Shown one piece after another: positions 1 to 64,000 of a stretch of 64,000 bases of DNA. Positions within the stretch are counted from its first letter, which is position 1, and the number at the start of each line of letters is the position of its first letter. Source of the DNA: Rossellomorea sp. y25 (GTDB lineage Bacteria > Bacillota > Bacilli > Bacillales > Bacillaceae_B). Both the position numbers and the translations under genes were made by a program. Location of the stretch: the NCBI RefSeq assembly GCF_038049935.1, contig NZ_CP145886.1, forward strand, positions 191,001-255,000, written 5' to 3'. The notes under the pieces were generated by a model. The model saw only the letters and a program-made list of their open reading frames with translations. It ran no database searches and was not told the DNA's origin.

Positions 1-1
1 G

Positions 2-397
2 CAACGACCTGGATCCATGACACGATCGGGGATCGGCCGTTGGATCACAGTGGTGACAGCCACCAACTACTATGCGAAGCATCTGCTTGCTTCATCCCAT
101 AGAAAAGTACCATCAAAGGTTTCCGATGAACTAAATAGCGTTTTTAAGCAGACAGAAGAGAAAATCACTCATAACATCGAAACATTACGTGAGCTGCTAA
201 AAGAAAAAGAGAACGCACAAGTTCTTTGGAGTATAAGTGTGGAAAGGGAAAAGATCGAAACCCTGGCACCAAGCAGACTGAAGTCACAGATGGATCTGAT
301 TCATCACCTCTACTATGTGTGGAAAATCAATCAATCGATTGTGGCACTTGGAGAGGAATTGGGCGCGGAAGTGAAGGAAACTCAAACAAAAGGGTAA
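2..397 (+). CDS. C-terminal end of an unidentified protein, cut by the window edge
   Basis: The reading frame is open from the first complete codon at position 2, so the gene very probably begins before the window. An internal ATG at 17 is unlikely to be the true start because no ribosome binding site precedes it. The visible part of about 131 residues begins with a short hydrophobic stretch (residues such as WITVVTAT) and continues as a charged helical, probably coiled-coil region rich in Lys and Glu, ending in ETQTKG. This layout, a membrane segment followed by a cytoplasmic helical tail, would fit the end of a FUSC-like membrane protein, but I see no diagnostic motif. A strong terminator overlaps the stop codon. 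Confidence 0.55.
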   Translation, partial: QRPGSMTRSGIGRWITVVTATNYYAKHLLASSHRKVPSKVSDELNSVFKQTEEKITHNIETLRELLKEKENAQVLWSISVEREKIETLAPSRLKSQMDLIHHLYYVWKINQSIVALGEELGAEVKETQTKG

Positions 398-423
398 AGC
401 GAATTCGCTTTACCCTTTTGTTT
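384..423 (+). terminator. Intrinsic terminator of the first, partial gene
   Basis: A perfect 18-bp inverted repeat (384-401 with 406-423) has an AATT loop and an A-rich left and T-rich right arm. It starts inside the last codons of the upstream gene, so the stop codon lies in the stem. The A and T arms would let it work in both directions. Confidence 0.85.
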
Positions 424-548
424 ATTGCGCTTATTCCACCTGTCGGGATAGTCGTTTTAGATAACTTCTTGTCAGAAATTGTTTTAACCCTACACTCTTC
501 GGGAAAACCATACCATCTATACATTTTTATAATGGTGAGGTGGAGCAA

Positions 549-1277
549 ATGGCGAAAAGCTTATTACTGATAAAAGAAGATATGAAAAACCCTGATCTTG
601 TTCCCCAATGGGTGATAGAAGAATATAAGAACTTTCACGAGGTAGTAACTGATCGAACGTTTCCTTGTTACTTCGGTATGACCGGAGAGAAAAAAGGAGA
701 GCTTCGGTATTCGTATATAAGTCACGATAATTGGGAGCATCTTCCCGAAACGATTCAAGAGTTTATCGACTTGTTCGATGTACCAGAAGGTGAGCGGCTG
801 ATTCGTCACGGATTCTTTTTGTTTGTGGAACCAGAGGATGAGGAGAGGTCCGTCCCTCATTATCGTGAGTATTTCTGGAAGATTCTGCAGTTTCTTCATG
901 ATGAGGATGAGGAGGCTTGGCCTGAGGATTATCCGGAGGATCCGGATCATCATTTGTGGGCGTTTTCGTTTGCCGGGGAGCCGTTTTTCGTGTTTGGGAA
1001 TGCTCCTGCTTATAAGCAGCGAAAGACGAGAGACCTTGGAAATAGCTTGGTATTAGGCTTTCAGCCGAGAAGGATCTTTGAAGGGTTGGAAGGAACGTCA
1101 AAGGGTGGCATTATGTCCCGTGAGAAAGTAAGGGAGCGGGTCGAGAAGTGGGACGGCTTACCGAAGCACCCGAATATCAGCCATTACGGGGATCCTGAAC
1201 ACCGTGAGTGGAAGCAATACTTCATTGGAGACGATGTGGTACCGATCGAGGGCAAATGCCCTTTTCACCATAAATAA
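549..1277 (+). CDS. YqcI/YcgG family protein
   Basis: The 242-residue product matches the YqcI/YcgG family (PF08892) by overall layout: an acidic middle section, the AFSFAGEPFFVFGNAPAY segment, and the conserved C-terminal ending GKCPFHHK. The family includes GntA, reported as a heme-dependent N-hydroxylase in guanitoxin synthesis, so an iron- or heme-dependent oxygenase role is possible, but nothing here identifies a substrate. No signal peptide or membrane segment is visible. A GTG at 540 would extend the frame by three codons, but the Shine-Dalgarno-like GAGGTGG at 537-543 sits at the right distance from the ATG at 549. The gene stands alone between two terminators, so it is probably a single transcription unit. 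Confidence 0.85.
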   Translation: MAKSLLLIKEDMKNPDLVPQWVIEEYKNFHEVVTDRTFPCYFGMTGEKKGELRYSYISHDNWEHLPETIQEFIDLFDVPEGERLIRHGFFLFVEPEDEERSVPHYREYFWKILQFLHDEDEEAWPEDYPEDPDHHLWAFSFAGEPFFVFGNAPAYKQRKTRDLGNSLVLGFQPRRIFEGLEGTSKGGIMSREKVRERVEKWDGLPKHPNISHYGDPEHREWKQYFIGDDVVPIEGKCPFHHK

Positions 1278-1280
1278 GAG

Positions 1281-1312
1281 AAAGAGTGTCAGGTCGCGGC
1301 CTGACACTCTTT
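1281..1312. terminator. Bidirectional terminator between convergent genes
   Basis: A 13-bp perfect stem (1281-1293 with 1300-1312) with a 6-nt loop is followed by TTTTCTT on the plus strand and by CTCTTATTTA on the minus strand. It lies between the convergent YqcI-like and DUF4097 genes. Confidence 0.85.
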
Positions 1313-1315
1313 TTC

Positions 1316-2179
1316 TTAATAGATATCGACATTCCCACTGGAAACGGAAACATTGATGTTGTATTTACCAGACCCTGCCACACCTGAAATGTCTCCATTG
1401 TCTACCTTCTGATTCTTTAATGGGAGGTTGCAGGAGATATCTCCGCTGCTTGCTTTTCCGTTCAGCTTAAAGCTCGCGTCTTCAGGTAAATCCAGGTTGA
1501 CACCTCCAGAACTTACATCAAAATTCAGGTCTCCCTTTAGAGTGTCCATCGAGACCGTTAATTCGCCAGATGATAAGTCACCTTCCAGAGGACCTTCGTA
1601 GTTCGACAATTCTACATCCCCGGAGCTGATGTCTACATTACCTTCTTTTGTGGAGAGAGCATTCACGACCAAGTCTCCGGAAGAACCATCATGTTCGAAT
1701 ACATTCGTCTCAAGATTTTCGAGAATCATGTTTCCGGAACCCATCTCCACGGATAACTCATCGAACTTCATTCGATTCTTTTCGGATTCTCCGGCAAATT
1801 GCAGGTTACCGGAGCCAATATTGATTTCGAGGCTTCGATCATACTCTTTTGGAATGTATACGGTTACGTTCGATTTGCGGTTGAATGCTACCCATTCATA
1901 CCATTTATGCTTTACAGCCACTTCAATGGTGTCACCTTTTTCAGCTAAAGTCAGTGTTCCTTTTCCTTTGATATCAACTTTGACTTCATTCTGGTCTGTA
2001 GGAATAACTTCTGTGTCGCTGCCTTCCATTTTAAGATCGATGTGATCGATTCTGTCCGTTACCCCGATGCGTTCTCCTGACTGACTTTCTTTAGCAAATA
2101 ACGATGTATTGTCATTCAGGATGACGTATAGCGTTCCAAGTGCAAGCAGTGCAATGATCACGGCAAAAGCATTTTTCAT
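1316..2179 (-). CDS. LiaG-like DUF4097 beta-strand repeat protein
   Basis: This 287-residue protein has one N-terminal hydrophobic segment (about residues 4-22), then an extracytoplasmic region made of repeated short beta-strand units carrying the recurrent SSG(D/E/G) and GSGN motifs that mark the DUF4097/DUF4098 fold. That build is typical of LiaG and related envelope-stress proteins of Bacillus. It would sit anchored on the outside of the membrane, but its molecular role is not known. The GAGGG upstream of the ATG serves as ribosome binding site. The gene is not next to liaF/liaS/liaR here, so assignment to the Lia stress circuit rests only on the fold. It is monocistronic between terminators. 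Confidence 0.8.
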   Translation of the reverse strand: MKNAFAVIIALLALGTLYVILNDNTSLFAKESQSGERIGVTDRIDHIDLKMEGSDTEVIPTDQNEVKVDIKGKGTLTLAEKGDTIEVAVKHKWYEWVAFNRKSNVTVYIPKEYDRSLEINIGSGNLQFAGESEKNRMKFDELSVEMGSGNMILENLETNVFEHDGSSGDLVVNALSTKEGNVDISSGDVELSNYEGPLEGDLSSGELTVSMDTLKGDLNFDVSSGGVNLDLPEDASFKLNGKASSGDISCNLPLKNQKVDNGDISGVAGSGKYNINVSVSSGNVDIY

Positions 2180-2313
2180 TAAAATCCCTCGCTTTGGTTT
2201 GTTTTTCCATTTTATAGTATTATTTTAATGCAGCTGCCGGTTCATCACAATGAGCCATAGGATTATTTTTGAATCAGACCAGAGGCCGAGTTCGGTGTGG
2301 GCTAATGAATAGA

Positions 2314-2340
2314 AAAGACCGATCACAGGTGACCGGTCTT
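2314..2340 (-). terminator. Terminator downstream of the CAP lipoprotein gene
   Basis: A 12-bp stem with one G-U pair (AAGACCGATCAC against GTGACCGGTCTT) is followed on the minus strand by TTTTCTATT, just past the stop codon of the minus-strand gene at 2346. Confidence 0.8.
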
Positions 2341-2345
2341 AGCCT

Positions 2346-3107
2346 TTATTTCGCGATGAACATCTGCGTCCAATAAATCCCCTGACTGGGATCCTTCGCT
2401 GTTCCCACGCCAATATGAGTGACTTGTTTATTTAAAATATTTTTGCGGTGTCCGGGACTGTTCATCCAAGCGTTAACGACAGATTCAGGTGTTTTTTGTC
2501 CAACGGCAATGTTTTCTGCTGCCGTGGAGTAATCCACCCCGAAATTCTCCATCATTTCAAAAGGAGATCCGTACGTAGGAGACGTATGAGAGAAATAGTC
2601 ATTTTCCTTCATGTCCTCTGATTTCATCTCCGCCACATTCGCTAACTCTCCATCCATCTTCAGGGCATTAAGTCCATTCTTCTTGCGTTCCTGGTTGGTC
2701 AAATCCACTACTTGCTTCATAAATCCATTTGCATCTGAAGTCTGTGTATCCTGCTTAGGCTGCTGTTCCGTGGGTGGTTCGGGCTGACCCGTATTCGGTT
2801 CTTGTGCAGGCTGATTCGGCTGCCCGGCTTCTTCATTTCCAGGCGTATTTTCCTCACCTGGATCTAAGTGTGTAAATTCGCGTAAGTCTCCATTTGGATC
2901 GATCGGAGCCATGAAACGGTGAAGGGGAGTTTGGTTTCCTTGCATCCCATCCATTCTATCTCGTCCATTGTTTCCATAGGAAACCGGATCGTAATTCACG
3001 TTCTGTGTATCCATCAGGTTATCGTTTGTATCGTTAGTGTTACAGGCAGTCATCAGCATAAACGGGATGACGGCACAGACTGTTATCGAAAGAAAGCGTT
3101 TTTTCAT
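2346..3107 (-). CDS. CAP/SCP-domain lipoprotein (YkwD-like)
   Basis: The 253-residue precursor starts with a lipoprotein signal whose lipobox LMTAC places the lipidated cysteine at residue 22. A low-complexity linker rich in Pro, Gln, Glu and Asn follows (about residues 85-125), then a CAP domain from about residue 130. The domain carries the usual landmarks: LTNQERKKNGL at its start, the YFSHTSPTYGSPFEMM histidine segment, AENIAVGQ, and HRKNIL followed by HIGVG. The protein should be anchored on the outer face of the membrane, with the CAP domain reaching into the wall. A ribosome binding site GGAGG lies before the ATG. A second CAP protein, with a LysM domain instead of a lipid anchor, is encoded at 21280-21900. 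The biochemical role of these bacterial CAP proteins is not settled. Confidence 0.9.
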   Translation of the reverse strand: MKKRFLSITVCAVIPFMLMTACNTNDTNDNLMDTQNVNYDPVSYGNNGRDRMDGMQGNQTPLHRFMAPIDPNGDLREFTHLDPGEENTPGNEEAGQPNQPAQEPNTGQPEPPTEQQPKQDTQTSDANGFMKQVVDLTNQERKKNGLNALKMDGELANVAEMKSEDMKENDYFSHTSPTYGSPFEMMENFGVDYSTAAENIAVGQKTPESVVNAWMNSPGHRKNILNKQVTHIGVGTAKDPSQGIYWTQMFIAK

Positions 3108-3282
3108 GTTTGATCCTCCAATATTGTTGATTACCTTTTATAACAGGCATTAACAGTCTTTAATATGTACTCCCGCCTTCATTTTTACCCTGTAAAAAAT
3201 AGGGTTTACTTCTGTGTTTTAAAAGGGTTTTGAGCTCTTGACCCGAATAATTACTGATAAGGAAGAAGGAGGTTTTTCATTA

Positions 3283-4332
3283 ATGGAACGGAAACGATTT
3301 CGGGAGATCGGAGGTAGTATCGGCTCGTATACATGTGGGGAAAATAACAGTATTACCGATATTGAGGGAGTGAAGGTTGGACATAAAACCCTTCACTATG
3401 AGCATGACGGTACCGTGGTAAGGACGGGTGTTACGGCGGTATTACCTCATGAAGGCAATCTGTTTCGAGAAAAGATATTTGCTGCCAGCTATGTAATCAA
3501 TGGCTTTGGAAAAACAGTCGGGACGATTCAAATGGAGGAGCTGGGTGTCCTTGAGAGCCCGATTCTCTTGACGAATACTCTTTCCGTTGGGGATGTGTTA
3601 AAAGGGACCGTTCAATATATGCTGGGCGAAACACCTGAAATCGGCGACACAACAGGGACAGTAAATGTCGTTGTGGGAGAATGCAATGATGGTTATCTCA
3701 ATGATATCCGGGGCCTTCATGTAAAGCCTGAAGATGCCAGGGAAGCCATTCTTCATGCACAATCCGGACCTGTTGAAGAAGGGTGTGTAGGAGCGGGAAC
3801 CGGGATGCTTTGTTTAGGATATAAAGGTGGTATAGGGACGAGCTCCAGGGAGTATGCATTTGGAGATGAAAAGTATAAAGTGGGAGCACTCGTATTAACG
3901 AATTTCGGCCACAGAAAAGATTTAATGGTTCCCACCCTTCACACCGGGGAGGATATGGATATACCCGATGGATCCATCATGATCATCTTAGCTACCGATG
4001 CACCTCTCAATGAAAGGCAGCTTAAACGATTGGCCAAACGTGCTTCATTCGGTCTTTCAAGAACGGGTTCGTATGCAGCACATGGAAGTGGTGATGTTGT
4101 TCTTGCTTTCTCTACTGCTCACCGGATTCCACATCAGCCCGACAATGATAACACGATTCTTTACTCTTTCATTAAAGAAGACGGACCGATCATATCCACC
4201 CTATTTGAAATGACCGTGGATAGCGTAGAAGAAGCCATTTGGAACTCTCTTTGTAAAGCAGAAACCACAACGGGCAGGAATGATCGGAAGGTGGAAGCCA
4301 TACCTTTAGATTTGTTTAAGGGTAGGCTATAA
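3283..4332 (+). CDS. P1 family peptidase (DmpA/BapA-type N-terminal nucleophile aminopeptidase)
   Basis: The 349-residue protein matches the P1/DmpA family along its length, from the N-terminal NSITDIEGVKVGH to the processing site HGSGDVVLAFST. In this family the precursor cuts itself between Gly and Ser, and the freed serine (Ser269 here) becomes the catalytic nucleophile of an aminopeptidase, acting on D-amino-acid or beta-aminopeptides in characterised members. The self-cleavage residues are intact, so the product should be active. No signal peptide is visible. The frame can be extended to a TTG at 3238, but the AAGGAGG at 3266-3272 places the start at ATG 3283. The gene stands alone, with the glycosylase gene about 100 bp downstream carrying its own promoter. 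Confidence 0.9.
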   Translation: MERKRFREIGGSIGSYTCGENNSITDIEGVKVGHKTLHYEHDGTVVRTGVTAVLPHEGNLFREKIFAASYVINGFGKTVGTIQMEELGVLESPILLTNTLSVGDVLKGTVQYMLGETPEIGDTTGTVNVVVGECNDGYLNDIRGLHVKPEDAREAILHAQSGPVEEGCVGAGTGMLCLGYKGGIGTSSREYAFGDEKYKVGALVLTNFGHRKDLMVPTLHTGEDMDIPDGSIMIILATDAPLNERQLKRLAKRASFGLSRTGSYAAHGSGDVVLAFSTAHRIPHQPDNDNTILYSFIKEDGPIISTLFEMTVDSVEEAIWNSLCKAETTTGRNDRKVEAIPLDLFKGRL

Positions 4333-4355
4333 ATAAAAGCTAAACATTCTATTAT

Positions 4356-4381
4356 ATTTAACCCTCAAGTAAATGGGGTAT
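4356..4381 (+). promoter_or_regulatory. Putative sigma-B promoter of the DNA glycosylase gene
   Basis: ATTTAA at 4356-4361 and GGGTAT at 4376-4381 are separated by 14 bp. This fits the sigma-B pattern (GTTTAA, 13-15 bp, GGGTAT) with one mismatch. It lies 48 bp before the ATG of the glycosylase gene. The sigB operon itself is in this window, so stress control of this repair gene is plausible but inferred only from the sequence match. Confidence 0.5.
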
Positions 4382-4428
4382 ACCAATACTTATGAGTACT
4401 GACTATTTGGTTAAAGGAAGTGAAAATC

Positions 4429-5013
4429 ATGAAGTATACGCCTATGCCGCCTTCCTTTTTCGAACAACCCACTTTGGAGCTTGCAAAGTCCCTGTTGGGA
4501 TGTGTATTAATGAAAGAGACGGAGGAGGGAACTGCATCAGGTTACATTGTGGAAACGGAAGCCTATTTAGGGCCTGAGGATCGAGCGGCTCACAGTTATG
4601 GAAACAGGCGTACGAAGCGGACGGAAGTCATGTTTCATGAAGCAGGCCGGATATATACATATGTTATGCATACCCATTGTTTAGTGAATGTAGTGAGCGG
4701 TGAACGAGAGAAGCCTGAAGCGATTCTCATTAGAGCCGTTGAACCACTTGAAGGGTTGGGGCTTATGGAAAGAAGAAGGCCGGGTCATATAAAGAAAAAT
4801 TGGACAAATGGTCCAGGAAAGCTGACGAAAGCGTTAGGCATCACAATGGAGGACTACGGAGGGAGCTATTTAGAACCGCCTCTCATCATCTCAAGAGGAT
4901 ACCAGCCAGAAAACATTGTAGAAGGAAAACGAATAGGAATTGAAAACACTGGAGAAGCGAGGGATTATCCATGGAGGTTTTGGGTTAAAGACAATCCGTA
5001 TGTATCAAGATGA
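4429..5013 (+). CDS. aag: DNA-3-methyladenine glycosylase (AAG/MPG family)
   Basis: The 194-residue protein has the landmarks of the monofunctional alkyladenine glycosylase family: LAKSLLGCVL near the start, the catalytic-glutamate segment IVETEAYLGPEDRAAHSYG, the RTEVMFHEAGRIYTY stretch, and GPGKLTKALGI. It flips out alkylated or deaminated purines and cuts the glycosidic bond, starting base-excision repair in the cytoplasm. Length fits the family. A GTG at 4420 could extend it by three codons, but the AAAGGAAG at 4413-4420 is properly spaced only for the ATG at 4429. A sigma-B-like promoter precedes the gene. Confidence 0.93.
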   Translation: MKYTPMPPSFFEQPTLELAKSLLGCVLMKETEEGTASGYIVETEAYLGPEDRAAHSYGNRRTKRTEVMFHEAGRIYTYVMHTHCLVNVVSGEREKPEAILIRAVEPLEGLGLMERRRPGHIKKNWTNGPGKLTKALGITMEDYGGSYLEPPLIISRGYQPENIVEGKRIGIENTGEARDYPWRFWVKDNPYVSR

Positions 5014-5120
5014 GTGTTTTTTTAAGAATTTTCTAATATCCATTGAAAACATACCCCATAAGTACTACGTTTGTGGTATATTTTTCTTATAAGACTAATT
5101 TCATTGAATACAGACAATTC

Positions 5121-5228
5121 GAATGGGAGCTTTGAACCTAAATGATAGATGGGCGCTTACATTTAGGGGAGCTAGTAGCGCAACCGACCACATACGAACG
5201 TAGGAATACGTTTTTGTGTGGTTTTTTT
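5121..5228 (+). promoter_or_regulatory. Structured leader with possible pseudoknot and intrinsic terminator, upstream of the EAL gene
   Basis: An 8-bp perfect hairpin (CCTAAATG 5137-5144 with CATTTAGG 5160-5167) encloses a 15-nt loop. The GCGCT in that loop (5153-5157) can pair with AGCGC at 5177-5181, which would make an H-type pseudoknot. An outer AGCT pair (5128-5131 with 5170-5173) flanks the hairpin. It is followed directly by a terminator: an imperfect 16-bp stem (5187-5202 with 5207-5222), a GGAA loop and a run of T. The stop of the previous gene is 110 bp upstream and the EAL start is 60 bp downstream. This arrangement suggests an attenuator or riboswitch. It does not match the c-di-GMP-I consensus or any other class I can recall. 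Confidence 0.55.
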
Positions 5229-5288
5229 ATAAGGCTTTTTTACATTTAGACATCTTCTATAAAAATAAACAGAGAGTATAGGGGTCCT

Positions 5289-5999
5289 ATGAACATCTTT
5301 ACTATTTTTCAAAACGATTATATTTATCATGATTTTCAGCCCTTATATGAAATGGGCAAGCATCAATCCCTCTATGCATATGAGGGCCTGTTACGAAACA
5401 AGTATAACGAAAACCCTGAAAGTGTCTTTCAGTCTGCCATGAAAGCGAATATCTTATATAAGCTTGATACCTTATCCATTTCAAAAGCTCTTGAAAGCTT
5501 TTCAGAGAATGGATTGAAGAACTGTAAGTTATTTCTTAATATTTATATTACGACGATTCTTCACCCAAGCTTTCATACCTATTTTTATGACCTCATGAAG
5601 AAGCATCCTGAAATTAAGGGGCGTCTTGTACTTGAGATTAATGAGTCGAGTGCGGAGGAACTCTGGCAGAATCCATTATTAAAAGAGTCACTCAAAGAAC
5701 TTAAGCAATATGGAGTATGGTATGCGATTGATGACTTTGGTCAAGGGACATCCTCCATCAAGAAATCCATTGAATATGAACCGGAAATCATTAAGCTGGA
5801 TCGCTATTTTGCTCTAAATCTGGCTCAAGATGATAAGAAACAACGATTCCTGTCCTTTTTTAATCAATTTTACGGTAAGGATACGTTAATTGTGTTAGAA
5901 GGAATTGAAACCAAACAGGATATGAAAGTGGCAGAGGAAATTGGGATTACAATAGGACAAGGCTTTTATCTGGGAAGGCCAAGTCGACTATTAGCTTAA
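5289..5999 (+). CDS. Stand-alone EAL-domain protein, likely cyclic di-GMP phosphodiesterase
   Basis: The 236-residue protein is an EAL domain with no extra sensor or GGDEF domain. The signature appears as YEGLLR (Glu32), with Gly in place of the usual Ala. The other catalytic landmarks are present: the Asn-containing NIYITTILHP segment, the Glu in LEINES, the paired aspartates of IDDFGQGTSS (148-149), the Lys in IIKLD, the Glu in LEGIE, and the Gln in GQGFYLGRPS. It should therefore hydrolyse cyclic di-GMP, which in Bacillus affects motility and matrix production. The start at 5289 has only a weak GGGGT before it. A structured leader with a terminator lies just upstream, and a terminator follows at 6007-6038. 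Confidence 0.9.
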   Translation: MNIFTIFQNDYIYHDFQPLYEMGKHQSLYAYEGLLRNKYNENPESVFQSAMKANILYKLDTLSISKALESFSENGLKNCKLFLNIYITTILHPSFHTYFYDLMKKHPEIKGRLVLEINESSAEELWQNPLLKESLKELKQYGVWYAIDDFGQGTSSIKKSIEYEPEIIKLDRYFALNLAQDDKKQRFLSFFNQFYGKDTLIVLEGIETKQDMKVAEEIGITIGQGFYLGRPSRLLA

Positions 6000-6006
6000 A
6001 TGGAAT

Positions 6007-6038
6007 GGTGACTCTGAAGTGTGGGAGTTACCTTTTTT
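6007..6038 (+). terminator. Terminator of the EAL gene
   Basis: GGTGACTC pairs with GAGTTACC (one G-U) and is followed by six T, starting seven bases after the stop codon. Confidence 0.65.
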
Positions 6039-6137
6039 CGTGGAAACCTACAGTGGTTTTGTTGGAATTGAAATAAAATTGAAAATATTTAACATTTCCA
6101 TTAAACTGAGGAAAAAGAGAAAAAAGGGGATCAAGGT

Positions 6138-8117
6138 ATGAGGCTTCTCACATTTCCGCTGAAATTTATGTTCTATTATATTCTCGGGTTGATTGGTATT
6201 TTAGCCGTGAGTATCGCACCTGAAGTATTTAAGGAGAGGGGTCTGTATAATTTTGTCGGATTCTTTGAAGAGTTCATTAAATTTGTTTTTGTATTTTTGG
6301 ACCGTGAAAATTGGAGCTATTCCTATAAAGGGATAACCGTCGATTTTCTGGACATGCTTTGGGGACCTTATCTGTATTCTTTGCAGATTATCGGCGGAGC
6401 ATTGGGTTTGGGCCTGGGAATAGCATTCATCCTTACACTATTCACAGTGTTTTTGCCCCGATGGGTTACGTCTTCTCTAAAGAAAGTATTAAACCTATTT
6501 GAGACGGTACCTGACTTAATGTTTGCGTTTATGCTCCAGCTTCTCATTGTGTATGGTATAAAGCATTTCGGCTTCGAATTAATGAAATTTACAGAGTTTG
6601 GGGATGAAAAGATCTTTCTTGCTCCTATCATCACATTATCGATTATTCCCATGATCTCTTTCTTTCGTATTCTTCTTTTTATTATGGAAGAAGAGATGCT
6701 TAAGCCACATATAGAGTTTGCCCAAAGTAAGGGAATGTCAAAAGGCAGGATCCTCTTTGCCCACGTACTGAAAAATATTTCTCCAAGCCTGTTTTATCAT
6801 GGAAAGCTGATTATTTGGGGGATGCTGTCGAGCTTATTTATCATTGAAACGATTTTCAATATGAGAGGAATCACGTATTATATCGTCCAGGACTTCAGAC
6901 CGATGGTCATAGCCATCTCGCTGATGATGATTTACACACCTTTTTTTGTTGTGTATCAAGGTGTATATCTATGGATTAATCGGGAGGGAAGCGTCGATCA
7001 TTCCAAATATAAAAGGGATAAAACGAGGTGGAATGAATGGAAGATATGGGGCTGGCTTTCTACGATTAGACGGCTTTGGTGGCAGCATATGCATAATGGG
7101 AAGTTTGCCATCGGCTTTAGTGTCATCTTTCTCTTGATTGTTATCAGTTTCCTTTATCCAGTCATGAAAGAAGAGCCGATTAAACAAATTCAGTTTATGA
7201 AGAACGATGAGGGACGAATCATCAGTGCACCTCCTCATAAACCATTTGGAGAGATGATCTTAGGCTCCGATTTCTTCGGGTATAGCATCCTCGATCAACT
7301 GATTGTCGGGGCAAAGTATACCCTCCTATTTGCACTGGTTGTCGCTTCCCTAAGGGTGATTGGTGGATTCTATCTAGGTATTGCCTATCATTTTCATTTA
7401 AAAGAAAACAGGAAAAACTGGCTTGATCGAATGGTTGATTCCATTCATTTCCTGCCTTTAAGTCTCATTGCGTATCTTCTATTAAGACCTGTGCTTTGGG
7501 GATTGCCCGTTTTGGGATGGGAACACTCCATTTTTGAAAGACTCGTTTTTGAAGCTGTCGTCTTGACGATTCTTGTGCTGCCGTTAACGACAGTTTTAAT
7601 AGGGAATGAACTGAAGTTATTAGGAAAACAGGATTTTGTCCTGTCGGCGAAGCTCTTAGGGGGAAGTAATCGGCATTTGCTGTGGACGCACCTATTCCCA
7701 CATCTGGCACCACGACTATTCATTATATGGGGACAGCAATTTATCCAAACGCTTCTCATCCTTGTGCACCTGGGATTGTTTCATCTGTTCCTGGGTGGAA
7801 CGATCATTACAGGAGGACTGGTACCCGATCCTCCGAAATCAGGAACATTTGAATGGTCAGGTCTGATCAGTTCCACTAAAGATTCCCTGATGACCGGAAA
7901 GTACTGGATTGTCATTGCTCCGTTAGCAGCCTTTATGATTGCCATCATCGCCATGCAGTTGATTGTACAAGGTGTGAAGGAAATCCAGCAAACAAAGGTG
8001 GGGGTACTGGTGAACAACACTCCAATTAAGAATAAACATGAGCTGGTCAAGAACAAAACCTACCGTCCAGTGGTGGAAGACTTCCATTTGGTTCGGCAAC
8101 AATCCTTTAAGGGATAG
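6138..8117 (+). CDS. Fused OppB-OppC-like ABC permease, no ATPase or binding protein nearby
   Basis: The 659-residue protein contains two consecutive binding-protein-dependent transport permease domains. The N-terminal half (about 1-290) is OppB-like and carries an EAA-type loop around EFAQSKGMSKGRILFAHVLK. The C-terminal half (about 320-625) is OppC-like, with a second EAA loop around SAKLLGGSNRHLLWTHL and the usual extracytoplasmic insertion that includes LGSDFFGYSILDQLIVGAKYT. A basic, Trp-rich linker (KRDKTRWNEWKIWGW) joins them. Opp permeases are normally two separate proteins. Here one polypeptide would give the whole membrane channel. No ATPase or solute-binding protein is encoded in the neighbourhood, so it must borrow them from elsewhere, or the rest was lost. 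The substrate cannot be told. The Cdd1-like gene follows after 16 bp. Confidence 0.85.
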   Translation: MRLLTFPLKFMFYYILGLIGILAVSIAPEVFKERGLYNFVGFFEEFIKFVFVFLDRENWSYSYKGITVDFLDMLWGPYLYSLQIIGGALGLGLGIAFILTLFTVFLPRWVTSSLKKVLNLFETVPDLMFAFMLQLLIVYGIKHFGFELMKFTEFGDEKIFLAPIITLSIIPMISFFRILLFIMEEEMLKPHIEFAQSKGMSKGRILFAHVLKNISPSLFYHGKLIIWGMLSSLFIIETIFNMRGITYYIVQDFRPMVIAISLMMIYTPFFVVYQGVYLWINREGSVDHSKYKRDKTRWNEWKIWGWLSTIRRLWWQHMHNGKFAIGFSVIFLLIVISFLYPVMKEEPIKQIQFMKNDEGRIISAPPHKPFGEMILGSDFFGYSILDQLIVGAKYTLLFALVVASLRVIGGFYLGIAYHFHLKENRKNWLDRMVDSIHFLPLSLIAYLLLRPVLWGLPVLGWEHSIFERLVFEAVVLTILVLPLTTVLIGNELKLLGKQDFVLSAKLLGGSNRHLLWTHLFPHLAPRLFIIWGQQFIQTLLILVHLGLFHLFLGGTIITGGLVPDPPKSGTFEWSGLISSTKDSLMTGKYWIVIAPLAAFMIAIIAMQLIVQGVKEIQQTKVGVLVNNTPIKNKHELVKNKTYRPVVEDFHLVRQQSFKG

Positions 8118-8133
8118 AGGGGAGAGATAGAGA

Positions 8134-8607
8134 GTGAGTAGAAAGAGTCCTAAATTACCACTAACCGATGAGGAAAGATCGGCACTTCGTAAAGAGAAAA
8201 TCAGACTGGGAGACATCTTCGAACTGTCTCCCGATGTGTTAAGTGAAAAACTAAACATCTCTATGGCTAGAGCCCGGTACTTAGTAGGCATGTCCATTTT
8301 CCAACGAATTCCGTCGATCGGACCGAATATGGCGCATAATGTGGTTAAAGATCTTGGATTTCATTCATACGAAGACATTAAGAATGAAAAAGGGGAAGAC
8401 CTCATTATAGACCTGGAAAAGAAGTACGGCGTCTGGATGGACCCGTGCGTGGAAGACTCCCTCAGGTGCGTCGTCCACCACGCAAACAATCCAAACTCCA
8501 CCAAAAACTGGTGGGACTTCACCACCCAAAGAAAAAACTACCGCCAAACCCACGGTTACCCCAGTGACCGTCCAACCAAAGCCTGGGATGAGGGACGGAC
8601 CTCATAA
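8134..8607 (+). CDS. Cdd1-type helix-hairpin-helix protein
   Basis: The 157-residue protein resembles the pathogenicity-locus Cdd1 family, small cytoplasmic proteins with a helix-hairpin-helix motif. The central SIFQRIPSIGPNMAHNVVKDLGFHSYEDI has the hairpin IGP and helices expected for sequence-independent DNA binding. The C-terminal half has the family pattern of a Cys/Trp/His-rich stretch (WMDPCVEDSLRCVVHH and NWWDF). The start is GTG at 8134 behind a GAGGGGAGAG site. It follows the fused permease closely and probably shares its transcript, with no evident functional tie. The last codons contain a copy of the dispersed ATGAGGGACGGACCTC motif, which may have reshaped the C-terminus. Confidence 0.75.
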   Translation: MSRKSPKLPLTDEERSALRKEKIRLGDIFELSPDVLSEKLNISMARARYLVGMSIFQRIPSIGPNMAHNVVKDLGFHSYEDIKNEKGEDLIIDLEKKYGVWMDPCVEDSLRCVVHHANNPNSTKNWWDFTTQRKNYRQTHGYPSDRPTKAWDEGRTS

Positions 8608-8615
8608 ACTAAAAA

Positions 8616-8648
8616 GGCAGGAAGCAAAGAATCAGCTTCCTGTCTTAA
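8616..8648 (+). terminator. Terminator after the permease-Cdd1 pair
   Basis: GGCAGGAAGC pairs with GCTTCCTGTC (one G-U) around a 9-nt loop. The T-tract is weak (TTAATTTAT), so termination may be partial. Confidence 0.6.
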
Positions 8649-8732
8649 TTTATATGCGTTCTCTTCAGGGACGGACCTCTTTCGTATATACTCCTCAAAA
8701 TGGACATGATAAGGGAAAAGGAGTGATGAAAG

Positions 8733-9518
8733 ATGAGAGTCCTATTCATCTGTTTTCTATTGCCGTTCTTTTTTCATGCGTCATCTTCTGCAAGAAACAT
8801 TCTGCCCCTTCCAGCCCATCACAATGAACTCGCAATCGTTATTGATGATTTAGGAAACGACATGAAGGGAACAGAAGAAATCCTGAAATTACCCGTCACC
8901 TTGACGATTGCAGTTATGCCCTTTCTGCCCACAACAAGGCAAGATGCGGAGAAGGCACATGGGCTTGGCCATGAGGTCATCGTCCATCTACCCATGGAAC
9001 CGATGTCAGGGAAAGCAAGTTGGCTTGGGCCAGGGGCAATCACCACTTCACTTTCAAATGACGAAATCCGGAAAAGAGTAGAAAAGGCGATTGAAGAGGT
9101 TCCCTACGCAGTAGGCGTCAATCACCATATGGGTTCAAAAGCCACAGCTGATGAGAGGGTCATGAGGATCGTTTTAGAGGTATGCAAGGAAAAGGGTTTA
9201 TTTTATTTGGATAGTAAAACAACAGGAAAGAGCGTCATTCCCAAGCTTGCGAAAGAATTGGACGTTCCCTATCTTGAAAATGAATTATTCTTTGATGATG
9301 TCTATACCGTCCAGCATATCGGAAAGCAAGCCAAGCTCCTTTCTAAAGAATTGGACAGTGACACTTCCACCATTGCCATAGGTCATGTCGGGGTCACAGG
9401 AATCAAGGTCGCAACCATGCTTGAAGAGTTTCTTCCACTTTATGAGAAAAAAGCATCCATTGTACCACTGTCAGATTTAATACCTGAATATCATTTGATT
9501 GATGAGAGCATGCCTTGA
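8733..9518 (+). CDS. Divergent polysaccharide deacetylase family protein (YibQ/DUF610 type)
   Basis: The 261-residue precursor has an N-terminal signal peptide (about residues 1-20, ending near SSSAR), then the divergent polysaccharide deacetylase fold: LAIVIDDLGND at the first strand, TLTIAVMPFLP, HEVIVHLPMEPM, and VNHHMGSKATADERVM near the metal site. These are the conserved parts of the DUF610 family, related to NodB deacetylases. It is probably exported and acts on wall or surface glycans, but the substrate of this family is not established. AAAAGGAG precedes the start region. The gene stands alone. Confidence 0.85.
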   Translation: MRVLFICFLLPFFFHASSSARNILPLPAHHNELAIVIDDLGNDMKGTEEILKLPVTLTIAVMPFLPTTRQDAEKAHGLGHEVIVHLPMEPMSGKASWLGPGAITTSLSNDEIRKRVEKAIEEVPYAVGVNHHMGSKATADERVMRIVLEVCKEKGLFYLDSKTTGKSVIPKLAKELDVPYLENELFFDDVYTVQHIGKQAKLLSKELDSDTSTIAIGHVGVTGIKVATMLEEFLPLYEKKASIVPLSDLIPEYHLIDESMP

Positions 9519-9534
9519 TGGTGTGCTCTTTCTT
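9505..9534 (+). terminator. Weak terminator of the deacetylase gene
   Basis: AGAGCA (9505-9510) pairs with TGCTCT (9524-9529) across the stop codon and is followed by TTCTTTG. The stem is short, so this is tentative. Confidence 0.4.
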
Positions 9535-9567
9535 TGTAAATCTTCTGTTAAACCAATGCTTATTTAT

Positions 9568-9595
9568 TTGATATAAGAAGACCCTCCCTTATAAT
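9568..9595 (+). promoter_or_regulatory. Sigma-A promoter of yueD
   Basis: TTGATA (9568-9573) and TATAAT (9590-9595), 16 bp apart, lie 28 bp before the start codon at 9623. The -10 box is a perfect match to consensus. Confidence 0.65.
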
Positions 9596-9622
9596 CAGAA
9601 GGTAAGAAGGAGATGATTCGAT

Positions 9623-10378
9623 ATGGATTATGCAATTGTAACGGGAGCAACAAGAGGCTTAGGTGAATCGATCGCCAAGCTATTTATTGAAAAAGGCATA
9701 GGGTTGATCAATGTTTCCAGATCAAATAACGAAAGACTGCAAAAGCTTGCCGGGGAAAAAGAGGTATCGTATGACTTCTTTCCATGCGATCTTGCACAAT
9801 CAGGAGAAACAGAAGCGGTCTTCCGTGAAGTGGGGACGAAGGTATTCGGATATCAACCGGACAGAGTCTATGTTGTCCATAATGCCGGTGTGGTGACACC
9901 AATCAATCGGTCTGGTGAAGTAGAAAACCAAGCTCTCGAAACGAGTGTGCATGTGAATTTACTTTCTCCCATGATCTCTACCAATGAGATGATAAAAGCA
10001 GCACGGGGTTCTGACTCGAAGATGATCATGATCAATATCAGCTCAGGAGCAGGAAGTCGCCCTGTTTACGGATGGAGCACGTACTGCGCAACCAAAGCCG
10101 GTGTGAACATGCTGACAGAAACCATAAGCTTAGAGCTTTCTAAAAAGCATAGCCGCCATCAAGCGATTGCCTTCAGCCCGGGTGTGATGAATACGGATAT
10201 GCAAGGAGAAATCCGTTCATCCTCTAAAGAAGCCTTTGTCGATGTAGAAGCATTTCAGCGATATAAAGAGGAAGGCATGCTTCGTGAAACAGATACGGTG
10301 GCAGATGCACTGGTCAAGCTTGTGACAGAAAGCGAACTTGAAAGTGGTAAGCTTTATCATGTAAATGATTTATTATAA
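9623..10378 (+). CDS. yueD: Short-chain dehydrogenase, benzil reductase (YueD-like)
   Basis: The 251-residue protein is a classical short-chain dehydrogenase. It has the nucleotide-binding TGATRGLG at the N-terminus, the NAG motif (VVHNAGVV), the catalytic Ser in NISSGAG and the YCATK pair of Tyr and Lys. The C-terminal half (FSPGVMNTDMQGEIRSSS) is nearly the same as in B. subtilis YueD, which reduces benzil to (S)-benzoin with NADPH, and resembles sepiapterin reductases. The natural substrate is uncertain. AGAAGGAG precedes the ATG, and a good sigma-A promoter and terminator make it a single-gene unit. Confidence 0.88.
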   Translation: MDYAIVTGATRGLGESIAKLFIEKGIGLINVSRSNNERLQKLAGEKEVSYDFFPCDLAQSGETEAVFREVGTKVFGYQPDRVYVVHNAGVVTPINRSGEVENQALETSVHVNLLSPMISTNEMIKAARGSDSKMIMINISSGAGSRPVYGWSTYCATKAGVNMLTETISLELSKKHSRHQAIAFSPGVMNTDMQGEIRSSSKEAFVDVEAFQRYKEEGMLRETDTVADALVKLVTESELESGKLYHVNDLL

Positions 10379-10382
10379 AAAG

Positions 10383-10414
10383 AAAGCAGATTCCTGGAAG
10401 GGGATCTGCTTTTT
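10383..10414 (+). terminator. Terminator of yueD
   Basis: AAAGCAGAT pairs with ATCTGCTTT around a 12-nt loop and is followed by TTT. It starts four bases after the stop codon. Repeat array A begins about 45 bp further on. Confidence 0.8.
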
Positions 10415-10450
10415 GAATTTTGGGCTGTAAACAATAATGATTAGCGGTAT

Positions 10451-10531
10451 TCACAATTTGGCACAATAAACTGCAAAAGTGGCACAATTTTGGATGAGAG
10501 TGGCACAAGTTTCCTCGAAAGTGGCACAACA
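10451..10531 (+). repeat. Array A: GTGGCACAA core repeated every 21 bp
   Basis: GGCACAA begins at 10460, 10481, 10502 and 10523, exactly 21 bp apart each time. The full core is (G)TGGCACAA. Spacers of 12-13 nt are purine-rich and end in AAAG or GAG. The array is led by TCACAATT, as in array B. No gene follows it. The 10532-10738 stretch holds only AT-rich sequence with GGGGGTTTTT about 50 bp past the last core. On the minus strand the array would encode a 7-residue periodic peptide, which I take to be a by-product of the period. Confidence 0.8.
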
Positions 10532-10738
10532 AAAATATCCACGGCCCTACAATTAAGGTTTAAAAGGCAAAATTGGGGGTTTTTATGGGAATGTGCTGAT
10601 GAAGTGGAAAATTTTTAACCAACAACACAAAAAAGTCCAAGTTTGAATAAAAATCAAAGAAGATTTGCCGAAATGATTTAATTCGTCTCCTATATTTGTT
10701 ATTTTCGTTCATCAACCTACCGTGATAACTCTCTTTTC

Positions 10739-10772
10739 GAAAAAAAGAGACAAACCCCAAAGGATTTGTCTC
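10739..10772 (-). terminator. Terminator of the methionine transporter gene
   Basis: On the minus strand GAGACAAA pairs with TTTGTCTC around a 10-nt loop and is followed by a run of T. It lies just past the stop codon at 10787. Confidence 0.85.
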
Positions 10773-10786
10773 TCTACTCTCATTTA

Positions 10787-12103
10787 TTAAGATCGCACCG
10801 GGTTTGCGTCAGGTGCTGTTTTGCGTGTGAATTTTGGTAGTGCAAATCGAATGGCAATAATGCCGCAAACAGCAATTAAGATCGGGTAGAAGGCATATGG
10901 GATAATGCTGATCGGTGATATGCCTGCCACTTCAGCCACTAACAGAGCCTGCGCTCCGTATGGAATTAACCCTTGAACGGAACAAGAGAAAATATCAAGG
11001 ATACTGGCTGATTTACGGGCGTCAACTCCATAGTTTTCACTAATTGTTTTAGCAAGGGGGCCGGCAATGATGATCGAAATCGTGTTGTTTGCTGTGCAAA
11101 GATTAGTAGAACTCACTAATCCTGCTGTAGCAAGCTGTGCTCCCTGAGGAGACTTGATTTTGCGGGTGGCGTGATAAAGTAAAGCCTGAATCCCGCCGTT
11201 ATGACGGATTAGTTCAACAACCCCGCCAATCAGTACAGAAAGGATTACAATCTCTGCCATGCCAGTCATCCCATCGGCTACACTCCCGAAATAACTTGCC
11301 GGGGTAAAGCTTCCATCAATGAATCCAATAATTCCGGCTAAAACAATTCCGCCTAACAATACAACAAACACATTTAGTCCTGCAAGAGCACCGATGATCA
11401 CTCCAAGGTAAGGCAGGATTTTAATCCAATTAAAGCTTTCCGCTCCGACAGTCGATTGATTCCCCATAGTAAGAACAAGAAGAATCACCATTGTGATGAT
11501 TGCCGCAGGTAATACAATGAAAAAGTTGACTTTAAATTTATCCTTCATTTCCGTTTTCTGTGTACGAACGGCTGCGATTGTCGTATCAGAAATAAATGAT
11601 AAGTTATCTCCGAACATCGCTCCTCCAATGACTGTTGCCATGGCAAGCGGCATGGAAATATCTGTTCCTGAACTAATCCCGACACCGATTGGCGCGAGTG
11701 CTGCGATCGTCCCCATGGATGTTCCCATCGATAACGAAATGAAAGCAGCGATAATGAATAATCCTACAATAATCAAGTTACCAGGCAGCACGGAAAGGGC
11801 AAAGTTTACGGTAGAATCAACAGCTCCCATCTTTTCAGCTACTCCTGAAAAAGCTCCTGCTAAAAGGAAGATAAAGACCATGATCATGATATCAGGATGA
11901 CCGGCTCCTTTAGCGAAACGCTCAATCTTAGCCGTTAACGTCTCTTTCCGGTTCATCAACAGACCTACAACGGATGCAATGATAATTGATACTAATACAG
12001 GAAAAGCATAAAAGTCTCCAGAAATGATGCCTGCTCCAAGGAACAGAGAAACAAATATAATTAAAGGCAGTAATGCCAATAAATTTCCTTTTTCTTGATT
12101 CAT
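10787..12103 (-). CDS. metT: NhaC-superfamily transporter under S-box control, probable methionine transporter MetT
   Basis: The 438-residue protein is a polytopic membrane protein of the NhaC/ion-transporter superfamily, with about 11 hydrophobic segments. Typical landmarks are ISLSMGTSMGTIAALAPIG, GGAMFGDNLSFISDTTIAAV and the C-terminal GLIPYGAQALL. NhaC proteins are usually annotated as Na+/H+ antiporters. This gene, however, sits behind a complete SAM-I riboswitch, the arrangement from which comparative genomics predicted MetT methionine transporters. Methionine uptake is therefore the better guess. The ATG at 12103 follows AAAGGAGTG. A longer frame to 12145 runs back into the riboswitch terminator and is not used. 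It is monocistronic. Confidence 0.82.
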   Translation of the reverse strand: MNQEKGNLLALLPLIIFVSLFLGAGIISGDFYAFPVLVSIIIASVVGLLMNRKETLTAKIERFAKGAGHPDIMIMVFIFLLAGAFSGVAEKMGAVDSTVNFALSVLPGNLIIVGLFIIAAFISLSMGTSMGTIAALAPIGVGISSGTDISMPLAMATVIGGAMFGDNLSFISDTTIAAVRTQKTEMKDKFKVNFFIVLPAAIITMVILLVLTMGNQSTVGAESFNWIKILPYLGVIIGALAGLNVFVVLLGGIVLAGIIGFIDGSFTPASYFGSVADGMTGMAEIVILSVLIGGVVELIRHNGGIQALLYHATRKIKSPQGAQLATAGLVSSTNLCTANNTISIIIAGPLAKTISENYGVDARKSASILDIFSCSVQGLIPYGAQALLVAEVAGISPISIIPYAFYPILIAVCGIIAIRFALPKFTRKTAPDANPVRS

Positions 12104-12142
12104 TCCTAACACTCCTTTGTCATTGTTCAATTTCGTAAAATA

Positions 12143-12174
12143 CAAAAAACCTCTTCAAAAATAAGAAGAGGTTT
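12143..12174 (-). terminator. S-box attenuation terminator
   Basis: On the minus strand AAACCTCTTC and GAAGAGGTTT form a 10-bp stem with an AT-rich loop and a following T run. It lies between the S-box aptamer and the metT start, as expected for SAM-dependent premature termination. Confidence 0.9.
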
Positions 12175-12189
12175 CAATAGAACGAAACA

Positions 12190-12300
12190 CTCCTCTTATC
12201 TTTCAAGCTTTACGCTTGCTGGATGTGGCACAGCACTCAAAGCCTGAGTCCGCTGCCGAGACATCGCAGGGCCAGTCCCTCCGTCTCTCTGGATAAGAAG
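12190..12300 (-). promoter_or_regulatory. SAM-I (S-box) riboswitch of metT
   Basis: Read on the minus strand, the segment has the S-box core in order: CTTATCCAGAGAG closing P1, then GGAGGGACTGGCCC, the GATG of the kink-turn region, CTCGGCAGC, GTGCTGTGCCA, the P4 stem with CCAGCAAGC, GCTTGAAAGATAAGAG closing P1. A rho-independent terminator follows. High S-adenosylmethionine should stop transcription before metT. Confidence 0.95.
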
Positions 12301-12376
12301 ATATGTTATTTAGTTGATTTAAAATATACTTCCATACTTTAAAGGGTTTACTCAAAAAAGTCAAACGGGAATTTTT

Positions 12377-12626
12377 GAAACAAAAGCGGAGGCGGCTCGC
12401 TCAGGCCCGACAAGCATAAGACGAGAACGCCGGAAAGGCGCCTTTTGCCTTTATGGTGTTATTGGCTTATGACCTCGAGGGACTAGCCGCCGTAGCTGGC
12501 CGAAACAAAAGCGGAGGCGGTTCGCTCAGGCCCGACAAGCATAAGACGAGAACGCCGGAAAGGCGCCTTTTGCCTTTATGGCGTTATTGGCTTATGACCT
12601 CGAGGGGCTAGCCGCCGTAGCTGGAC
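12377..12626. repeat. Two tandem 125-bp copies of a dispersed Bacillus intergenic repeat
   Basis: Copies at 12377-12501 and 12502-12626 differ at only about four positions, and each begins GAAACAAAAGCGGAGGCGG. Within a copy the ends are partly complementary (GCGGAGGCGG against CCGCCGTAGC) and the middle holds nested complementary segments (GGCGCCTTTTGCC, CAAGCATAAG against CTTATG), so each could fold as a long imperfect hairpin. Similar GCGGAGGCG...GACAAGCATAAGACGAG elements are scattered in Bacillus genomes. The GC content is clearly above the surroundings. Confidence 0.85.
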
Positions 12627-12744
12627 GAAACATTCAAAGCTCTAAAAATGCATGACTTTATCCATAATAAGGTATAAACTCATAGACAATTGAACGTTCA
12701 AGGTCTACTATAAGGAAGACAAAAAACATCTGGGGGATACGGTA

Positions 12745-13917
12745 GTGGAAAGAACTGTACGAAATCAAATTTTTACCTTACAAGGATTTTATTTATTAAC
12801 GTTCTTCGGTGTTGGTAGTTTATATCCCTTACTCAGTGTGTATTTGAGTGAAAGCGTTGGATTAAACGGATATCAGATTGGAACGATCATGTCTGTAGGT
12901 CCGATCATGACGATTTTCTTCCAGCCGATTTGGGGAATGGTGAGTGACACGACCAATCGTCCCACCTTGGTTCTTGGTTTAACCTCTTTAGTGGCTGGGA
13001 TCTTTGCACTCGGTTATTTGTTTATGGACTTTTACTATGGTCTGCTTATCGTGGCCATTTTAGTTGCAATCTTTCAAAGTGCAATCATTCCGGTTTCCGA
13101 TAGTATTAGCTTGAAGTATACAAGTAAAGTCCGGTATAACTACGGAAATATCCGTCTGTTCGGTTCATTGGGCTTCGGGATTGCTGTCTTTATAATGGGG
13201 AAACTTTCGGAAGGTTTCATCGGACCCACCATCATCTTTTACTCTTTCTTTATCTGTCTGGTACTTTCAGGATTCCTTTCCTTTCGGTTTCCTAAGGAGA
13301 GAGCGGCAGCAAAGCTTGATTTAAAAGCAGGGATGAAAGAATTATTTACAATGAAGAAATTCCTCATTTTCTTAGCTGTAACCTTCTTAGTATTCGGTCC
13401 AAACCTGGCCAATAATGTTTACTTCGGCTTATTTGTTGAGGATTCTGGGGGGACGTATGCCGGAATCGGTCTTGCGTTTTTAATCGCCGTTTTATCAGAA
13501 GTGCCCTTTATGAGGATTGCCGGGGGATGGATTGATAAATTCGGACTATTAACGGTGGCTGCGTTAGCAGGTGCTGCGTCCATGCTCCGCTGGCTCTTTT
13601 ACTTTACGGAACCTAGTCTTTGGCTGGTCTATTCATCGGCTGTGATGCAAGGACTTGCCATTGGGTTATTCATTCCGGCGGGCTTACGTTACATTAAAGA
13701 AATCACGCCTTCCCACATTACAGCAACAGCCGTTACGGTATATTCAGCAATCGGAAACGGACTGGGGAATTGGTTCAGTACCTTTGTTGGCGGTTTTATC
13801 TATGAAACGTACTCCATTTACACGGTGTACTTATTCTTCGCAGTCCTATCCCTATTAGGTATTTTCCTTTGCTTCGTTCTCATGAAAGAAGAAAAGAAGA
13901 ATGCACTTGCATATTAA
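12745..13917 (+). CDS. MFS transporter of the MFS_1-like (YwbF-type) family
   Basis: The 390-residue protein has 12 predicted membrane segments and the loop signature of the major facilitator superfamily between helices 2 and 3 (WGMVSDTTNRP). The pattern, with FQSAIIPVSDSISL, NYGNIRLFGSLGFG and GLFIPAGLRYIKEI, fits the MFS_1-like group, which includes YwbF and nucleoside-proton symporter relatives. The substrate cannot be deduced. The start is GTG at 12745 behind GGGGGAT. A terminator follows at 13929. It has no co-directional partner and is probably transcribed alone. Confidence 0.85.
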   Translation: MERTVRNQIFTLQGFYLLTFFGVGSLYPLLSVYLSESVGLNGYQIGTIMSVGPIMTIFFQPIWGMVSDTTNRPTLVLGLTSLVAGIFALGYLFMDFYYGLLIVAILVAIFQSAIIPVSDSISLKYTSKVRYNYGNIRLFGSLGFGIAVFIMGKLSEGFIGPTIIFYSFFICLVLSGFLSFRFPKERAAAKLDLKAGMKELFTMKKFLIFLAVTFLVFGPNLANNVYFGLFVEDSGGTYAGIGLAFLIAVLSEVPFMRIAGGWIDKFGLLTVAALAGAASMLRWLFYFTEPSLWLVYSSAVMQGLAIGLFIPAGLRYIKEITPSHITATAVTVYSAIGNGLGNWFSTFVGGFIYETYSIYTVYLFFAVLSLLGIFLCFVLMKEEKKNALAY

Positions 13918-13928
13918 TATGTTATTTC

Positions 13929-13968
13929 AAGGCGTCTAATGAGAGTCTCTCTCCTAGATGCCTTTTTT
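13929..13968 (+). terminator. Terminator of the MFS gene
   Basis: AAGGCGTCTA pairs with TAGATGCCTT (one G-U) and is followed by TTTTTT, 11 bases after the stop codon. Confidence 0.85.
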
Positions 13969-14068
13969 ATTTGTTAGAAAATTTAAATAAATTAAAATAA
14001 AGGAAGGATTTACCTATGTCTGCGTGTAATAGTATATAGAAGCAGAAAATTTTGTGGGTGATGACATA

Positions 14069-14692
14069 ATGAGGATCACAGGGGTTTTCATAATAGGAAT
14101 TTTCCTTTTACTTACAGCATGTACACCTGAGCAGACATATCAAAAAGACCGATCAAACAAGACAGAACTCACGATTAAACCTTATAAATTAAATGCAAAA
14201 GAAAAAGAGCTGATTATGTTCACCGGGATTCAGGATATTCAATATTTTGAGTTAGACGGAAGTCTTGGAGAAGAGGATGATCTGCAAAAAACGATTGAGG
14301 TATATGAAAATGGCAAACAAGTGGAGAACGAGCCTTTTTCTTCTAATCAAATGGAGCACCTATTCAAGCATTCTCTCTTATCCTTTGGATTTACTTCAGA
14401 TGATGAGGAAAAGTTAAAGTTTATACATGGCAGTGAAGGTGGAACGTTTACCATGATGAATGATTTCGTTTCTGGTGGTTATACCTTTGCTAGTCTTCTT
14501 TCAACAAAAACCACTTTAGAAAAAGGGCAGCCCATATATTTGTATGCGATTGCCGGAACGCAAGATGGTCAAATTTCAGGGTTATCCCTTGATGAAAATG
14601 GTAAGCCTTCAGGAGGAATCCTGGAAGCAGACAAAGCGTATGTATTCAAAGTCACGGTAACCGACCGGGAGGCTTTGCAATCAACAGAATAA
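14069..14692 (+). CDS. Lipoprotein of unknown function
   Basis: The 207-residue precursor starts with a short, very hydrophobic signal ending in the lipobox LLTAC (Cys18), so it should be a membrane-anchored extracytoplasmic lipoprotein. The rest has no motif I recognise. It is acidic and hydrophilic, with a probable beta-rich C-terminal half (FKVTVTDREAL near the end). A GTG at 14054 could extend the frame by five codons, but GGGTGATG is better placed as the ribosome binding site of the ATG at 14069. No terminator is evident before the next gene. Confidence 0.75.
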   Translation: MRITGVFIIGIFLLLTACTPEQTYQKDRSNKTELTIKPYKLNAKEKELIMFTGIQDIQYFELDGSLGEEDDLQKTIEVYENGKQVENEPFSSNQMEHLFKHSLLSFGFTSDDEEKLKFIHGSEGGTFTMMNDFVSGGYTFASLLSTKTTLEKGQPIYLYAIAGTQDGQISGLSLDENGKPSGGILEADKAYVFKVTVTDREALQSTE

Positions 14693-14886
14693 AAAACCTG
14701 AAAAACGAAACGGCAGAGAACATCAGTCTTCAAAAAAGTAACATTAAAAGGTTTTGATCATCTTGAATTGTGGTACAAGTAGGATAAGATATTCAAAAGC
14801 AATCTCATAAATGCATCAATTCATATACGACAATTGTAAAATACCAATAAAAATAGCGTCTAATCTATAGAAAAGGGGATTTTAAA

Positions 14887-15159
14887 ATGGAGAATACATT
14901 CGTCTACTCAAAAGATAATGCTAACCTTGGAGATACCGTGCAATTTAAAAGAAAGAAGAATGTCATCAATGGTGTGGTGACCACTCTTAGAGAAAATACG
15001 GTCATCGTCAAAATGGATAAAAATGTGGCAAAAAAGCTGGATTTACCAGATGATCAAACCGTAGTGGCACATAAAAACTATGTCGTCATTGAAAGAGCTG
15101 AAAATGATTCACAACCTGTATTTGTATATGATGGGTGGAATAGCGCATTAAAAGCCTAA
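14887..15159 (+). CDS. DUF2187 family small protein (YkvS-like)
   Basis: The 90-residue cytoplasmic protein matches the DUF2187/YkvS family. It has a small beta-barrel-like segment (GDTVQFKRKKNVINGVV, TVIVKMD) followed by the conserved VVAHKNYVVIE. The C-terminal 20 residues exceed the usual family length. Function is unknown. AAAAGGGG precedes the ATG. A long stem-loop terminator follows. Confidence 0.8.
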   Translation: MENTFVYSKDNANLGDTVQFKRKKNVINGVVTTLRENTVIVKMDKNVAKKLDLPDDQTVVAHKNYVVIERAENDSQPVFVYDGWNSALKA

Positions 15160-15177
15160 ACTTCATCTGCAAAGAAA

Positions 15178-15236
15178 AAGATCCTAACACGCCTAGACCA
15201 GTAGCATGGCTAAAGACGTATTAGGATCTTTTTTAT
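15178..15236. terminator. Bidirectional terminator between DUF2187 and DUF2533 genes
   Basis: AAAGATCCTAA (15178-15188) pairs with TTAGGATCTTT around a 30-nt loop. A run of T follows on the plus strand and the A-rich arm serves the minus strand. Confidence 0.75.
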
Positions 15237-15493
15237 TTTAATTTGCTGTTTACATATTCCTCAACCATTCCAGTGGTGACAAGCTTTCTCTGCGGCACGA
15301 CACCTTGACGGGCAAGGGCGTTGATTTCATTGGTCACCTGATTAATCTTATCCGTTGTAAACGGTTGTTCAGCCAAACACAGCTCAACAGCTTCGTCGAT
15401 CGCTTTTTCTCTACGCTCATCTAATATCATAAACTGTTGTACCAATTGATTTTGTTTACTTGAATGCTTTGTAATGTCTTTGTGTACACTCAT
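15233..15493 (-). CDS. ypbS: DUF2533 family protein (YpbS-like)
   Basis: The 86-residue soluble helical protein closely resembles B. subtilis YpbS (DUF2533), including the start SVHKDITKHS, the helix LDERREKAIDEAV and the later PFTTDKINQVTNEIN. Its function is unknown. It follows the cardiolipin synthase gene by 84 bp on the same strand with no clear terminator between, so the two may be co-transcribed. The stop codon overlaps the terminator shared with the convergent DUF2187 gene. Confidence 0.85.
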   Translation of the reverse strand: MSVHKDITKHSSKQNQLVQQFMILDERREKAIDEAVELCLAEQPFTTDKINQVTNEINALARQGVVPQRKLVTTGMVEEYVNSKLK

Positions 15494-15577
15494 GATTTCA
15501 TCCCTCTCTGATTTGACGCATTATACCCTCTATTATGCCTTCTTCAACGTACTCATGGCAATGTCCAAATACCACTT

Positions 15578-17026
15578 CTATAAGATTGGGGAAAGGAGCC
15601 TTGAAACCGATTCTTTCACTTTGATCTTTATAGGTCTTTCGTTATACTCCTTGAGCGTCAATTCCCTACTATTATCAATATCCTTGCAAAACACAACGCT
15701 CAATTTTTCAGAAAGTGCCTGGTCATATAAAAAGGCATTAACCTCAAAGTTCAGGCGAAAGCTTCGTACATCGATATTGGCTGTACCGACAGAAGAAATG
15801 GTGTCATCCACTACAATGGTTTTGGCATGTATGAAGCCATTATCATAAATATAAATCCTCACTCCTGCCTTCAGTAATTCCCCGATATAGGAATAAGTCG
15901 CCCAATAGACAAATAAATGGTCAGGCATGTTTGGAATCATAATGCGTACATCCACCCCCGTAAGCGCGGCAATCCTTAATGAATCCAACAGGCTCACGTC
16001 CGGGATGAAATAAGGGGTTTGAATATAAATGGACTTCTTCGCTGAAGAAATCATCTTAATATATCCATTTTTTATCTGCTCCCATTCAGAGTCAGGACCG
16101 CATGTCACAATTTGGACACCGGCATGACCGGTAAAGGAAGACTGTGGAAAGTATCGTAAATCATAGGCAATCTTCTTCGAACGGCTGGCTTGATTCCAAT
16201 CAAGAATAAACCGGGTTTGCATGGCAAGTGAAGAGCTCCCGACAATCCGCAAGTGAGTATCCCGCCAATAACCGAACTTAGGATTCAAGCCCAGATATTC
16301 ATCCCCAATGTTAAAACCGCCTACGTACCCGATCTTCCCATCGATAATCACGAGCTTTCGATGGTTACGATAGTTTAGTCGGAGATTGATAAAGGGAATT
16401 TTCGAAGGGAAAAACACAGCCACTTCCCCGCCTGCAGCGAGAAGTTCTTTAAAGAAGCTTCTTCTTGTCCGCCGGGAGCCCATTTCATCATATAAAACCC
16501 GGATCTTAACACCTTGTTTTGCTTTTTCAGTAAGTTTCTCCAGGATGCGCTTACCTAAGTGATCTTTCTTAAAGATATAATACTGAAGATGAATATGATC
16601 CTGTGCTGCTTCCATGTCTTCTAATAAGGATTCAAATTTGTCCTCCCCATGGGTGAACATTTGTACTTCGTTATCCTGAGTCAAAAGAGCTTCATTATTC
16701 AGGAGATGCATATAAATAAGGTCCTGATAATGAGCGGACGTCTCATTTATAAAAGGGAAGCGGTGTTCTTTCAGAGAATGTATTTGCTTTTGAATTAAAT
16801 CATCAATGCCGATTTTCTTCATATCTTCCCAGTCGAATAATCGCTTTCTGCTTAAGTTCTGACCGAAGATTAAATAGAGAATAAAGCCGAGAAGGGGAAT
16901 GAAAAACAGAACCATAAGCCAGGCCCATGTCGCACCGGCATCTTTTCGTTCGAGGAAGATGATGACGCCCGCGAGGACCAGGTTAAGAACAAATAAAACC
17001 CCTAGAAGAGTAGATAGGATACTCAT
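15578..17026 (-). CDS. cls: Cardiolipin synthase
   Basis: The 482-residue protein has two N-terminal membrane helices (about 3-22 and 33-53), then two phospholipase D domains with complete HKD motifs: HRKLVIIDGKIGYVGG around residue 220 and HAKTIVVDDTISSVGTANID around residue 400. This is the standard bacterial Cls architecture. It condenses two phosphatidylglycerols to cardiolipin and glycerol at the membrane. AAAGGAG precedes the ATG. It is the first gene of a probable pair with ypbS. Confidence 0.95.
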   Translation of the reverse strand: MSILSTLLGVLFVLNLVLAGVIIFLERKDAGATWAWLMVLFFIPLLGFILYLIFGQNLSRKRLFDWEDMKKIGIDDLIQKQIHSLKEHRFPFINETSAHYQDLIYMHLLNNEALLTQDNEVQMFTHGEDKFESLLEDMEAAQDHIHLQYYIFKKDHLGKRILEKLTEKAKQGVKIRVLYDEMGSRRTRRSFFKELLAAGGEVAVFFPSKIPFINLRLNYRNHRKLVIIDGKIGYVGGFNIGDEYLGLNPKFGYWRDTHLRIVGSSSLAMQTRFILDWNQASRSKKIAYDLRYFPQSSFTGHAGVQIVTCGPDSEWEQIKNGYIKMISSAKKSIYIQTPYFIPDVSLLDSLRIAALTGVDVRIMIPNMPDHLFVYWATYSYIGELLKAGVRIYIYDNGFIHAKTIVVDDTISSVGTANIDVRSFRLNFEVNAFLYDQALSEKLSVVFCKDIDNSRELTLKEYNERPIKIKVKESVSRLLSPIL

Positions 17027-17102
17027 AATATGTAAGGCTCCTTTAACTAGCTTTCTATAAGTAGTATACCTGAGAATGGAATAGAAAAAAATGACAAAGA
17101 AA

Positions 17103-17131
17103 AACAGAGCAGACTGTCAGCCTGCTCTGTT
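17103..17131 (-). terminator. Terminator of the AgcS symporter gene
   Basis: A 10-bp perfect stem (AACAGAGCAG with CTGCTCTGTT) is followed by TTTTTCTTTGTC on the minus strand, about a dozen bases past the stop codon. Confidence 0.85.
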
Positions 17132-17143
17132 CGGTGGGAATCT

Positions 17144-18577
17144 TTATTCATTCACAGCTTTTTTAGTCATCTCGCGCCCACGGGTAGGCCAGCTTTCGAC
17201 ACCCTTTAAACCTGGGATGTCATCTGCATAGAAGATCGGGTCCAATCCTTGTCGACGCTGACTCATATAGTTGTCCAATGCTTTAAAGGCAATTGGTGCT
17301 AAAATACCGATGGCAATCAAGTTGGTAAGAGCCATCAATGCCATGGAAAAGTCCGCTAAGCTCCAAACAATATCAAGGCTTGCAACAGAACCGAAGATCA
17401 CCATTCCTAAAGCAATGAGGCGATAAATCAGAAGTCCAGTCTTACTATTATTAATGAATGGAAGATTGGCTTCCCCGTAGTAATAGCTTCCAATGATGGA
17501 ACTAAAGGCAAAGGTGAAAATGGCAATCGCTAAGAAAATACCAGCCCATGAGTTAAAGTGCTCAGACATGGCTGCTTGAGATAGCTCGATACCCGTCAGC
17601 CCGGAACCGTACGCATCTGAAGTTAAGATGATAAACGCGGTTGCAGAACAAACGAGCAGCGTATCAAAGAATACCCCAAGTGCTTGAATGAACCCTTGTT
17701 TGACCGGGTGAGAAACAGATGCTGTAGCGGCAGCATTCGGCGCGCTACCCATACCGGCTTCATTGGAGAATAGTCCGCGCTTTACACCGTTCATAATCGC
17801 GGCACCAATTCCACCACCGACCACTTGTTCAAATCCAAAGGCACTTTTAAAAATAAGTGCAATGACTCCCGGCATTTCCGTAATATTCGTAATGACTACA
17901 AACAAGGCTAAAACAATATAGAAGACCGCCATGATCGGAACAATAATGGAAGAAAAGGTCGCTATACGTTTAACGCCCCCGAAGATGATGAGTGCAGTCA
18001 AACCAGCTAACACAATTCCGATAACAAACGTATTGATTCCGAATGAGTTACTGAAAGCTGTTGCGATGGTGTTACTTTGAACGGCGTTAAAGGTTGTCCC
18101 AAAGGAAAGGATGATGGTGACAGCAAAGATCGAACTCATCCAGGGCTTGCCCAGTTGTTTCTTCATATAGTAGCCAGGGCCGCCCTTGAATCCAACTTTA
18201 TCTTTTTCTTTATAAATCTGGGCCAATGTACTTTCGACAAAGGCGCTGGCTCCTCCCAGAATGGCAACAAGCCACATCCAGAAGACCGCTCCAGGTCCCC
18301 CAATTGCTAAGGCAATGGCTACTCCTGCTAAATTACCTGTACCAATTCGAGTACCTGCTCCAATAAAGAATGCTTGCAGGGATGATATTTGCTTTTCCCC
18401 TTCCGCCTCTACCACGTCTTTATCACCTAATAGTCGAAGCATTTCACCAAAGTGGCGAATTTGAACGAATTTAGATCCGATTGTGAAGTATAATCCTAAA
18501 ATGAGGAGTACGCCTATTAAAATATATCCCCATAATATTGAATTTGCTTCCGTGACTAAATTGTTTAAAATATCCAT
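17144..18577 (-). CDS. Alanine/glycine:cation symporter (AgcS/AlsT family)
   Basis: The 477-residue integral membrane protein has about 11 hydrophobic segments and the family signatures: GAGTRIGTGNLAGVAIA, the loop GGPGAVFWMW, FKGGPGYYMKK, and GLFSNEAGMGSAPNAAA. AgcS proteins take up alanine, glycine or glutamine with sodium or protons. The exact substrate cannot be told. A strong GAGGGGG precedes the ATG. The 260 bp upstream hold an AT-rich promoter region with no further gene. It is monocistronic. Confidence 0.92.
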   Translation of the reverse strand: MDILNNLVTEANSILWGYILIGVLLILGLYFTIGSKFVQIRHFGEMLRLLGDKDVVEAEGEKQISSLQAFFIGAGTRIGTGNLAGVAIALAIGGPGAVFWMWLVAILGGASAFVESTLAQIYKEKDKVGFKGGPGYYMKKQLGKPWMSSIFAVTIILSFGTTFNAVQSNTIATAFSNSFGINTFVIGIVLAGLTALIIFGGVKRIATFSSIIVPIMAVFYIVLALFVVITNITEMPGVIALIFKSAFGFEQVVGGGIGAAIMNGVKRGLFSNEAGMGSAPNAAATASVSHPVKQGFIQALGVFFDTLLVCSATAFIILTSDAYGSGLTGIELSQAAMSEHFNSWAGIFLAIAIFTFAFSSIIGSYYYGEANLPFINNSKTGLLIYRLIALGMVIFGSVASLDIVWSLADFSMALMALTNLIAIGILAPIAFKALDNYMSQRRQGLDPIFYADDIPGLKGVESWPTRGREMTKKAVNE

Positions 18578-18835
18578 GATAACCCCCTCAGAAATTTGTG
18601 TCGGTTACGCTTAACATTATCTGAAAATTTAAAATAAAAGTCAAGTTATTATCTGAATATTAAAATATTACCAGTTAGGTATTTAGGAGGGCGAACTATT
18701 TTGTCATAATAATTAAGGGTTTTTTCAATGAGGCGGGTATAAAGTAGAGTTAAATAAATTATTCTGAAATAATATATTTCGGTCTATTCGGATAATGTTT
18801 TTTTATTTGGGTATGACGAACTTGAAGTGAAATGA

Positions 18836-18874
18836 AAAAAACGGATCACTGCTGATGAACAGTGATCCGTTTTA
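18836..18874. terminator. Terminator of yjcL
   Basis: AAAACGGATCACTG pairs perfectly with CAGTGATCCGTTTT around an 8-nt loop. It lies immediately downstream of the minus-strand yjcL stop. The A/T arms are symmetrical. Confidence 0.9.
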
Positions 18875-18880
18875 GATTGG

Positions 18881-20083
18881 TTAAAGTGTCCTGCTTACCC
18901 ATTCGGCAATCCAGGCGCAGGCAACGGCAGCGTAAGTTCCCACTACATTGCCCAGTATCCCCATCAACAGTCCTACAGGAGCAAGTGAAGGTTGGAACAC
19001 AGAAGCTACAACAGGTGCCGAGCTTGTCCCGCCAATATTCCCTTGAGAACCTACAGCTACGAAGAATAGAGGAGCTCTTAGTAGGCGTGCCACTAAGAAA
19101 ATAATCATCACATGAATGGCTAACCATACAATTCCCATTGCGACGTACTGAGGAGAATCCCATACATATGCCAGGTCGGCTTTTGCTCCAATTGTTGCAA
19201 GCAATAGATAAATTCCTGCATATCCGATTTTACTTGCCCCGTAGTTTTCCAGGGTGCGAATTTTAGTAAAGGAGAAGATGATCCCGACCGCTGAAATGAT
19301 CATAATCGTCCACGTTCCGGCAGAGAGTACATTCGTGACCGGTAACGTTTCCGAGAACTTTCGTACAACGTAAGCGACTCCGAATCCTAAACCAATGATG
19401 GCAGCCAGATAAGGAACTTCAATAGGACGGGCATTTTTACGTTGTATTTCCCCCATATCCTCATTCACTTTACGGATGATCGAGTTATCCGCTTTGTTCC
19501 ACTTATCGAATTTATGCTGAAATCCTGCAAGGGCGATCATGATTCCCATCCAACTATATCCGACAACGGTATCAACGACAATAATAGGCGAAAGAATTTC
19601 TTTAGGTGTACCAGTAGCTTCAATCATGGCTGCCATATTGGCACTTCCGCCAATCCAGCTTCCAGCGAGAGCCGCTACACCAGTCCAAGCGTCCTCAGGA
19701 AGAAACGGCTGGAAGATGGCTAAAGCGATGGGTCCTCCGATCACGACACCAAGTGTCCCTGCAAGGAACATCGTAATCGCTTTCGGACCTAGCTTTAATG
19801 TTGCGGGAACATTCGCAGAAAGAAGCAGCAATAATAATCCCACTGGCAATATGTAAGCTGATGTAAAGTCATATAAAGATGACTGATCCGGGATGATTCC
19901 AAACGTTGTAGATAACATCGGAAGGAAATAAGTCCAGATTAATGGGGGAGCATAGTGAAAGAACTTCTGTAGGAAAGGATTCTTCGACTCTCCAAGAATG
20001 AATACAAGACCAACTAAGGCAGCTAAGTAAGAAAAGATTGCCATAGGTTCTTGAATTAAGATAGTGTCAAAACGCCACCACAT
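18881..20083 (-). CDS. yjcL: DUF819 family membrane protein (YjcL-like)
   Basis: The 400-residue protein has around 11 membrane segments and matches the DUF819 family. Signatures are GLVFILGESKNPFLQKFF near the start, the ALAGSWIGGSANMAAMIE stretch, and GSQGNIGGTSSAPVVAS near the C-terminus, which recalls transporter substrate sites. It is thought to be a transporter-like protein, but no substrate is known to me. The ATG at 20083 has an excellent AAGGAGG site. It is followed by a perfect terminator and stands alone. Confidence 0.88.
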   Translation of the reverse strand: MWWRFDTILIQEPMAIFSYLAALVGLVFILGESKNPFLQKFFHYAPPLIWTYFLPMLSTTFGIIPDQSSLYDFTSAYILPVGLLLLLLSANVPATLKLGPKAITMFLAGTLGVVIGGPIALAIFQPFLPEDAWTGVAALAGSWIGGSANMAAMIEATGTPKEILSPIIVVDTVVGYSWMGIMIALAGFQHKFDKWNKADNSIIRKVNEDMGEIQRKNARPIEVPYLAAIIGLGFGVAYVVRKFSETLPVTNVLSAGTWTIMIISAVGIIFSFTKIRTLENYGASKIGYAGIYLLLATIGAKADLAYVWDSPQYVAMGIVWLAIHVMIIFLVARLLRAPLFFVAVGSQGNIGGTSSAPVVASVFQPSLAPVGLLMGILGNVVGTYAAVACAWIAEWVSRTL

Positions 20084-20234
20084 AGTAAAACCTCCTTAAA
20101 AATCGATAACAAGGTTTACTATAACATTGAAAACGGTTACTAATTAGAATTTTAATAAGTGCTAATCTTTGTTCAATACAGAATATAATTGGAGTTGAAG
20201 GAAAGAATGGGGGGGTTTGAGAAGCATGGTTCAC

Positions 20235-20262
20235 AAAAAAATGCCATAGAAATCCATGGCAA
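20235..20262 (-). terminator. Terminator of the small membrane protein gene
   Basis: On the minus strand TTGCCAT and ATGGCA enclose a short loop and are followed by seven T. It lies about 75 bp past the stop codon at 20336. Confidence 0.65.
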
Positions 20263-20335
20263 CAACTTGCTCTCTCATTTGAAATAGATGAAATAGAGAT
20301 GAATTGGATTTTTTATAAAGAAGGAGAGATAGAGA

Positions 20336-20503
20336 TCAATAGTAATTCCAAAATCCTAAAGCGAATAATAAAATTCCCGTAATCATTGAAATACCAAATA
20401 ACATAAATAAGAAATCAAGAATGCTGTCAGCGAAGACTCTTTTGCGGTTCTCACGTTTAAAATGACGTACTTCCTTACGATACGATCGTGCAGCACGACT
20501 CAT
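20336..20503 (-). CDS. Small membrane protein of unknown function
   Basis: The 55-residue product starts at the ATG at 20503, directly behind a very strong GGAGGAGGAGG. The frame could be extended to 20554 but only by reading through that ribosome binding site. The N-terminal half is strongly basic (RSYRKEVRHFKRENRKR) and the C-terminal half is one or two hydrophobic helices ending in FWNYY, so it should insert with the basic end inside the cell. I do not recognise the family. It has its own terminator. Confidence 0.7.
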   Translation of the reverse strand: MSRAARSYRKEVRHFKRENRKRVFADSILDFLFMLFGISMITGILLFALGFWNYY

Positions 20504-20665
20504 ACAAAAACCTCCTCCTCCATAAACATCATTAATACTAAACATATTCACCACAAAATAAGAAAATCCTTCCTGAAAGTGAAATATTTGACGACTTCCC
20601 TGTAACTCCGTCTAATTCAGTCGAATAGAGGGACGGACCTTCCTTGTGTCTAGAGTCCAAAATAA

Positions 20666-20697
20666 AGTAAGAGGCTATACTAGGATAGCCTCTTACT
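20666..20697 (-). terminator. Terminator of the CBS-domain gene
   Basis: A 13-bp stem (AGTAAGAGGCTAT with ATAGCCTCTTACT) is followed by TTATTTT on the minus strand. It lies about 40 bp past the stop codon at 20738. Confidence 0.75.
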
Positions 20698-20737
20698 CTC
20701 ATAAAGAAAGCTTACAGTAGCGTGCCAGTTGCCTTTG

Positions 20738-21151
20738 TTAGCGGAGGTGATTTTCTGAGATTTCGCTAAGGGCACTTCCTGCACTTTGATCCGATTTCTG
20801 CTGTACTGCCAAATCTCCCAGAGCCAACATCCCGACAAGCTGCCCATTTTCCACAACAGGTAATCGACGAACCTGGTGCTGGGACATTAAAGCTGAAGCT
20901 TCTTCAGCAGAGGCATCCGGAGAGATTGTCACAACATGCTGTGACATAACTTGAGAGACATTTCCTTGTGTACCTTGAGTCAGTCCACGAGTAGCAATAT
21001 CACGGTCTGTTACCATACCGACAACTTGCCCGTTTTCAACAACGGGAACGGAACCAACATTTTTAGAACTCATTTTAGATGCGACGCTCTGAAGTGAATC
21101 CTGGTTAGAAGCTGCTTCCACATTTGTCGACATAATATCACGTACTTGCAT
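20738..21151 (-). CDS. CBS-domain protein (YhcV-like)
   Basis: The 137-residue protein consists of two CBS domains, each ending in the typical (V)GSVPVVENGQVVGMVTDRDI or RRLPVVENGQLVGMLALGDL pattern. Paired CBS domains bind adenine nucleotides and act as regulatory modules. With no partner domain this resembles B. subtilis YhcV, of unknown target. A Ser/Gln-rich tail (SDQSAGSALSEISENH) closes the protein. AAGGGGG precedes the ATG. It is monocistronic. Confidence 0.88.
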   Translation of the reverse strand: MQVRDIMSTNVEAASNQDSLQSVASKMSSKNVGSVPVVENGQVVGMVTDRDIATRGLTQGTQGNVSQVMSQHVVTISPDASAEEASALMSQHQVRRLPVVENGQLVGMLALGDLAVQQKSDQSAGSALSEISENHLR

Positions 21152-21279
21152 GTAAATTCCCCCTTAATCAAATTGGCAGTACACCATTATTATTCGACAA
21201 TTCCACTGAATTATTCTTAATGCGTTCAGCCAGTATTTTCAAATGAGGGGGACGGACTTCATAGGTGGGGAATTGAATA

Positions 21280-21900
21280 CTACTTTTCAATGAACATTTG
21301 AGTCCAATACGTACCGTACGTTCCACCTTCCGCATATCCCACGCCAATATGAGTGTAGGATCCCGTCAGGATATTCTTTCTGTGTGGAGGACTCTCCATC
21401 CATTCCCTCACAACCTGCCGGGGACTCGTTTGACCGGCTGCAATATTTTCTGCAGCTTTGATGTAGCTGACATTAAAGCTCTTCATCATATCAAAAGGAG
21501 ATCCGTATGTCGGGCTTCTGTGAGAGAAGTATCCAATGTCCCTCATATTTCGAGACTTGTAACGGGCCACCCTTGAAAGCTGCCAATCAAGCTGAAGAAC
21601 AGAAAGTCCATTCTTTTGTCTTTCTTGATTCGTCAGGTCAATGACCTGGCTTTCAATCGTTATTGAACCTTTAATCCCCGGGATGTAGATTTCTTGACTT
21701 GGATAAATTAAATCTGGATTCGACAATTGAGGATTAGCTTTTATGATTTCAGACAGTCCAATCCGCAACTTTTTTGAAATTTTCCAAAGAGTATCTCCTT
21801 TCTTGACTGTATAGGCACTTGCTGCAGAGGTTTCATTTAGACCAAATAGACTAATGATAATGGATAGTGCAACAATGATAAGAGCGAGTTTAGTTTTCAT
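21280..21900 (-). CDS. Exported LysM and CAP-domain protein
   Basis: From the ATG at 21900 the precursor has 206 residues. It has a signal peptide (about 1-30, with SAASA before the mature start), a LysM domain (YTVKKGDTLWKIS to YPSQEIYIPG), and a CAP domain (VIDLTNQERQKNGLS, YFSHRSPTYGSPFDMM, AENIAAGQ, HRKNIL, HIGVGYA). LysM should hold it in the peptidoglycan. The CAP domain is a close relative of the lipoprotein at 2346-3107, so the window encodes a lipid-anchored and a wall-bound version. A TTG at 21927 would extend the frame by nine codons. Neither start has a clear ribosome binding site, so the start is uncertain. Confidence 0.88.
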   Translation of the reverse strand: MKTKLALIIVALSIIISLFGLNETSAASAYTVKKGDTLWKISKKLRIGLSEIIKANPQLSNPDLIYPSQEIYIPGIKGSITIESQVIDLTNQERQKNGLSVLQLDWQLSRVARYKSRNMRDIGYFSHRSPTYGSPFDMMKSFNVSYIKAAENIAAGQTSPRQVVREWMESPPHRKNILTGSYTHIGVGYAEGGTYGTYWTQMFIEK

Positions 21901-22066
21901 GACTATAAAATGTGTAATTATGGACAAAATATTCTAAGAAAAAGTTCAAAAATAGGATTATTGTTTCATTTTTAGGGAAAAGAAAAACTATTAAACATAA
22001 AGTGAAACTTTTTGCGAAACCAATCGTACAAATAGGTAACGATATTTTATAAAAGAGGTGAATAAC

Positions 22067-22216
22067 GTGGTAAAGGAGAACGATCGCTTTAAAAAAGTGA
22101 TAACGAAATTGTCAAACGTGGGCGTAAATATTTCAAAAACGAAATCAAGACGGGAAATTCTTCATTCACTAAAGCAGTATCAGCCATTACCTAAGACGTT
22201 AACCCAAGACTCTTAA
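22067..22216 (+). CDS. Small basic protein of 49 residues, unknown function
   Basis: An open frame starts at GTG 22067, eight bases behind AAAGAGGTG, and ends at TAA 22216. The product (VKENDRFKKVITKLSNVG at the start, QYQPLPKTLTQDS at the end) is basic in its first two thirds and Pro/Gln-rich at the end, with no membrane segment. Codon use looks like that of neighbouring genes. I recognise no family. The presence of a ribosome binding site and its fit into an otherwise empty gap between divergent and co-directional genes are the only support. Confidence 0.5.
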   Translation: MVKENDRFKKVITKLSNVGVNISKTKSRREILHSLKQYQPLPKTLTQDS

Positions 22217-22298
22217 GCTCACATCTTAGAAACGTTGGACAGACATATTTCCCCTTTTCTCACGATATACTAAATAGTAGTGAAGAGGAGGGTTAGGT

Positions 22299-22580
22299 AT
22301 GGAGAGAATGATGTTTGATTTACAAGCATTAAAGGAAATCAGAAAGAAGGCAGATGAAATTTCATACCACTGTATGAGCCGGAATCAACCGGATCCTCAT
22401 CGTGTAAGCATGGCGTTAGATCAAGTATGTCGTGCCCTTGCGATGTTTGCAGAAATGGAAATTCATCGCATGCAGAATCATCCTATCCCCTATGACCCAC
22501 AGAGCTATATTAAAGGCCGGCTGGGAATTGCCTATCGATCTGTACTCAAAGTTCCTCAAGAAGATTCCAATACAGCATAG
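22299..22580 (+). CDS. Hypothetical protein of 93 residues
   Basis: The ATG at 22299 follows a strong GAGGAGGG. The product is a soluble, probably all-helical protein with several Cys/Met/His (ISYHCMSRNQPDPHRV, DQVCRALAMFAEMEIHRMQ). I do not recognise a domain. It ends right before a large stem-loop (22583-22710) that would end its transcript. The 49-residue gene lies 80 bp upstream on the same strand, so the two could be co-transcribed. Confidence 0.7.
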   Translation: MERMMFDLQALKEIRKKADEISYHCMSRNQPDPHRVSMALDQVCRALAMFAEMEIHRMQNHPIPYDPQSYIKGRLGIAYRSVLKVPQEDSNTA

Positions 22581-22582
22581 CG

Positions 22583-22710
22583 AAAGAGGTTGACCCAAGA
22601 TCCAAGGGGTTCTAAAATCAAATCACAGACATATATAAGTAACTCTGAAAGCATAAGGACTGGTCCTGTAAGGATGATACTAACTCATCGTTTTGGGTCA
22701 GCCTCTTTTT
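22583..22710 (+). ncRNA. Large closed RNA fold with a T-tract, terminator or small RNA
   Basis: A 16-bp helix with a single G-U pair (22583-22598 with 22693-22708) closes a 94-nt loop and is followed by a T-tract. This is far larger than an ordinary terminator loop. Inside, GATGA and TCATC can form a small hairpin near 22673-22690 and AGGACTGGTCCT is a near-palindrome. It could be a terminator carrying an inserted structure or a separate structured RNA. I recognise no known class. Confidence 0.45.
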
Positions 22711-22748
22711 ATTTACTATTCTAATCTAAAAGTTAGGTGACGATATTC

Positions 22749-23648
22749 ATGACGGTGTTTTCGGATATATTGCTGGTCTGTAATGGGAAGGCAGGTCAAG
22801 GAACGCTGGAAGTTCTGTTAAAAGATGCTGTGCCTCCCTTATTAGACATCTGCACGAACTTAATTATTCATAAAACGAAAGAGAAAGGCGATGCTGAAAG
22901 AATTTGTAAGGAGACAGGTAATCAATATGAGCTGGTTGTCATTATGGGTGGTGATGGAACGATTCATGAGGCCATCAACGGATTGTCAGCCTTAGAAAAA
23001 CGGCCATTGGTAGGGATTATCCCTGGAGGGACGTGTAATGACTTTGCCCGTTCGTTGCATATTCCCATGAACATTGGACAAGCTGTCCGCCTTATAACTG
23101 AACGGCCTCTTGAAAAGGATATCGATATCGTCAAGGCAGACGATCGGTATTTCAGCAATTTCTGGGGAACGGGGCTGGTCTCTCAGACGAGCGATAATAT
23201 AGATGTAGGATCTAAGAGTGTCCTCGGTAAACTAAGCTATTATATAAGTGCGTTTCAATCCATCCAGGAATCGCCGATCTTAGATGTGAAGGTCACAACG
23301 GAAAATGACGTAATTGAAGAGGAAGTGGTGATGCTATTGGTTGCAAATGGCCGTTCCATTGGCTCTAATCCACTGCCCACCTCCATTGATATGGAAGATG
23401 GACTGATGGATATTTACGTCGTCAAAAAAAGCGGTTTCCCATTATTAAAGGAATTTTTGGTTATCAAAAGTACAGGCAATATCAGCGAGCAATATGATGA
23501 TATTATGCATATCCAAGCAAGAGAAGCCCATATAGAACTAGGTCAGAATGAGAAGCTTGATATGGATGGAGAATTATATGAAGGAACCGGGCAGTCCCTT
23601 CGAGTATTAACTAAGCATTTGCGATTTGTCGTTGGCAGCTCAGAATAA
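22749..23648 (+). CDS. YegS/BmrU family lipid kinase (diacylglycerol kinase fold)
   Basis: The 299-residue protein belongs to the YegS/BmrU/DgkB lipid kinase family. The catalytic-domain motifs are intact: MGGDGTIHEAINGL near residue 70 and IPGGTCNDFARSL shortly after. The C-terminal beta-sandwich carries MDGELYEG. It should phosphorylate a lipid at the inner membrane face using ATP. Which lipid is unknown. The frame can be opened at GTG 22737, but TTAGGTGA at 22733-22740 is placed for the ATG at 22749. A strong shared terminator separates it from the convergent DedA gene. Confidence 0.87.
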   Translation: MTVFSDILLVCNGKAGQGTLEVLLKDAVPPLLDICTNLIIHKTKEKGDAERICKETGNQYELVVIMGGDGTIHEAINGLSALEKRPLVGIIPGGTCNDFARSLHIPMNIGQAVRLITERPLEKDIDIVKADDRYFSNFWGTGLVSQTSDNIDVGSKSVLGKLSYYISAFQSIQESPILDVKVTTENDVIEEEVVMLLVANGRSIGSNPLPTSIDMEDGLMDIYVVKKSGFPLLKEFLVIKSTGNISEQYDDIMHIQAREAHIELGQNEKLDMDGELYEGTGQSLRVLTKHLRFVVGSSE

Positions 23649-23688
23649 AAAGAGAGCAAGGGGGTGCATTTTTCCCCTTGCTCTCTTT
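23648..23688. terminator. Bidirectional terminator between lipid kinase and DedA genes
   Basis: A 15-bp stem (AAAGAGAGCAAGGGG with CCCCTTGCTCTCTTT) has A and T runs on both flanks and lies between the convergent stop codons. Confidence 0.92.
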
Positions 23689-23696
23689 TGCTATGA

Positions 23697-24278
23697 TTAT
23701 ACAGTTTTCTTTCTCTTCTTTATGACCAAGTATACAAGATAAACGGCGATTAGAACGCCACCAGCTGCAAGTGTAAGAAGTGTAAAGTTCTCCTCAATAA
23801 AGGGCTTAGCTTTAGCTCCCAGTGCTAAAATAATCGCACCTTCAAGGAAGAAACGAATTCCTCTCCCGATAATAGACCAGATCACCAATACCCTGATCTT
23901 AACACCGGAAACCCCTGCGAAAATCGTAAAGATCTTATAAGGGACAGGTGTCAGTCCTGCAATTAAAAGAGCCATTGCCCCATATTTAGTAAAGTATTCC
24001 TCTACTTTTTGAATCCTCTTTTCAGAGAAGAAATATACAAGGATCGGCCGTCCAAGTTTTTTTCCGATCAACCAGCCAAAAAGGGCTCCGACAACGGAAG
24101 CGATAGTCGTATAAAGTGCATACAGCAATGCGCTATCCGGATTGGCTATCGCTAATGGAATCAGTAGTACATCAGGTGGTATAGGGAAGAATGATGAATC
24201 GGCGAATGAAACAAGAATCAGACCCCATACACCATAATCCAGTAACCAAGCTTCGAAAGCGTGAAGTAGTTCAGACAT
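23697..24278 (-). CDS. DedA/VTT-domain membrane protein (YqaA-like)
   Basis: The 193-residue protein has four to five membrane segments and the VTT-domain signatures: SFADSSFFPIPPDVLLIPLA near the start and FTKYGAMALLIAGLTPVPYKIFTIFAG in the middle, with the re-entrant glycine/proline pattern. DedA proteins are membrane proteins that help phospholipid or undecaprenyl-phosphate flipping. This shorter YqaA-like branch is less well characterised. The basic tail KKRKK is probably cytoplasmic. A convergent terminator separates it from the lipid kinase gene. Confidence 0.85.
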   Translation of the reverse strand: MSELLHAFEAWLLDYGVWGLILVSFADSSFFPIPPDVLLIPLAIANPDSALLYALYTTIASVVGALFGWLIGKKLGRPILVYFFSEKRIQKVEEYFTKYGAMALLIAGLTPVPYKIFTIFAGVSGVKIRVLVIWSIIGRGIRFFLEGAIILALGAKAKPFIEENFTLLTLAAGGVLIAVYLVYLVIKKRKKTV

Positions 24279-24507
24279 AAGTTCAGTATTCTCCTTTATT
24301 GATAAAACGTCATTTTTGATTTTAATTGAACATAAGAAAGTATATCACTTTTTACAAAAGGAGTCATGAAATATCCCGTATGGTTGAAACCACTTCACGG
24401 AAGTTTCGTCACATATGCAGTTGATGATACTCTTAACAAAGTTTGAAAAAAGCTTTAATCGAAAATAATCTATTTCTCGGGAAATAGTGACAGAAATCTA
24501 ATTTATT

Positions 24508-26199
24508 CTACATTTCAGAAGGAGACTTCATTCCTAATAATCGTATTCCTTCAGCAAGGACTGTCGAAACAGCATGAACTAGTGCTAAGCGGGAGGTTTG
24601 CTCTAGATCCTCGGAAATGATTTTAGTTTTCCCGTAATAACGGTTAAAGCTTTGTGCGGTATCGACTAAATACTTGGCAATAACCGAAGGAGCATAGTGG
24701 TTCCATGCTTTCTCAACCATTTCTGGAAATAATCGTAGCTGCTTCACCACTTCCCAGCTCTCAGCATCGTCAAGCCCCTTAAATGTCAGTGGAAGGTCAG
24801 CATCCGTTTTTCTCAGAATGGATTGGGCTCTGGCATAAGTATATTGAATATATGGACCTGTTTCTCCTTCGAAGGTCAGCATATGTTCCAGGGAAAATTC
24901 TATATCGTTAACCCGGTCATTTTTCAAATCATGAAAGATAATGGCCCCAACCCCAACATCTTTTGCCACTTCTGTTGCATTTATTAAGTCGGGATTCTTC
25001 CGTTTGATATTTTCTTCAGCCATTTTGATTGCTTCCTGAAGAACCTCTTGGAGTAAAATGACTCGGCCTTTTCTGGTGGACATTTTCTTCCCATCCTTTA
25101 GATAAAGACCAAAAGGGATATGTTTCATATCATTCGCCCAGTTAAACCCGAGCTTCTTCAATACTTCCATCACTTGTTTGAAGTGAACGGTTTGTTCCTG
25201 GCCAACGACATACAAGGCTTCATCAAAGGCATACTGGCGATGGCGATACAGGGCAGCTGCCAGGTCTCTCGTGGCATAAAGGGTAGCTCCATCTGACTTT
25301 TTGATGAGACAAGGCGGAAGATTCTCTTCTTCTAAACGAACCACTTGCGCTCCTTGTGATGTTTCCAGGAGATGATGGTTTTGAAGCAATGTTACGACCT
25401 CTGCCATCTTGTCATTGAAGAACGCTTCGCCATTATAGGAATCAAATTCAACTCCGAGCAACGAGTAAATCGTTTTAAAGGCTTCAAGTGATTCGTCTTT
25501 AAACCATCTCCAAAGCTCCGTTACTTCTTTATCTCCGTCTTCAAGAAGCTTAAAGGCTCTTCTTCCTTCTTCCTCGAGTGAGGGATCTGATTCTGCTTCC
25601 TGATGAAACTTCTTATAAAGAACGAACAATTCAGATATGGGGTTATCTTTAACCTTTTGGTGATCTCCCCACTTTTTGAAAGCGACGATTAATTTTCCGA
25701 ATTGAGTCCCCCAGTCCCCGATATAGTTGATTTTTTCTGTTGTGTAGCCGCATTTTTCTGCAATAGTGGCGATGGAATTCCCGATGACAGTCGATCGTAA
25801 ATGCCCCATGGAAAAAGGTTTGGCGATATTAGGTGAGGACATATCCAATACAATCGTCTTTTGCTCACCAAATGCATGGCTCCCGTAATCTGACCCTTTT
25901 TCCAAGATGGCTGACACGATTTCTTTTCCTGCTTTCAATCTGTCAAATCGGAAATTAACATAAGCACCTGCTGATTCAACGTTGCTGAAAAAGGGAGAGG
26001 AGAGAGTGTCAGCAATCTCATCGGCAATTGTGTGAGGTGCCTTCTTCCATGCTTTGGCCAGCTGGAAGCATGGAAAGGCCAGGTCCCCCAAATGAGTATG
26101 CTTTGGGGTTTCAAGCAATTCATACAGCTCTTGTTTGCTCCAATCATTCAACACCTGTGACTTTAGTACGTCAGTAACGATCGATTTCAAATCCATCAT
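24508..26199 (-). CDS. argS: Arginyl-tRNA synthetase under T-box control
   Basis: The 563-residue protein is a class I arginyl-tRNA synthetase. It has an N-terminal additional domain, the HIGH-type signature SPNIAKPFSMGHLRST around residue 125, the KMSK-type motif KKMSTRKGRVILLQ around residue 375, and the C-terminal anticodon-binding DALR domain starting near QYTYARAQSIL. It charges tRNA-Arg with arginine. Two adjacent ATG codons (26199, 26196) follow an AGGAGGTG, and either may be used. A complete T-box with an Arg (CGC) specifier lies upstream. The main Bacillus argS is usually elsewhere, so this may be a second, starvation-inducible copy. Confidence 0.93.
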   Translation of the reverse strand: MMDLKSIVTDVLKSQVLNDWSKQELYELLETPKHTHLGDLAFPCFQLAKAWKKAPHTIADEIADTLSSPFFSNVESAGAYVNFRFDRLKAGKEIVSAILEKGSDYGSHAFGEQKTIVLDMSSPNIAKPFSMGHLRSTVIGNSIATIAEKCGYTTEKINYIGDWGTQFGKLIVAFKKWGDHQKVKDNPISELFVLYKKFHQEAESDPSLEEEGRRAFKLLEDGDKEVTELWRWFKDESLEAFKTIYSLLGVEFDSYNGEAFFNDKMAEVVTLLQNHHLLETSQGAQVVRLEEENLPPCLIKKSDGATLYATRDLAAALYRHRQYAFDEALYVVGQEQTVHFKQVMEVLKKLGFNWANDMKHIPFGLYLKDGKKMSTRKGRVILLQEVLQEAIKMAEENIKRKNPDLINATEVAKDVGVGAIIFHDLKNDRVNDIEFSLEHMLTFEGETGPYIQYTYARAQSILRKTDADLPLTFKGLDDAESWEVVKQLRLFPEMVEKAWNHYAPSVIAKYLVDTAQSFNRYYGKTKIISEDLEQTSRLALVHAVSTVLAEGIRLLGMKSPSEM

Positions 26200-26221
26200 C
26201 TACACCTCCTGATAAAATCAA

Positions 26222-26455
26222 ACACAAAAAAACTCGTCTCTATATAACATAGAGACGAGTTTAGCTCGCGGTACCACTCTTATTCCCTTAAAGGGCGCTC
26301 ATTGTATAACGGGAGATCCCGGTTTTTCTCTACTAACTTCAAGAAAAACATCTCAGAAGTGCGTTTCATTCCAGGCTTCTCACCAGGCTCCCACCATCCC
26401 CGGCTCGCTTTCGATCCACGTCAGAATTACTCTCTTCATCATAGAATATTCGTAT
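26222..26455 (-). promoter_or_regulatory. Arginine T-box riboswitch of argS
   Basis: Read on the minus strand, the leader contains the stem I elements (AAGAGAGTAA, GATGGTGGGAGCC), a specifier loop GAAACGCACTTC with the Arg codon CGC followed by A, the T-box AGAGTGGTACCGCGAGC (complement of 26264-26280), and a terminator with a 13-bp stem (AAACTCGTCTCTA with TAGAGACGAGTTT) and T run. Uncharged tRNA-Arg should bind and allow read-through into argS. Confidence 0.94.
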
Positions 26456-26467
26456 ATAATTACTATT

Positions 26468-26495
26468 ATTTTACACATTCTGGGGCTGATTGCAA
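26468..26495 (-). promoter_or_regulatory. Sigma-A promoter of the argS T-box transcript
   Basis: On the minus strand TTGCAA (26495-26490) and TAAAAT (26473-26468) are 16 bp apart. The promoter lies between the rodA stop codon and the start of the T-box leader. Confidence 0.6.
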
Positions 26496-26502
26496 CCTGT
26501 AA

Positions 26503-27678
26503 TTAAGAATCTTCTGATGAAAACATATACGTTTTATGGTGAAATCTCATGCTGAACACAAGTCCAAGGGCCAGCATATTCCCCATTAGAGAGCTTCCTC
26601 CATAACTGATGAAAGGAAGTGGGATCCCTGTGATCGGCAGCAATTGTATCGTCATTCCAATGTTCTGGAACACGTGGAATGTAATCATACTAATAATCCC
26701 TGCACATACATAGGCATTGAATGGTTCCTTTGTGTCTAAAGCCGTTTTGGTTAAATGGTAAATGAGCAGGAAGTATAAACTGATGACGACACTTGCGCCA
26801 ATAAAGCCGTATTCCTCACCGATCACACTGAAAATAAAATCGGTGTGGTTCTCAGGAATGTATACTTCGCCTCCACTGTACCCTTTCCCAAAGATCTGCC
26901 CGGATCCAATGGCGTTAAGGGAGTTAATTAAGTGAAACCCCTCTAATTTAGCGTAGTTGTACGGATCAAGCCAAGCATAAATACGTCCAAACTGATAAGG
27001 CTTTACATTTAAATATTTTTCAAGGAGCTCAGGAGCCCACACCACAAGTGATAGGACGATTCCCCCGAGTACTCCGATAGAAGCATATATAGGAACGATC
27101 AGCTTCCACGTAATCCCTGAAACTAAGATGATTCCGGTCATGATGGCTAAAATAACAAGGGAAGTCCCTAAATCCGGCTGCTGCATAATAAAAGCAAGGG
27201 GAAGGAGGGTCGTAAGCCCGATCTTCACTAATAACTGAAAATCCGACTGCAGTGTTTTTCTGGGATTAAGCTCATGATGATTGGTAATGATTCGTGCAAG
27301 AGCAAGAATTAAAAACGTCTTCATGAATTCTGAAGGCTGAATAGAACCAAGCGGTCCCAGCATGAACCAGCTTTTGGCTCCGTTTCTATACGGTGCGATG
27401 CTTTCCGGTGAAATGAGTAATACAAGAAGCAGGAAGATTCCTGCACCATATATGTACCAGGCAAGACGCTTATACTGATCAGAATCAAGGAATAAGGCCC
27501 CTACAATAATAATTCCACCCACGACATACCAAAAAGCTTGTCTGATCACAAAGTTCGTTCCATACTGACCTGACGTCTGGGCACTACTTATTCCCATAGC
27601 ACTAACGATAAAAAACAACATCAATAAAAAGAGAAGACCCCAATCGATCTTATCAGCAAATCGCTGGCGAGTTTCCAT
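26503..27678 (-). CDS. rodA: RodA/FtsW-type SEDS protein
   Basis: The 391-residue protein has ten membrane segments and the SEDS signatures: SWFMLGPLGSIQPSEFMK, QQPDLGTSLV, IPENHTDFIFSVIGEEYGFIG and TGIPLPFISYGGSSL. SEDS proteins are peptidoglycan glycosyltransferases that work with a class B penicillin-binding protein. Length and pattern (no long N-terminal tail, short C-terminus) fit the RodA branch for side-wall elongation. Bacillus often carries several SEDS paralogues, so this could be a RodA-like second copy rather than the main one. AGGTGA precedes the ATG. No partner gene is adjacent. Confidence 0.88.
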   Translation of the reverse strand: METRQRFADKIDWGLLFLLMLFFIVSAMGISSAQTSGQYGTNFVIRQAFWYVVGGIIIVGALFLDSDQYKRLAWYIYGAGIFLLLVLLISPESIAPYRNGAKSWFMLGPLGSIQPSEFMKTFLILALARIITNHHELNPRKTLQSDFQLLVKIGLTTLLPLAFIMQQPDLGTSLVILAIMTGIILVSGITWKLIVPIYASIGVLGGIVLSLVVWAPELLEKYLNVKPYQFGRIYAWLDPYNYAKLEGFHLINSLNAIGSGQIFGKGYSGGEVYIPENHTDFIFSVIGEEYGFIGASVVISLYFLLIYHLTKTALDTKEPFNAYVCAGIISMITFHVFQNIGMTIQLLPITGIPLPFISYGGSSLMGNMLALGLVFSMRFHHKTYMFSSEDS

Positions 27679-28141
27679 AATCTATTCACCTGAATTTCTA
27701 AAGATTTCACATTCCTAGTCTAATAGAAATGAAGGGAAATTTCTACTCATGACCAGAGAAATTACGGAAGTTCTGTCGGGATGTGACAGTCATTACATGA
27801 TATTTGTCGAAATAAAATCAAAGAAAAAGCTGATAGGAGTGGGATTCTATAAAGGGATACCGGGATTAAATTCCATTTTTTACATGATTGTAATCGTTTC
27901 TTATCACTAGAAGATAAGAAGAAAGTGCCGTTTCCTAACGTTTGGCAGCCATTAATCCCATTCATAATAGTAATAGAACAAATATATAAAGCCTGTGGTC
28001 CTGCGATATGACTATTTTCGACAATTACCTGCGACTTTTGTCATCATTTTGAAATGAAATAGAAAAGAACAAGTACCATACAAATTTGCTAAAATAGAAA
28101 GTATGAATCGGCATCGTGTTAATCAGATGGAGGGAATGTTC
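27679..28141. other. Divergent intergenic region with no gene recognised
   Basis: This 463-bp AT-rich stretch separates rodA (minus) from the unknown gene at 28142 (plus). It must contain both promoters. TGCTAAAAT just before 28100 resembles an extended -10 box for the plus-strand gene. Small open frames on the minus strand lack ribosome binding sites and family resemblance. I see no repeat or stable RNA fold. Confidence 0.4.
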
Positions 28142-28915
28142 TTGAAGGCAAATAATCAGGTTAAAGATATCATCTATGTTCACAAGAATACGGATCGTCA
28201 GTATGTCGTATCTTACGGAATTCATTTCAACGAGTTTGCTTCAAATGCCCGTAAACCATTGAAGAATTTACTCCTTATTAAACATCAGTACGAGCATGGT
28301 GCATTTAATATACATACGCATATGGAGTATGTGGAACAGGATGAAATGAAGAAGATTATGAATGACGGAGTACAGAGCTATGGTGATTTCTGTTGGATTG
28401 ACTTCGAAGAAGAAGTGGGAGTCAATGAACTGAACGGTCAAGAAATCGCTGAACTGCTTTATATGGGTCATACTAAGCAGCCTTTAAACCCTCCTTTTTA
28501 TTCAAAGCTGAACAATCGATACGCGTACCTATCTCATGATGATGGATGGTTTAACAAGATTTATTATCGGGATTTTGAGGACTTCTATCAAATGTTAGGG
28601 GCAACGGTATCTTCGAAATTGAGCACGGTTAAAGGTGGAAAGGGCTTATTTGGTATGAAGAAGGAGAAAGCCTATCCAATCATCGGGAAGGAAGTCATTG
28701 ATTCCTTTAGAGACAAACTAAAAGAAGGAATGGTCATTTCTTTAGAAAAAGCCATACTAACGAGAGGGAAGATAGAGATCCCGATCTGGGTGATCGGTGA
28801 TTATTACGATATGGACGAGATGGCGGAAGATTATAAGGCAATCCGCAAATCACCTGCCAACGGATTATTATCCTATGATCGTAAAACGAAAAGCTGGAGT
28901 GCTTTACTACGATAA
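28142..28915 (+). CDS. Conserved-looking protein of unknown function, upstream of sfsA
   Basis: The frame is open from 28103, but the only good ribosome binding site, GGAGGG at 28129-28134, is correctly spaced for the TTG at 28142, giving 257 residues starting KANNQVKDIIYVHKN after the initiator. The protein is soluble and rich in Tyr, Asp and Lys, with an acidic central part (DFCWIDFEEEVGVNEL) and a glycine-rich turn KGGKGLFGMKKEK. I recognise no domain. It is followed after 24 bp by sfsA on the same strand and they probably form an operon. Confidence 0.72.
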   Translation: MKANNQVKDIIYVHKNTDRQYVVSYGIHFNEFASNARKPLKNLLLIKHQYEHGAFNIHTHMEYVEQDEMKKIMNDGVQSYGDFCWIDFEEEVGVNELNGQEIAELLYMGHTKQPLNPPFYSKLNNRYAYLSHDDGWFNKIYYRDFEDFYQMLGATVSSKLSTVKGGKGLFGMKKEKAYPIIGKEVIDSFRDKLKEGMVISLEKAILTRGKIEIPIWVIGDYYDMDEMAEDYKAIRKSPANGLLSYDRKTKSWSALLR

Positions 28916-28939
28916 GCAGGAAGCAAGGAGCGTGAAACC

Positions 28940-29683
28940 TTGGTAGAAATTCAATTTCATGACAATCTGGTTCAAGGGGTATTTCTTGAGCGCCTCAATC
29001 GGTTTGTCCTGGAGTGTCAGATTCCGTCAGGTTCTATTGAAAAAGTCCATTTACCTGATCCAGGCAGATTAAAAGAATTATTGGTACGGGGAAACCCGAT
29101 CTGGCTTCAAGCATCAACAGATCCTAAAAGGAAGACAAAATGGTCAGCCGTGATGACGTATGATGCTTCTAACGGTATGTATGTGTCTTTAAATACTCAA
29201 TATCCAAATCGGTTGGTCCTTGAAGCCTTGCAGCTGGAAATGATGGAGGAGTTAAAGGAGTGGCAGTTGGAAAAAGCCGAGTATAAAGTAGGAAGCTCAC
29301 GCTTTGACTTCTTACTCACTCATAGACAAAATGAACAAAAATTATTGCTCGAAGTAAAAAGTGTCACCATGGTAGAGGACGGAATGGGGAAATTCCCGGA
29401 TGCGGTCACGGCAAGAGGAGCAAGGCATGTGGAGGAGCTGACGCATTTACAGATGGATGGAAGCTATCAATCAGCAGTCCTGTTTATTGCTCAGCGAACC
29501 GATTTGACCGGGATCACTTCCGCTCCAGAAATTGATCCTCATTTTGCCCGGATCATGGAAGAAGCCGAAGATCAGGGTGTCCGTTTTTTCGGAAGAAGCT
29601 GCATTGTTACGCCAGAACGTATCATCTTGAATGGACCTATACCTGTATACCCAAAAAAGGATTACCTTCACGGCCGTCTTTAG
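28940..29683 (+). CDS. sfsA: SfsA family nuclease
   Basis: The 247-residue protein matches SfsA throughout: LVQGVFLERLNRFVLEC at the start, the HLPDPGRLKELL motif, SSRFDFLL, and the nuclease-like KLLLEVKSVTMVEDG followed by FPDAVTARGARHVEEL. Once described as a sugar fermentation stimulation factor, the family is now seen as a DNA/RNA-binding nuclease of the PD-(D/E)XK type, here with D in RFDFLL and the E/K of LEVKS. The start is TTG behind AAGGAG. Its terminator overlaps the last codons. Confidence 0.93.
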   Translation: MVEIQFHDNLVQGVFLERLNRFVLECQIPSGSIEKVHLPDPGRLKELLVRGNPIWLQASTDPKRKTKWSAVMTYDASNGMYVSLNTQYPNRLVLEALQLEMMEELKEWQLEKAEYKVGSSRFDFLLTHRQNEQKLLLEVKSVTMVEDGMGKFPDAVTARGARHVEELTHLQMDGSYQSAVLFIAQRTDLTGITSAPEIDPHFARIMEEAEDQGVRFFGRSCIVTPERIILNGPIPVYPKKDYLHGRL

Positions 29684-29706
29684 CATGTGAAGATTAATCC
29701 TTTTTT
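29653..29706 (+). terminator. Terminator of sfsA, overlapping its 3' end
   Basis: AAAAAAGGATTA (29653-29664) pairs with TTAATCCTTTTTT (29694-29706), with an inner CTTCAC/GTGAAG stem. It starts about 30 bases before the stop codon. Confidence 0.85.
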
Positions 29707-29713
29707 GTTATAT

Positions 29714-30202
29714 CTAATTCACCTGTACTTCTGTTTTTGCTTTATAGTTCTGGTCTCCTTTTGCCGTTAACCAAACGGTCAACGTATAGGTACCGCCCTC
29801 GACCTTTGGAAGAACAACTTTCTGGGAGAACTCTTCACCCTGTTTTACGGTGATTTCCTGGATCGCCTGGGTATACATCTTATTTTTTGAGTCCTTATAC
29901 ACTACTTCACCTTTATCGTTTCGAAGTTCAAAGTCAATGGTTTGTCCTGATGAAAAAACGAAGGTCTTCTCTTGCTCTGTTTGGTTCTTAATTGAATATA
30001 CATAGACAATCTGACCGCTTTCCTCTTGTTTCGTTAATGAAGGTTCCATTTCGCCTGCAACAATCCCTTTCTGTACAGAAATGTCTTCACCAGCTCCTGA
30101 GTTCTGATTCTCTTCGGATTGACTGCCGTTCTCCTCACCAGCCGTTCCACAGCCTGCTATTCCTGCCATAAGTATTATCAATAACATAATCAATCGCTTC
30201 AT
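29714..30202 (-). CDS. Lipoprotein with BsuPI-type inhibitor domain
   Basis: The 162-residue precursor has a lipoprotein signal with the lipobox GIAGC (Cys18), a Glu/Asn/Ser-rich linker to about residue 55, and a beta-sandwich resembling the BsuPI intracellular proteinase inhibitor domain (PF12690): VYSIKNQTEQEKTFVFSSGQTIDFELRNDKGEVVY, then FSQKVVLP and YTLTVWLTAKG. It should be anchored outside the membrane. Whether it inhibits any protease is unknown. GGAGGTG precedes the ATG. It is convergent with sfsA. Confidence 0.82.
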   Translation of the reverse strand: MKRLIMLLIILMAGIAGCGTAGEENGSQSEENQNSGAGEDISVQKGIVAGEMEPSLTKQEESGQIVYVYSIKNQTEQEKTFVFSSGQTIDFELRNDKGEVVYKDSKNKMYTQAIQEITVKQGEEFSQKVVLPKVEGGTYTLTVWLTAKGDQNYKAKTEVQVN

Positions 30203-30416
30203 GCCAAATCCACCTCCTTACTGTATTAGACAGGGTTTATCCCAAAAGGTTACAAGTGTTCCCGAATATGAGCACGAAGACACACGGGGATGTGCTGAAC
30301 GTGTTTCTTTCTTCCTTTATATGGGCAAAGATTTATATATGTAAGGCAGATTACTTTTTAAAATCAGGAGGTTCAGTACAATAGAATTATAGAAAAAGAG
30401 CAGAGGAGCAAGGTAT

Positions 30417-31649
30417 ATGAAAAAATGGTTAGCGATTATTGGGTTTATTTCCTTACTACTAGTATCTGCTTGCGGTCCTTCAAATGCAACCGATAGCGGG
30501 GAACTTCCTGATGAAAATTGGGAAATCATTTCATCGAAAGCAGAAGGAACAAAAGTGAATATGTTTATGTGGGGCGGAGACGATGGAATTAACCGTTATA
30601 TTGATGACGTAGTTGCTCCCATGCTGAAAGAAAAAAATAATATCGAGTTAAATCGGGTACCTTTAGACACACAAGAAATTCTTCAAAAACTACAAACAGA
30701 GAAACGGGCTGGCAAAGATAAAGGAACGATCGATATCGTGTGGATAAACGGAGAAAACTTTAAAAACGCAAAGGAAAATGATTTACTGGCAGGGCCTTTT
30801 ACAGATAAGCTGCCGAACTATACAAAATTCTACGAGACTGAAAAAGCAGCGTATCAATATGATTTTGGAACGGAAACGGAAGGGTATGAAGCACCGTGGG
30901 GGAAAGTTCAATTTGTCTTCTTCTATAACAGTGAAAAAGTGAAAAATCCCCCCTCCAGCTTCGATGAATTAAAAGCATTCATGAAAGAGCATCCGGGGAA
31001 GTTCACCTATCCCAATCCGGCTGATTTCACCGGGAATGCATTTCTTCGACATCTTCTTTATGCTACATCTGACTCGGATTTAGCTCAGTCTTCATTCAAC
31101 GAAGGAACAGCAGAGAAGATGGGGGAAGAGGTATGGAAAGAGCTGAATGAAATGAAGCCATTCTTGTGGCGAGAAGGAGAAACGTACCCCGCAACATTAA
31201 CAGACCTTGATAAGTTATATAGCGGGGAAGAGGTTTGGATGACGATGGGATACAACGAAGCAAGGGCAGAGCATCTGATCAAGGATGGAGTGTTCCCGGA
31301 AAACACAAAGTCATTTATTTTAAACGATGTTGGATCTATCGGGAATACTCATTTTCTGGCAATTCCGTTCAATAGCCCCAACAAAGAGGGAGCGCTGGTG
31401 ACCATCAATGAACTCCTCTCTCCTGAGGCTCAGTATGAGAAACTAAAGCCTGACTATTGGGGAGAAAGTTCACCCATTTCCTATGAAAAGCTGGATGAGG
31501 AATGGAGAAATAAATTTAAAAGCATCGATCGGGGAGAGAGTGTACTGGAGGCTTCTGTACTCGAAGAGAGCTTTAAGGGAGAGCTGGATGCGGAATATGT
31601 GGAATGGTTAAAGGATAACTGGATTCGTGAAGTGGCAGAGAGTCAATGA
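30417..31649 (+). CDS. ABC transporter solute-binding lipoprotein (YnjB-like)
   Basis: The 410-residue precursor carries a lipoprotein signal with lipobox LVSAC (Cys19), then a periplasmic-binding-protein fold similar to E. coli YnjB: VNMFMWGGDDGINRYIDDVVAP near the start, TIDIVWINGENF, and YEAPWGKVQFVFFYNSEKV. It is the first gene of a seven-gene operon and would deliver its ligand to the two permeases that follow. The YnjBCD ligand is not known to me. Similarity to iron and thiamine binders suggests a small charged molecule. The permease start overlaps its last 23 bases. Confidence 0.88.
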   Translation: MKKWLAIIGFISLLLVSACGPSNATDSGELPDENWEIISSKAEGTKVNMFMWGGDDGINRYIDDVVAPMLKEKNNIELNRVPLDTQEILQKLQTEKRAGKDKGTIDIVWINGENFKNAKENDLLAGPFTDKLPNYTKFYETEKAAYQYDFGTETEGYEAPWGKVQFVFFYNSEKVKNPPSSFDELKAFMKEHPGKFTYPNPADFTGNAFLRHLLYATSDSDLAQSSFNEGTAEKMGEEVWKELNEMKPFLWREGETYPATLTDLDKLYSGEEVWMTMGYNEARAEHLIKDGVFPENTKSFILNDVGSIGNTHFLAIPFNSPNKEGALVTINELLSPEAQYEKLKPDYWGESSPISYEKLDEEWRNKFKSIDRGESVLEASVLEESFKGELDAEYVEWLKDNWIREVAESQ

Positions 31650-32490
31650 CACATTTCTCCTCATTCCAGCCATTCTTTTTTTCATCCTTATTCCGGGACT
31701 TGGGATCGTACTTGCAATACTTGAGAGTGTCAGGAGTGGAGAAACCATCACATTCCAGCATTATGTGAATTTGTTTGAGGGGAAGCGATTTATGACATCC
31801 TTTCTCTTCAGTTTGATCGTGACCTCCATCTCAACCATCCTGTCCTTAATCATTGGCTTGGGGATCGTAAAGGCATTTTCCCCTTTACTAAAGGAAAATA
31901 AACATAAACTCCTTGTCTGGATTCCGATGCTGGTTCCCCATTTTGTATGGGCTTATCTCATCTACTTACTCTTTAATCAAAGTGGTTTTTTCTCCAATGT
32001 ACTCGGGTTAACCGGTTGGATCGATGACCGGGGTCAATTCCCGATTCTGGTCCAGGACCGAAATGGGATTGGAATCATTATGACGTATGTCTGGAAGGAG
32101 GTCCCTTTTGTTACCCTGATGCTGTTACCCGTTTATACCACGCTTTCTAAAAAGTATAACGAGGTAGCTTCTTTATTGGGAGCGAATTTCTCTAAAGCGT
32201 TTTTGGTAGCAGAATGGCCATTTATCCTTCCCGTTCTCGTAGAAACCGGAGCCATTTTGTTCGCTTTCATTTTTACAGCATTTGAAGTGCCTCAGCTTCT
32301 GGGAGTGACTTCACCACAGATGATGGCCATCCTTGCTTACGACTGGTTTTACAGTGGCAGCTGGAGTGACCGGCCATTGGCGTTTGCCTCACTCGTATTT
32401 GTGGGACTGGGCATTGGGGTTGCGATGTGGCTCCTTATTTACATCACAAACAAGAAACGCCTGCACATTACAAAAGGGATTGGAAATTAG
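31627..32490 (+). CDS. ABC transporter permease (YnjC N-terminal half-like)
   Basis: The 287-residue protein has six membrane segments and a permease EAA loop (EVASLLGANFSKAFLVAEWP). It starts at GTG 31627, overlapping the binding-protein gene by 23 bp, with AAAGGAT upstream. It corresponds to the first half of the large YnjC permease of E. coli, which here is split into two proteins. It pairs with the next gene to form the channel. Confidence 0.88.
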   Translation: MKWQRVNDTFLLIPAILFFILIPGLGIVLAILESVRSGETITFQHYVNLFEGKRFMTSFLFSLIVTSISTILSLIIGLGIVKAFSPLLKENKHKLLVWIPMLVPHFVWAYLIYLLFNQSGFFSNVLGLTGWIDDRGQFPILVQDRNGIGIIMTYVWKEVPFVTLMLLPVYTTLSKKYNEVASLLGANFSKAFLVAEWPFILPVLVETGAILFAFIFTAFEVPQLLGVTSPQMMAILAYDWFYSGSWSDRPLAFASLVFVGLGIGVAMWLLIYITNKKRLHITKGIGN

Positions 32491-32500
32491 AGGTGTTCAC

Positions 32501-33298
32501 ATGAGAAAATCGTTATTCTACAGCATATCACTCGTTCTTTTTGTGTTCCCCCTCTTATTTCTAGTGTATAAAAGCTTTTTCGGTGTTTGGAGATGGGGGA
32601 GCCCTCTTCCTTTTGAACCTAGTTTAAGGGCATGGAAGGTGTTAATGAACGAGGGGGAATTCCTGGATTCGATCGGTGTCTCCATCTGGATTGCCATTGT
32701 TGTATTGGCGGTAAACCTTCTGATTGGCGTTACTTCAGGAAGAGTGTTTTCCTTATCGTCGTTCAGAGGTAAATCCATCATTGAAGCATTTCTTATGCTG
32801 CCGCTATTCCTTCCCGTGTTAGTGGTGGCAATCGGGCTTCATATTACGTTCATACGATATGGACTTGCTGATCACTGGACGGGAGTCGCACTCGTCCACT
32901 TAGTGCCTACCATTCCATATAGTATCAAAATGTTCAAAACAGGTTATGAACGGATCGGCACGAAATTAATCGAGCAATCAGCCTTACTTGGGGGGAGAGT
33001 CTTTCAACGTTTTTACCATATTGAACTGCCCTTACTTCTTCCAAGTATACGAAGTGTTCTGTTTTTGACGATTGTAATCAGCTTAAGTCAATACGTCCTT
33101 ACAGCGATTATAGGCGGAGGCAATGTCGTGACGCTGGCGATGGTCTATTATCCTTTTACCGATACGGCAGATGAAGCGGTAATGGCAGCCTTCTCCATCG
33201 TGTTCGCCCTCATTCCCGCCATGCTGTACATCATTCTGGAAGGGTGTTTGAAATTCATACTCCCTTATCAACATCCAAGAGGGAGGAAGAACCTTTGA
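32501..33298 (+). CDS. ABC transporter permease, second subunit (YnjC C-terminal half-like)
   Basis: The 265-residue protein has six membrane segments and an EAA loop (EQSALLGGRVFQRFYHIELP). The open frame reaches back to 32333 inside the previous gene, but AGAGGTG at 32489-32495 sets the start at ATG 32501, ten bases after the preceding stop. It forms a heterodimeric channel with the first permease and connects to the ATPase encoded next. Confidence 0.9.
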   Translation: MRKSLFYSISLVLFVFPLLFLVYKSFFGVWRWGSPLPFEPSLRAWKVLMNEGEFLDSIGVSIWIAIVVLAVNLLIGVTSGRVFSLSSFRGKSIIEAFLMLPLFLPVLVVAIGLHITFIRYGLADHWTGVALVHLVPTIPYSIKMFKTGYERIGTKLIEQSALLGGRVFQRFYHIELPLLLPSIRSVLFLTIVISLSQYVLTAIIGGGNVVTLAMVYYPFTDTADEAVMAAFSIVFALIPAMLYIILEGCLKFILPYQHPRGRKNL

Positions 33299-34263
33299 GT
33301 TCATTCATAGAAATTAATCAGTTAACCAAAACATTTAAAGATAAAGAGGTACTAACCAACGTTACGTTCTCATTAAACAAAGGCGAGATCCTCACATTGG
33401 TTGGAGCATCCGGGTCTGGTAAATCAACATTCCTTCGCATTCTCTCCGGGTTAGAGTCTGCGACAGAAGGGAATACGTATATTGATGGGAAAGATATCTC
33501 CTCTTTAAAGCCTCAAAAACGCCCCATTGGGATGGTCTTTCAACAGCCATTATTATTCCCTCATATGAATGTCCTGGAAAATGTCATGTACGGGCTGGAA
33601 ATGAAAGAACGAAACAAAGGGAAAAACAAGAAAAAAGCCATGAACTATATTGAACGAGTAGGCCTCGATGAAGTAATGCATCATTATCCTTCTGAGCTTT
33701 CCGGTGGTCAGCAGCAACGGGTATCCCTGATACGATCTTTGATTTTAAAGCCGAAGCTTTTACTTTTAGACGAACCTTTCAGCAGTCTGGATTTGCAGCT
33801 AAGGAAGGAACTGAGGCAATGGGTACGGCACATTTTTAAAGAAGAAGAAACAACCGTCATATTCGTCACGCATGATCGCGATGAAGCGTATGAACTTGGA
33901 GATCGAGTGGCTGTTTTACAGAGTGGCAGATTCTTGCAGATAGGAACACCGGAGGATATCTATTATCGGCCACACACTCCATTTGTGGCTTCTTTCATGA
34001 GTGATGGACTCACCCTGAATCAGCAGCAATTCATTCACGCCTCCAACATAAAAGTAAGTTGCAGCTCTGCCGACACGTCCCTGCTAAGATGGAAAGGAAC
34101 AGTGAGGCAAAAATTATTTTTAGCCGGCACGAATCTCTATGAAGTATGGGTGGATGAACTGGAGCAAAAGCTAAACCTACCCATTGAACAAGACGCTTCT
34201 ACTGAAGACATCTGGCTTTATGCAGAGGAAGAGAGCATCCAAACGTTTGAGAAAGAGGAATAG
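33295..34263 (+). CDS. ABC transporter ATP-binding protein (YnjD-like)
   Basis: The 322-residue protein has all ATPase motifs: Walker A GASGSGKST, Q-loop VFQQPLLFPH, signature LSGGQQQR, Walker B LLLLDEPF and the switch His in VTHDRDEA. A C-terminal extension of about 90 residues resembles the TOBE-like regulatory domain of iron and sulfate ATPases. It starts at TTG 33295 behind GGGAGGAAG, its start overlapping the permease stop codon (TTGA). An upstream ATG at 33244 lies inside the permease gene and lacks a site. Confidence 0.92.
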   Translation: MSSFIEINQLTKTFKDKEVLTNVTFSLNKGEILTLVGASGSGKSTFLRILSGLESATEGNTYIDGKDISSLKPQKRPIGMVFQQPLLFPHMNVLENVMYGLEMKERNKGKNKKKAMNYIERVGLDEVMHHYPSELSGGQQQRVSLIRSLILKPKLLLLDEPFSSLDLQLRKELRQWVRHIFKEEETTVIFVTHDRDEAYELGDRVAVLQSGRFLQIGTPEDIYYRPHTPFVASFMSDGLTLNQQQFIHASNIKVSCSSADTSLLRWKGTVRQKLFLAGTNLYEVWVDELEQKLNLPIEQDASTEDIWLYAEEESIQTFEKEE

Positions 34264-34275
34264 GAGGGAAGAAGA

Positions 34276-34935
34276 ATGAAGAAGAAGGAGATCGGTAAGA
34301 TCCTGTTGTTCATTACCATATTACTGATCCTCATGTGGCTGAGCCGGAATTTCTTTAACGTAAAGCCACATGACATCAGAGATTGGATAGTGTCCTTCGG
34401 TATTTGGGCTCCTATTGTTTTTATTGTCGTCTATACGATTCGCCCGCTGATTCTTTTTCCGGCTTCCATCCTTTCATTGGCTGCAGGTCTTGCTTTCGGT
34501 GCATTTGGAGGCTTCATATACATTTTGATCGGAGCTTTAGGTGGTGCAACGGTAGCCTATTATACTGCGAGCTTCCTTGGTGCGAAACTATTAAAAAGAC
34601 CGTCTCCACGTATGATCAAGATCCGCGAGAAGATGGAGGAGAACGGTTTTGTGTATGTATTACTATTACGGCTCGTTCCGTTTTTAAACTTCGATCTCAT
34701 CAGTTACCTTGCCGGCATGGGGAAGGTGAGATACATTTCATTCATTTTCGCTACAGCCATCGGGATTTTACCTGGTACGTTTGGGTATGTATTTCTGGGG
34801 TCAAGCTTGGTAGGAGAAGATCGAACGAATTTATATATCGCTATCGGCTTTTTCTTGATGATGATCATCGTGCCTTTAATCTTCAAGAAAAAAATGAAAG
34901 ACTGGCTGGGATTATCGAGTAAAGATGACAAGTAA
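34276..34935 (+). CDS. TVP38/TMEM64 family membrane protein (YdjX/YdjZ-like)
   Basis: The 219-residue protein has five to six membrane segments and the VTT-domain landmarks of the TVP38 family: RPLILFPASILSLAAGLAFG, the glycine-rich GALGGATVAYYTASFLG, and FVYVLLLRLVPFLNFDLISYLAG. E. coli ydjX and ydjZ, two proteins of this family, sit next to ynjABCD, so the linkage with the YnjBCD-type transporter is conserved across phyla. It lies 12 bp after the ATPase gene. AGGAGGGAAG precedes the ATG. Role unknown, probably in membrane lipid handling or transport. Confidence 0.88.
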   Translation: MKKKEIGKILLFITILLILMWLSRNFFNVKPHDIRDWIVSFGIWAPIVFIVVYTIRPLILFPASILSLAAGLAFGAFGGFIYILIGALGGATVAYYTASFLGAKLLKRPSPRMIKIREKMEENGFVYVLLLRLVPFLNFDLISYLAGMGKVRYISFIFATAIGILPGTFGYVFLGSSLVGEDRTNLYIAIGFFLMMIIVPLIFKKKMKDWLGLSSKDDK

Positions 34936-34949
34936 AGGATGGGAAATAC

Positions 34950-35531
34950 ATGTTAGATACGCATGCCCGTAAGTGGGTGCAGCCAAGTATTGAGGGGACA
35001 GCACGTTTGTTTTTGAAAAGGGGATTATCAGCCAATCAGGTGACGTTGATTGCTTTTATAGTAGGTTCAGCTACAGGTCTGGTCTATTATTTTGGATTCC
35101 CGATCTTAGCCGTACTCTTATTATGGTTATCCGGCTTTTTGGACGCAGTCGATGGTACCATGGCCCGATTAACGAAGCCCTCCCCCTTTGGAACCGTCAT
35201 GGATGTCACTTTTGATCGAATCGTCGAGATCAGTGTCATTCTGGGCGTTGCTTTCATACACCCTGAGATTATGTGGGCGCTTCTGTTACTGAGCGTATCC
35301 ATCATTATTTCCATGACGATTTTCCTGACAGTAGGAGCCGTATCAGAGAAACAGGGAATGAAATCCTTTTATTATCAGGCAGGACTTGCTGAGAGGACGG
35401 AAGGATTCATTCTGTTCAGTGCCATGATGATATTTCCGTCCATCGTCCTGTGGACCACCTTATTGTTTTTTGCAGTAGAATTGTTCACGGGCTTACAGCG
35501 ATTTCTAGAAGCGAAACGTTTACTTTCATAA
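34950..35531 (+). CDS. CDP-alcohol phosphatidyltransferase family protein (YnjF-like)
   Basis: The 193-residue membrane protein has the CDP-alcohol phosphatidyltransferase motif DAVDGTMARLTK followed by FGTVMDVTFD, giving the required D-x2-D-G-x2-A-R, then G-x3-D-x3-D metal-binding residues. Such enzymes swap CMP of a CDP-lipid for an alcohol. The alcohol here is not evident. E. coli ynjF, of the same family, lies in the corresponding cluster. It is 14 bp after the TVP38 gene and 9 bp before the flavoprotein, so it is firmly within the operon. Confidence 0.88.
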   Translation: MLDTHARKWVQPSIEGTARLFLKRGLSANQVTLIAFIVGSATGLVYYFGFPILAVLLLWLSGFLDAVDGTMARLTKPSPFGTVMDVTFDRIVEISVILGVAFIHPEIMWALLLLSVSIIISMTIFLTVGAVSEKQGMKSFYYQAGLAERTEGFILFSAMMIFPSIVLWTTLLFFAVELFTGLQRFLEAKRLLS

Positions 35532-35540
35532 GGAGGAGAG

Positions 35541-36971
35541 ATGAAGATGGATCAATACGATTTGATAGTAATAGGGGGAGGAGCGGGTGGACTGACCGTT
35601 GCATCAGGAGCCGCTTCTTTGGGAGCAAAAGTGGCACTCATCGAAAAAAGCGGCCTTTTGGGCGGAGACTGCCTTCACTTTGGGTGCGTTCCATCCAAGG
35701 CATTCATCCAATCGGCGAGAGAAGTGGCTGCGATCCGGGCAAGCAATGATTATGGTTTCGATACAAAGGGTTCAGTCGATATGAAAAAGGTAAGGGCGAG
35801 GGTCAAAGAAGCCATTGCCCATATTCAACAACATGACGATCCCGATCGATTCCTGCAATTAGGGGTCGATATTTACTTCGGGGGAGCAGAGTTTCTTGAT
35901 CCTCATACGATTTTAGTGGAAAAAGAGGACCGGATATCCGGGAAGAGAATAGTCGTTGCAACAGGGTCAAGTCCTCTCATTCCTGGAATCCAAGGCTTGG
36001 AAGACGTTGAGTATCATACGAATGAAACGGTATTTGAAGTAGATGAGCTGCCCCGCCGAGTCGTATTTATCGGAGGGGGCCCGATTGGTTTAGAACTGGC
36101 ACAAGCATTTTCTCACCTTGGATCAGAAGCAGTCGTCCTTGAAAAAAATGATGAGATATTAGGGAAAGAGGATAAAGAAATCCGTGAAGTAGCCACAGAC
36201 CTATTAGAAAAGGATATTCAGTTTGTTTATGGAGCGGAAATCGAACGTGTATCCGAGAGGGACGGGGAGAAAGTGGTCCACTATGTGCAAGACGGTGTAG
36301 AGCATACGGTGGAAGGGGATTTATTGTTTCTGGCTGCCGGACGGAAACCTGGTACGGATTCTTTGAACCTATCTGCTGCCGGAGTAGAAGTGGACAATCG
36401 GGGCTTCATCAAAGTGAATGACGAACTAAGAACCAACCATTCTCATATATTCGCGATTGGAGACGTCAATGGTCGATATCCATTCACCCACAGTGCAGGA
36501 ATGGAAGGGAAGCTTGTCGTCCAAAATGCAGTGTTTGGCTTGAAACGCAAGGTTTCCTATAACAAACTGCCGTGGACAACCTATACGACACCTGAGGTCT
36601 TTCATATTGGGCTGACCGAGGAAGAGGCTCTTGAACAAGGATTAGAATACAAAGTCTATAAGAAAACATTGGACGAAGTCGATCGATTCGTCGCAGACCA
36701 TCGAACAGAAGGTCTCATAAAAATCATCACAGACGGGAGCGGGAAGATCCTCGGCGCCCACGCAGTCGGATCCGGTGCAGGAGACTGGATGCAGCCTATC
36801 GTGTTTGCCATGGAAAAAGGAAGCAAAATCGGCGCACTGTCCAATATGGTCTATCCTTACCCGAATCACGCTGCAGCCGTCCAGCAGGTAGCGGATCTCT
36901 ATTGGAGAGAGAAGTTGTTTGATGGTGTACTGCCGGTGATTAGTAAGAAGTTTGTTGAAATTTTCAGATGA
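35541..36971 (+). CDS. Mercuric reductase/dihydrolipoamide dehydrogenase-like flavoprotein
   Basis: The 476-residue protein is a class I pyridine nucleotide-disulfide oxidoreductase. It has the FAD-binding GGGAGGLTVA at the N-terminus, the redox disulfide in GGDCLHFGCVPSKA, the NAD(P)H-binding GGGPIGLELA, the second FAD motif HIFAIGDVNG, and the dimerisation domain ending near YPYPNHAAAVQQ. It lacks the N-terminal heavy-metal domain and C-terminal cysteine pair of true MerA, so its substrate is unknown. AGGAGG precedes the ATG. It is the last gene of the ynj-like operon, followed by a terminator. Confidence 0.9.
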   Translation: MKMDQYDLIVIGGGAGGLTVASGAASLGAKVALIEKSGLLGGDCLHFGCVPSKAFIQSAREVAAIRASNDYGFDTKGSVDMKKVRARVKEAIAHIQQHDDPDRFLQLGVDIYFGGAEFLDPHTILVEKEDRISGKRIVVATGSSPLIPGIQGLEDVEYHTNETVFEVDELPRRVVFIGGGPIGLELAQAFSHLGSEAVVLEKNDEILGKEDKEIREVATDLLEKDIQFVYGAEIERVSERDGEKVVHYVQDGVEHTVEGDLLFLAAGRKPGTDSLNLSAAGVEVDNRGFIKVNDELRTNHSHIFAIGDVNGRYPFTHSAGMEGKLVVQNAVFGLKRKVSYNKLPWTTYTTPEVFHIGLTEEEALEQGLEYKVYKKTLDEVDRFVADHRTEGLIKIITDGSGKILGAHAVGSGAGDWMQPIVFAMEKGSKIGALSNMVYPYPNHAAAVQQVADLYWREKLFDGVLPVISKKFVEIFR

Positions 36972-36980
36972 TAGATATAG

Positions 36981-37015
36981 AAAGCGCGACTGCTGGGAGG
37001 TGGTTGCGTTTTTTG
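36981..37015 (+). terminator. Terminator of the ynj-like operon
   Basis: CGCGAC pairs with GTTGCG (one G-U) around a 12-nt loop and is followed by TTTTTT, about ten bases after the stop codon at 36971. Confidence 0.7.
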
Positions 37016-37071
37016 TTGGTGAATGTGCGGATTGCGGTGAGGGTAAGGTGTGGGGTGTGGTATGACGCGTG

Positions 37072-37173
37072 TTCACAATTTGGCACAACAAACGCTAAAA
37101 GTGGCACAAGTTTGTATGAAAGTGGCACAATAAACCGCAAAAGCGGCACAAGTTGCTCGAAAGTGGCACAACA
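37072..37173 (+). repeat. Array B: GTGGCACAA core repeated every 20-21 bp, upstream of NERD gene 1
   Basis: GGCACAA begins at 37082, 37103, 37124, 37145 and 37165, with steps of 21, 21, 21 and 20 bp. It is led by TTCACAATTTGGCACAA, identical to the lead of array A at 10450. Spacers alternate between two kinds, one like TAAACNGCAAAAG and one like GTTTNNTCGAAAG, also as in array A. It lies between the terminator of the upstream operon and the NERD gene. AAAGGGTTTTT follows about 55 bp after the last core. Confidence 0.82.
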
Positions 37174-37275
37174 CACGAGCTTATCCTCTCAAAATACATA
37201 TTATATTTGGAAAAATAAAGGGTTTTTCGATTCTATGTCGAATAGATAGATTAAGAAATAGGAGGAGTTGATAAA

Positions 37276-37380
37276 TTGATCGCTAAAAACAGAGAAATCC
37301 CGCGGAGAATCTTAATGAATGAAGTATTATTAGAAAGATGACGGCCCACCCATTCTCTCTGGGAGATCATTAAAACAGAT
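37276..37380 (+). pseudogene. Interrupted 5' end of NERD gene 1 (in-frame TGA at 37339)
   Basis: A strong GGAGGAG at 37261-37267 is correctly placed for a TTG at 37276. From there the frame runs LIAKNREIPRRILMNEV, then LLER and a TGA stop at 37339-37341, and continues in the same frame (RPTHSLWEIIKTD) into the open frame at 37381. The paralogue at 47078 has an equivalent TTG start (LICKELKVPI) and LLWR-LPLNHQKIPIVDKD before the same KRKAGY motif. The TGA therefore looks like a point nonsense mutation in an otherwise intact leader segment. Confidence 0.65.
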
Positions 37381-38295
37381 TTGGCAAAGCGAAAGGCCGG
37401 TTATCGGGGAGAGTTGCAATTAGATTACCATCTGAAGTTTATATCTCAAGATAAAAATATGATGATCTTGCATGATCTACGCTTAGAAATAGATGACCGT
37501 TACTTCCAAATCGACAGCCTCATCCTGACTCCATATGTCGTGATACTCCTGGAAGTTAAACACATAGCTGGTATATACACCTTAGACTCAAGGTTCGATC
37601 AAGCTATCCGAAAGTTTGAAGATAAAGAAGAAGCTTTCAGCCATCCTGTCACCCAGGTAGAACGCCAGAAAAAGCAGTTGCTCCGTTGGTTGACAAAAAT
37701 GAAAATCCCCTCAATCCCTATCACAACTCTGGTCGTCATGACAAATCGCTCGACTGTCATAAATACATTCTCTCCTCACGAAAAGTATACTAATGTAATC
37801 AGGGTGGAAAATGTAGAGGAAAGAATCCTATCCCTGCTCACAGCATATAGAAAAGAACATCCTTCCTTTAAACAAGTTAGAAAAGCGTCCGCCTTATTAG
37901 TAAAAAAGCATGAACCTCTCATAGCATTCCCCGAAGAAATCTATGGTATCTCCCGAGAGGAAATCATTACAGGAGTACAATGTCCAGAATGTCGGCACTT
38001 GCCCATGTTAAGAAAATATGGTCATTGGCAGTGTCTGAAATGCGGGGGGAAATCAAAGAACGCACATAAATCAGCCCTATTGGACTATTCTTTGTTGCTG
38101 GGAGACGAAATTACGAATAAACAGCTAAGAAAATTTCTCCACTTGGAATCCAGAAAGACGGCTCTCAAAATACTCCAGTCCATGAATCTCCCCTCAACCG
38201 GTACTACAAACAACATAACCTACTACATCACCCACCATACCGACGAACAAACCTCTCATCAATCCAATTCTTCATACGCCAAGCCCATCCACTGA
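37381..38295 (+). CDS. NERD-domain nuclease-related protein 1, probably disrupted at its start
   Basis: The 304-residue frame holds a NERD domain with the restriction-like residues: GYRGELQLDY (Glu), FQIDSLILTP (Asp) and LEVKHIAGI (Glu, Lys). It also has a C-terminal zinc ribbon (CPECRHLPMLRKYGHWQCLKC, two CxxC pairs) and a final winged-helix-like segment. The true start is probably TTG 37276, from which an in-frame TGA separates this part. No ribosome binding site lies before the TTG at 37381, so expression is doubtful. Its 3' end runs 68 bp into the convergent oxidoreductase gene and its last 25 or so residues have no match in the paralogue at 47078. It lies directly after array B. Confidence 0.7.
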   Translation: MAKRKAGYRGELQLDYHLKFISQDKNMMILHDLRLEIDDRYFQIDSLILTPYVVILLEVKHIAGIYTLDSRFDQAIRKFEDKEEAFSHPVTQVERQKKQLLRWLTKMKIPSIPITTLVVMTNRSTVINTFSPHEKYTNVIRVENVEERILSLLTAYRKEHPSFKQVRKASALLVKKHEPLIAFPEEIYGISREEIITGVQCPECRHLPMLRKYGHWQCLKCGGKSKNAHKSALLDYSLLLGDEITNKQLRKFLHLESRKTALKILQSMNLPSTGTTNNITYYITHHTDEQTSHQSNSSYAKPIH

Positions 38296-39316
38296 CTAAC
38301 GAAAACGATCCGTATGTCAAAAAGCCTCTCTTATCACCCACCGACATAATCGCAAGGTAGCGTTCCTGGGGCTCAAAAGGAATGATTGTTCCGGTTGCCG
38401 CAGCTCCGTTCAGGTTTTTCCACAGAACAGGTCCTTGGCGTACAGCTGTCACCCCATTTTTCGGAATATCCGGAAAGTCCTTTAAAGTCGCGCAATCCCC
38501 GGTTCCAAATACGTTGGGATATTCCACTGATTGAAGATAGCTGTTCACCAGCAGAAAACCTTTTTCATCTGTCGGTAAAATGCTGCTCCCGAATAGGGGA
38601 GGTGCTTTAGGTCCTCCTAAAAAAATCACTTCATCGTAGTCGATGCTTGTGCCGTTATCTGCATATACGCGAGTATCATCTACTTTTTCAACGCGCCCCT
38701 GATGTAGCTCAACCCCATTTGAAAGAGTAAGCCCTGTTATTTTTTTCGAAGAATGGGAACCGGCTTTTTCTAAGAGGGGGGAGGAATGAACAACCGTTAC
38801 CATATGTTCCTTAAAGCCGTTGTCCACCTTCCATGCCTTCAATGACAATGCCATTTCAATACTCGCCGCCCCGCCTCCGATAAAGACGGTTTTCCTGCTG
38901 TTATACAACTTCTCTATTTGCTCAGGGAATTGATAGTTTGGTTTGATCGGAAGATTGTGTTCATGTAAGCCCTCGATTTCCAATGAGTCATTGCGGGATC
39001 CAATGTCGAAGGAAACAAAGTCGTAAGTGAAGATGTCCCCTTTGTCCGTTAGAAGATTTTGCTGATCAGGGTCGATCGATAGAACGGTCCTTTCGACGAA
39101 TTCACACTCAGCGCTCTCACACAATCGCTTTAAATCGATTCGCGTTTCCTCTAAAGAATAGATCCCTTCCGTATATCCGGAGAACATTCCTGAATAATAT
39201 TGATAACGTGAAGGGGAAATGAGGACCCACTTCACGTTATCATCCTGATTTTCTCTCCGTTTTTTTAAGCAATGCAGGTGACTGTGTCCGCCACCGACTA
39301 AGATGATTGTTTTCAT
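38228..39316 (-). CDS. FAD-dependent pyridine nucleotide-disulfide oxidoreductase (NDH-2/SelD-N-terminal type)
   Basis: The 362-residue protein has an N-terminal FAD-binding motif in the variant form ILVGGGHSHLHCLKK, a second dinucleotide site FIGGGAASIEMAL, and the C-terminal FGTGDCATL. The GGGHSH start is typical of the oxidoreductases related to NDH-2 and to the N-terminal domain fused to some selenide water dikinases. The electron acceptor is unknown. AAAGGAG precedes the ATG. It follows the GNAT gene by 12 bp on the same strand. Its 3' end overlaps the convergent NERD frame by 68 bp. Confidence 0.85.
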   Translation of the reverse strand: MKTIILVGGGHSHLHCLKKRRENQDDNVKWVLISPSRYQYYSGMFSGYTEGIYSLEETRIDLKRLCESAECEFVERTVLSIDPDQQNLLTDKGDIFTYDFVSFDIGSRNDSLEIEGLHEHNLPIKPNYQFPEQIEKLYNSRKTVFIGGGAASIEMALSLKAWKVDNGFKEHMVTVVHSSPLLEKAGSHSSKKITGLTLSNGVELHQGRVEKVDDTRVYADNGTSIDYDEVIFLGGPKAPPLFGSSILPTDEKGFLLVNSYLQSVEYPNVFGTGDCATLKDFPDIPKNGVTAVRQGPVLWKNLNGAAATGTIIPFEPQERYLAIMSVGDKRGFLTYGSFSLVSGWAWRMKNWIDERFVRRYGG

Positions 39317-39328
39317 AATGAATCTCCT

Positions 39329-39880
39329 TTATAGAGGACGTTGTTCCTCCCATTCTTCTCGAATCAAGCCCATACGGATAGAGTCGTAGTATACTCCATT
39401 GTAATAACGGCATTTTCTCATTCTTCCTTCGAGTTTCATCCCGATTTTTTCAGCGGCCTTCATCATCCGTTCATTCCCTGACCAGGTGGTGATGCCAACA
39501 CGGCCGATTTCCTTTGTTTGAAACAAGTGGTCCACCCAGAGGGATAGCGCTTCTGTTCCGTAGCCGCCGTTCCAATAAGAGGGGTCATAAATCACGATGC
39601 CGGCTTCAAGCCATCTTGTGGGTTCGAATTCCCAATAGTATCCGACGGTTCCGATTGTCTTTCCGTTTACTTCAATGATGCGTTGAAATTCATCGCTGCG
39701 ACTTTTATTCTTTATGGAGGATTCCATGTACTCTTCACGTGTTAAGCGTTTATGTTCAAAATAAGGGGCATCCCATTTCTTCCATTCGGGAGAAGGATCT
39801 CCATAAATATAGTCCCATAGAGTAGAAAGATCTCTTTCTTCTATTTTTCTAAGTGTTACACGCTGACTTGTTATTTTCAA
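39329..39880 (-). CDS. GNAT family N-acetyltransferase (RimJ/RimL type)
   Basis: The 183-residue protein matches the RimJ/RimL-type GNAT fold: the start SQRVTLRKIEERDL, the acetyl-CoA-binding region YWNGGYGTEALSLWVDHLF (in place of Q/RxxGxG/A), and NERMMKAAEKIGMKLEGRMRK. It would acetylate an amino group on a protein N-terminus or small molecule. The start is TTG at 39880 behind AAAGGAG. A nearby ATG is out of frame and stops at once. It is the first gene of a pair with the flavoprotein. Confidence 0.88.
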   Translation of the reverse strand: MKITSQRVTLRKIEERDLSTLWDYIYGDPSPEWKKWDAPYFEHKRLTREEYMESSIKNKSRSDEFQRIIEVNGKTIGTVGYYWEFEPTRWLEAGIVIYDPSYWNGGYGTEALSLWVDHLFQTKEIGRVGITTWSGNERMMKAAEKIGMKLEGRMRKCRYYNGVYYDSIRMGLIREEWEEQRPL

Positions 39881-40089
39881 TTCATGAGCACTCCTTTAAT
39901 ATGTCAATATTTCCATTATACAGAAAATAGCGTTTTCATGAGGAAAGCTCGTTTAATCGAAAAAAAAGAATGGGTGCCAGATATGAACGAATCACTGTAG
40001 AAGGAAGCAGTTCAATGGATTTAGTGGTCACCTCGTCAAACGGATACTTGCGGGGGATAAGTAGTCGTAGCCTTTCAACAAGAAAACAG

Positions 40090-40118
40090 AGGTCCGTCCC
40101 TCATATAGGGACGGACCT
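40090..40118. terminator. Palindromic terminator built from two dispersed GGGACGGACCT motifs
   Basis: A perfect 12-bp stem (AGGTCCGTCCCT with AGGGACGGACCT) encloses CATAT. It lies just downstream of the minus-strand symporter gene (stop at 40126), with CTGTTTTCTTG following on that strand. The same GAGGTCCGTCCCTCAT 16-mer recurs elsewhere in the window. Confidence 0.75.
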
Positions 40119-40125
40119 CCTTAAA

Positions 40126-41313
40126 TCAGCTTGCTTTTATTTTAGAGAGAGGTACTTTTTTTTTCAGTGTCAGTTTGTCCACAATCGATGTGATCGCACC
40201 ATCACCCGTTACGTTACACGCAGTTCCAAAGCTGTCTTGTGCAAGGTAAAGGGCAATCATGAGGGATGTCATCGTTGGTCCGAACCCTAACATTGATTCA
40301 AGTAAACCCAGGGCAGCCATGACAGCTCCACCAGGAACACCAGGTGCCGCAATCATCGTGATTCCAAGCATCAGAATGAATGGGAATAACTGAGTGAACT
40401 GTAAGGCTTCACCTTGAATGAACATGACGGCCATGGCACAGCTGACAAGGGTAATCGTACTACCTGATAGATGGATCGTTGCCAAAAGAGGTACAGAGAA
40501 ATCTGCAATACGTTCCCTGGAACCGATTTTCTTTGAGCGCTCAAGCGTTACGGGAATCGTAGACGCGGAAGATTGAGTCCCCAGTGCCGTAAAGTAAGCT
40601 GGCAGCATGCTTTTCATCATAGATAGCGGGTTTTGTTTTCTTAACGTTCCAGCCGTTGTATATTGTAAAATTAAAAAGACTACATGTAAAAGAATGATCA
40701 TAACAAATACTTTAGCGAATACAGACATGATGGCACTGACTTGTCCACCTTGAGTCATGTTCGCGAAAATTCCAAGAATATGAACCGGTAAGAGCGGAAT
40801 AATGATTTTTTCAATCACAAGTTCAATGATGTTTCTGAATTCATTCATGCCCTTTTGAAGAGCGTCTCCCTTAATGGCAGCCATTCCAAGACCAATGGTG
40901 AAGGCGATGAGTAAAGCCGTCATAACGCCCATGATAGGTGGCATTTCCACTGTGAAGAACCCTTTGAGAAGTGCTTCTTCGGGATTTTCGAATGATTGAG
41001 ACGTTTGATTTGCTAACAAAGTTGGGTAAATAGACTTCGCAACCGTAAAGGCGAGTAAGCCGGCTAACACCGTGGAACCATAGGCGAGAGCTGTGGTTAA
41101 ACCGAGCAGCTTTCCTGCTCCTTTCCCCATGGATCCGATTCCTGGAGCAATAAATCCTATAATGATTAATGGAATAGCGAATCCGAGGAAATTACCGAAT
41201 AATCCATTAAACGTAACGAAAATTTTAACGAACGACTCTGGTGCATACGCTCCAATGACAATACCTAATGCAATACCTAAGAGGATCTTAGGCAGTAAAC
41301 CTAGCTTTCTCAT
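40126..41313 (-). CDS. Dicarboxylate/amino acid:cation symporter (DAACS family)
   Basis: The 395-residue membrane protein has about eight helices plus re-entrant loops and the family signatures: TALGTQSSASTIPVTLERSK (the serine-rich stretch), HLSGSTITL, and the C-terminal APGVPGGAVMAALGLL and DSFGTACNVTGDGA. It takes up a dicarboxylate or acidic or neutral amino acid with Na+ or H+. The substrate is not resolved. The frame extends to 41364, but AAGGAGG fixes the ATG at 41313. Monocistronic. Confidence 0.92.
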   Translation of the reverse strand: MRKLGLLPKILLGIALGIVIGAYAPESFVKIFVTFNGLFGNFLGFAIPLIIIGFIAPGIGSMGKGAGKLLGLTTALAYGSTVLAGLLAFTVAKSIYPTLLANQTSQSFENPEEALLKGFFTVEMPPIMGVMTALLIAFTIGLGMAAIKGDALQKGMNEFRNIIELVIEKIIIPLLPVHILGIFANMTQGGQVSAIMSVFAKVFVMIILLHVVFLILQYTTAGTLRKQNPLSMMKSMLPAYFTALGTQSSASTIPVTLERSKKIGSRERIADFSVPLLATIHLSGSTITLVSCAMAVMFIQGEALQFTQLFPFILMLGITMIAAPGVPGGAVMAALGLLESMLGFGPTMTSLMIALYLAQDSFGTACNVTGDGAITSIVDKLTLKKKVPLSKIKAS

Positions 41314-41612
41314 CCTGGTGTCCTCCTTGAAAATACAAATGTTTTTAATAGAAAGATTGTACACCTTATAGGGGGATATTTTAATAGCTTTTTAAATAGG
41401 CGAAATCTTAAGTGTATTCAGAATAATGTTGTTGACTCCCTGTCGCAGGACTAGTTTTCCTTTGCATACATATATAATGGGCTTTGACTTAAATGTCTTT
41501 CGAATCAAGACAAATGTGGTAATTTTTATTTTCCATAGGAATCATTCTTTCCCTTTCCCATGAAAGTGATAAAATAGAAACATCTATTGTGAATATTGGA
41601 GGTAACTCATAC

Positions 41613-42683
41613 ATGAAAACGAAGTTATGCTTGCTGTACGGCGGTAAATCTGCTGAACATAATGTATCCCTGCAAACAGCCAAGGCCGTGATCGGTGCTT
41701 TGGACTTAAATAAATATGAAATTCACCCTGTTTTCATTTCAACGGAAGGCCGATGGATCAAAGGTCCACAACTGAATGCTCCCGTTGAAGATGTGAAGGC
41801 ACTACAATTTAAGGATGGGGAAGAGATTGCCCCCAATGCCTTAAGTACATCCATCGCTCCTTCAGAATCAGAAGGCTACGACATGATCTTCCCGTTACTT
41901 CACGGACCGAATGGGGAAGATGGAACGGTTCAAGGGATGCTTGAACTATTGAATCTTCCATATGTAGGAAACGGTGTCCTTGCTTCATCAGCAGGTATGG
42001 ATAAAGTCATCATGAAGAATCTTTTTGCACAAGCGGGCATTCCGCAAGTGAATTACACATGGTTCATCCGCAGCACATGGAAAGGAAATCCTGAGTCCGC
42101 ATACAAACAAGTGGAAGATGAGATTGGCTACCCTTGTTTTGTGAAGCCTGCTAACTTAGGTTCATCAGTGGGAATCAGCAAATGTACGTCTCGTGAAGAA
42201 CTGCAAACGGCTTTTGAGGAAGCATTCCAGTTCGACCGTAAAATTATCATTGAAGAAGGCGTGAAAGCGCGTGAAATCGAGCTTGGCGTACTTGGGAATG
42301 ATCAACCTGAATGCTCAGTCGCAGGTGAGATCGTACCTAAAAAAGACTTCTATGATTATAAGGCGAAATATGAGGATGGAGATACTGCCCTCATCATCCC
42401 TGCAGAAATAGAGGGAAGCATTTACAATGAAATGAAGAAAATCGCGATTCAATCGTATAAAGCCCTTGATTGTTCAGGACTTGTGCGTGCAGACTTCTTC
42501 TTAACAGAAGATGGTCAAATTTATATGAATGAAGTCAACACGATGCCTGGCTTCACGCCATTCAGTATGTTCCCGCTTCTTTGGAAGCACACAGGGGTTG
42601 ACTATCCTACTTTGATCGGTAAATTAGTGGAGCTTGGTTTAGAACGATATCAAGACAAACAAACAATTAAACATACGATGTAA
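41613..42683 (+). CDS. ddl: D-alanine-D-alanine ligase
   Basis: The 356-residue protein has the Ddl ATP-grasp layout: [11 protein letters not shown] at the N-terminus, [21 protein letters not shown], the loop [12 protein letters not shown], and the C-terminal [17 protein letters not shown]. It joins two D-alanines for peptidoglycan precursors, and the next gene, murF, adds the dipeptide. Upstream in-frame codons exist from 41589, but GGAGGT sets the start at ATG 41613. A hairpin (GGGACTG with CAGTCCC, near 42694-42732) lies between ddl and murF and may reduce read-through. Confidence 0.96.
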
Positions 42684-42772
42684 TACGCGATACTTGGGAC
42701 TGACCAGAAGATTTACCGTCTAAAGGCAGTCCCTGCTCTGTTTTCATTAAAAAGAGTAAAAGGAGAAAGCGA

Positions 42773-44149
42773 ATGTTTGAGAAAAAAATGAAAGATATAT
42801 GCAACATGCTTGATGTTAAAAACAATCTTTCCAAATTTGAATCGGTTGTGATAAAAGGTGTTTCCATCGATACGAGAAAGATTGAGGACGCTAATCTGTT
42901 CGTACCTTTTAAAGGGGAAAACGTAGATGGTCATCAGTTTGTCCGACAGGCAATTGAAAATGGTGCGTCTGCCTCTCTTTGGGATATCAATGTTCCTAAT
43001 CCACCTGAGGATATTCCCGTAATAGTGGTGGAAGATCCACTGCTTGCCCTTCAGTCCTTGGCGAATCAATATCGTCATGAACTGGATTTAAAGGTAGTCG
43101 GCATTACAGGAAGCAATGGAAAAACAACTACCAAGGATATTGTGGCAAACCTTTTATCAGTGAAATATCGAGTTCATAAAACACAAGGGAACTATAATAA
43201 CCACATCGGACTTCCATTAACGATCCTTTCTCTGCCGCAGGATTCTGAAGTGGCTGTACTTGAAATGGGAATGAGTGGATTCGGCGAGATTGAACTTCTA
43301 TCAGAGATTTCCCAGCCTGATGCTGCCATCATCACGAACATTGGTGAATCACATCTTCAGGATCTAGGCTCACGAGAAGGAATTGCCAAGGCCAAGCTTG
43401 AGATTGTGAAGGGACTAAAGTCGGATGGTTTATTTGCTTATTATGGAGATGAACCACTTCTGCAGGATGGTGTTAAGGAACTCAACCTGAAGCATGTGGA
43501 GACCTTCGGAAGAAGCGGAAACAATACGATTTACCCGACGAAAATCGAGATGAATAACCAGGGAAGTTATTTTGAAACTTCGCTAGCTGAAGGAGAAACC
43601 TTCTTTCTACCAGTATTAGGGATTCATAATATCCACAACGCTCTAGCCGGGATTCTGATCGCCCGTAAATTTGGCCTCAGTGTGGATGAAATGAAAGAAG
43701 GTTTACAGTCGTTAAAGCTGACTCAAATGAGAATGGAAATGGTGGAAGGAAAGAAAGGCGAAAGCATCATTAACGATGCCTATAATGCCAGCCCTACCTC
43801 CATGAAAGCTGCGATCCAGCTTGTATCAGAGCTTGAGGGCTATAAGACAAAAATCCTGGTGCTTGGTGATATGCTTGAACTTGGCGATCAGGAAGAAGAA
43901 TTTCATCAGCAGATTGGACGATTGATTGATCCGGATAAAATACAACATGTATTTACATTTGGACATTTAGGAAACTTTATAGGTAAGGGTGTCCTTGAGA
44001 ATTTCTCTGTTGATCGTGTGCACTCTTTTACAGATAAAGAGAGCCTGACAAAAGAGTTGTCCTCCCTTATTAAAGGGGATGAGCTGGTTTTATTTAAGGC
44101 ATCCAGGGGAATGAAACTTGAAGAAGTCATCGATGGATTAAGAGCCTAA
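42773..44149 (+). CDS. murF: UDP-MurNAc-tripeptide D-alanyl-D-alanine ligase
   Basis: The 458-residue protein is a Mur ligase with an N-terminal UDP-binding domain (VSIDTRKIEDANLFVPFKGE), the ATP loop GITGSNGKTTTKDIV, the GNYNNHIGLPLT motif, and INDAYNASPTSMKAA of the central domain. These features identify MurF. It adds D-Ala-D-Ala to the UDP-MurNAc-tripeptide in the cytoplasm. AAAGGAG precedes the ATG. It follows ddl, whose product supplies its substrate. Confidence 0.96.
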   Translation: MFEKKMKDICNMLDVKNNLSKFESVVIKGVSIDTRKIEDANLFVPFKGENVDGHQFVRQAIENGASASLWDINVPNPPEDIPVIVVEDPLLALQSLANQYRHELDLKVVGITGSNGKTTTKDIVANLLSVKYRVHKTQGNYNNHIGLPLTILSLPQDSEVAVLEMGMSGFGEIELLSEISQPDAAIITNIGESHLQDLGSREGIAKAKLEIVKGLKSDGLFAYYGDEPLLQDGVKELNLKHVETFGRSGNNTIYPTKIEMNNQGSYFETSLAEGETFFLPVLGIHNIHNALAGILIARKFGLSVDEMKEGLQSLKLTQMRMEMVEGKKGESIINDAYNASPTSMKAAIQLVSELEGYKTKILVLGDMLELGDQEEEFHQQIGRLIDPDKIQHVFTFGHLGNFIGKGVLENFSVDRVHSFTDKESLTKELSSLIKGDELVLFKASRGMKLEEVIDGLRA

Positions 44150-44258
44150 ATTTATTCTGACTTCCAAGTTTAAACCTTTATAGAAATGAACAAAATGAGC
44201 TTGTAGTTGATGGGAGATTGGCTCGCTCCCCACCTTTAGAAAAGTAAGAGGGGATAAC

Positions 44259-44948
44259 ATGATCGGTTGTTTACTAATCCATGGATTTACTGGGAGCCCT
44301 TTTGAAGTAGAGCCTCTGGCAGATTTTCTTCAAGAGAGGACAGACTGGGAAATCGTTGTGCCAACTCTGCCTGGTCATGGTGAAACCCTTGAGCTGAAAG
44401 GGGTTAAACATATTGAATGGATTGAGCATGCTGAGGATGAGCTTCAAACGCTTATAGAGAAATGCGATGAGGTTTATGTAATCGGCTTCTCCATGGGTGG
44501 ATTGATTGCTTCGTATCTTTCAGTGAAATATGAAGTCAGTAAGCTTGTGCTTTTAAGTGCGGCAGCTTACTATGTAAATGTGAAACAGTTACTGAAAGAT
44601 ATTGGAAATATGATCAAAGAAGGAATCCAAGGAAACATACTTGAAAACGAGCTTTACAACCGGTACAAATGGAAGGTGACAAAAACCCCAATTCTGTCCA
44701 CATACGAATTTAGAAAAGTCGTTCGTATTGCTCGTCCACTCCTGAAAAAGGTTAACATCCCAACCTTTATTGCCCAAGGAGAGATTGATGGAATAGTCCC
44801 CCCTAAAGCTGCAAAATATATATACGAGACTATTTCTTCCCAAGAAAAAAACCTATTTTATTCCCCTAAAGCAAAACACTTGATATGTCATAGTGAAGAT
44901 AAGCATGAACTTTTTGAAGGGATCTACCAATTCCTACTAAATGAATAG
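44259..44948 (+). CDS. Alpha/beta hydrolase, carboxylesterase (Est30-like)
   Basis: The 229-residue protein has the alpha/beta hydrolase fold: LLIHGFTGSPFEVEPLA (oxyanion region), the nucleophile elbow GFSMGG (Ser near residue 78), a catalytic Asp in QGEIDGIVPP, and the His in KAKHLICHSED. Size and pattern fit monomeric carboxylesterases of the Est30 or monoacylglycerol-lipase type. No signal peptide is present, so it acts in the cytoplasm. It lies between murF and cshA, where B. subtilis as I recall has no gene. AGAGGGG precedes the ATG. Confidence 0.88.
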   Translation: MIGCLLIHGFTGSPFEVEPLADFLQERTDWEIVVPTLPGHGETLELKGVKHIEWIEHAEDELQTLIEKCDEVYVIGFSMGGLIASYLSVKYEVSKLVLLSAAAYYVNVKQLLKDIGNMIKEGIQGNILENELYNRYKWKVTKTPILSTYEFRKVVRIARPLLKKVNIPTFIAQGEIDGIVPPKAAKYIYETISSQEKNLFYSPKAKHLICHSEDKHELFEGIYQFLLNE

Positions 44949-44968
44949 ATTGACTATTTGACATTAGA

Positions 44969-45064
44969 TTGAAATTCGTTTCTAGAAGTGGTAACATAGC
45001 TACAACATAGTTCTTATTTTGTTGGACGTGCTAGCTCTTCTATTTTGAAGAGTGTATTTTTTTG
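44969..45064 (+). promoter_or_regulatory. Promoter and leader with internal terminator upstream of cshA
   Basis: TTGAAA (44969-44974) and TAACAT (44992-44997) with 17 bp between them form a plausible sigma-A promoter. Its transcript would meet a stem (CTCTTC with GAAGAG) and a run of seven T at about 45034-45064, then a further 145 bp before the cshA start. A short leader RNA or attenuation of cshA is suggested but not proved. Confidence 0.45.
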
Positions 45065-45209
45065 TACCAAACATAAAACTAAACATCTCATATAGACGGT
45101 TTTAGATTAGATACCGAAGTCTTTCGGTGGGTAAGATTTCGTTCCGACCTAAAAATATAATCAGATATTGATTAGTTATAAAAGATGTAAATTAAAGGAG
45201 AATGTAACA

Positions 45210-46736
45210 TTGACTAAGTTTGCAGATTTAAACTTAAGCGCATCTACGTTAAAATCAATTAAACGTATGGGCTTTGAAGAAGCAACACCAATTCAGGCAA
45301 GTACGATTCCAGTCGGTTTAGAAGGTAAGGATATTATCGGTCAGGCACAAACTGGAACAGGTAAAACAACAGCATTTGGTATCCCTATGATCGAGAAGAT
45401 CGATGTGAAAAATCCAAACGTTCAAGCTCTTATCATTGCACCAACTCGTGAACTTGCCATCCAAGTTTCTGAAGAGTTATATCGTATCGGAGCTGACAAG
45501 CGTGCCCGCGTGTTATCTGTCTACGGAGGACAGGACATCCAACGTCAAATCCGCGCGATGAAAAAGAACCCTCATATCATCGTAGGTACACCAGGTCGTC
45601 TTCTTGACCATATCAAACGTAAAACACTCAACCTTGAAAACGTTGAAACCTTAGTACTTGACGAAGCAGACGAAATGCTGAACATGGGCTTCATCGAAGA
45701 CATCGAAAGCATTCTTGAGACTGTTCCAAGCACAAGACAAACACTTCTGTTCTCTGCCACAATGCCGGATCCGATCCGACGCATTGCAAACCGTTTCATG
45801 ACAGAGCCTGAAGTAATCAAAGTAAAATCCAAAGAAGTAACGGTTTCGAACATCGAACAATACTTCACGAAAGTAAGCGAAAAAGAAAAATTCGATACTC
45901 TTTCCCGTTTAATCGACGTTCAATCACCGGAACTTGCGATTGTATTCGGTCGTACAAAGCGTAGAGTAGACGAATTAGCGCGTGCTCTTAGCATCCGCGG
46001 CTACCTGGCTGAAGGAATTCACGGAGATCTTTCTCAAGCTCGTCGTATGACGGTTCTTAAGAAGTTCAAAGAGGGACGCATCGACATCTTGATCGCTACA
46101 GACGTTGCCGCTCGTGGGTTGGATATCTCCGGCGTAACGCATGTTTACAACTTTGATATTCCTCAAGATCCTGAAAGTTACGTTCACCGTATCGGACGTA
46201 CAGGTCGTGCAGGTAAGAAGGGTATGTCCATCACTTTTGTAACACCAAGAGAAATGGGTTACCTGAAGATCGTTGAACAAACAACGAAGAAGAAAATGAC
46301 GGCTCTTAAGCCACCTAGCTTAAACGAAGCCCTTGAAGGTCAACAACGCTTAGCTCTTGAAAAATTAGCTGAAGCGGCGAAAGAAAGTGATCTTAAGGAT
46401 TACTATCCATTAGCAGAAGAATTCCTGGGAGATCATGATCCTGTTCAAGCGGTAGCAGCAGCGATCCGTGTCCTGACGAAAGAGCCGGATACAACACCAG
46501 TTGAAATCACTGAAGAGCGTCCATTACCATCAAGAGGTGGCGGAAATCGTGGCGGCGGTAATCGCGGCGGTGGCTACAAAGGTGGAGCACGCAGCGGTAA
46601 AGGTGGAAGTCGTGGCGGATCACCACGCAGCGGCGGTGGAAATCGCGGAGGCGGAAGCCGTGGCGGAGATCGTAACCGTACTGGCGGCGGCAGACCACAA
46701 TCTTCAAGCAAACGTAAATCTTATAACAATTCTTGA
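45210..46736 (+). CDS. cshA: DEAD-box ATP-dependent RNA helicase
   Basis: The 508-residue protein has all helicase motifs in order: Q motif with [61 protein letters not shown] and [10 protein letters not shown]. The tail from about residue 430 is a low-complexity RGG/RSGG region (repeated GGGNRGG) typical of CshA for RNA binding. It unwinds RNA in cold adaptation, ribosome assembly and degradosome work. The start is TTG 45210 behind AAAGGAG. An in-frame upstream codon at 45168 lacks a site. It sits between murF and ydbS as in B. subtilis, apart from the genes inserted around it. Confidence 0.96.
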
Positions 46737-46753
46737 TTTTGATTGAGAATGGG

Positions 46754-46786
46754 AACACGATGACCTTTGGGTTGTCGTGTTTTTTG
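46754..46786 (+). terminator. Terminator of cshA
   Basis: AACACGATGACC pairs with GGTTGTCGTGTT (one mismatch and a G-U) and is followed by TTTTT, about 17 bases after the stop codon. Confidence 0.8.
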
Positions 46787-46852
46787 TTGTTGGTTAGATT
46801 AGGTATCGGAATGGGGGCAAGGTTCGTTGTTGGTTTCCAATCTTTACTAAAA

Positions 46853-46986
46853 GACGCGATTATTGTGTGGAACGACGCAATTAAGGTGAAAAAAGACGCA
46901 ATAAATTAAAAAAAGACGCAATTAAGGTGAGAAAAGACGCAATTATTCAGATATCGACGCAATTAAACCCCAATACGACGCAATTA
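46853..46986 (+). repeat. Array C: GACGCAATTA core repeated every 20-21 bp, upstream of NERD gene 2
   Basis: GACGC begins at 46853, 46874, 46895, 46915, 46936, 46956 and 46977, with steps of 21, 21, 20, 21, 20 and 21. Most units read GACGCAATTA, and the spacers between are A/G-rich, often ending AAAA. AAGGTGAAAAA-type spacers recur in alternate units. It lies between the cshA terminator and the NERD gene. GGGTTTTTT follows about 45 bp after the last unit, as after array B. Confidence 0.82.
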
Positions 46987-47077
46987 GTGAAAAACTGTTG
47001 ATTTTTTAATTGAAAAGAAGGGTTTTTTAAGCCTGTGGCGAACTAGAGTAAGCAGAACCTTAAAGGAGAGTGATCAA

Positions 47078-48049
47078 TTGATCTGTAAAGAACTCAAAGT
47101 CCCTATCAATATTGAAAATTGCCAAGCATTATTATGGCGCCTGCCTCTCAATCATCAAAAGATTCCCATCGTAGATAAGGATTTAAAGAAAAGAAAAGCA
47201 GGTTACAACGGTGAAGCAACCGTCTACTACCACCTCAGCTTCTTGAAAGACAAGAAATATAAAATCTTTTATGATATAAGGCTTCCTCTATTCTCAAACT
47301 ACTTCCAAATAGATTTCCTCATCCTCACTCCATTCTACATTTTAATTATCGAAGTGAAGAACATCTCAGGAATAGTCACCATTGATCCATTCATAAGACA
47401 GCTTACCCGTACTTATAAAGGATTATCAGAAGGATTCTCTGACCCGATCTCCCAGGTTCAAAGACAAAAATTATTACTGCAAAAATGGTTCAGTGTCCAC
47501 AAGCTGAAGCACCCTCCCATCGAACACCTCGTTGTTTTCAGCAACCCATCAACTATCTTAAATTTCACCAAAACCCCACCAGCTGACTCACCTTACAGAA
47601 AAATCATTCATGCCCAAAATATAATAGACAATATCAAAGATTTAAATGAGATATACGTAAAAGAAGCCATGACTGATAAAGAAATGAACAAAATGAAGAA
47701 AACCATTTTGAAAAAACATGAAGAATCTGAGCTAGACTTTATGGAGACATATTCTCTTACCCGAAGCGATATTGTGACTGGGGTCCGATGTGAAAACTGC
47801 CATCACATACCAATGATTAGAGTAAGTGGAGCATGGTCTTGCGTTAAATGTGGTAGTTCATCTAGATATGCTCATCTAGAAGCGGTTCGGGATTATTTCT
47901 TACTACTAAGTGATCGCATAACCAATCGCGAACTGAGGAGTTTCTTGCATCTGAACTCACGAAACACCGCCTATAAAATATTGAAAACCCTTCAATTAGA
48001 AACAAAAGGAGGGACAAAGTCTGTCACCTATTCAAAACCAACGAGATAA
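47078..48049 (+). CDS. NERD-domain nuclease-related protein 2
   Basis: The 323-residue protein, starting at TTG 47078 behind AAAGGAG, has a NERD domain with intact restriction-like residues: GYNGEATVYYHL (Glu), FQIDFLILTP (Asp) and IEVKNISGI (Glu, Lys). Then come a zinc ribbon (CENCHHIPMI and WSCVKCG) and a C-terminal helical segment (ITNRELRSFLHLNSRNTAYKILK) that may bind nucleic acid. It is an intact paralogue of the disrupted gene at 37276-38295. It directly follows array C, which suggests a link between the two. It lies between cshA and uvsE, an insertion into the conserved cshA-ydbS block. Function unknown. Confidence 0.8.
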   Translation: MICKELKVPINIENCQALLWRLPLNHQKIPIVDKDLKKRKAGYNGEATVYYHLSFLKDKKYKIFYDIRLPLFSNYFQIDFLILTPFYILIIEVKNISGIVTIDPFIRQLTRTYKGLSEGFSDPISQVQRQKLLLQKWFSVHKLKHPPIEHLVVFSNPSTILNFTKTPPADSPYRKIIHAQNIIDNIKDLNEIYVKEAMTDKEMNKMKKTILKKHEESELDFMETYSLTRSDIVTGVRCENCHHIPMIRVSGAWSCVKCGSSSRYAHLEAVRDYFLLLSDRITNRELRSFLHLNSRNTAYKILKTLQLETKGGTKSVTYSKPTR

Positions 48050-48096
48050 ATCCCCCCATTACGCACATACTAACCCCAAAAAGGAGTCCACCCCAC

Positions 48097-49059
48097 ATGA
48101 CACTCGTAAAGTTAGGCTATGTTGCCATGAGTATGAACCTCCAGAATGCATCACCTTCCCAAACCATGACCTATAAGCAGTTTTCCGGGATCAAGGATCG
48201 TGAGGCCGCTATTCATAAACTTGAACGGATCGCCAAATCGAATCTTGAAAATTGCTTGCGGCTTTTGAAGCATAATGTATTGAACGAAATTCATTTTTTC
48301 CGGTTTAGTTCAAGGTTGATCCCCCTTGCGAATCATCCTGAATTGAAAGGATGGGATTTCATATCTCCGTTAAAGGATGAGCTCAGAGCGATTGAAGAAT
48401 ACCTGAAGCTTCATCCCATGAGGGTGGGGTTTCATCCTGATCATTTTGTCTTGCTCAATTCCAGCGATGTGGATGTGTTAAAAAATACGCTGAAGACGTT
48501 AAAAATGCATGAGGCATTATTAAAAGGGATGGGAATCGATCCAACTCACCGCTGTGTTCTCCATGTTGGCGGGGCTTATGAGGATAAAGAGAAGGCACTT
48601 GAGCAATTCATCCATAATTGGGGTCTGACTCCCGTTTCTCTTCAACAAATGATCATTCTCGAAAATGATGATACGGTTTTCAGTGCAGCTGATGCCCTCT
48701 ATCTATGTGAAAAGCTCGGGATTCCCCAAGTATTTGATTACCATCATCACCTTGCTTATAACGAAAGGGATTGGTTGTTGGATTGGGAAAGGATCGTTGG
48801 AACGTGGAGCCAGTCATCATTACCTGTAAAGATGCATATTTCAAGTCCCCGTTCCCAGGAAGATTTCAAAGCCCATGCCGATTTCATCGACCCTAGGATG
48901 TTTCTTGATTTTCTTCAAGGAATAAAGGGTTCGGTGGATGAAATTGATTGTATGATAGAAGCGAAGAAAAAGGATGACGCATTGTTCCGGTTAGTGGAAG
49001 ATCTGCAAGGGATTGATGGGATTGAGTGGGTGGATAAAAGTTCGTTTTATCTAAAATAG
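48097..49059 (+). CDS. uvsE: UV damage endonuclease
   Basis: The 320-residue protein matches UvsE/UVDE, a TIM-barrel metal-dependent endonuclease that nicks DNA 5' to UV photoproducts, giving a repair path separate from UvrABC. Conserved parts include LGYVAMSMNLQNASPSQT at the N-terminus, RFSSRLIPLANH, RVGFHPDHFVLLNS, the VLHVGGAYEDKEKALEQF stretch and QVFDYHHHLAYN. No membrane segment is present. AAAGGAG precedes the ATG. It follows NERD gene 2 by 47 bp with no terminator between, so the two may be co-transcribed. Confidence 0.94.
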   Translation: MTLVKLGYVAMSMNLQNASPSQTMTYKQFSGIKDREAAIHKLERIAKSNLENCLRLLKHNVLNEIHFFRFSSRLIPLANHPELKGWDFISPLKDELRAIEEYLKLHPMRVGFHPDHFVLLNSSDVDVLKNTLKTLKMHEALLKGMGIDPTHRCVLHVGGAYEDKEKALEQFIHNWGLTPVSLQQMIILENDDTVFSAADALYLCEKLGIPQVFDYHHHLAYNERDWLLDWERIVGTWSQSSLPVKMHISSPRSQEDFKAHADFIDPRMFLDFLQGIKGSVDEIDCMIEAKKKDDALFRLVEDLQGIDGIEWVDKSSFYLK

Positions 49060-49160
49060 GCAAATCTCCCAAAGCTTTCTCCTTAATCTGAAACCATCTC
49101 TGTTCCAAATCGTAAATATACTGTAAGATTTAGTAAAAGAGAGAAGTGAGGGGGATGGGG

Positions 49161-49640
49161 ATGATTGGAGAGCCTCAAAAGAGAATATCGCCAAAGGCTT
49201 TAAAGGTTTGGAAGATATATGGCGTGTTTGAAACATTGGTTGTGGCAGCTGTAGCAGCAGGAGCGATTGTTCTTACTGTGTTGTTTGATTGGCCTCAATG
49301 GATCATTGCAGTTGCAGTGGGAATGTTCATTCTATTTACATATTTGTTTGTTTTCTTTATTCCGACGATCAAATGGAAGAGATGGAGATATGAAGTGAGG
49401 GAGCAGGAAATTGAGCTCCAAAGAGGGATATTTATCGTGAAACGCACATTGGTACCGATGGTGAGGGTTCAACATGTTGATACGGTGCAGGGCCCAATTT
49501 TAAAAAAGTATCGGTTAGCGACGATCACGATTTCGACTGCAGCGACGGTTCATGAGATTCCGGCACTGGATATGGAGGAAGCGGATGGTTTGAGAAACTC
49601 CATTTCACAACTAGCGAGGGTGGCGGAAGATGATGTCTGA
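49161..49640 (+). CDS. ydbS: PH-domain membrane protein YdbS
   Basis: This protein of about 159 residues has two N-terminal membrane helices, then a bacterial PH domain of the bPH2 (DUF304) type with the characteristic RYEVREQEIELQRGIF and VPMVRVQHVDTVQGPI. In B. subtilis it works with YdbT and may protect against antimicrobial compounds such as amylocyclicin, as I recall. GTG 49146 and ATG 49155 are alternative starts, but GAGGGGG favours ATG 49161. Its stop codon overlaps the ydbT start by 11 bases, so the two are translationally coupled. Confidence 0.88.
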   Translation: MIGEPQKRISPKALKVWKIYGVFETLVVAAVAAGAIVLTVLFDWPQWIIAVAVGMFILFTYLFVFFIPTIKWKRWRYEVREQEIELQRGIFIVKRTLVPMVRVQHVDTVQGPILKKYRLATITISTAATVHEIPALDMEEADGLRNSISQLARVAEDDV

Positions 49641-51090
49641 GCACAAGAGACTGCACCCTATTTCAGCTGTAGCGAATTTTGTAAAACAGTTGAAGGATTT
49701 GATCGTTCCTTTTGTCTTTTTATTTGTATTGAATAACCGGGGAGAGAAGACAGGTTTTTGGGATTATATGCCTGTTATATCGATGGCGGTAGTTCTTGTG
49801 TTCGTTCTGGTCACAGGGATTGTGAAGTGGCTTCGATTTACGTATCGAGTGGAAGAAGGAGAGCTTCGGATCGAATACGGACTATTCGTTAAAAAGAAGA
49901 GGTATATCCCTATTGACCGGATTCAGAGTTTGAATTTCTCTGAAGGTATTCTGCATCGCCCTTTTGGGTTGGTCAAGGTGAAGGTCGAAACGGCCGGGTC
50001 TTCCAATCCGCGGGAATCAGAAGCGGAACTGACAGCTATTTTTAAAGAAGAAGCATTAGAGTTAGAGGATATGATCTATCGGGAGAAGAAGGGGCATGAT
50101 GTAACCGAGGATCTTTCTGAAGAAGGTACGGAGATTTTGAAAGAAGAAGAACCCTTTTTCAACCTCAGTTCGAAAGACATTTGGGTACTTGCTACGACTT
50201 CAGGAGGGATAGGCGTCATTATTTCCGGGGTGTTTGTTTTCTTATCCCAATTTAATGAGTTCATTCCGTACGAAGCTGTGTATGATGAGCTGGCTGTTTT
50301 TGTGAAAAGCGGCGTGTTTGTCGTTTCGGTGATGGCCTTCTTGGGGTTGCTTGTTGCCTGGCTATTATCGATTGCTTGGACATTCATTATTTATGGTGAT
50401 TTCAGGATTAAAATTGTAGATGATCACATCGTCATGACAAGAGGGCTTCTGGAGAAGAAGCAGGTGACTGTTCCATTAAATCGTGTTCAAGGCATCCGGG
50501 TAGTGGAAAATCCAATCAGGCAGCCATTGGGTTATTGCACCGTCCATATTGAAAATGCAGGTGGATCTGTATTGGAGAAAGACAGTACGAGTATAAAATT
50601 ATTCCCGATTGTTAAAAAGAAGAGGATTCCTGAATTATTAAAAGACTTATTTCCAGATTACGTCATCCATGATGAGTTTAAGAGGTTACCCGGGCGTTCC
50701 TTAAGAAGATATGTGTTCCGACAGTCGATATGGGTAGTGATCCCGACCGCTGCTGCCTGTTTTCTCTACTGGCCATATGGTCTTTGGGTTGGCCTGTTGA
50801 TGATTCCATTCGGGATTCTTGGATACTTCCAATACCGTGCCGGGGGCTGGAAGATTGCGGATGGTCAATTATCATTACAGTATAGGGGCGTATTGAAAAA
50901 TACGATGCATATAAAGAAAAGTCGCATACAATCTTTGGACACCCATGAAAGCTGGTTCCAATCGAGAAAAGACTTGGGCAGTCTCAGGACAACGATAAAA
51001 TCTGGAGAGACTGGTTATGCGAGCCCAATCCGGGATCTTGAAAAGAAGGACATCCAAACCATTGTTACTTGGTTTTCTCATAGTGTGTAA
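49630..51090 (+). CDS. ydbT: PH-domain membrane protein YdbT
   Basis: The 486-residue membrane protein carries several membrane pairs separating three bPH2 (DUF304) domains: YRVEEGELRIEYGLF near the start, IVDDHIVMTRGLLEKK in the middle, and IADGQLSLQYRGVLK near the end. This is the YdbT partner of YdbS. The two-gene unit is conserved in Bacillus next to cshA. The start at 49630 overlaps ydbS. A perfect terminator follows the stop. Confidence 0.88.
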   Translation: MMSEHKRLHPISAVANFVKQLKDLIVPFVFLFVLNNRGEKTGFWDYMPVISMAVVLVFVLVTGIVKWLRFTYRVEEGELRIEYGLFVKKKRYIPIDRIQSLNFSEGILHRPFGLVKVKVETAGSSNPRESEAELTAIFKEEALELEDMIYREKKGHDVTEDLSEEGTEILKEEEPFFNLSSKDIWVLATTSGGIGVIISGVFVFLSQFNEFIPYEAVYDELAVFVKSGVFVVSVMAFLGLLVAWLLSIAWTFIIYGDFRIKIVDDHIVMTRGLLEKKQVTVPLNRVQGIRVVENPIRQPLGYCTVHIENAGGSVLEKDSTSIKLFPIVKKKRIPELLKDLFPDYVIHDEFKRLPGRSLRRYVFRQSIWVVIPTAAACFLYWPYGLWVGLLMIPFGILGYFQYRAGGWKIADGQLSLQYRGVLKNTMHIKKSRIQSLDTHESWFQSRKDLGSLRTTIKSGETGYASPIRDLEKKDIQTIVTWFSHSV

Positions 51091-51095
51091 ACGAT

Positions 51096-51134
51096 AAAAG
51101 TGACCCGGGATTTGCTACGGGTCACTTTTGTTTT
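51096..51134. terminator. Bidirectional terminator between ydbT and ydcA
   Basis: A 12-bp perfect stem (AAAAGTGACCCG with CGGGTCACTTTT) around a 10-nt loop lies between the convergent stop codons, with A/T arms serving both strands. Confidence 0.9.
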
Positions 51135-51138
51135 GTTC

Positions 51139-51723
51139 TTATTTTTTTCCTGCAATCCATCCGATCACAAAGCCGCCGATTAAACCAAAGATATGAGCAG
51201 TTATGTTGATTCCGGACTGCATGAAGGTCATGACCACCCCGATGACGACGATGGGTAAGATGATTTGACGGCTTTCTCTTGTGATGAAATGATTCTTTAA
51301 AATAATCATGGCGATGTAAAAGCCGAATAAACCAAAAATTGCTCCCGATGCTCCCACATGACTATACGTAAGAGGCTTGATGAGATACGTAATGATATTA
51401 GCAAATACACCGCTTGCTAAATAAAGACCGACAAACTTTGCTTTTCCAAGATGTTTCTCCAGGGGTGGGCCGAACAGTACAAGGGAAAATGAGTTGAATA
51501 GCAGATGAGCGAATCCCAAATGTACAAAGATAGGGGTGACAAGTCTCCACCATTCTCCCTCGCTTATAAATAAATTCACACCGGCCAGCTGCTCGTACAC
51601 CCACAGTTGTGGAAAAATAGGAAGGGCACTGACAAAGTATAAGGCGATATGAATGAATACAATCAGGGAAATAATAGGATAGAACCGTAAAAATTGAGAA
51701 AAACTTTCTGTCCGGACAAACAT
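51139..51723 (-). CDS. ydcA: Rhomboid family intramembrane serine protease
   Basis: The 194-residue protein has six membrane segments and the rhomboid catalytic pair: Ser in GASGAIFG and His in ITAHIFGLIGG, with the HLGFAHLLFNSFSL motif that forms the active-site cap. It should cut transmembrane substrates in the membrane. AGGAGG precedes the ATG. It is convergent with ydbT and divergent from acpS, as in the B. subtilis ydcA locus. Confidence 0.92.
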   Translation of the reverse strand: MFVRTESFSQFLRFYPIISLIVFIHIALYFVSALPIFPQLWVYEQLAGVNLFISEGEWWRLVTPIFVHLGFAHLLFNSFSLVLFGPPLEKHLGKAKFVGLYLASGVFANIITYLIKPLTYSHVGASGAIFGLFGFYIAMIILKNHFITRESRQIILPIVVIGVVMTFMQSGINITAHIFGLIGGFVIGWIAGKK

Positions 51724-51883
51724 ATTGTATCCTCCTAGGTAGGTTGTTCTTTTTATATCAATACTAAATCAGATTTTATAAAAAACGCAGTTAATATTAT
51801 AGTATAAGAAAACGTCGAAAATCACGAGTATAGTTCATTATACAAATATGCAACACAGGACAAGAGTAGAAGGGGAACCGCAT

Positions 51884-52234
51884 ATGATAAAAGGAATAGG
51901 ATTGGACATCGTTGAAACAGGACGCATTCAGAAGATGATTGAACGGCAGCCAAAGTTCGTTAAGAGAATTTTAACAGCTAAGGAGGAGGATGCATTCTAT
52001 ACTTTAAGCGAACAACGGAAGGTTGAGTTTGCAGCAGGGCGATTTGCAGCCAAAGAAGCTTTTGCAAAGGCGAATGGAACCGGGATCGGAACAGCGCTCT
52101 CCTTTCAGGATATTGAAATCAGTAAGGACCCGAATGGAAAGCCATATTTTTCAAAGCCGGAGGGGGCGAATGCCCATCTATCCATCACCCATAGCCGGGA
52201 ATTTGCGGCTGCACAGGTGATCATCGAAGAGTAA
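51884..52234 (+). CDS. acpS: Holo-[acyl-carrier-protein] synthase
   Basis: The 116-residue protein has the AcpS signatures [12 protein letters not shown] at the N-terminus and [15 protein letters not shown] in the middle, with the usual length. It transfers 4'-phosphopantetheine from CoA to ACP. Upstream in-frame codons reach 51848, but ATG 51884 with GAAGGGG just before fits the family start. It is divergent from ydcA and followed by ydcC. Confidence 0.95.
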
Positions 52235-52458
52235 AATTATTTCAAGCTTGTCATCTTCACTAGCATAATCCCTTAGGTTGTCTCATATATTCAGTAGTGC
52301 AATAGGAGAGACAAGGCCAGGTGTTTAACAATCGCGGTTCTTTGGCGAATTGCAATTGGACTAAGGAACGGGGCATTCTATAAGAATCGTCCATTCTTAG
52401 ACGGCTGGCTTTCTCCTCTCTCAATTACGTTTATCCTGGGACAAAAGGGGTTGAAAAA

Positions 52459-53472
52459 ATGAAGAAAAAGCTAGTGATACTAGTGATGGCCATGTTAGCG
52501 GTGCTTATGCTGGCTGCTTGTGGAGAGCAATCGAAAGAAGATGTAACCAAGGACCTTAAGGCAAAAGTAGAGGATATGAAGGGGTACAAAGCAGATGCGA
52601 AAATGACCCTGCAGGTGGGCGACGAGCCTCAAACCTATGATGTGGAAGTGTGGCATAATGACCCTAATTATTATCGAGTGGCATTAAAGAACGCTGCGAA
52701 AGATCAGAGTCAAATGATCTTACGTAATGATGAGGGAGTATTCGTCCTTACGCCGGCTCTGAACAAAAGCTTCCGATTCCAAAGCAACTGGCCTGAAAAT
52801 AGCAGTCAGGCGTACTTGTATGAATCGCTTGTTCAAGATGTGCTAGAGGATAAAGAGGCTACTTTCAAAGAAACAAAAGATCACTACATCTTTAACACGA
52901 AGACACGTTATCAAAACAGTCAGATGCTACCCACTCAAGAGATTGCCTTTAACAAGAAAGACCTGACTCCGGCATCCGTAAATGTATTGGATTCAGATAA
53001 AAATCCGCTTGTAAAAGTAGAGTTCTCCAAGATGGATATGAAAGCGGCATTTGATAAAAAAGACTTCGACATGAAGAAAAACATGACAGGTGCCCAGCTT
53101 GAGGTTCCCGTCACGGCAACCGTAGAAGATACGGAATTTACTGTTCTTTACCCAATGTCAGAAATCACGGGTACTGAATTAATAGAAGAAAAAGAAGTCG
53201 CGACCGATACAGGAAAGCGTGTGATCTTAACCTACGATGGTGAAAAATCTTTTACAATCGTTCAAGAGAAAACAACAGTCGTACCTACGATGACGGTCTC
53301 TACTTCTCTAAAAGGTGAATTAGTGGACCTTGGCTTCACAGTAGCAGCCATGACAGAGCAATCTATCAGATGGACCAATAACGGAGTGGATTATATGCTT
53401 GCCTCCAATGACCTGACTCCTTCTGAGATGGTGATGGTAGCACAATCCGTACAGGGTTCAATGGTGAAATAA
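52459..53472 (+). CDS. ydcC: LolA-like lipoprotein YdcC
   Basis: The 337-residue precursor has a lipoprotein signal with lipobox MLAAC (Cys21) and a long extracytoplasmic part with a LolA/DUF4367-type fold: EVWHNDPNYYRVALKN, GVFVLTPALNKSFRFQSNWP, and the C-terminal VDYMLASNDLTPSEMV. It is the YdcC protein, in the mother-cell/sporulation set in B. subtilis, of unknown action. AAAGGGG precedes the ATG. A 224-bp gap after acpS shows no other gene. Confidence 0.9.
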   Translation: MKKKLVILVMAMLAVLMLAACGEQSKEDVTKDLKAKVEDMKGYKADAKMTLQVGDEPQTYDVEVWHNDPNYYRVALKNAAKDQSQMILRNDEGVFVLTPALNKSFRFQSNWPENSSQAYLYESLVQDVLEDKEATFKETKDHYIFNTKTRYQNSQMLPTQEIAFNKKDLTPASVNVLDSDKNPLVKVEFSKMDMKAAFDKKDFDMKKNMTGAQLEVPVTATVEDTEFTVLYPMSEITGTELIEEKEVATDTGKRVILTYDGEKSFTIVQEKTTVVPTMTVSTSLKGELVDLGFTVAAMTEQSIRWTNNGVDYMLASNDLTPSEMVMVAQSVQGSMVK

Positions 53473-53488
53473 ATAAAATAATTAAACA

Positions 53489-53515
53489 GGGCGGGCCTTT
53501 GGGTTCGCCTCTTTT
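53489..53515 (+). terminator. Terminator of ydcC
   Basis: GGCGGGCC pairs with GGTTCGCC (two G-U pairs) around TTTG and is followed by TCTTTTCTT, about 17 bases after the stop codon. Confidence 0.6.
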
Positions 53516-53589
53516 CTTGGTGTGCGGATAAGTGGTAGGAAGTTCAAAAGTATAAAAGGGGATGGTGGAGGCGAAATACAAATTACAGG

Positions 53590-53706
53590 GTCGATAATAA
53601 AAGCAGCGAAGTTGATAATAAATGTGGAAAGTCGATAATAAAAGCAGCGAAGTCGATAATAAATTCAGGAAAGTCGATAATATAAAGCTTAAAGCCAATA
53701 ATAAAA
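53590..53706 (+). repeat. Array D: GTCGATAATAAA core repeated every 20-21 bp
   Basis: Cores begin at 53590, 53611, 53631, 53652, 53673 and 53694, with steps of 21, 20, 21, 21 and 21. Units read G(T/C)(C/T)(G/A)ATAATAAA. Spacers end in GAA or AAA, and AGCAGCGAA appears in units 1 and 3. It lies after the ydcC terminator. No NERD gene follows. A lone TCGATAATA at 53872 may be a remnant. The rest of the gap to alr (53707-54024) has no gene, only an imperfect ACAAGAC-GG-AGAAAAC pair about 30 bp apart. Confidence 0.82.
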
Positions 53707-54024
53707 TGGTACAAACTCAATGAATAATTGATATCGTAAGGAACAAGACGGAAGAAAACCGCATAAAGCCGTACAAGACCGGCAGAAAACAATAATAGGA
53801 TCTACTACCACTAAGGGGAACTCAAGATTCCCCATCAAACATCGTCCCCTCTCACCTTACCATTCGAAAAATCGATAATAGCTGGTGCAATATCCAAGTT
53901 TTCAGAATCCCTAACCCCCTCTCGAAAAAATCCATTTCACCCAATGAATGATAATATGAATAATCCATGGTATTCTTGAATAGAATGACAATGTTTTGTG
54001 TAAAGATATGAGGAAGTGAACAAA

Positions 54025-55230
54025 GTGGAAACCCAGACGCAATTTTTTCGTGATACATGGGCAGAAATCAATCTAGATCATCTATATGAAAATGTAAAGA
54101 ATATTAGAGCGCATATTCCTGAAGATGTGAAAGTGTTTGCGGTTGTGAAGGCGAATGCTTATGGGCATGGGGATGTGCAAACCGCCCTTACTGCTCTCTC
54201 TGCGGGGGCACACGGCTTGTCAGTCGCATTCTTAGACGAAGCAATTTCTTTAAGAAATGCTGGTATTACAGCTCCCATCCACGTATTAGGAGCTACACGA
54301 CCGAAAGATGTGAGGATCGCGGCCAAATTAGATATTTCGTTAACGATCTTCCATAAGGAGTGGCTTGTTGAAGCGGAAAAGCAGCTTTCAGAAGGAGATC
54401 GATTAAGCCTCCATATTAAGTGTGACACGGGGATGGGACGGATAGGTGTTCGGACTACTGAAGAGTTAAAGGGTATCGAGGAGTATATTCAAGATCATTC
54501 TCAGTTTAAATTAGAAGGGATCTTTACCCATTTTGCCACGGCTGATGAGTTGAACGATGACTATCTTGACCAGCAGTTAGCTCGATTTGAACACATGCTG
54601 GCCCAATTGGATTCCTTACCTGCTTATATTCATTCTTCAAATAGCGCCGCTACATTAAGGAAAACAAACACTCTCTTTAATGCTGTACGGGTGGGAATAG
54701 CTATGTACGGACTCACGCCATCTCAAGAGATGAAACCCGAGCTTCCTTTTCCTTTGAAAGAAGTGTTTTCTCTTCATACAAGGCTTATTCATACTAAAGA
54801 ACTATCAGCTGGAGAGAAAGTGAGTTATGGGGCTACTTATGAGACGGGTGAGGCAGAGTGGATTGGAACGGTTCCGATTGGATACGCTGATGGCTGGCTG
54901 CGTAAATTACAAGGTCAGGACGTGATTATAAACGGTAAGAGAGTTCCAATTGTTGGAAGGGTCTGTATGGATCAATGTATGATTAGGCTTCCTGAATTTC
55001 TTAATATGGGTACCCTCGTGACGTTAATCGGCAAACAGGGTGAAGAAGCGATTACAATGGATGAAATCGCTGGAAAGCTTGATACCATTAACTATGAGAT
55101 CCCTTGTATGATCTCCTCGAGGGTGCCGCGTATCTATATGAAAAACGGGGAGCCGACGGAAGTATCGAATAAACTCTTATCGACTGGTATTCACAGTCAA
55201 CAGGAAAATAACCGCAACTTTGATGAATAA
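54025..55230 (+). CDS. alr: Alanine racemase
   Basis: The 401-residue PLP enzyme has the lysine loop VVKANAYGHG at the N-terminus, the SNSAATLR and VRVGIAMYGL segments of the TIM barrel, the catalytic Tyr in VSYGATY, and VPIVGRVCMDQCMI. It makes D-alanine for Ddl and wall synthesis. GTG 54016 and GTG 54025 are both possible starts. AGGAAG at 54011-54016 favours 54025. It is followed by the ndoAI-ndoA pair as in other Bacillus. Confidence 0.95.
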   Translation: METQTQFFRDTWAEINLDHLYENVKNIRAHIPEDVKVFAVVKANAYGHGDVQTALTALSAGAHGLSVAFLDEAISLRNAGITAPIHVLGATRPKDVRIAAKLDISLTIFHKEWLVEAEKQLSEGDRLSLHIKCDTGMGRIGVRTTEELKGIEEYIQDHSQFKLEGIFTHFATADELNDDYLDQQLARFEHMLAQLDSLPAYIHSSNSAATLRKTNTLFNAVRVGIAMYGLTPSQEMKPELPFPLKEVFSLHTRLIHTKELSAGEKVSYGATYETGEAEWIGTVPIGYADGWLRKLQGQDVIINGKRVPIVGRVCMDQCMIRLPEFLNMGTLVTLIGKQGEEAITMDEIAGKLDTINYEIPCMISSRVPRIYMKNGEPTEVSNKLLSTGIHSQQENNRNFDE

Positions 55231-55356
55231 TTAGTATTTTATATGGTGGATAATAGAAGAGATTGATAAATTAACTTTTCATTCCCCTTAATTGATGGTA
55301 TGATAAATATGTTAATGAACAGAAACGGTATGTAGTGATTGGTGGAGGTGTAGTTT

Positions 55357-55638
55357 GTGTCTGAATCCAGCGCAACAACAGAAATCTTAATTCGTCTACC
55401 GCAACAGCTCGTTACAGAATTAGACGGCTTTGCAGATCAAGAAAATGTGAATCGCAACGAGTTTATTTATCGTGCAACCAAAATGTATTTAAGAGAGCGT
55501 AAGAAGAGACAATTACGTGAATCTATGAGACGCGGCTATATGGAAATGGCTAAGATTAATCTCGCAATCGCTTCAGAGGCGATTCAAGCAGAATATGAGG
55601 CAGAACATACAGTCGAACGCTTAGTAAGCGGGGGTTAA
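55357..55638 (+). CDS. ndoAI: Antitoxin EndoAI (MazE-like, ribbon-helix-helix)
   Basis: The 93-residue protein has an N-terminal ribbon-helix-helix DNA-binding motif ([29 protein letters not shown]) and a C-terminal tail that wraps the toxin, matching B. subtilis EndoAI/YdcD. It neutralises the EndoA RNase and probably represses its own operon. The start is GTG behind GGAGGTG. The ndoA start follows by 4 bp. Confidence 0.95.
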
Positions 55639-55642
55639 TCCT

Positions 55643-55993
55643 TTGATTGTAAAGCGTGGTGACGTATATTTTGCAGACCTTTCTCCTGTTGTAGGATCAG
55701 AACAAGGCGGAGTTCGGCCGGTACTTGTTATTCAAAATGATATAGGGAACAGGTTTAGTCCCACAATTATTGTAGCTGCCATTACCGCTCAAATTCAAAA
55801 AGCGAAACTGCCTACTCATGTTGAAATTGATGCAAAACGTTATGGCTTTGAACGTGATTCCGTTATCTTGCTTGAACAGATTCGAACGATTGATAAACAA
55901 CGTCTTACCGATAAGATTACACACTTGGATGATGAGATGATGGAAAAAGTGGATGACGCCCTGCAAATCAGTGTGGGTCTGATCCAATTTTAA
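55643..55993 (+). CDS. ndoA: Endoribonuclease toxin EndoA (MazF family)
   Basis: The 116-residue protein is the MazF-type toxin, almost identical over long parts to B. subtilis EndoA ([20 protein letters not shown], then [25 protein letters not shown]). It cuts single-stranded RNA at a short recognition sequence (UACAU in B. subtilis). The start is TTG, as in B. subtilis, 4 bp after the antitoxin stop. The rsb operon begins about 410 bp downstream. Confidence 0.96.
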
Positions 55994-56406
55994 CCCGATT
56001 TTTTTCATCGTGTGAATCCTTTTTATCACGTTATACAATAAGGATAATATAACTGCAAACCAGAAGGCTTGCTGATCAACAATATATTTGATCATTAAGC
56101 CTTTTTGTTTTGTCTTTTTTCTATTTCGACAGGAAAAGTATAGTGAATTTAACCGCAAAAGAAGAATATGGAAATAGAAATATAGTCAATTTTATGACAA
56201 AATACCGTTAACAATTTATAATGGGAAAAGTAAGCAATAAAAATACCCGAAAAGGCATAGTTTTTTTCATTTTTGTCTTTATTTGTTACTATTAAAGTAA
56301 TTACGTCATTTTTTAGTTCACTGTTGTAAACTACTTTAAATTTGAGTTACATCATTCAGCATGAATACTAAGTATAAATTTCATATGATAGAATGGAGAG
56401 AACTAA
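55994..56406. other. Intergenic region between ndoA and rsbR
   Basis: A stem-loop (AAGGCTT, GATCAA with TTGATC, AAGCCTT, 56064-56102) followed by TTTTTG ends the ndoAI-ndoA transcript. The remaining AT-rich 300 bp hold no gene and must contain the rsbR promoter. TTGAGT at 56342 and AATACT at 56365 are a weak candidate pair. Confidence 0.55.
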
Positions 56407-57237
56407 ATGTTTAGTGAAGTCACGGATTATATTCAGAATAATAAATCAGATATCACTAGTATTTGGATGGAACGAATGAGGAACGAAGCGGATGAGAAGT
56501 TTCTTCAAGTAGTTTCAGATCAAGTTTTTACTAAGACAAGCCATGAGTTTGTAGAAATGATTGCTTCTAACTTAAGGGATTCCAATGAGTTCAATAGCCG
56601 GTTGGAAGATTTCGCTGAAAAGGTTGTCAGGTTAGGATGGCCGCTGACTTTTGTGACGTCGGCTTTAAATACTTTTGGTAAAGTGGTCTACGAAGGTATG
56701 ATGAAAGAAGGTATCATTACAGACCAAAACTATGTGGCACAGGTTGAGAAGTTCGATAAATGGTTAACTCCAATGAATAATAAAGTAATCAGTGCTTATA
56801 CAGAATCCTGGGAAAGAACCGTTTCTCTTCAAAAGATAGCATTGCAGGAGTTGTCTGCACCATTGATACCCGTTTTCGAAAAAATTTCAGTGATGCCGCT
56901 TGTGGGAACGATTGATACAGAGCGGGCACGATTAATCATGGAAAATCTACTAAACGGTGTAGTGAAGCATAGAGCGGAAGTTGTGTTGATCGATATTACC
57001 GGTGTACCAGTAGTGGACACAATGGTAGCTCATCATATCATTCAGGCAGCAGAAGCAGTTCGTTTGGTTGGGGCTAAATGTATGTTAGTGGGGATAAGAC
57101 CTGAAATCGCGCAAACGATTGTAAACTTAGGAATTGATTTAAATCAATTCAGTACGAATAGTACGCTACGAAAAGGGATTGAAAAAGCTCTTGAAATGAC
57201 AAATCGAAAAATAGTTTCGGCGGAGGGATTAGAGTGA
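56407..57237 (+). CDS. rsbRA: RsbR stressosome component
   Basis: The 276-residue protein has an N-terminal non-heme globin-like sensor domain (about 1-150) and a C-terminal STAS domain ([18 protein letters not shown], with the phosphorylatable Thr in VVDT). It is the RsbRA co-antagonist that forms the stressosome with RsbS and binds RsbT. It starts the complete rsbRSTUVW-sigB-rsbX operon. Its stop overlaps the rsbS start by four bases. Confidence 0.95.
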
Positions 57238-57590
57238 GAATACCAATTTTAAAGCTGCATGATTGTTTGTTGATTTCCATTCAGTGGGAGCTTGATGATC
57301 AAACAGCCCTTCAATTTCAAGAAGATCTTCTGCACAAGATCCATGAAACGAGTGCAAGGGGAGTAGTAATCGATATTACTTCCATAGATTTTATAGATTC
57401 ATTCATTGCTAAAGTTCTTGGAGATGTTATAAATATGTCAAGGTTAATGGGTGCTAAAGTAGTCATCACCGGCATCCAGCCTGCTGTAGCGATAACGTTG
57501 ATCGAGCTGGGTATCAGGTTAGAGGACGTCCTAACCGCTCTGGATCTGGAAAAAGGTCTGGAGAAATTACAATTGGAACTGGGGGACTAG
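57234..57590 (+). CDS. rsbS: RsbS stressosome scaffold, STAS protein
   Basis: The 118-residue protein is a single STAS domain: [21 protein letters not shown] contains the Ser (in IDS) that RsbT phosphorylates under stress. It holds RsbT in the stressosome. It starts at GTG overlapping the rsbR stop (GTGA). The rsbT ATG follows its stop by 2 bases. Confidence 0.96.
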
Positions 57591-57592
57591 GT

Positions 57593-57994
57593 ATGGATAG
57601 CCAATCCTGCGTGAAGATCACGAATGAATGGGACATCGTTGCTGCCCGCCAGTTAGGGAGGAATGTAGCGAAAGAGCTCGGATTCGGGACCGTTGACCAA
57701 GCTCGTATCACTACGGCTATCAGCGAATTAGCACGGAACATATATTTATATGCTGGCTATGGTCAGATTTGTATAGAAAAGTTATTCGATTCCGGGAAAA
57801 AAGGTGTGCGAATTATCGCATTGGATGAAGGTCCTGGTATTGCAGATATTAGAAAAGTAATGGAAGATGGATATTCCACATCAGGCGGATTAGGAGCAGG
57901 TTTGCCTGGAGTAAAGCGTTTAATGGACGAGTTTTACGTTGAGTCTGTACCGGGAGAAGGGACAGATATCAGGGCGACTAAGTGGCTCCGCTAG
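57593..57994 (+). CDS. rsbT: RsbT switch serine/threonine kinase
   Basis: The 133-residue protein has a GHKL-type ATP fold: ISELARNIYLYAGYG carries the N box, IIALDEGPGI the G1 box and LGAGLPGVKRLMDE the G2 region. It phosphorylates RsbS and RsbR, leaves the stressosome and activates RsbU. Spacing to rsbU is ten bases with GGGGGAG. Confidence 0.96.
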   Translation: MDSQSCVKITNEWDIVAARQLGRNVAKELGFGTVDQARITTAISELARNIYLYAGYGQICIEKLFDSGKKGVRIIALDEGPGIADIRKVMEDGYSTSGGLGAGLPGVKRLMDEFYVESVPGEGTDIRATKWLR

Positions 57995-58004
57995 GGGGAG
58001 TTAA

Positions 58005-59015
58005 ATGAATTTCAGAGATTTAATGGATTCTAAATATAGAGAAATTATCGAGCATTATCTTAACGAACAAGATGAAAAAGCTCTTTATTTGGGACAGAAA
58101 TTTAGTCGTAAATCAATTGAGCATCATGTTTCGCCAGAGGAGATCATTAGTCTCCATAAGAGTGTAATATTAGATATGGAGCCTGACATACCACATCAAG
58201 TACTGCACTCTTTCGATATTCTGCTTGAAGTAATGATAGGCTATGGTTTCGCTTATAGGGAGCATCAGAGTCTGCGTACAAAACAACAAGAATTAAACAA
58301 CGAAATAGATGTAGCATCCAATATGCAACAAACTCTGCTTGGAACGGTTATTCCCAACGTAGAAGGTTTGGATATCGGAGCTGTAAGTGTACCCGCCAAA
58401 AAGATGAATGGGGATTACTATCACTTTGTTCAAGATGAAAATGATAGCGTAAGTGTTGCCATTGCCGATGTAATTGGTAAGGGTATCCCTGCAGCTCTTT
58501 GTATGTCCATGATAAAATATGCGATGGACAGTCTGCCGGAATACCGGAATGAACCCAATGCTGTCTTGGAAAGTTTAAACAGAGTTGTGGAACAAAACGT
58601 CGATGCAAGTATGTTCATTACAATGTTTTATGGTGTATATAATACTGAGAAACATCTATTTTCATACTCATCAGCTGGGCATGAACCTGGCTTTTTTTAT
58701 AGAGCGGCAACCAATGAATTTGAGGATCTTGATGCAAAAGGTCTTCTATTAGGTGTAGATAAAAAAGCGAAATACCGACAATACGAAAGGCGGGTTGAGG
58801 TCGGAGACATGATCATCCTGCTCTCTGATGGAGTAACGGAGTGTCGTTCAGAAGAAGGCTTTATCGAAAGGGAAGACTTAGTACAATTGATAAGCCGTTA
58901 TAAACACCTGCCTCCCCAAGAGATTGTCAATAACGTATACAAACAACTTGAGAAACTCCAGCACTTTGAGCTTAGAGACGATTTCACTCTGATCATCATA
59001 AAAAGAAATTCATAA
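58005..59015 (+). CDS. rsbU: RsbU, RsbT-activated PP2C phosphatase
   Basis: The 336-residue protein has an N-terminal helical RsbT-binding domain (about 1-85), a coiled linker and a PP2C (SpoIIE) phosphatase domain: MNGDYYHFV, VAIADVIGKGIPAAL, and IILLSDGVTECR. It dephosphorylates RsbV, freeing it to bind RsbW. A sigma-B promoter follows in the gap to rsbV. Confidence 0.96.
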   Translation: MNFRDLMDSKYREIIEHYLNEQDEKALYLGQKFSRKSIEHHVSPEEIISLHKSVILDMEPDIPHQVLHSFDILLEVMIGYGFAYREHQSLRTKQQELNNEIDVASNMQQTLLGTVIPNVEGLDIGAVSVPAKKMNGDYYHFVQDENDSVSVAIADVIGKGIPAALCMSMIKYAMDSLPEYRNEPNAVLESLNRVVEQNVDASMFITMFYGVYNTEKHLFSYSSAGHEPGFFYRAATNEFEDLDAKGLLLGVDKKAKYRQYERRVEVGDMIILLSDGVTECRSEEGFIEREDLVQLISRYKHLPPQEIVNNVYKQLEKLQHFELRDDFTLIIIKRNS

Positions 59016-59020
59016 ATAAA

Positions 59021-59046
59021 GTTTATTCTTATAACAAATAGGGTAA
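59021..59046 (+). promoter_or_regulatory. Sigma-B promoter of rsbV-rsbW-sigB-rsbX
   Basis: GTTTAT (59021-59026) and GGGTAA (59041-59046) with 14 bp between them match the sigma-B consensus. It lies 47 bp before the rsbV start, where B. subtilis has the autoregulatory sigma-B promoter. Confidence 0.88.
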
Positions 59047-59092
59047 ATGTGTAGAGACTTATTATAATGTTGCTAAAAAAGGTGGTCTTTTT

Positions 59093-59425
59093 ATGAACTT
59101 ATCAATAGATATGAAAGAAAAAGAGAACGAGCTACTCGTTAAAGTAGCCGGTGAAATTGATGCATATACAGCACCAAAGCTTAAAGAAACGCTTCAGCCT
59201 TCTGCTGAGGATGATAACAAAGATATGACAATAGATCTTTCAGAAGTATCATATATGGATAGTACTGGATTAGGCGTGTTTGTTGGTCTTTTTAAAACAG
59301 TAAAGGCTCGTGGCGGACAGCTGAACCTTATCGGACTTTCAGATCGGTTACAAAGATTGTTTGATATTACAGGTTTAGGGGATATTATGAATATTAATTC
59401 CAAGGTAGAAGGTGGCGTGGAATGA
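59093..59425 (+). CDS. rsbV: RsbV anti-anti-sigma factor
   Basis: The 110-residue STAS protein carries the phosphorylated Ser in SYMDSTGLGVFVGL. When unphosphorylated it binds RsbW and frees sigma-B. AAAAGGTGG precedes the ATG. The stop overlaps the rsbW start. Confidence 0.96.
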   Translation: MNLSIDMKEKENELLVKVAGEIDAYTAPKLKETLQPSAEDDNKDMTIDLSEVSYMDSTGLGVFVGLFKTVKARGGQLNLIGLSDRLQRLFDITGLGDIMNINSKVEGGVE

Positions 59426-59892
59426 TGCAAGCTTTTGATTACATCGAAATGAAGATCCCCGCAAAGCCGGAATATGTCGGGGTTATTCGTTTGACGCTTT
59501 CAGGAATTGCAAGTCGTATGGGATTTGACTACGATGCAATTGAGGATTTGAAGATTGCTACTAGTGAAGCTATCACAAATGCGGTTCAGCATGCGTATAA
59601 AGACAATGACGGAGAAGTGGTTGTCGGATTCGCACTATATGATGATCGTCTTGAGGTTATGGTAGCAGATCACGGTGAAAGTTTTGATTTCAAAGAAATT
59701 CGCAGTGCTGTTGGTCCTTATCATGCCGATCATTCAGTCGAGTTCTTAAGAGAAGGTGGGTTAGGCCTTTACCTTATTGAGAGCCTGATGGATGATGTAA
59801 AAGTGCATCACAAGGAGGGAGTGACAGTCTTTATGACTAAATTCCTATCAGGGGAGCAGGTGGAGAGGGATGAAAAAACTATCTCAACCTAA
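59422..59892 (+). CDS. rsbW: RsbW anti-sigma-B factor and kinase
   Basis: The 156-residue GHKL protein has ATSEAITNAVQHAY (N box) and GGLGLYLIESLMD (G2). It binds sigma-B to hold it inactive and phosphorylates RsbV. Two ATG codons (59422, 59425) overlap the rsbV stop. Its 3' end overlaps the sigB start by 23 bases. Confidence 0.95.
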   Translation: MMQAFDYIEMKIPAKPEYVGVIRLTLSGIASRMGFDYDAIEDLKIATSEAITNAVQHAYKDNDGEVVVGFALYDDRLEVMVADHGESFDFKEIRSAVGPYHADHSVEFLREGGLGLYLIESLMDDVKVHHKEGVTVFMTKFLSGEQVERDEKTIST

Positions 59893-60667
59893 CCAGCAGG
59901 CCCAAAAAGAAAAAGTACTTCAATGGATTAAAGACTATCAGGATAGACAAGATGATGATGCGCAAAGTCAACTGATCTTACACTACCAAAATCTTGTAGA
60001 GTCCATTGCGAGGAAATATTCAAAGGGAAGATCTTTCCACGAGGACATTATCCAAGTGGGGATGATTGGATTGCTTGGTGCAATCAGAAGGTACGATGAA
60101 TCTTTCGGTAGATCATTCGAGGCTTTTGCGATTCCGACTATCATTGGAGAAATCAAAAGGTTTCTAAGAGATAAAACGTGGAGCGTACATGTTCCACGAA
60201 GAATAAAAGAGCTGGGACCAAAAATCAAATCTACCGTTGAAGAATTAACGAATAAATTGGAACGTTCTCCACAAGTCCATGAAATTGCTGAATATCTGGA
60301 AGTTAGTGAAGAAGAAGTTCTGGAAGCGATGGAAATGGGTAGGAGTTATCAAGCATTATCTGTGGATCACTCGATTGAAGCGGATTCAGAGGGGAGTACA
60401 GTAACGATACTGGATATTGTGGGAGATCAGGATGAGGGCTACGAGAAAGTTAATCAGCGACTGGTCCTTGAGAAAGTGCTTCATGTGCTTTCCGATAGGG
60501 AAAAGGCTATAATACAACACACTTATTTAGAAAATCTAAGCCAAAAAGAAGCTGGCGAGAAGCTCGGTATTTCCCAAATGCATGTTTCCCGTTTACAAAG
60601 AAGAGCCATTAAAAAGCTTAGGGAAGCCATTCAGGAAGAGATGAGCGATTCGGAGAGTCATTATTAA
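59870..60667 (+). CDS. sigB: RNA polymerase sigma-B factor
   Basis: The 265-residue protein has sigma region 2 (HEDIIQVGMIGLLGAIRRYD, FEAFAIPTIIGEIKRFLRD, TWSVHVPRRIKELG), region 3 and the region 4 helix-turn-helix (LENLSQKEAGEKLGISQMHV). It drives the general stress regulon. The start lies within rsbW and the stop overlaps the rsbX start, so the four genes are tightly coupled. Confidence 0.97.
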   Translation: MKKLSQPNQQAQKEKVLQWIKDYQDRQDDDAQSQLILHYQNLVESIARKYSKGRSFHEDIIQVGMIGLLGAIRRYDESFGRSFEAFAIPTIIGEIKRFLRDKTWSVHVPRRIKELGPKIKSTVEELTNKLERSPQVHEIAEYLEVSEEEVLEAMEMGRSYQALSVDHSIEADSEGSTVTILDIVGDQDEGYEKVNQRLVLEKVLHVLSDREKAIIQHTYLENLSQKEAGEKLGISQMHVSRLQRRAIKKLREAIQEEMSDSESHY

Positions 60668-61263
60668 TGGCTTATCTTCAACAAAATGAAATAGAGCTTT
60701 ATGCAGAACAAGTATCGAAAAATGGAAATCCTTATTGTGGGGACAGTTATTTCTATACCTCTACAAACGATTACTTTATCTGTGTTTTGGCCGACGGTTT
60801 AGGTAGCGGTAAGTTTGCTTATGAATCATCACATGTTGTCGTCGATATAGTTGAAGAGCATCACCACGAGGATGTTGAAACCCTCATGTGTCTTTGTAAC
60901 AAGGCTCTTCAGAAAAAACGTGGTGCAGCAGTGGCGATCATAAAAGCGTATTACCATTCTAAAGAGTTTGTGTATAGCTGTGTAGGAAATATCAGGTTTT
61001 ATATGTATGCACCTGAAGGAAAGATGACTTATCCTTTACCGGTTACCGGGTATTTATCCGGAAGGCCGCAAACATATAAGACGCAACGTTTTCATTACGA
61101 TTCCAACTCGAGATTTCTTATTCACTCTGATGGACTGAGTATATCCGGAGTAAAGAATATCCTTCAAAGGTATCCGACGCTTCATGGCGCTTTAGGTGAT
61201 ATTCAATCTCTAGTCGACGGTACATCAGATGATACAACATACATTATAGGAAACTTACTCTAA
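60667..61263 (+). CDS. rsbX: RsbX serine phosphatase
   Basis: The 198-residue PP2C-type protein has NPYCGDSYFY near the start, CVLADGLGSGKFAYESS and FLIHSDGLSI. It dephosphorylates RsbS and RsbR and so resets the stressosome after stress. It ends the operon, and a terminator overlaps its stop codon. Confidence 0.95.
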   Translation: MAYLQQNEIELYAEQVSKNGNPYCGDSYFYTSTNDYFICVLADGLGSGKFAYESSHVVVDIVEEHHHEDVETLMCLCNKALQKKRGAAVAIIKAYYHSKEFVYSCVGNIRFYMYAPEGKMTYPLPVTGYLSGRPQTYKTQRFHYDSNSRFLIHSDGLSISGVKNILQRYPTLHGALGDIQSLVDGTSDDTTYIIGNLL

Positions 61264-61286
61264 TAGTCTTAGGGTAAGTTTTTTTA
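61252..61286 (+). terminator. Terminator of the sigB operon
   Basis: AACTTAC pairs with GTAAGTT across the rsbX stop codon and is followed by TTTTTT. Confidence 0.75.
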
Positions 61287-61359
61287 TTTAGGTTCTTTCA
61301 CAAAGATTGATGTTTTTATAAGCTCCGTCAATCGGTGTGTGCTGAATGGTGTAGTAGCA

Positions 61360-61500
61360 CATAGTGGATTGTAGTGGAAGGCTCTTAACTCCTGCGGGAA
61401 ATAGAGGAAAGATCGAGACCCCACAGGGCATAAGCCCGAGGAGGCTCGACTTCCTCCCGGGGAATGTTGTGCCTGAAGCGGAAAGGAACGGTCCACGGTA
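61360..61500. repeat. Degenerate copy of a common dispersed Bacillus intergenic repeat
   Basis: The stretch with TGGATTGTAGTGGAAGGC, CTCCTGCGGGAAATAG, GAGACCCCACAGGGCATAAG and CCCGAGGAGGCTCGAC, ending AGCGGAAAGGAACGGTCCAC, matches the imperfect palindromic repeat of about 140 bp found widely in Bacillus and relatives. It fills most of the gap between rsbX and tex. I see no gene in it. Confidence 0.75.
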
Positions 61501-61629
61501 TGTTCGCAGAATGAATTGCGATGGCAAATGCTTAATTTCAGATTATTCCTTTATGTTAATACACCTTTCCAATCCTCAAAGACAGTTATGGTAAAATAAA
61601 CAAGAATCCTTTCAATGGAGGTAATACAA

Positions 61630-63798
61630 TTGACAGCAACATTAACAAATCAAGAACCTTTACTTAACAGAGTATCAAAAGAATTAAACCTATCAATAAA
61701 AAATGTAAAAAACGTCATTTCACTCCTGGAGGAAGGGAATACAGTCCCTTTCATCGCGCGGTATCGGAAAGAACAGACTGGAGCACTGGACGAAGTACAG
61801 ATTCGTAATATTATGGACAAATGGAATTACCTGCAAAATCTAGAGCAAAGAAAAGAAGAAGTTATCCGACTAATCGACGAACAAGGGAAACTGACCGAAG
61901 AGTTAACCCAAGCCATTAAAAATGCGGATAAGCTGCAAAAGGTAGAAGATTTGTACCGCCCATATAAGCAAAAAAGAAGAACGAAAGCGACCGTAGCGAA
62001 AGAAAAAGGGTTGGAACCACTGGCAGAATGGATCCTTACATTCCCGACATCAGGAGACATTGAAGAAAAAGCGTCTCACTTCGTATCTAAAGAAAAAGAA
62101 GTAATGACAACCGAGGAGGCTTTGAACGGAGCGAAAGATATTATTGCAGAGTACATTTCTGATGAAGCCTCTTACCGAGAATACATAAGAAGTTATACGT
62201 TCCGAAAAGGGTTAATTGAATCAAAGGTGAAAAAAGAAGAGGGAGACGAAAAAAAGGTCTTTGAAATGTACTACTCATATCAAGAACCCATTCATAAAGT
62301 AGTCCCTCATCGTGTTTTAGCAATGAACCGTGGGGAAAAAGAAGATGTTTTGAAGGTGAATATTCAGGCTGATGCAGAAGGGATTGTGAACTATTTACAA
62401 AAGCAGGTCATTAAAAATGTTCACTCCATCTCCGTGCCTCTTGTAAAAGAAGCAGTGGAGGATAGCTATAAAAGGCTCATACAACCATCGGTGGAAAGAG
62501 AAATTCGCAATGAATTAACAGAGAAAGCAGAGGATCAAGCCATTCATATCTTCTCTGAAAACCTGAGGAAGTTATTGCTTCAGCCTCCGATGAAAGGGAA
62601 GATGGTCTTGGGTGTCGATCCAGCTTTCCGAACAGGCTGCAAACTGGCGGTCATTGATGAAACAGGAAAAACTCTTGATATAAATGTAATCTATCCACAC
62701 TCATCCCAATCTCAACTTTCTAAAGCGGAAGAAGTAATCAAAGCGATTATGACAAAATATTCGATTGAGGTTGTAGCGATTGGGAATGGAACGGCATCCA
62801 GAGAAACCGAACAATTCGTTGTGAATGTTTTAAAAGATATGGATGAAGCAATCTTCTATTTAATCGTCAACGAAGCCGGAGCAAGTGTTTATTCAGCATC
62901 TGATGTGGCGAGAGAAGAGTTCCCTGACCTTCAGGTTGAAGAAAGAAGTGCCGTCTCCATCGCAAGAAGATTGCAGGATCCGTTAGCTGAATTAGTTAAA
63001 ATCGATCCTAAATCTGTTGGAGTTGGGCAATACCAGCATGATGTCTCACAAAAGAAGCTAAATGAATCACTAACCTTTGTAGTGGAAACGGCTGTTAACC
63101 AAGTTGGTGTAAATGTGAATACTGCCTCCTCATCACTATTGCAATATGTAGCGGGACTCTCGAAAACGGTGGCTACTAATATTGTGAAAAAGAGAGAGGA
63201 AGAAGGCAAGTTTGTTTCCAGGTCCCAATTAAAGAAAATCCCAAGACTTGGCGCGAAAACGTACGAGCAATGTATCGGATTCCTAAGGATAATGGATGGG
63301 AAACAGGTACTTGATCGAACCTCTATTCATCCAGACAATTATAATGATGTGAAAAAGCTTCTTGCTAAAGTTGGGCTGAGTGTTAATGACATTGGATCAG
63401 AGGAACTGAAACAGTCTTTGAACCAATTAAACTTAGAAGAGGTTTCTGAGGAGTTGGGAATAGGGAAATTAACGCTTAAAGATATTGTAGATTCGTTAAT
63501 TCGACCTGGTCGGGATCCGCGGGATGAGTTCCCTAAACCTCTTCTTAAGAAGGATGTCTTGAAACTTGAAGATTTAACACAAGGTATGGAATTGCAAGGG
63601 ACAGTAAGAAATGTAGTGGACTTCGGAGCATTTATTGATATAGGTGTAAAACAAGATGGGCTTGTCCACATTTCAAAACTGAAAAATGGATTCGTTAAGC
63701 ATCCATTAGATGTGGTGTCTGTAGGGGACGTCGTGACCGTTTGGGTTGATAGCGTGGATGTTCAAAAAGGCAGGGTAGCATTGACGATGATTCAATAA
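61630..63798 (+). CDS. tex: Tex family RNA-binding protein
   Basis: The 722-residue protein has the Tex layout: a helical N-terminal part, the YqgF-like nuclease fold (LGVDPAFRTGCKLAVIDETG), helix-hairpin-helix motifs (KKIPRLGAKTYEQCIGFLR) and a C-terminal S1 domain (GMELQGTVRNVVDFGAFIDIG). It is a conserved nucleic-acid-binding protein linked to transcription and RNA surveillance. The frame can start at ATG 61615, but that ATG lies in the GGAGGT site. TTG 61630 is the likely start. Confidence 0.93.
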   Translation: MTATLTNQEPLLNRVSKELNLSIKNVKNVISLLEEGNTVPFIARYRKEQTGALDEVQIRNIMDKWNYLQNLEQRKEEVIRLIDEQGKLTEELTQAIKNADKLQKVEDLYRPYKQKRRTKATVAKEKGLEPLAEWILTFPTSGDIEEKASHFVSKEKEVMTTEEALNGAKDIIAEYISDEASYREYIRSYTFRKGLIESKVKKEEGDEKKVFEMYYSYQEPIHKVVPHRVLAMNRGEKEDVLKVNIQADAEGIVNYLQKQVIKNVHSISVPLVKEAVEDSYKRLIQPSVEREIRNELTEKAEDQAIHIFSENLRKLLLQPPMKGKMVLGVDPAFRTGCKLAVIDETGKTLDINVIYPHSSQSQLSKAEEVIKAIMTKYSIEVVAIGNGTASRETEQFVVNVLKDMDEAIFYLIVNEAGASVYSASDVAREEFPDLQVEERSAVSIARRLQDPLAELVKIDPKSVGVGQYQHDVSQKKLNESLTFVVETAVNQVGVNVNTASSSLLQYVAGLSKTVATNIVKKREEEGKFVSRSQLKKIPRLGAKTYEQCIGFLRIMDGKQVLDRTSIHPDNYNDVKKLLAKVGLSVNDIGSEELKQSLNQLNLEEVSEELGIGKLTLKDIVDSLIRPGRDPRDEFPKPLLKKDVLKLEDLTQGMELQGTVRNVVDFGAFIDIGVKQDGLVHISKLKNGFVKHPLDVVSVGDVVTVWVDSVDVQKGRVALTMIQ

Positions 63799-63804
63799 GC
63801 AAGG

Positions 63805-63853
63805 AAGAGCTGACTGTAGGGTAGTGAATGCTACCTGGGTCAGCTCTTTTTTT
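63805..63853. terminator. Terminator between tex and cmpA
   Basis: AAGAGCTGAC pairs with GTCAGCTCTT around an inner GGTAG/CTACC stem, followed by TTTTT. It lies 7 bases after the tex stop, between convergent genes. Confidence 0.85.
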
Positions 63854-63889
63854 GCCATATATGATGAGGGGTGTTATAAATGTCCATAT

Positions 63890-64000
63890 TTACGAGCAAT
63901 TCTTCTTTCGGTAGAAATACCAGCATTGATTAAGGAGTTTTATTTGATATCGATCCTTCTCAAAATAGGCTCTCCTCAATTGATTCACAAGCCAGTTAGG
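63890..64000 (-). CDS. cmpA: Cortex morphogenetic protein CmpA, cut by the window edge
   Basis: On the minus strand from the window end to the TAA at 63890-63892, 36 codons read PNWLVNQLRRAYFEKD, then RYQIKLLNQCWYFYRKKNCS. Only the initiator codon (just past 64000) is missing. This matches the 37-residue CmpA, which in B. subtilis acts in the mother cell with ClpXP to degrade misassembled SpoIVA and control cortex formation. It confirms that the organism is an endospore former. Confidence 0.93.
   Translation of the reverse strand, partial: PNWLVNQLRRAYFEKDRYQIKLLNQCWYFYRKKNCS

What the first reader, a model, noticed from the sequence alone, without database searches (positions are those of the whole stretch)
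46853..48049. Array C, a 21-bp phased motif array directly upstream of a NERD-domain gene
Seven copies of GACGC(AATTA) start at 46853, 46874, 46895, 46915, 46936, 46956 and 46977. The mean step is about 20.7 bp, two helical turns, with variable A/G-rich spacers. A NERD-domain protein with a zinc ribbon begins 92 bp later. Occasional steps of 20 bp break the reading frame, so the period is better explained by DNA helical phasing (proteins bound on one face) than by coding. The array plus NERD gene (and uvsE) sit as an insertion in the otherwise conserved cshA-ydbS order. The inference is that array and NERD protein form one functional unit, for example a DNA-binding platform with its own nuclease-related protein.
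Basis: partly seen in the sequence, partly recalled or inferred. Interest (0 to 1): 0.82.

Follow-up and report, generated by a model that had tools for sequence, protein, structure and literature searches.

The report
Nuclease genes with matching DNA arrays
In many Bacillus relatives, most genes of one nuclease-like family sit behind a row of short DNA words spaced two helix turns apart, the same words recur in rows elsewhere in the chromosome, and word and DNA-binding end of the protein appear to change together, which points to an undescribed protein-DNA partnership.

Summary
The array is real: seven GACGCRATWA copies at the stated positions, steps 20-21 bp. It belongs to a pattern. Of 77 related NERD loci with enough upstream DNA, 64 carry at least 4 copies of some motif at 19-23 bp steps, against 19 of 529 other genes with intergenic upstream DNA. 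The five long NERD genes of this genome have arrays of 3-7 copies, each with its own motif. The protein looks like a PD-(D/E)XK nuclease with zinc ribbon and winged helix. A sigma-H-like promoter precedes the gene in 49 of 82 loci. The same motifs form dispersed intergenic arrays. In a sister genome the ortholog keeps 88% identity over residues 1-200 but 54% over 201-323, and its motif is GACGCATAA. Array and NERD are very probably one specificity-matched system. It works like REP/RAYT pairs but fails their defining features. What it does for the cell is unproven: binding, cutting and sigma-H control are inferred. Five searches of an open-access library listed no description of NERD genes with arrays.

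The parts
46835..46852 (+). Conserved element TTCCAATCTTTACTAAAA directly 5' of the array
   Evidence: TCCAAT invariant in 11 aligned loci; function unknown
46853..46986 (+). Array of 7 copies of GACGCRATWA, steps 21,21,20,21,20,21
   Evidence: cores nearly invariant and spacers variable in the 11-locus alignment
47017..47045 (+). Sigma-H-like promoter, -35 GAAGGGTTT and -10 GGCGAACTA
   Evidence: loosened pattern AGG[AGT]-N-GAA[TC] at spacing 21; consensus RNAGGAWWW / RNNGAATWW as quoted in PMC8510167; one base off in each box
47062..47069 (+). Ribosome binding site AAAGGAGA
   Evidence: sequence
47078..48049 (+). NERD gene, 323 aa, TTG start
47198..47542 (+). NERD nuclease-like domain (residues 41-155) with E46, Q77, D79, E92, K94
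   Evidence: Pfam; the five residues invariant in 80 of 80 relatives; fold
47780..47863 (+). Zinc ribbon (residues 235-262, C238 C241 C255 C258)
   Evidence: C238 80, C241 79, C255 80, C258 78 of 80
47864..48046 (+). C-terminal winged helix (residues 263-323)
37081..37171 (+). Second array, 5 copies of TGGCACAA, upstream of a second NERD gene
37276..38295 (+). Second NERD gene; the reading frame has an in-frame TGA at 37339-37341 (codon 22) and is open behind it
10459..10529 (+). Orphan array of GGCACAA (same motif as the second NERD), between convergent genes
53590..53706 (+). Orphan array of GTCGATAATAAA; NERD genes with this motif are in related genomes, none of the five long NERDs here has it

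Best explanation
The NERD protein is a sequence-specific DNA-binding nuclease, and the array is a row of its own binding sites on one face of the helix. The zinc ribbon and winged helix read the motif; the N-terminal PD-(D/E)XK-like domain is probably catalytically competent. The paralogues have different motifs, so several pairs coexist in one cell. The gene is probably switched on by sigma-H at the onset of stationary phase or sporulation, and the array just upstream of its promoter probably lets the protein control its own gene. The same motif forms further arrays between genes over the chromosome. These tend to match the protein and, in one case, are gone where it is gone, so protein and arrays behave as a partnership like RAYT and REP elements, with nuclease-stimulated tandem duplication of 20/21- or 41-bp units as the likely way arrays grow. 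Shown by sequence: pairing, different motifs, covariation, constraint on dispersed cores. Inferred: binding, cutting, sigma-H control, autoregulation, mode of growth.
For: Upstream arrays in 64 of 77 loci against 19 of 529 other genes and in 27 of 32 new genus NERDs (750 bp searched there, 450). The 5 long NERDs of this genome have arrays with 5 different motifs; the short NERD L001 has none. In G007 the ortholog's residues 201-323 fall to 54% identity (82-89% in L007-L009) while residues 1-200 stay at 88%, and the motif before it is GACGCATAA. A second locus (L005/G007, flank 92% over 553 bp) shows another gene plus motif difference in place. Motif similarity tracks the zinc ribbon and HTH best after controlling for the rest of the protein (0.283, 0.272). 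G024/G025 arrays away from the NERD carry the changed motif of their NERD. GGCACAA arrays are gone or reduced to a damaged copy at 5 of 5 comparable orphan sites in G007, which lacks that NERD at its place. TCGATAAT dispersed cores differ at 8 of 239 sites against 57 of 289 in spacers. Active-site residues invariant in 80 of 80.
Against: No binding or cutting data exist. TCGATAAT arrays persist in G000 without their NERD. In G007, two of five comparable GACGCAAT orphan sites still hold 3 exact GACGCAAT copies although its NERD has a GACGCATAA array (others 1, 0, 0), and G000's own L155, L156 and L158 arrays mix GACGCATAA with GACGCAAT, so a rewrite of dispersed arrays is at best partial there. 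Eight of 82 loci lack even 3 upstream copies, though L039, L054 and L056 have arrays downstream. In the wider class 9 of 28 new loci have 4 or more copies and 4 of 28 the promoter pattern. The promoter pattern is absent in 33 of 82. Covariation is moderate, and the NERD domain itself gives 0.133. Movement of an array to a new site was not seen.
Confidence: 0.6

Rival explanations
1. Chromosome organisation: NERD proteins bind dispersed arrays to fold, anchor or partition the chromosome at the onset of sporulation, in the manner of RacA, Noc or MatP sites (analogy recalled).
For: Sigma-H-like promoter; 11-22 arrays for each of four motifs spread over the chromosome; dispersed cores constrained; arrays not enriched at promoters; GGCACAA arrays run with replication in 19 of 22 and GACGCAAT in 11 of 13 (my count and the GC skew).
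Against: Orientation is not general (TCGATAAT 6 of 11, CGCTGATA 4 of 13). Gain, loss and breakage of genes, changes of motif and several unlike motifs per genome are odd for a core chromosome function. An invariant nuclease site is not needed for it.
Confidence: 0.25
2. Plain transcription regulator: arrays are operators; NERD proteins control their own genes and a regulon of array-bearing neighbours.
For: Arrays usually sit just upstream of the NERD promoter; the C-terminal winged helix resembles repressors such as AntR and CadC.
Against: Dispersed arrays are not promoter-biased: co-directional 39, convergent 7, divergent 4 of 50, against 85, 8, 20 of 113 baseline gaps (the differences are not significant). 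Distances from the last copy to the start codon range widely. It leaves the invariant nuclease site unexplained.
Confidence: 0.2
3. Defence or self/non-self nuclease: arrays on the chromosome hold or mark the nuclease, which attacks DNA lacking or carrying the motif.
For: Nuclease-like fold with intact site, changing specificity and many paralogues; NERD domains occur in defence proteins (weak PglW and MAD6 matches).
Against: A pattern scan of the viral contigs confirmed no relative (78 stretches matched a pattern, none encoded one); only distant hits in 2 of 72,556 plasmid and 1 of 50,697 phage records. Absence from mobile DNA is weak evidence, and I did not look systematically for partner genes.
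Confidence: 0.12
4. Unrelated neighbours: arrays are ordinary satellites and NERD genes happen to sit beside them.
For: Arrays also occur far from NERD genes.
Against: 64 of 77 against 19 of 529, motif-protein covariation and changes in step.
Confidence: 0.02

Closest known systems
REP elements and RAYT (REP-associated tyrosine transposases)
   Same: A DNA-cleaving protein family beside its own repeats; the same repeats dispersed between genes; abundance follows presence of the protein; gene and repeat change together at fixed positions (abstract and section 7 of PMC2817692, compared here).
   Different: PD-(D/E)XK-like nuclease with winged helix instead of a HuH/tyrosine enzyme; non-palindromic phased direct repeats, mostly on one side, instead of palindromes flanking the gene in inverted orientation; sigma-H-like promoter.
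Iterons and partition-site repeats of plasmids (recalled)
   Same: Short motifs repeated at about two helical turns, bound on one face.
   Different: Chromosomal, dispersed, in many unlike motifs, tied to a nuclease-like gene.
CRISPR arrays (recalled)
   Same: Repeats with variable spacers.
   Different: Repeat core 8-12 bp and period 20-21 bp; copy number changes by whole units. cas genes were not searched for.
NERD-domain proteins (PF08378), SmdA, PglW
   Same: NERD domain.
   Different: SmdA is a membrane protein of cell division that lacks several of the most conserved NERD residues (passages of PMC9040797); no arrays are mentioned in the passages I saw.

Membership tests
NERD domain (PF08378) | Match above Pfam's gathering score | tested here: met
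   80.9 bits against 22.1; 52 of 52 relatives match at E up to 0.01
PD-(D/E)XK nuclease superfamily | Core fold | tested here: inconclusive
PD-(D/E)XK nuclease superfamily | D and ExK catalytic residues | tested here: met
   E46, Q77, D79, E92, K94 invariant in 80 of 80; activity not tested
REP/RAYT | HuH/tyrosine (IS200/IS605-like) enzyme | tested here: not met
   Pfam gives NERD only for the query; no transposase model among the 12 families matched by any of 52 members
REP/RAYT | Palindromic repeats | tested here: not met
   All 200 shuffles fold at least as well as the array strand; one 9-nt inverted pair in this array, none in the second
REP/RAYT | Two repeats in inverted orientation flank the gene | tested here: not met
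   One-sided upstream array here; downstream arrays seen at some loci such as L039, L054, L056
REP/RAYT | Repeat type and protein change together | tested here: met
   partial in G007's dispersed GACGC arrays
CRISPR-Cas | Repeats of more than 20 bp with longer unique spacers (recalled) | tested here: not met
   Core 8-12 bp, period 20-21 bp
CRISPR-Cas | cas genes | not tested
   no search made
Sigma-H promoter | -35 AGGA-like and -10 GAAT-like boxes at canonical spacing, over the gene family | tested here: met
   Loosened pattern at spacing 21 or 22 in 49 of 82 loci, 1.25 and 1.5 expected; 22 of 32 new genus loci, 4 of 28 new class loci
Sigma-H promoter | Strict consensus RNAGGAWWW / RNNGAATWW at this gene | tested here: inconclusive
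   GAAGGGTTT and GGCGAACTA, one base off in each
Sigma-H regulon | Transcription depends on sigH | not testable with these tools
   no expression data
Known structured RNA | Match to an Rfam family | tested here: not met
   Only SurA at 12.1 bits against a gathering score of 100
Known anti-phage system | PADLOC family match | tested here: not met
   Weak only: PglW in 3 of 5 members, best E 0.00023; MTase_I in 1 at 0.024

The most novel reading that the evidence does not exclude
A new kind of chromosomal partnership: a family of mutually orthogonal, sigma-H-switched nucleases, each with its own word in the genome. Arrays are built and kept in step by the nuclease itself through targeted nicking and unit duplication, so that a change in the winged helix in time rewrites dispersed arrays: a self-sustaining array-nuclease system independent of mobile elements.
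Probability: 0.35. Interest if true: 0.93.

Novelty: categorically new. Interest (0 to 1): 0.85.

Why it matters
A widespread chromosomal protein family (profile matches, weak ones included, in 58 of 200 sampled class genomes and 40 of 95 genera) would gain a likely substrate: its own array. The pairing offers many natural protein-motif pairs, including a near-natural exchange of the C-terminal part, for learning how a zinc ribbon plus winged helix reads DNA, and a second, independent case beside REP/RAYT of a nuclease and genomic repeats living together. It also makes the role of NERD domains directly testable: PMC9040797 says their function in bacteria had not been studied (passages), while PMC12567373 says nuclease activity was shown, citing the 2004 family description (passages).

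Tried and rejected
Tried and rejected. Coding origin: 20- and 21-bp steps mix. Structured RNA or hairpin DNA: no Rfam family, strand folds worse than shuffles. Orphan arrays as relics of lost NERD loci: tblastn (E up to 0.01) of 83 NERD proteins against 54 orphan stretches plus W1 and W4 hit nothing; only W2, which holds a NERD, was hit. Replication polarity as a general rule: holds for two motifs, not for two others. Arrays as operators of neighbouring genes: not promoter-enriched. Mobile-element cargo: no relative confirmed in viral contigs, three distant hits in phages and plasmids; array DNA against phages, no match. A first context script with naive ORFs was replaced by one with codon scoring. 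A sequence search of solved structures gave nothing useful. NCBIfam gave only matches far under the cut-offs. Paper searches on NERD with repeats or arrays listed no description of it; searches served REP/RAYT and sigma-H. I read passages of PMC8510167, PMC9040797, PMC12802215 and PMC12567373 and the abstract and one section of PMC2817692; subscription journals are mostly not held. In the PDB fold lists I saw no single chain covering all domains; that is no evidence of a new fold.

Rows dropped and overlaps: L074 (upstream cut off) left out of the 78 loci; three short proteins left out (80 of 83 used). In one search, 60 loci were used; loci with under 4 copies, short proteins and L024, L040, L053, L065, L066, L072, L082, L084 were left out. 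Of the scan's 317 relatives only the best 80 (78 loci) were held. Of the 40 genus loci 8, and of the 30 class loci 2, repeat earlier loci; counts here use the other 32 and 28 (with repeats: 35 of 40 and 11 of 30 at 4 or more copies). In one search, 6 of 56 orphan arrays lacked a called gene on one side. In one search, 23 of 58 own-genome array stretches had a counterpart in the G007 pieces I fetched; 3 of these had no usable flank, and L135 lies in a repeat-rich stretch and was left out of the 5 of 5. The G007 pieces for TCGATAAT were chosen because G007 has arrays there, so its shared positions are no estimate. The match lists were capped. The core class requires a near-match in at least one species, which favours low divergence somewhat. 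The Mann-Whitney and Fisher tests take no account of kinship.

Full report
OBSERVATION. TRF reports the array with periods 21 and 41. A TTG-started ORF of 323 codons follows 91 bp after the last copy and matches the NERD domain.

NOT A SINGLE CASE. The genome (G000, 4.63 Mb) has six NERD ORFs. The five long ones, with a zinc ribbon and a C-terminal extension, each have an upstream array of 3 to 7 copies, and each array has a different motif: GACGCAATTA (the finding), TGGCACAA (window 37081, second NERD), CGGC.GGAT, TTTTGAAAATAAA, TTTCGCTGATAA. The sixth, a short NERD of another type (L001), has none.

ACROSS GENOMES. A scan with the five proteins found 317 relatives; the best 80 gave 78 loci, in records named Rossellomorea, Bacillus, Peribacillus, Fictibacillus, Metabacillus and other relatives. 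Of the 77 with at least 450 bp upstream, 64 have a chain of 4 or more similar 8-mers at 19-23 bp steps, 49 have 5 or more and 25 have 6 or more. Other spacing windows give 0-2 of 77 at 4 or more, except 39-43 bp (14 of 77), which is twice the period. Gaps are 20 (153) or 21 (133), with 19 and 22 seen four times each. Markov shuffles give 0 of 385. Upstream regions of 529 other genes in the same loci give 19 (Fisher p about 1e-55); three of these (L022, L039, L055) lie just downstream of the NERD gene. Forty further NERD genes of the genus include 8 repeats of earlier loci; of the other 32, 27 have 4 or more copies and 31 have 3 or more within 750 bp. In 28 new loci drawn across the class it was 9 and 13. 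Beyond the near relatives the link is therefore weaker, or the arrays lie elsewhere.

PROMOTER. Between array and start codon lies AGG[AGT] and GAA[TC] at a spacing of 21 (24 loci) or 22 (25 loci) among 82, with 1.25 and 1.5 expected and 0-2 seen at the other spacings from 14 to 30; the -35 is mostly 55-61 bp before the start. It is also in 22 of 32 new genus loci but only 4 of 28 new class loci. This is a loosened form of the sigma-H pattern RNAGGAWWW / RNNGAATWW, quoted in one passage of PMC8510167. Dependence on sigma-H is inferred.

DISPERSED ARRAYS. Exact pairs at the right spacing in G000: GGCACAA 45 pairs (about 22 arrays), GACGCAAT 61 (13), TCGATAAT 26 (11), CGCTGATA 41 (13); backwards controls 1, 0, 0, 0. 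In a systematic 400-kb sample, which overlaps the window for 2 of them, the 9 arrays found had motifs of NERD genes of this genome or, for TCGATAAT and CGCCGTTA, of related genomes. A motif of a Fictibacillus NERD, used as control, gave one pair in 36 genus genomes. Fifty-six orphan arrays were examined: with genes called on both sides for 50, 39 lie between co-directional genes, 7 between convergent and 4 between divergent ones, against 85, 8 and 20 of 113 baseline gaps. They are thus not promoter-enriched (no difference significant). No NERD relic was found beside them. Of 22 GGCACAA arrays, 16 begin with exactly TTCACAATTT and 3 more with a close form.

MOTIF AND PROTEIN CHANGE TOGETHER. 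(a) In the sister genome G007 the window's NERD ortholog is 88% identical over residues 1-200, as in L008 and L009, but 54% over 201-323 (82-89% in L007-L009), and its array reads GACGCATAA. L010, L012 and L013, at only 66-74% over residues 1-200, keep 82% in the helix-turn-helix and 79-89% in the wing, and keep GACGCAAT. (b) At another locus with 92% identical flank, G000 has a TTTTGAAAATAAA array and NERD, and G007 an AAAGTCGATAAT array and NERD, 64.5% identical in DNA. (c) Across 60 loci, motif similarity follows the zinc ribbon (0.283) and the HTH (0.272) best once the rest of the protein is controlled for; the NERD domain gives 0.133, and residues 1-40 and 263-282 about zero. (d) In 36 genus genomes the seven with most TCGATAAT pairs are G003 (64), G023 (49), G021 (35), G009 (28), G007 (27), G000 (26) and G005 (21). 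Five of them have a NERD at least 70% identical to the L080 protein; G000 has none, and G009 has another NERD whose own array reads TCGATAATAAA in a different flank. One-sided Mann-Whitney over all 36 gives p 0.012, uncorrected for kinship. The two genomes with the NERD but no such pairs, G024 and G025, have AAGTCGATAAAA before their NERD and AAAGTCGATAAA arrays at three and two other places; they share spacers and look closely related, so this may be one event. (e) Against a full rewrite: at five comparable GACGCAAT orphan sites G007 has 1, 0, 0, 3 and 3 exact copies, and G000's own arrays at L155, L156 and L158 mix GACGCATAA with GACGCAAT.

LOSS AND CONSTRAINT. G007 lacks the GGCACAA NERD at its place, and at 5 of 5 comparable orphan sites it lacks the array or keeps one damaged copy (L137); L135 was not comparable. 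TCGATAAT arrays, by contrast, persist in G000, which has no cognate NERD. In orthologous TCGATAAT arrays of G000 and G007 the cores differ at 8 of 239 sites, the spacers at 57 of 289 and the flanks at 360 of 1748. The orphan array at window 53590 occurs at the same place with 6 copies in G007, with one or two copies in five relatives, and is missing in five (L007, L009, L011, L012, L015). Copy numbers change by 20/21- or 41-bp units. NERD genes are often lost or broken: genus genomes hold 1 to 12 matches, several with internal stops or in pieces, array plus NERD at 37027-38209 is missing or a relic in L007, L008, L012 and L015, and the second NERD of the window has an in-frame stop.

HOW IT MOST LIKELY WORKS. 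The nuclease's C-terminal part reads the motif; the phased array gathers many molecules on one face of the DNA upstream of its promoter; dispersed arrays are further platforms. The change of protein and array in step, the absence of arrays where the protein is absent in one tested case and the several unlike pairs resemble RAYT and REP (abstract and one section of PMC2817692), but enzyme, repeat form and layout differ, so it is an analogue and not a member. A host function in the chromosome at the onset of sporulation is the strongest rival, and the two may both hold.

Noticed in passing
window 12377-12632; similar units in L135, L144, L153, L179 and L277: A 125-bp unit (AAAGCGGAGGCGGCTCG...CTTATGACCTCGAG) in two tandem copies; related units recur in tandem elsewhere in G000 and in G007, some in stretches that also hold GGCACAA arrays. 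No Rfam match above the gathering score.
   Followed up: partly
window 37276-38295: The second NERD gene has an in-frame TGA at codon 22; a NERD with the same motif in L021 is uninterrupted (339 aa).
   Followed up: partly
G000 whole chromosome: GGCACAA and GACGCAAT arrays mostly run with replication (19 of 22, 11 of 13), while CGCTGATA arrays mostly run against it (4 of 13 with); unexplained.
   Followed up: partly
window 46835-46852 and L007-L015, L020: A TTCCAATATTTG-like element directly before the array; TCCAAT is invariant in the 11 orthologous loci.
   Followed up: no
L170 (G000 1374200-1379200): One array holds TTGAAAAT and TCGATAAT copies in phase, as if caught between two motifs.
   Followed up: no
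L033, L046, L056: Very large or multiple arrays near NERD genes (17-21 copies upstream in L033; 21 or more downstream in L056), with unlike motifs within one 20-kb stretch.
   Followed up: no
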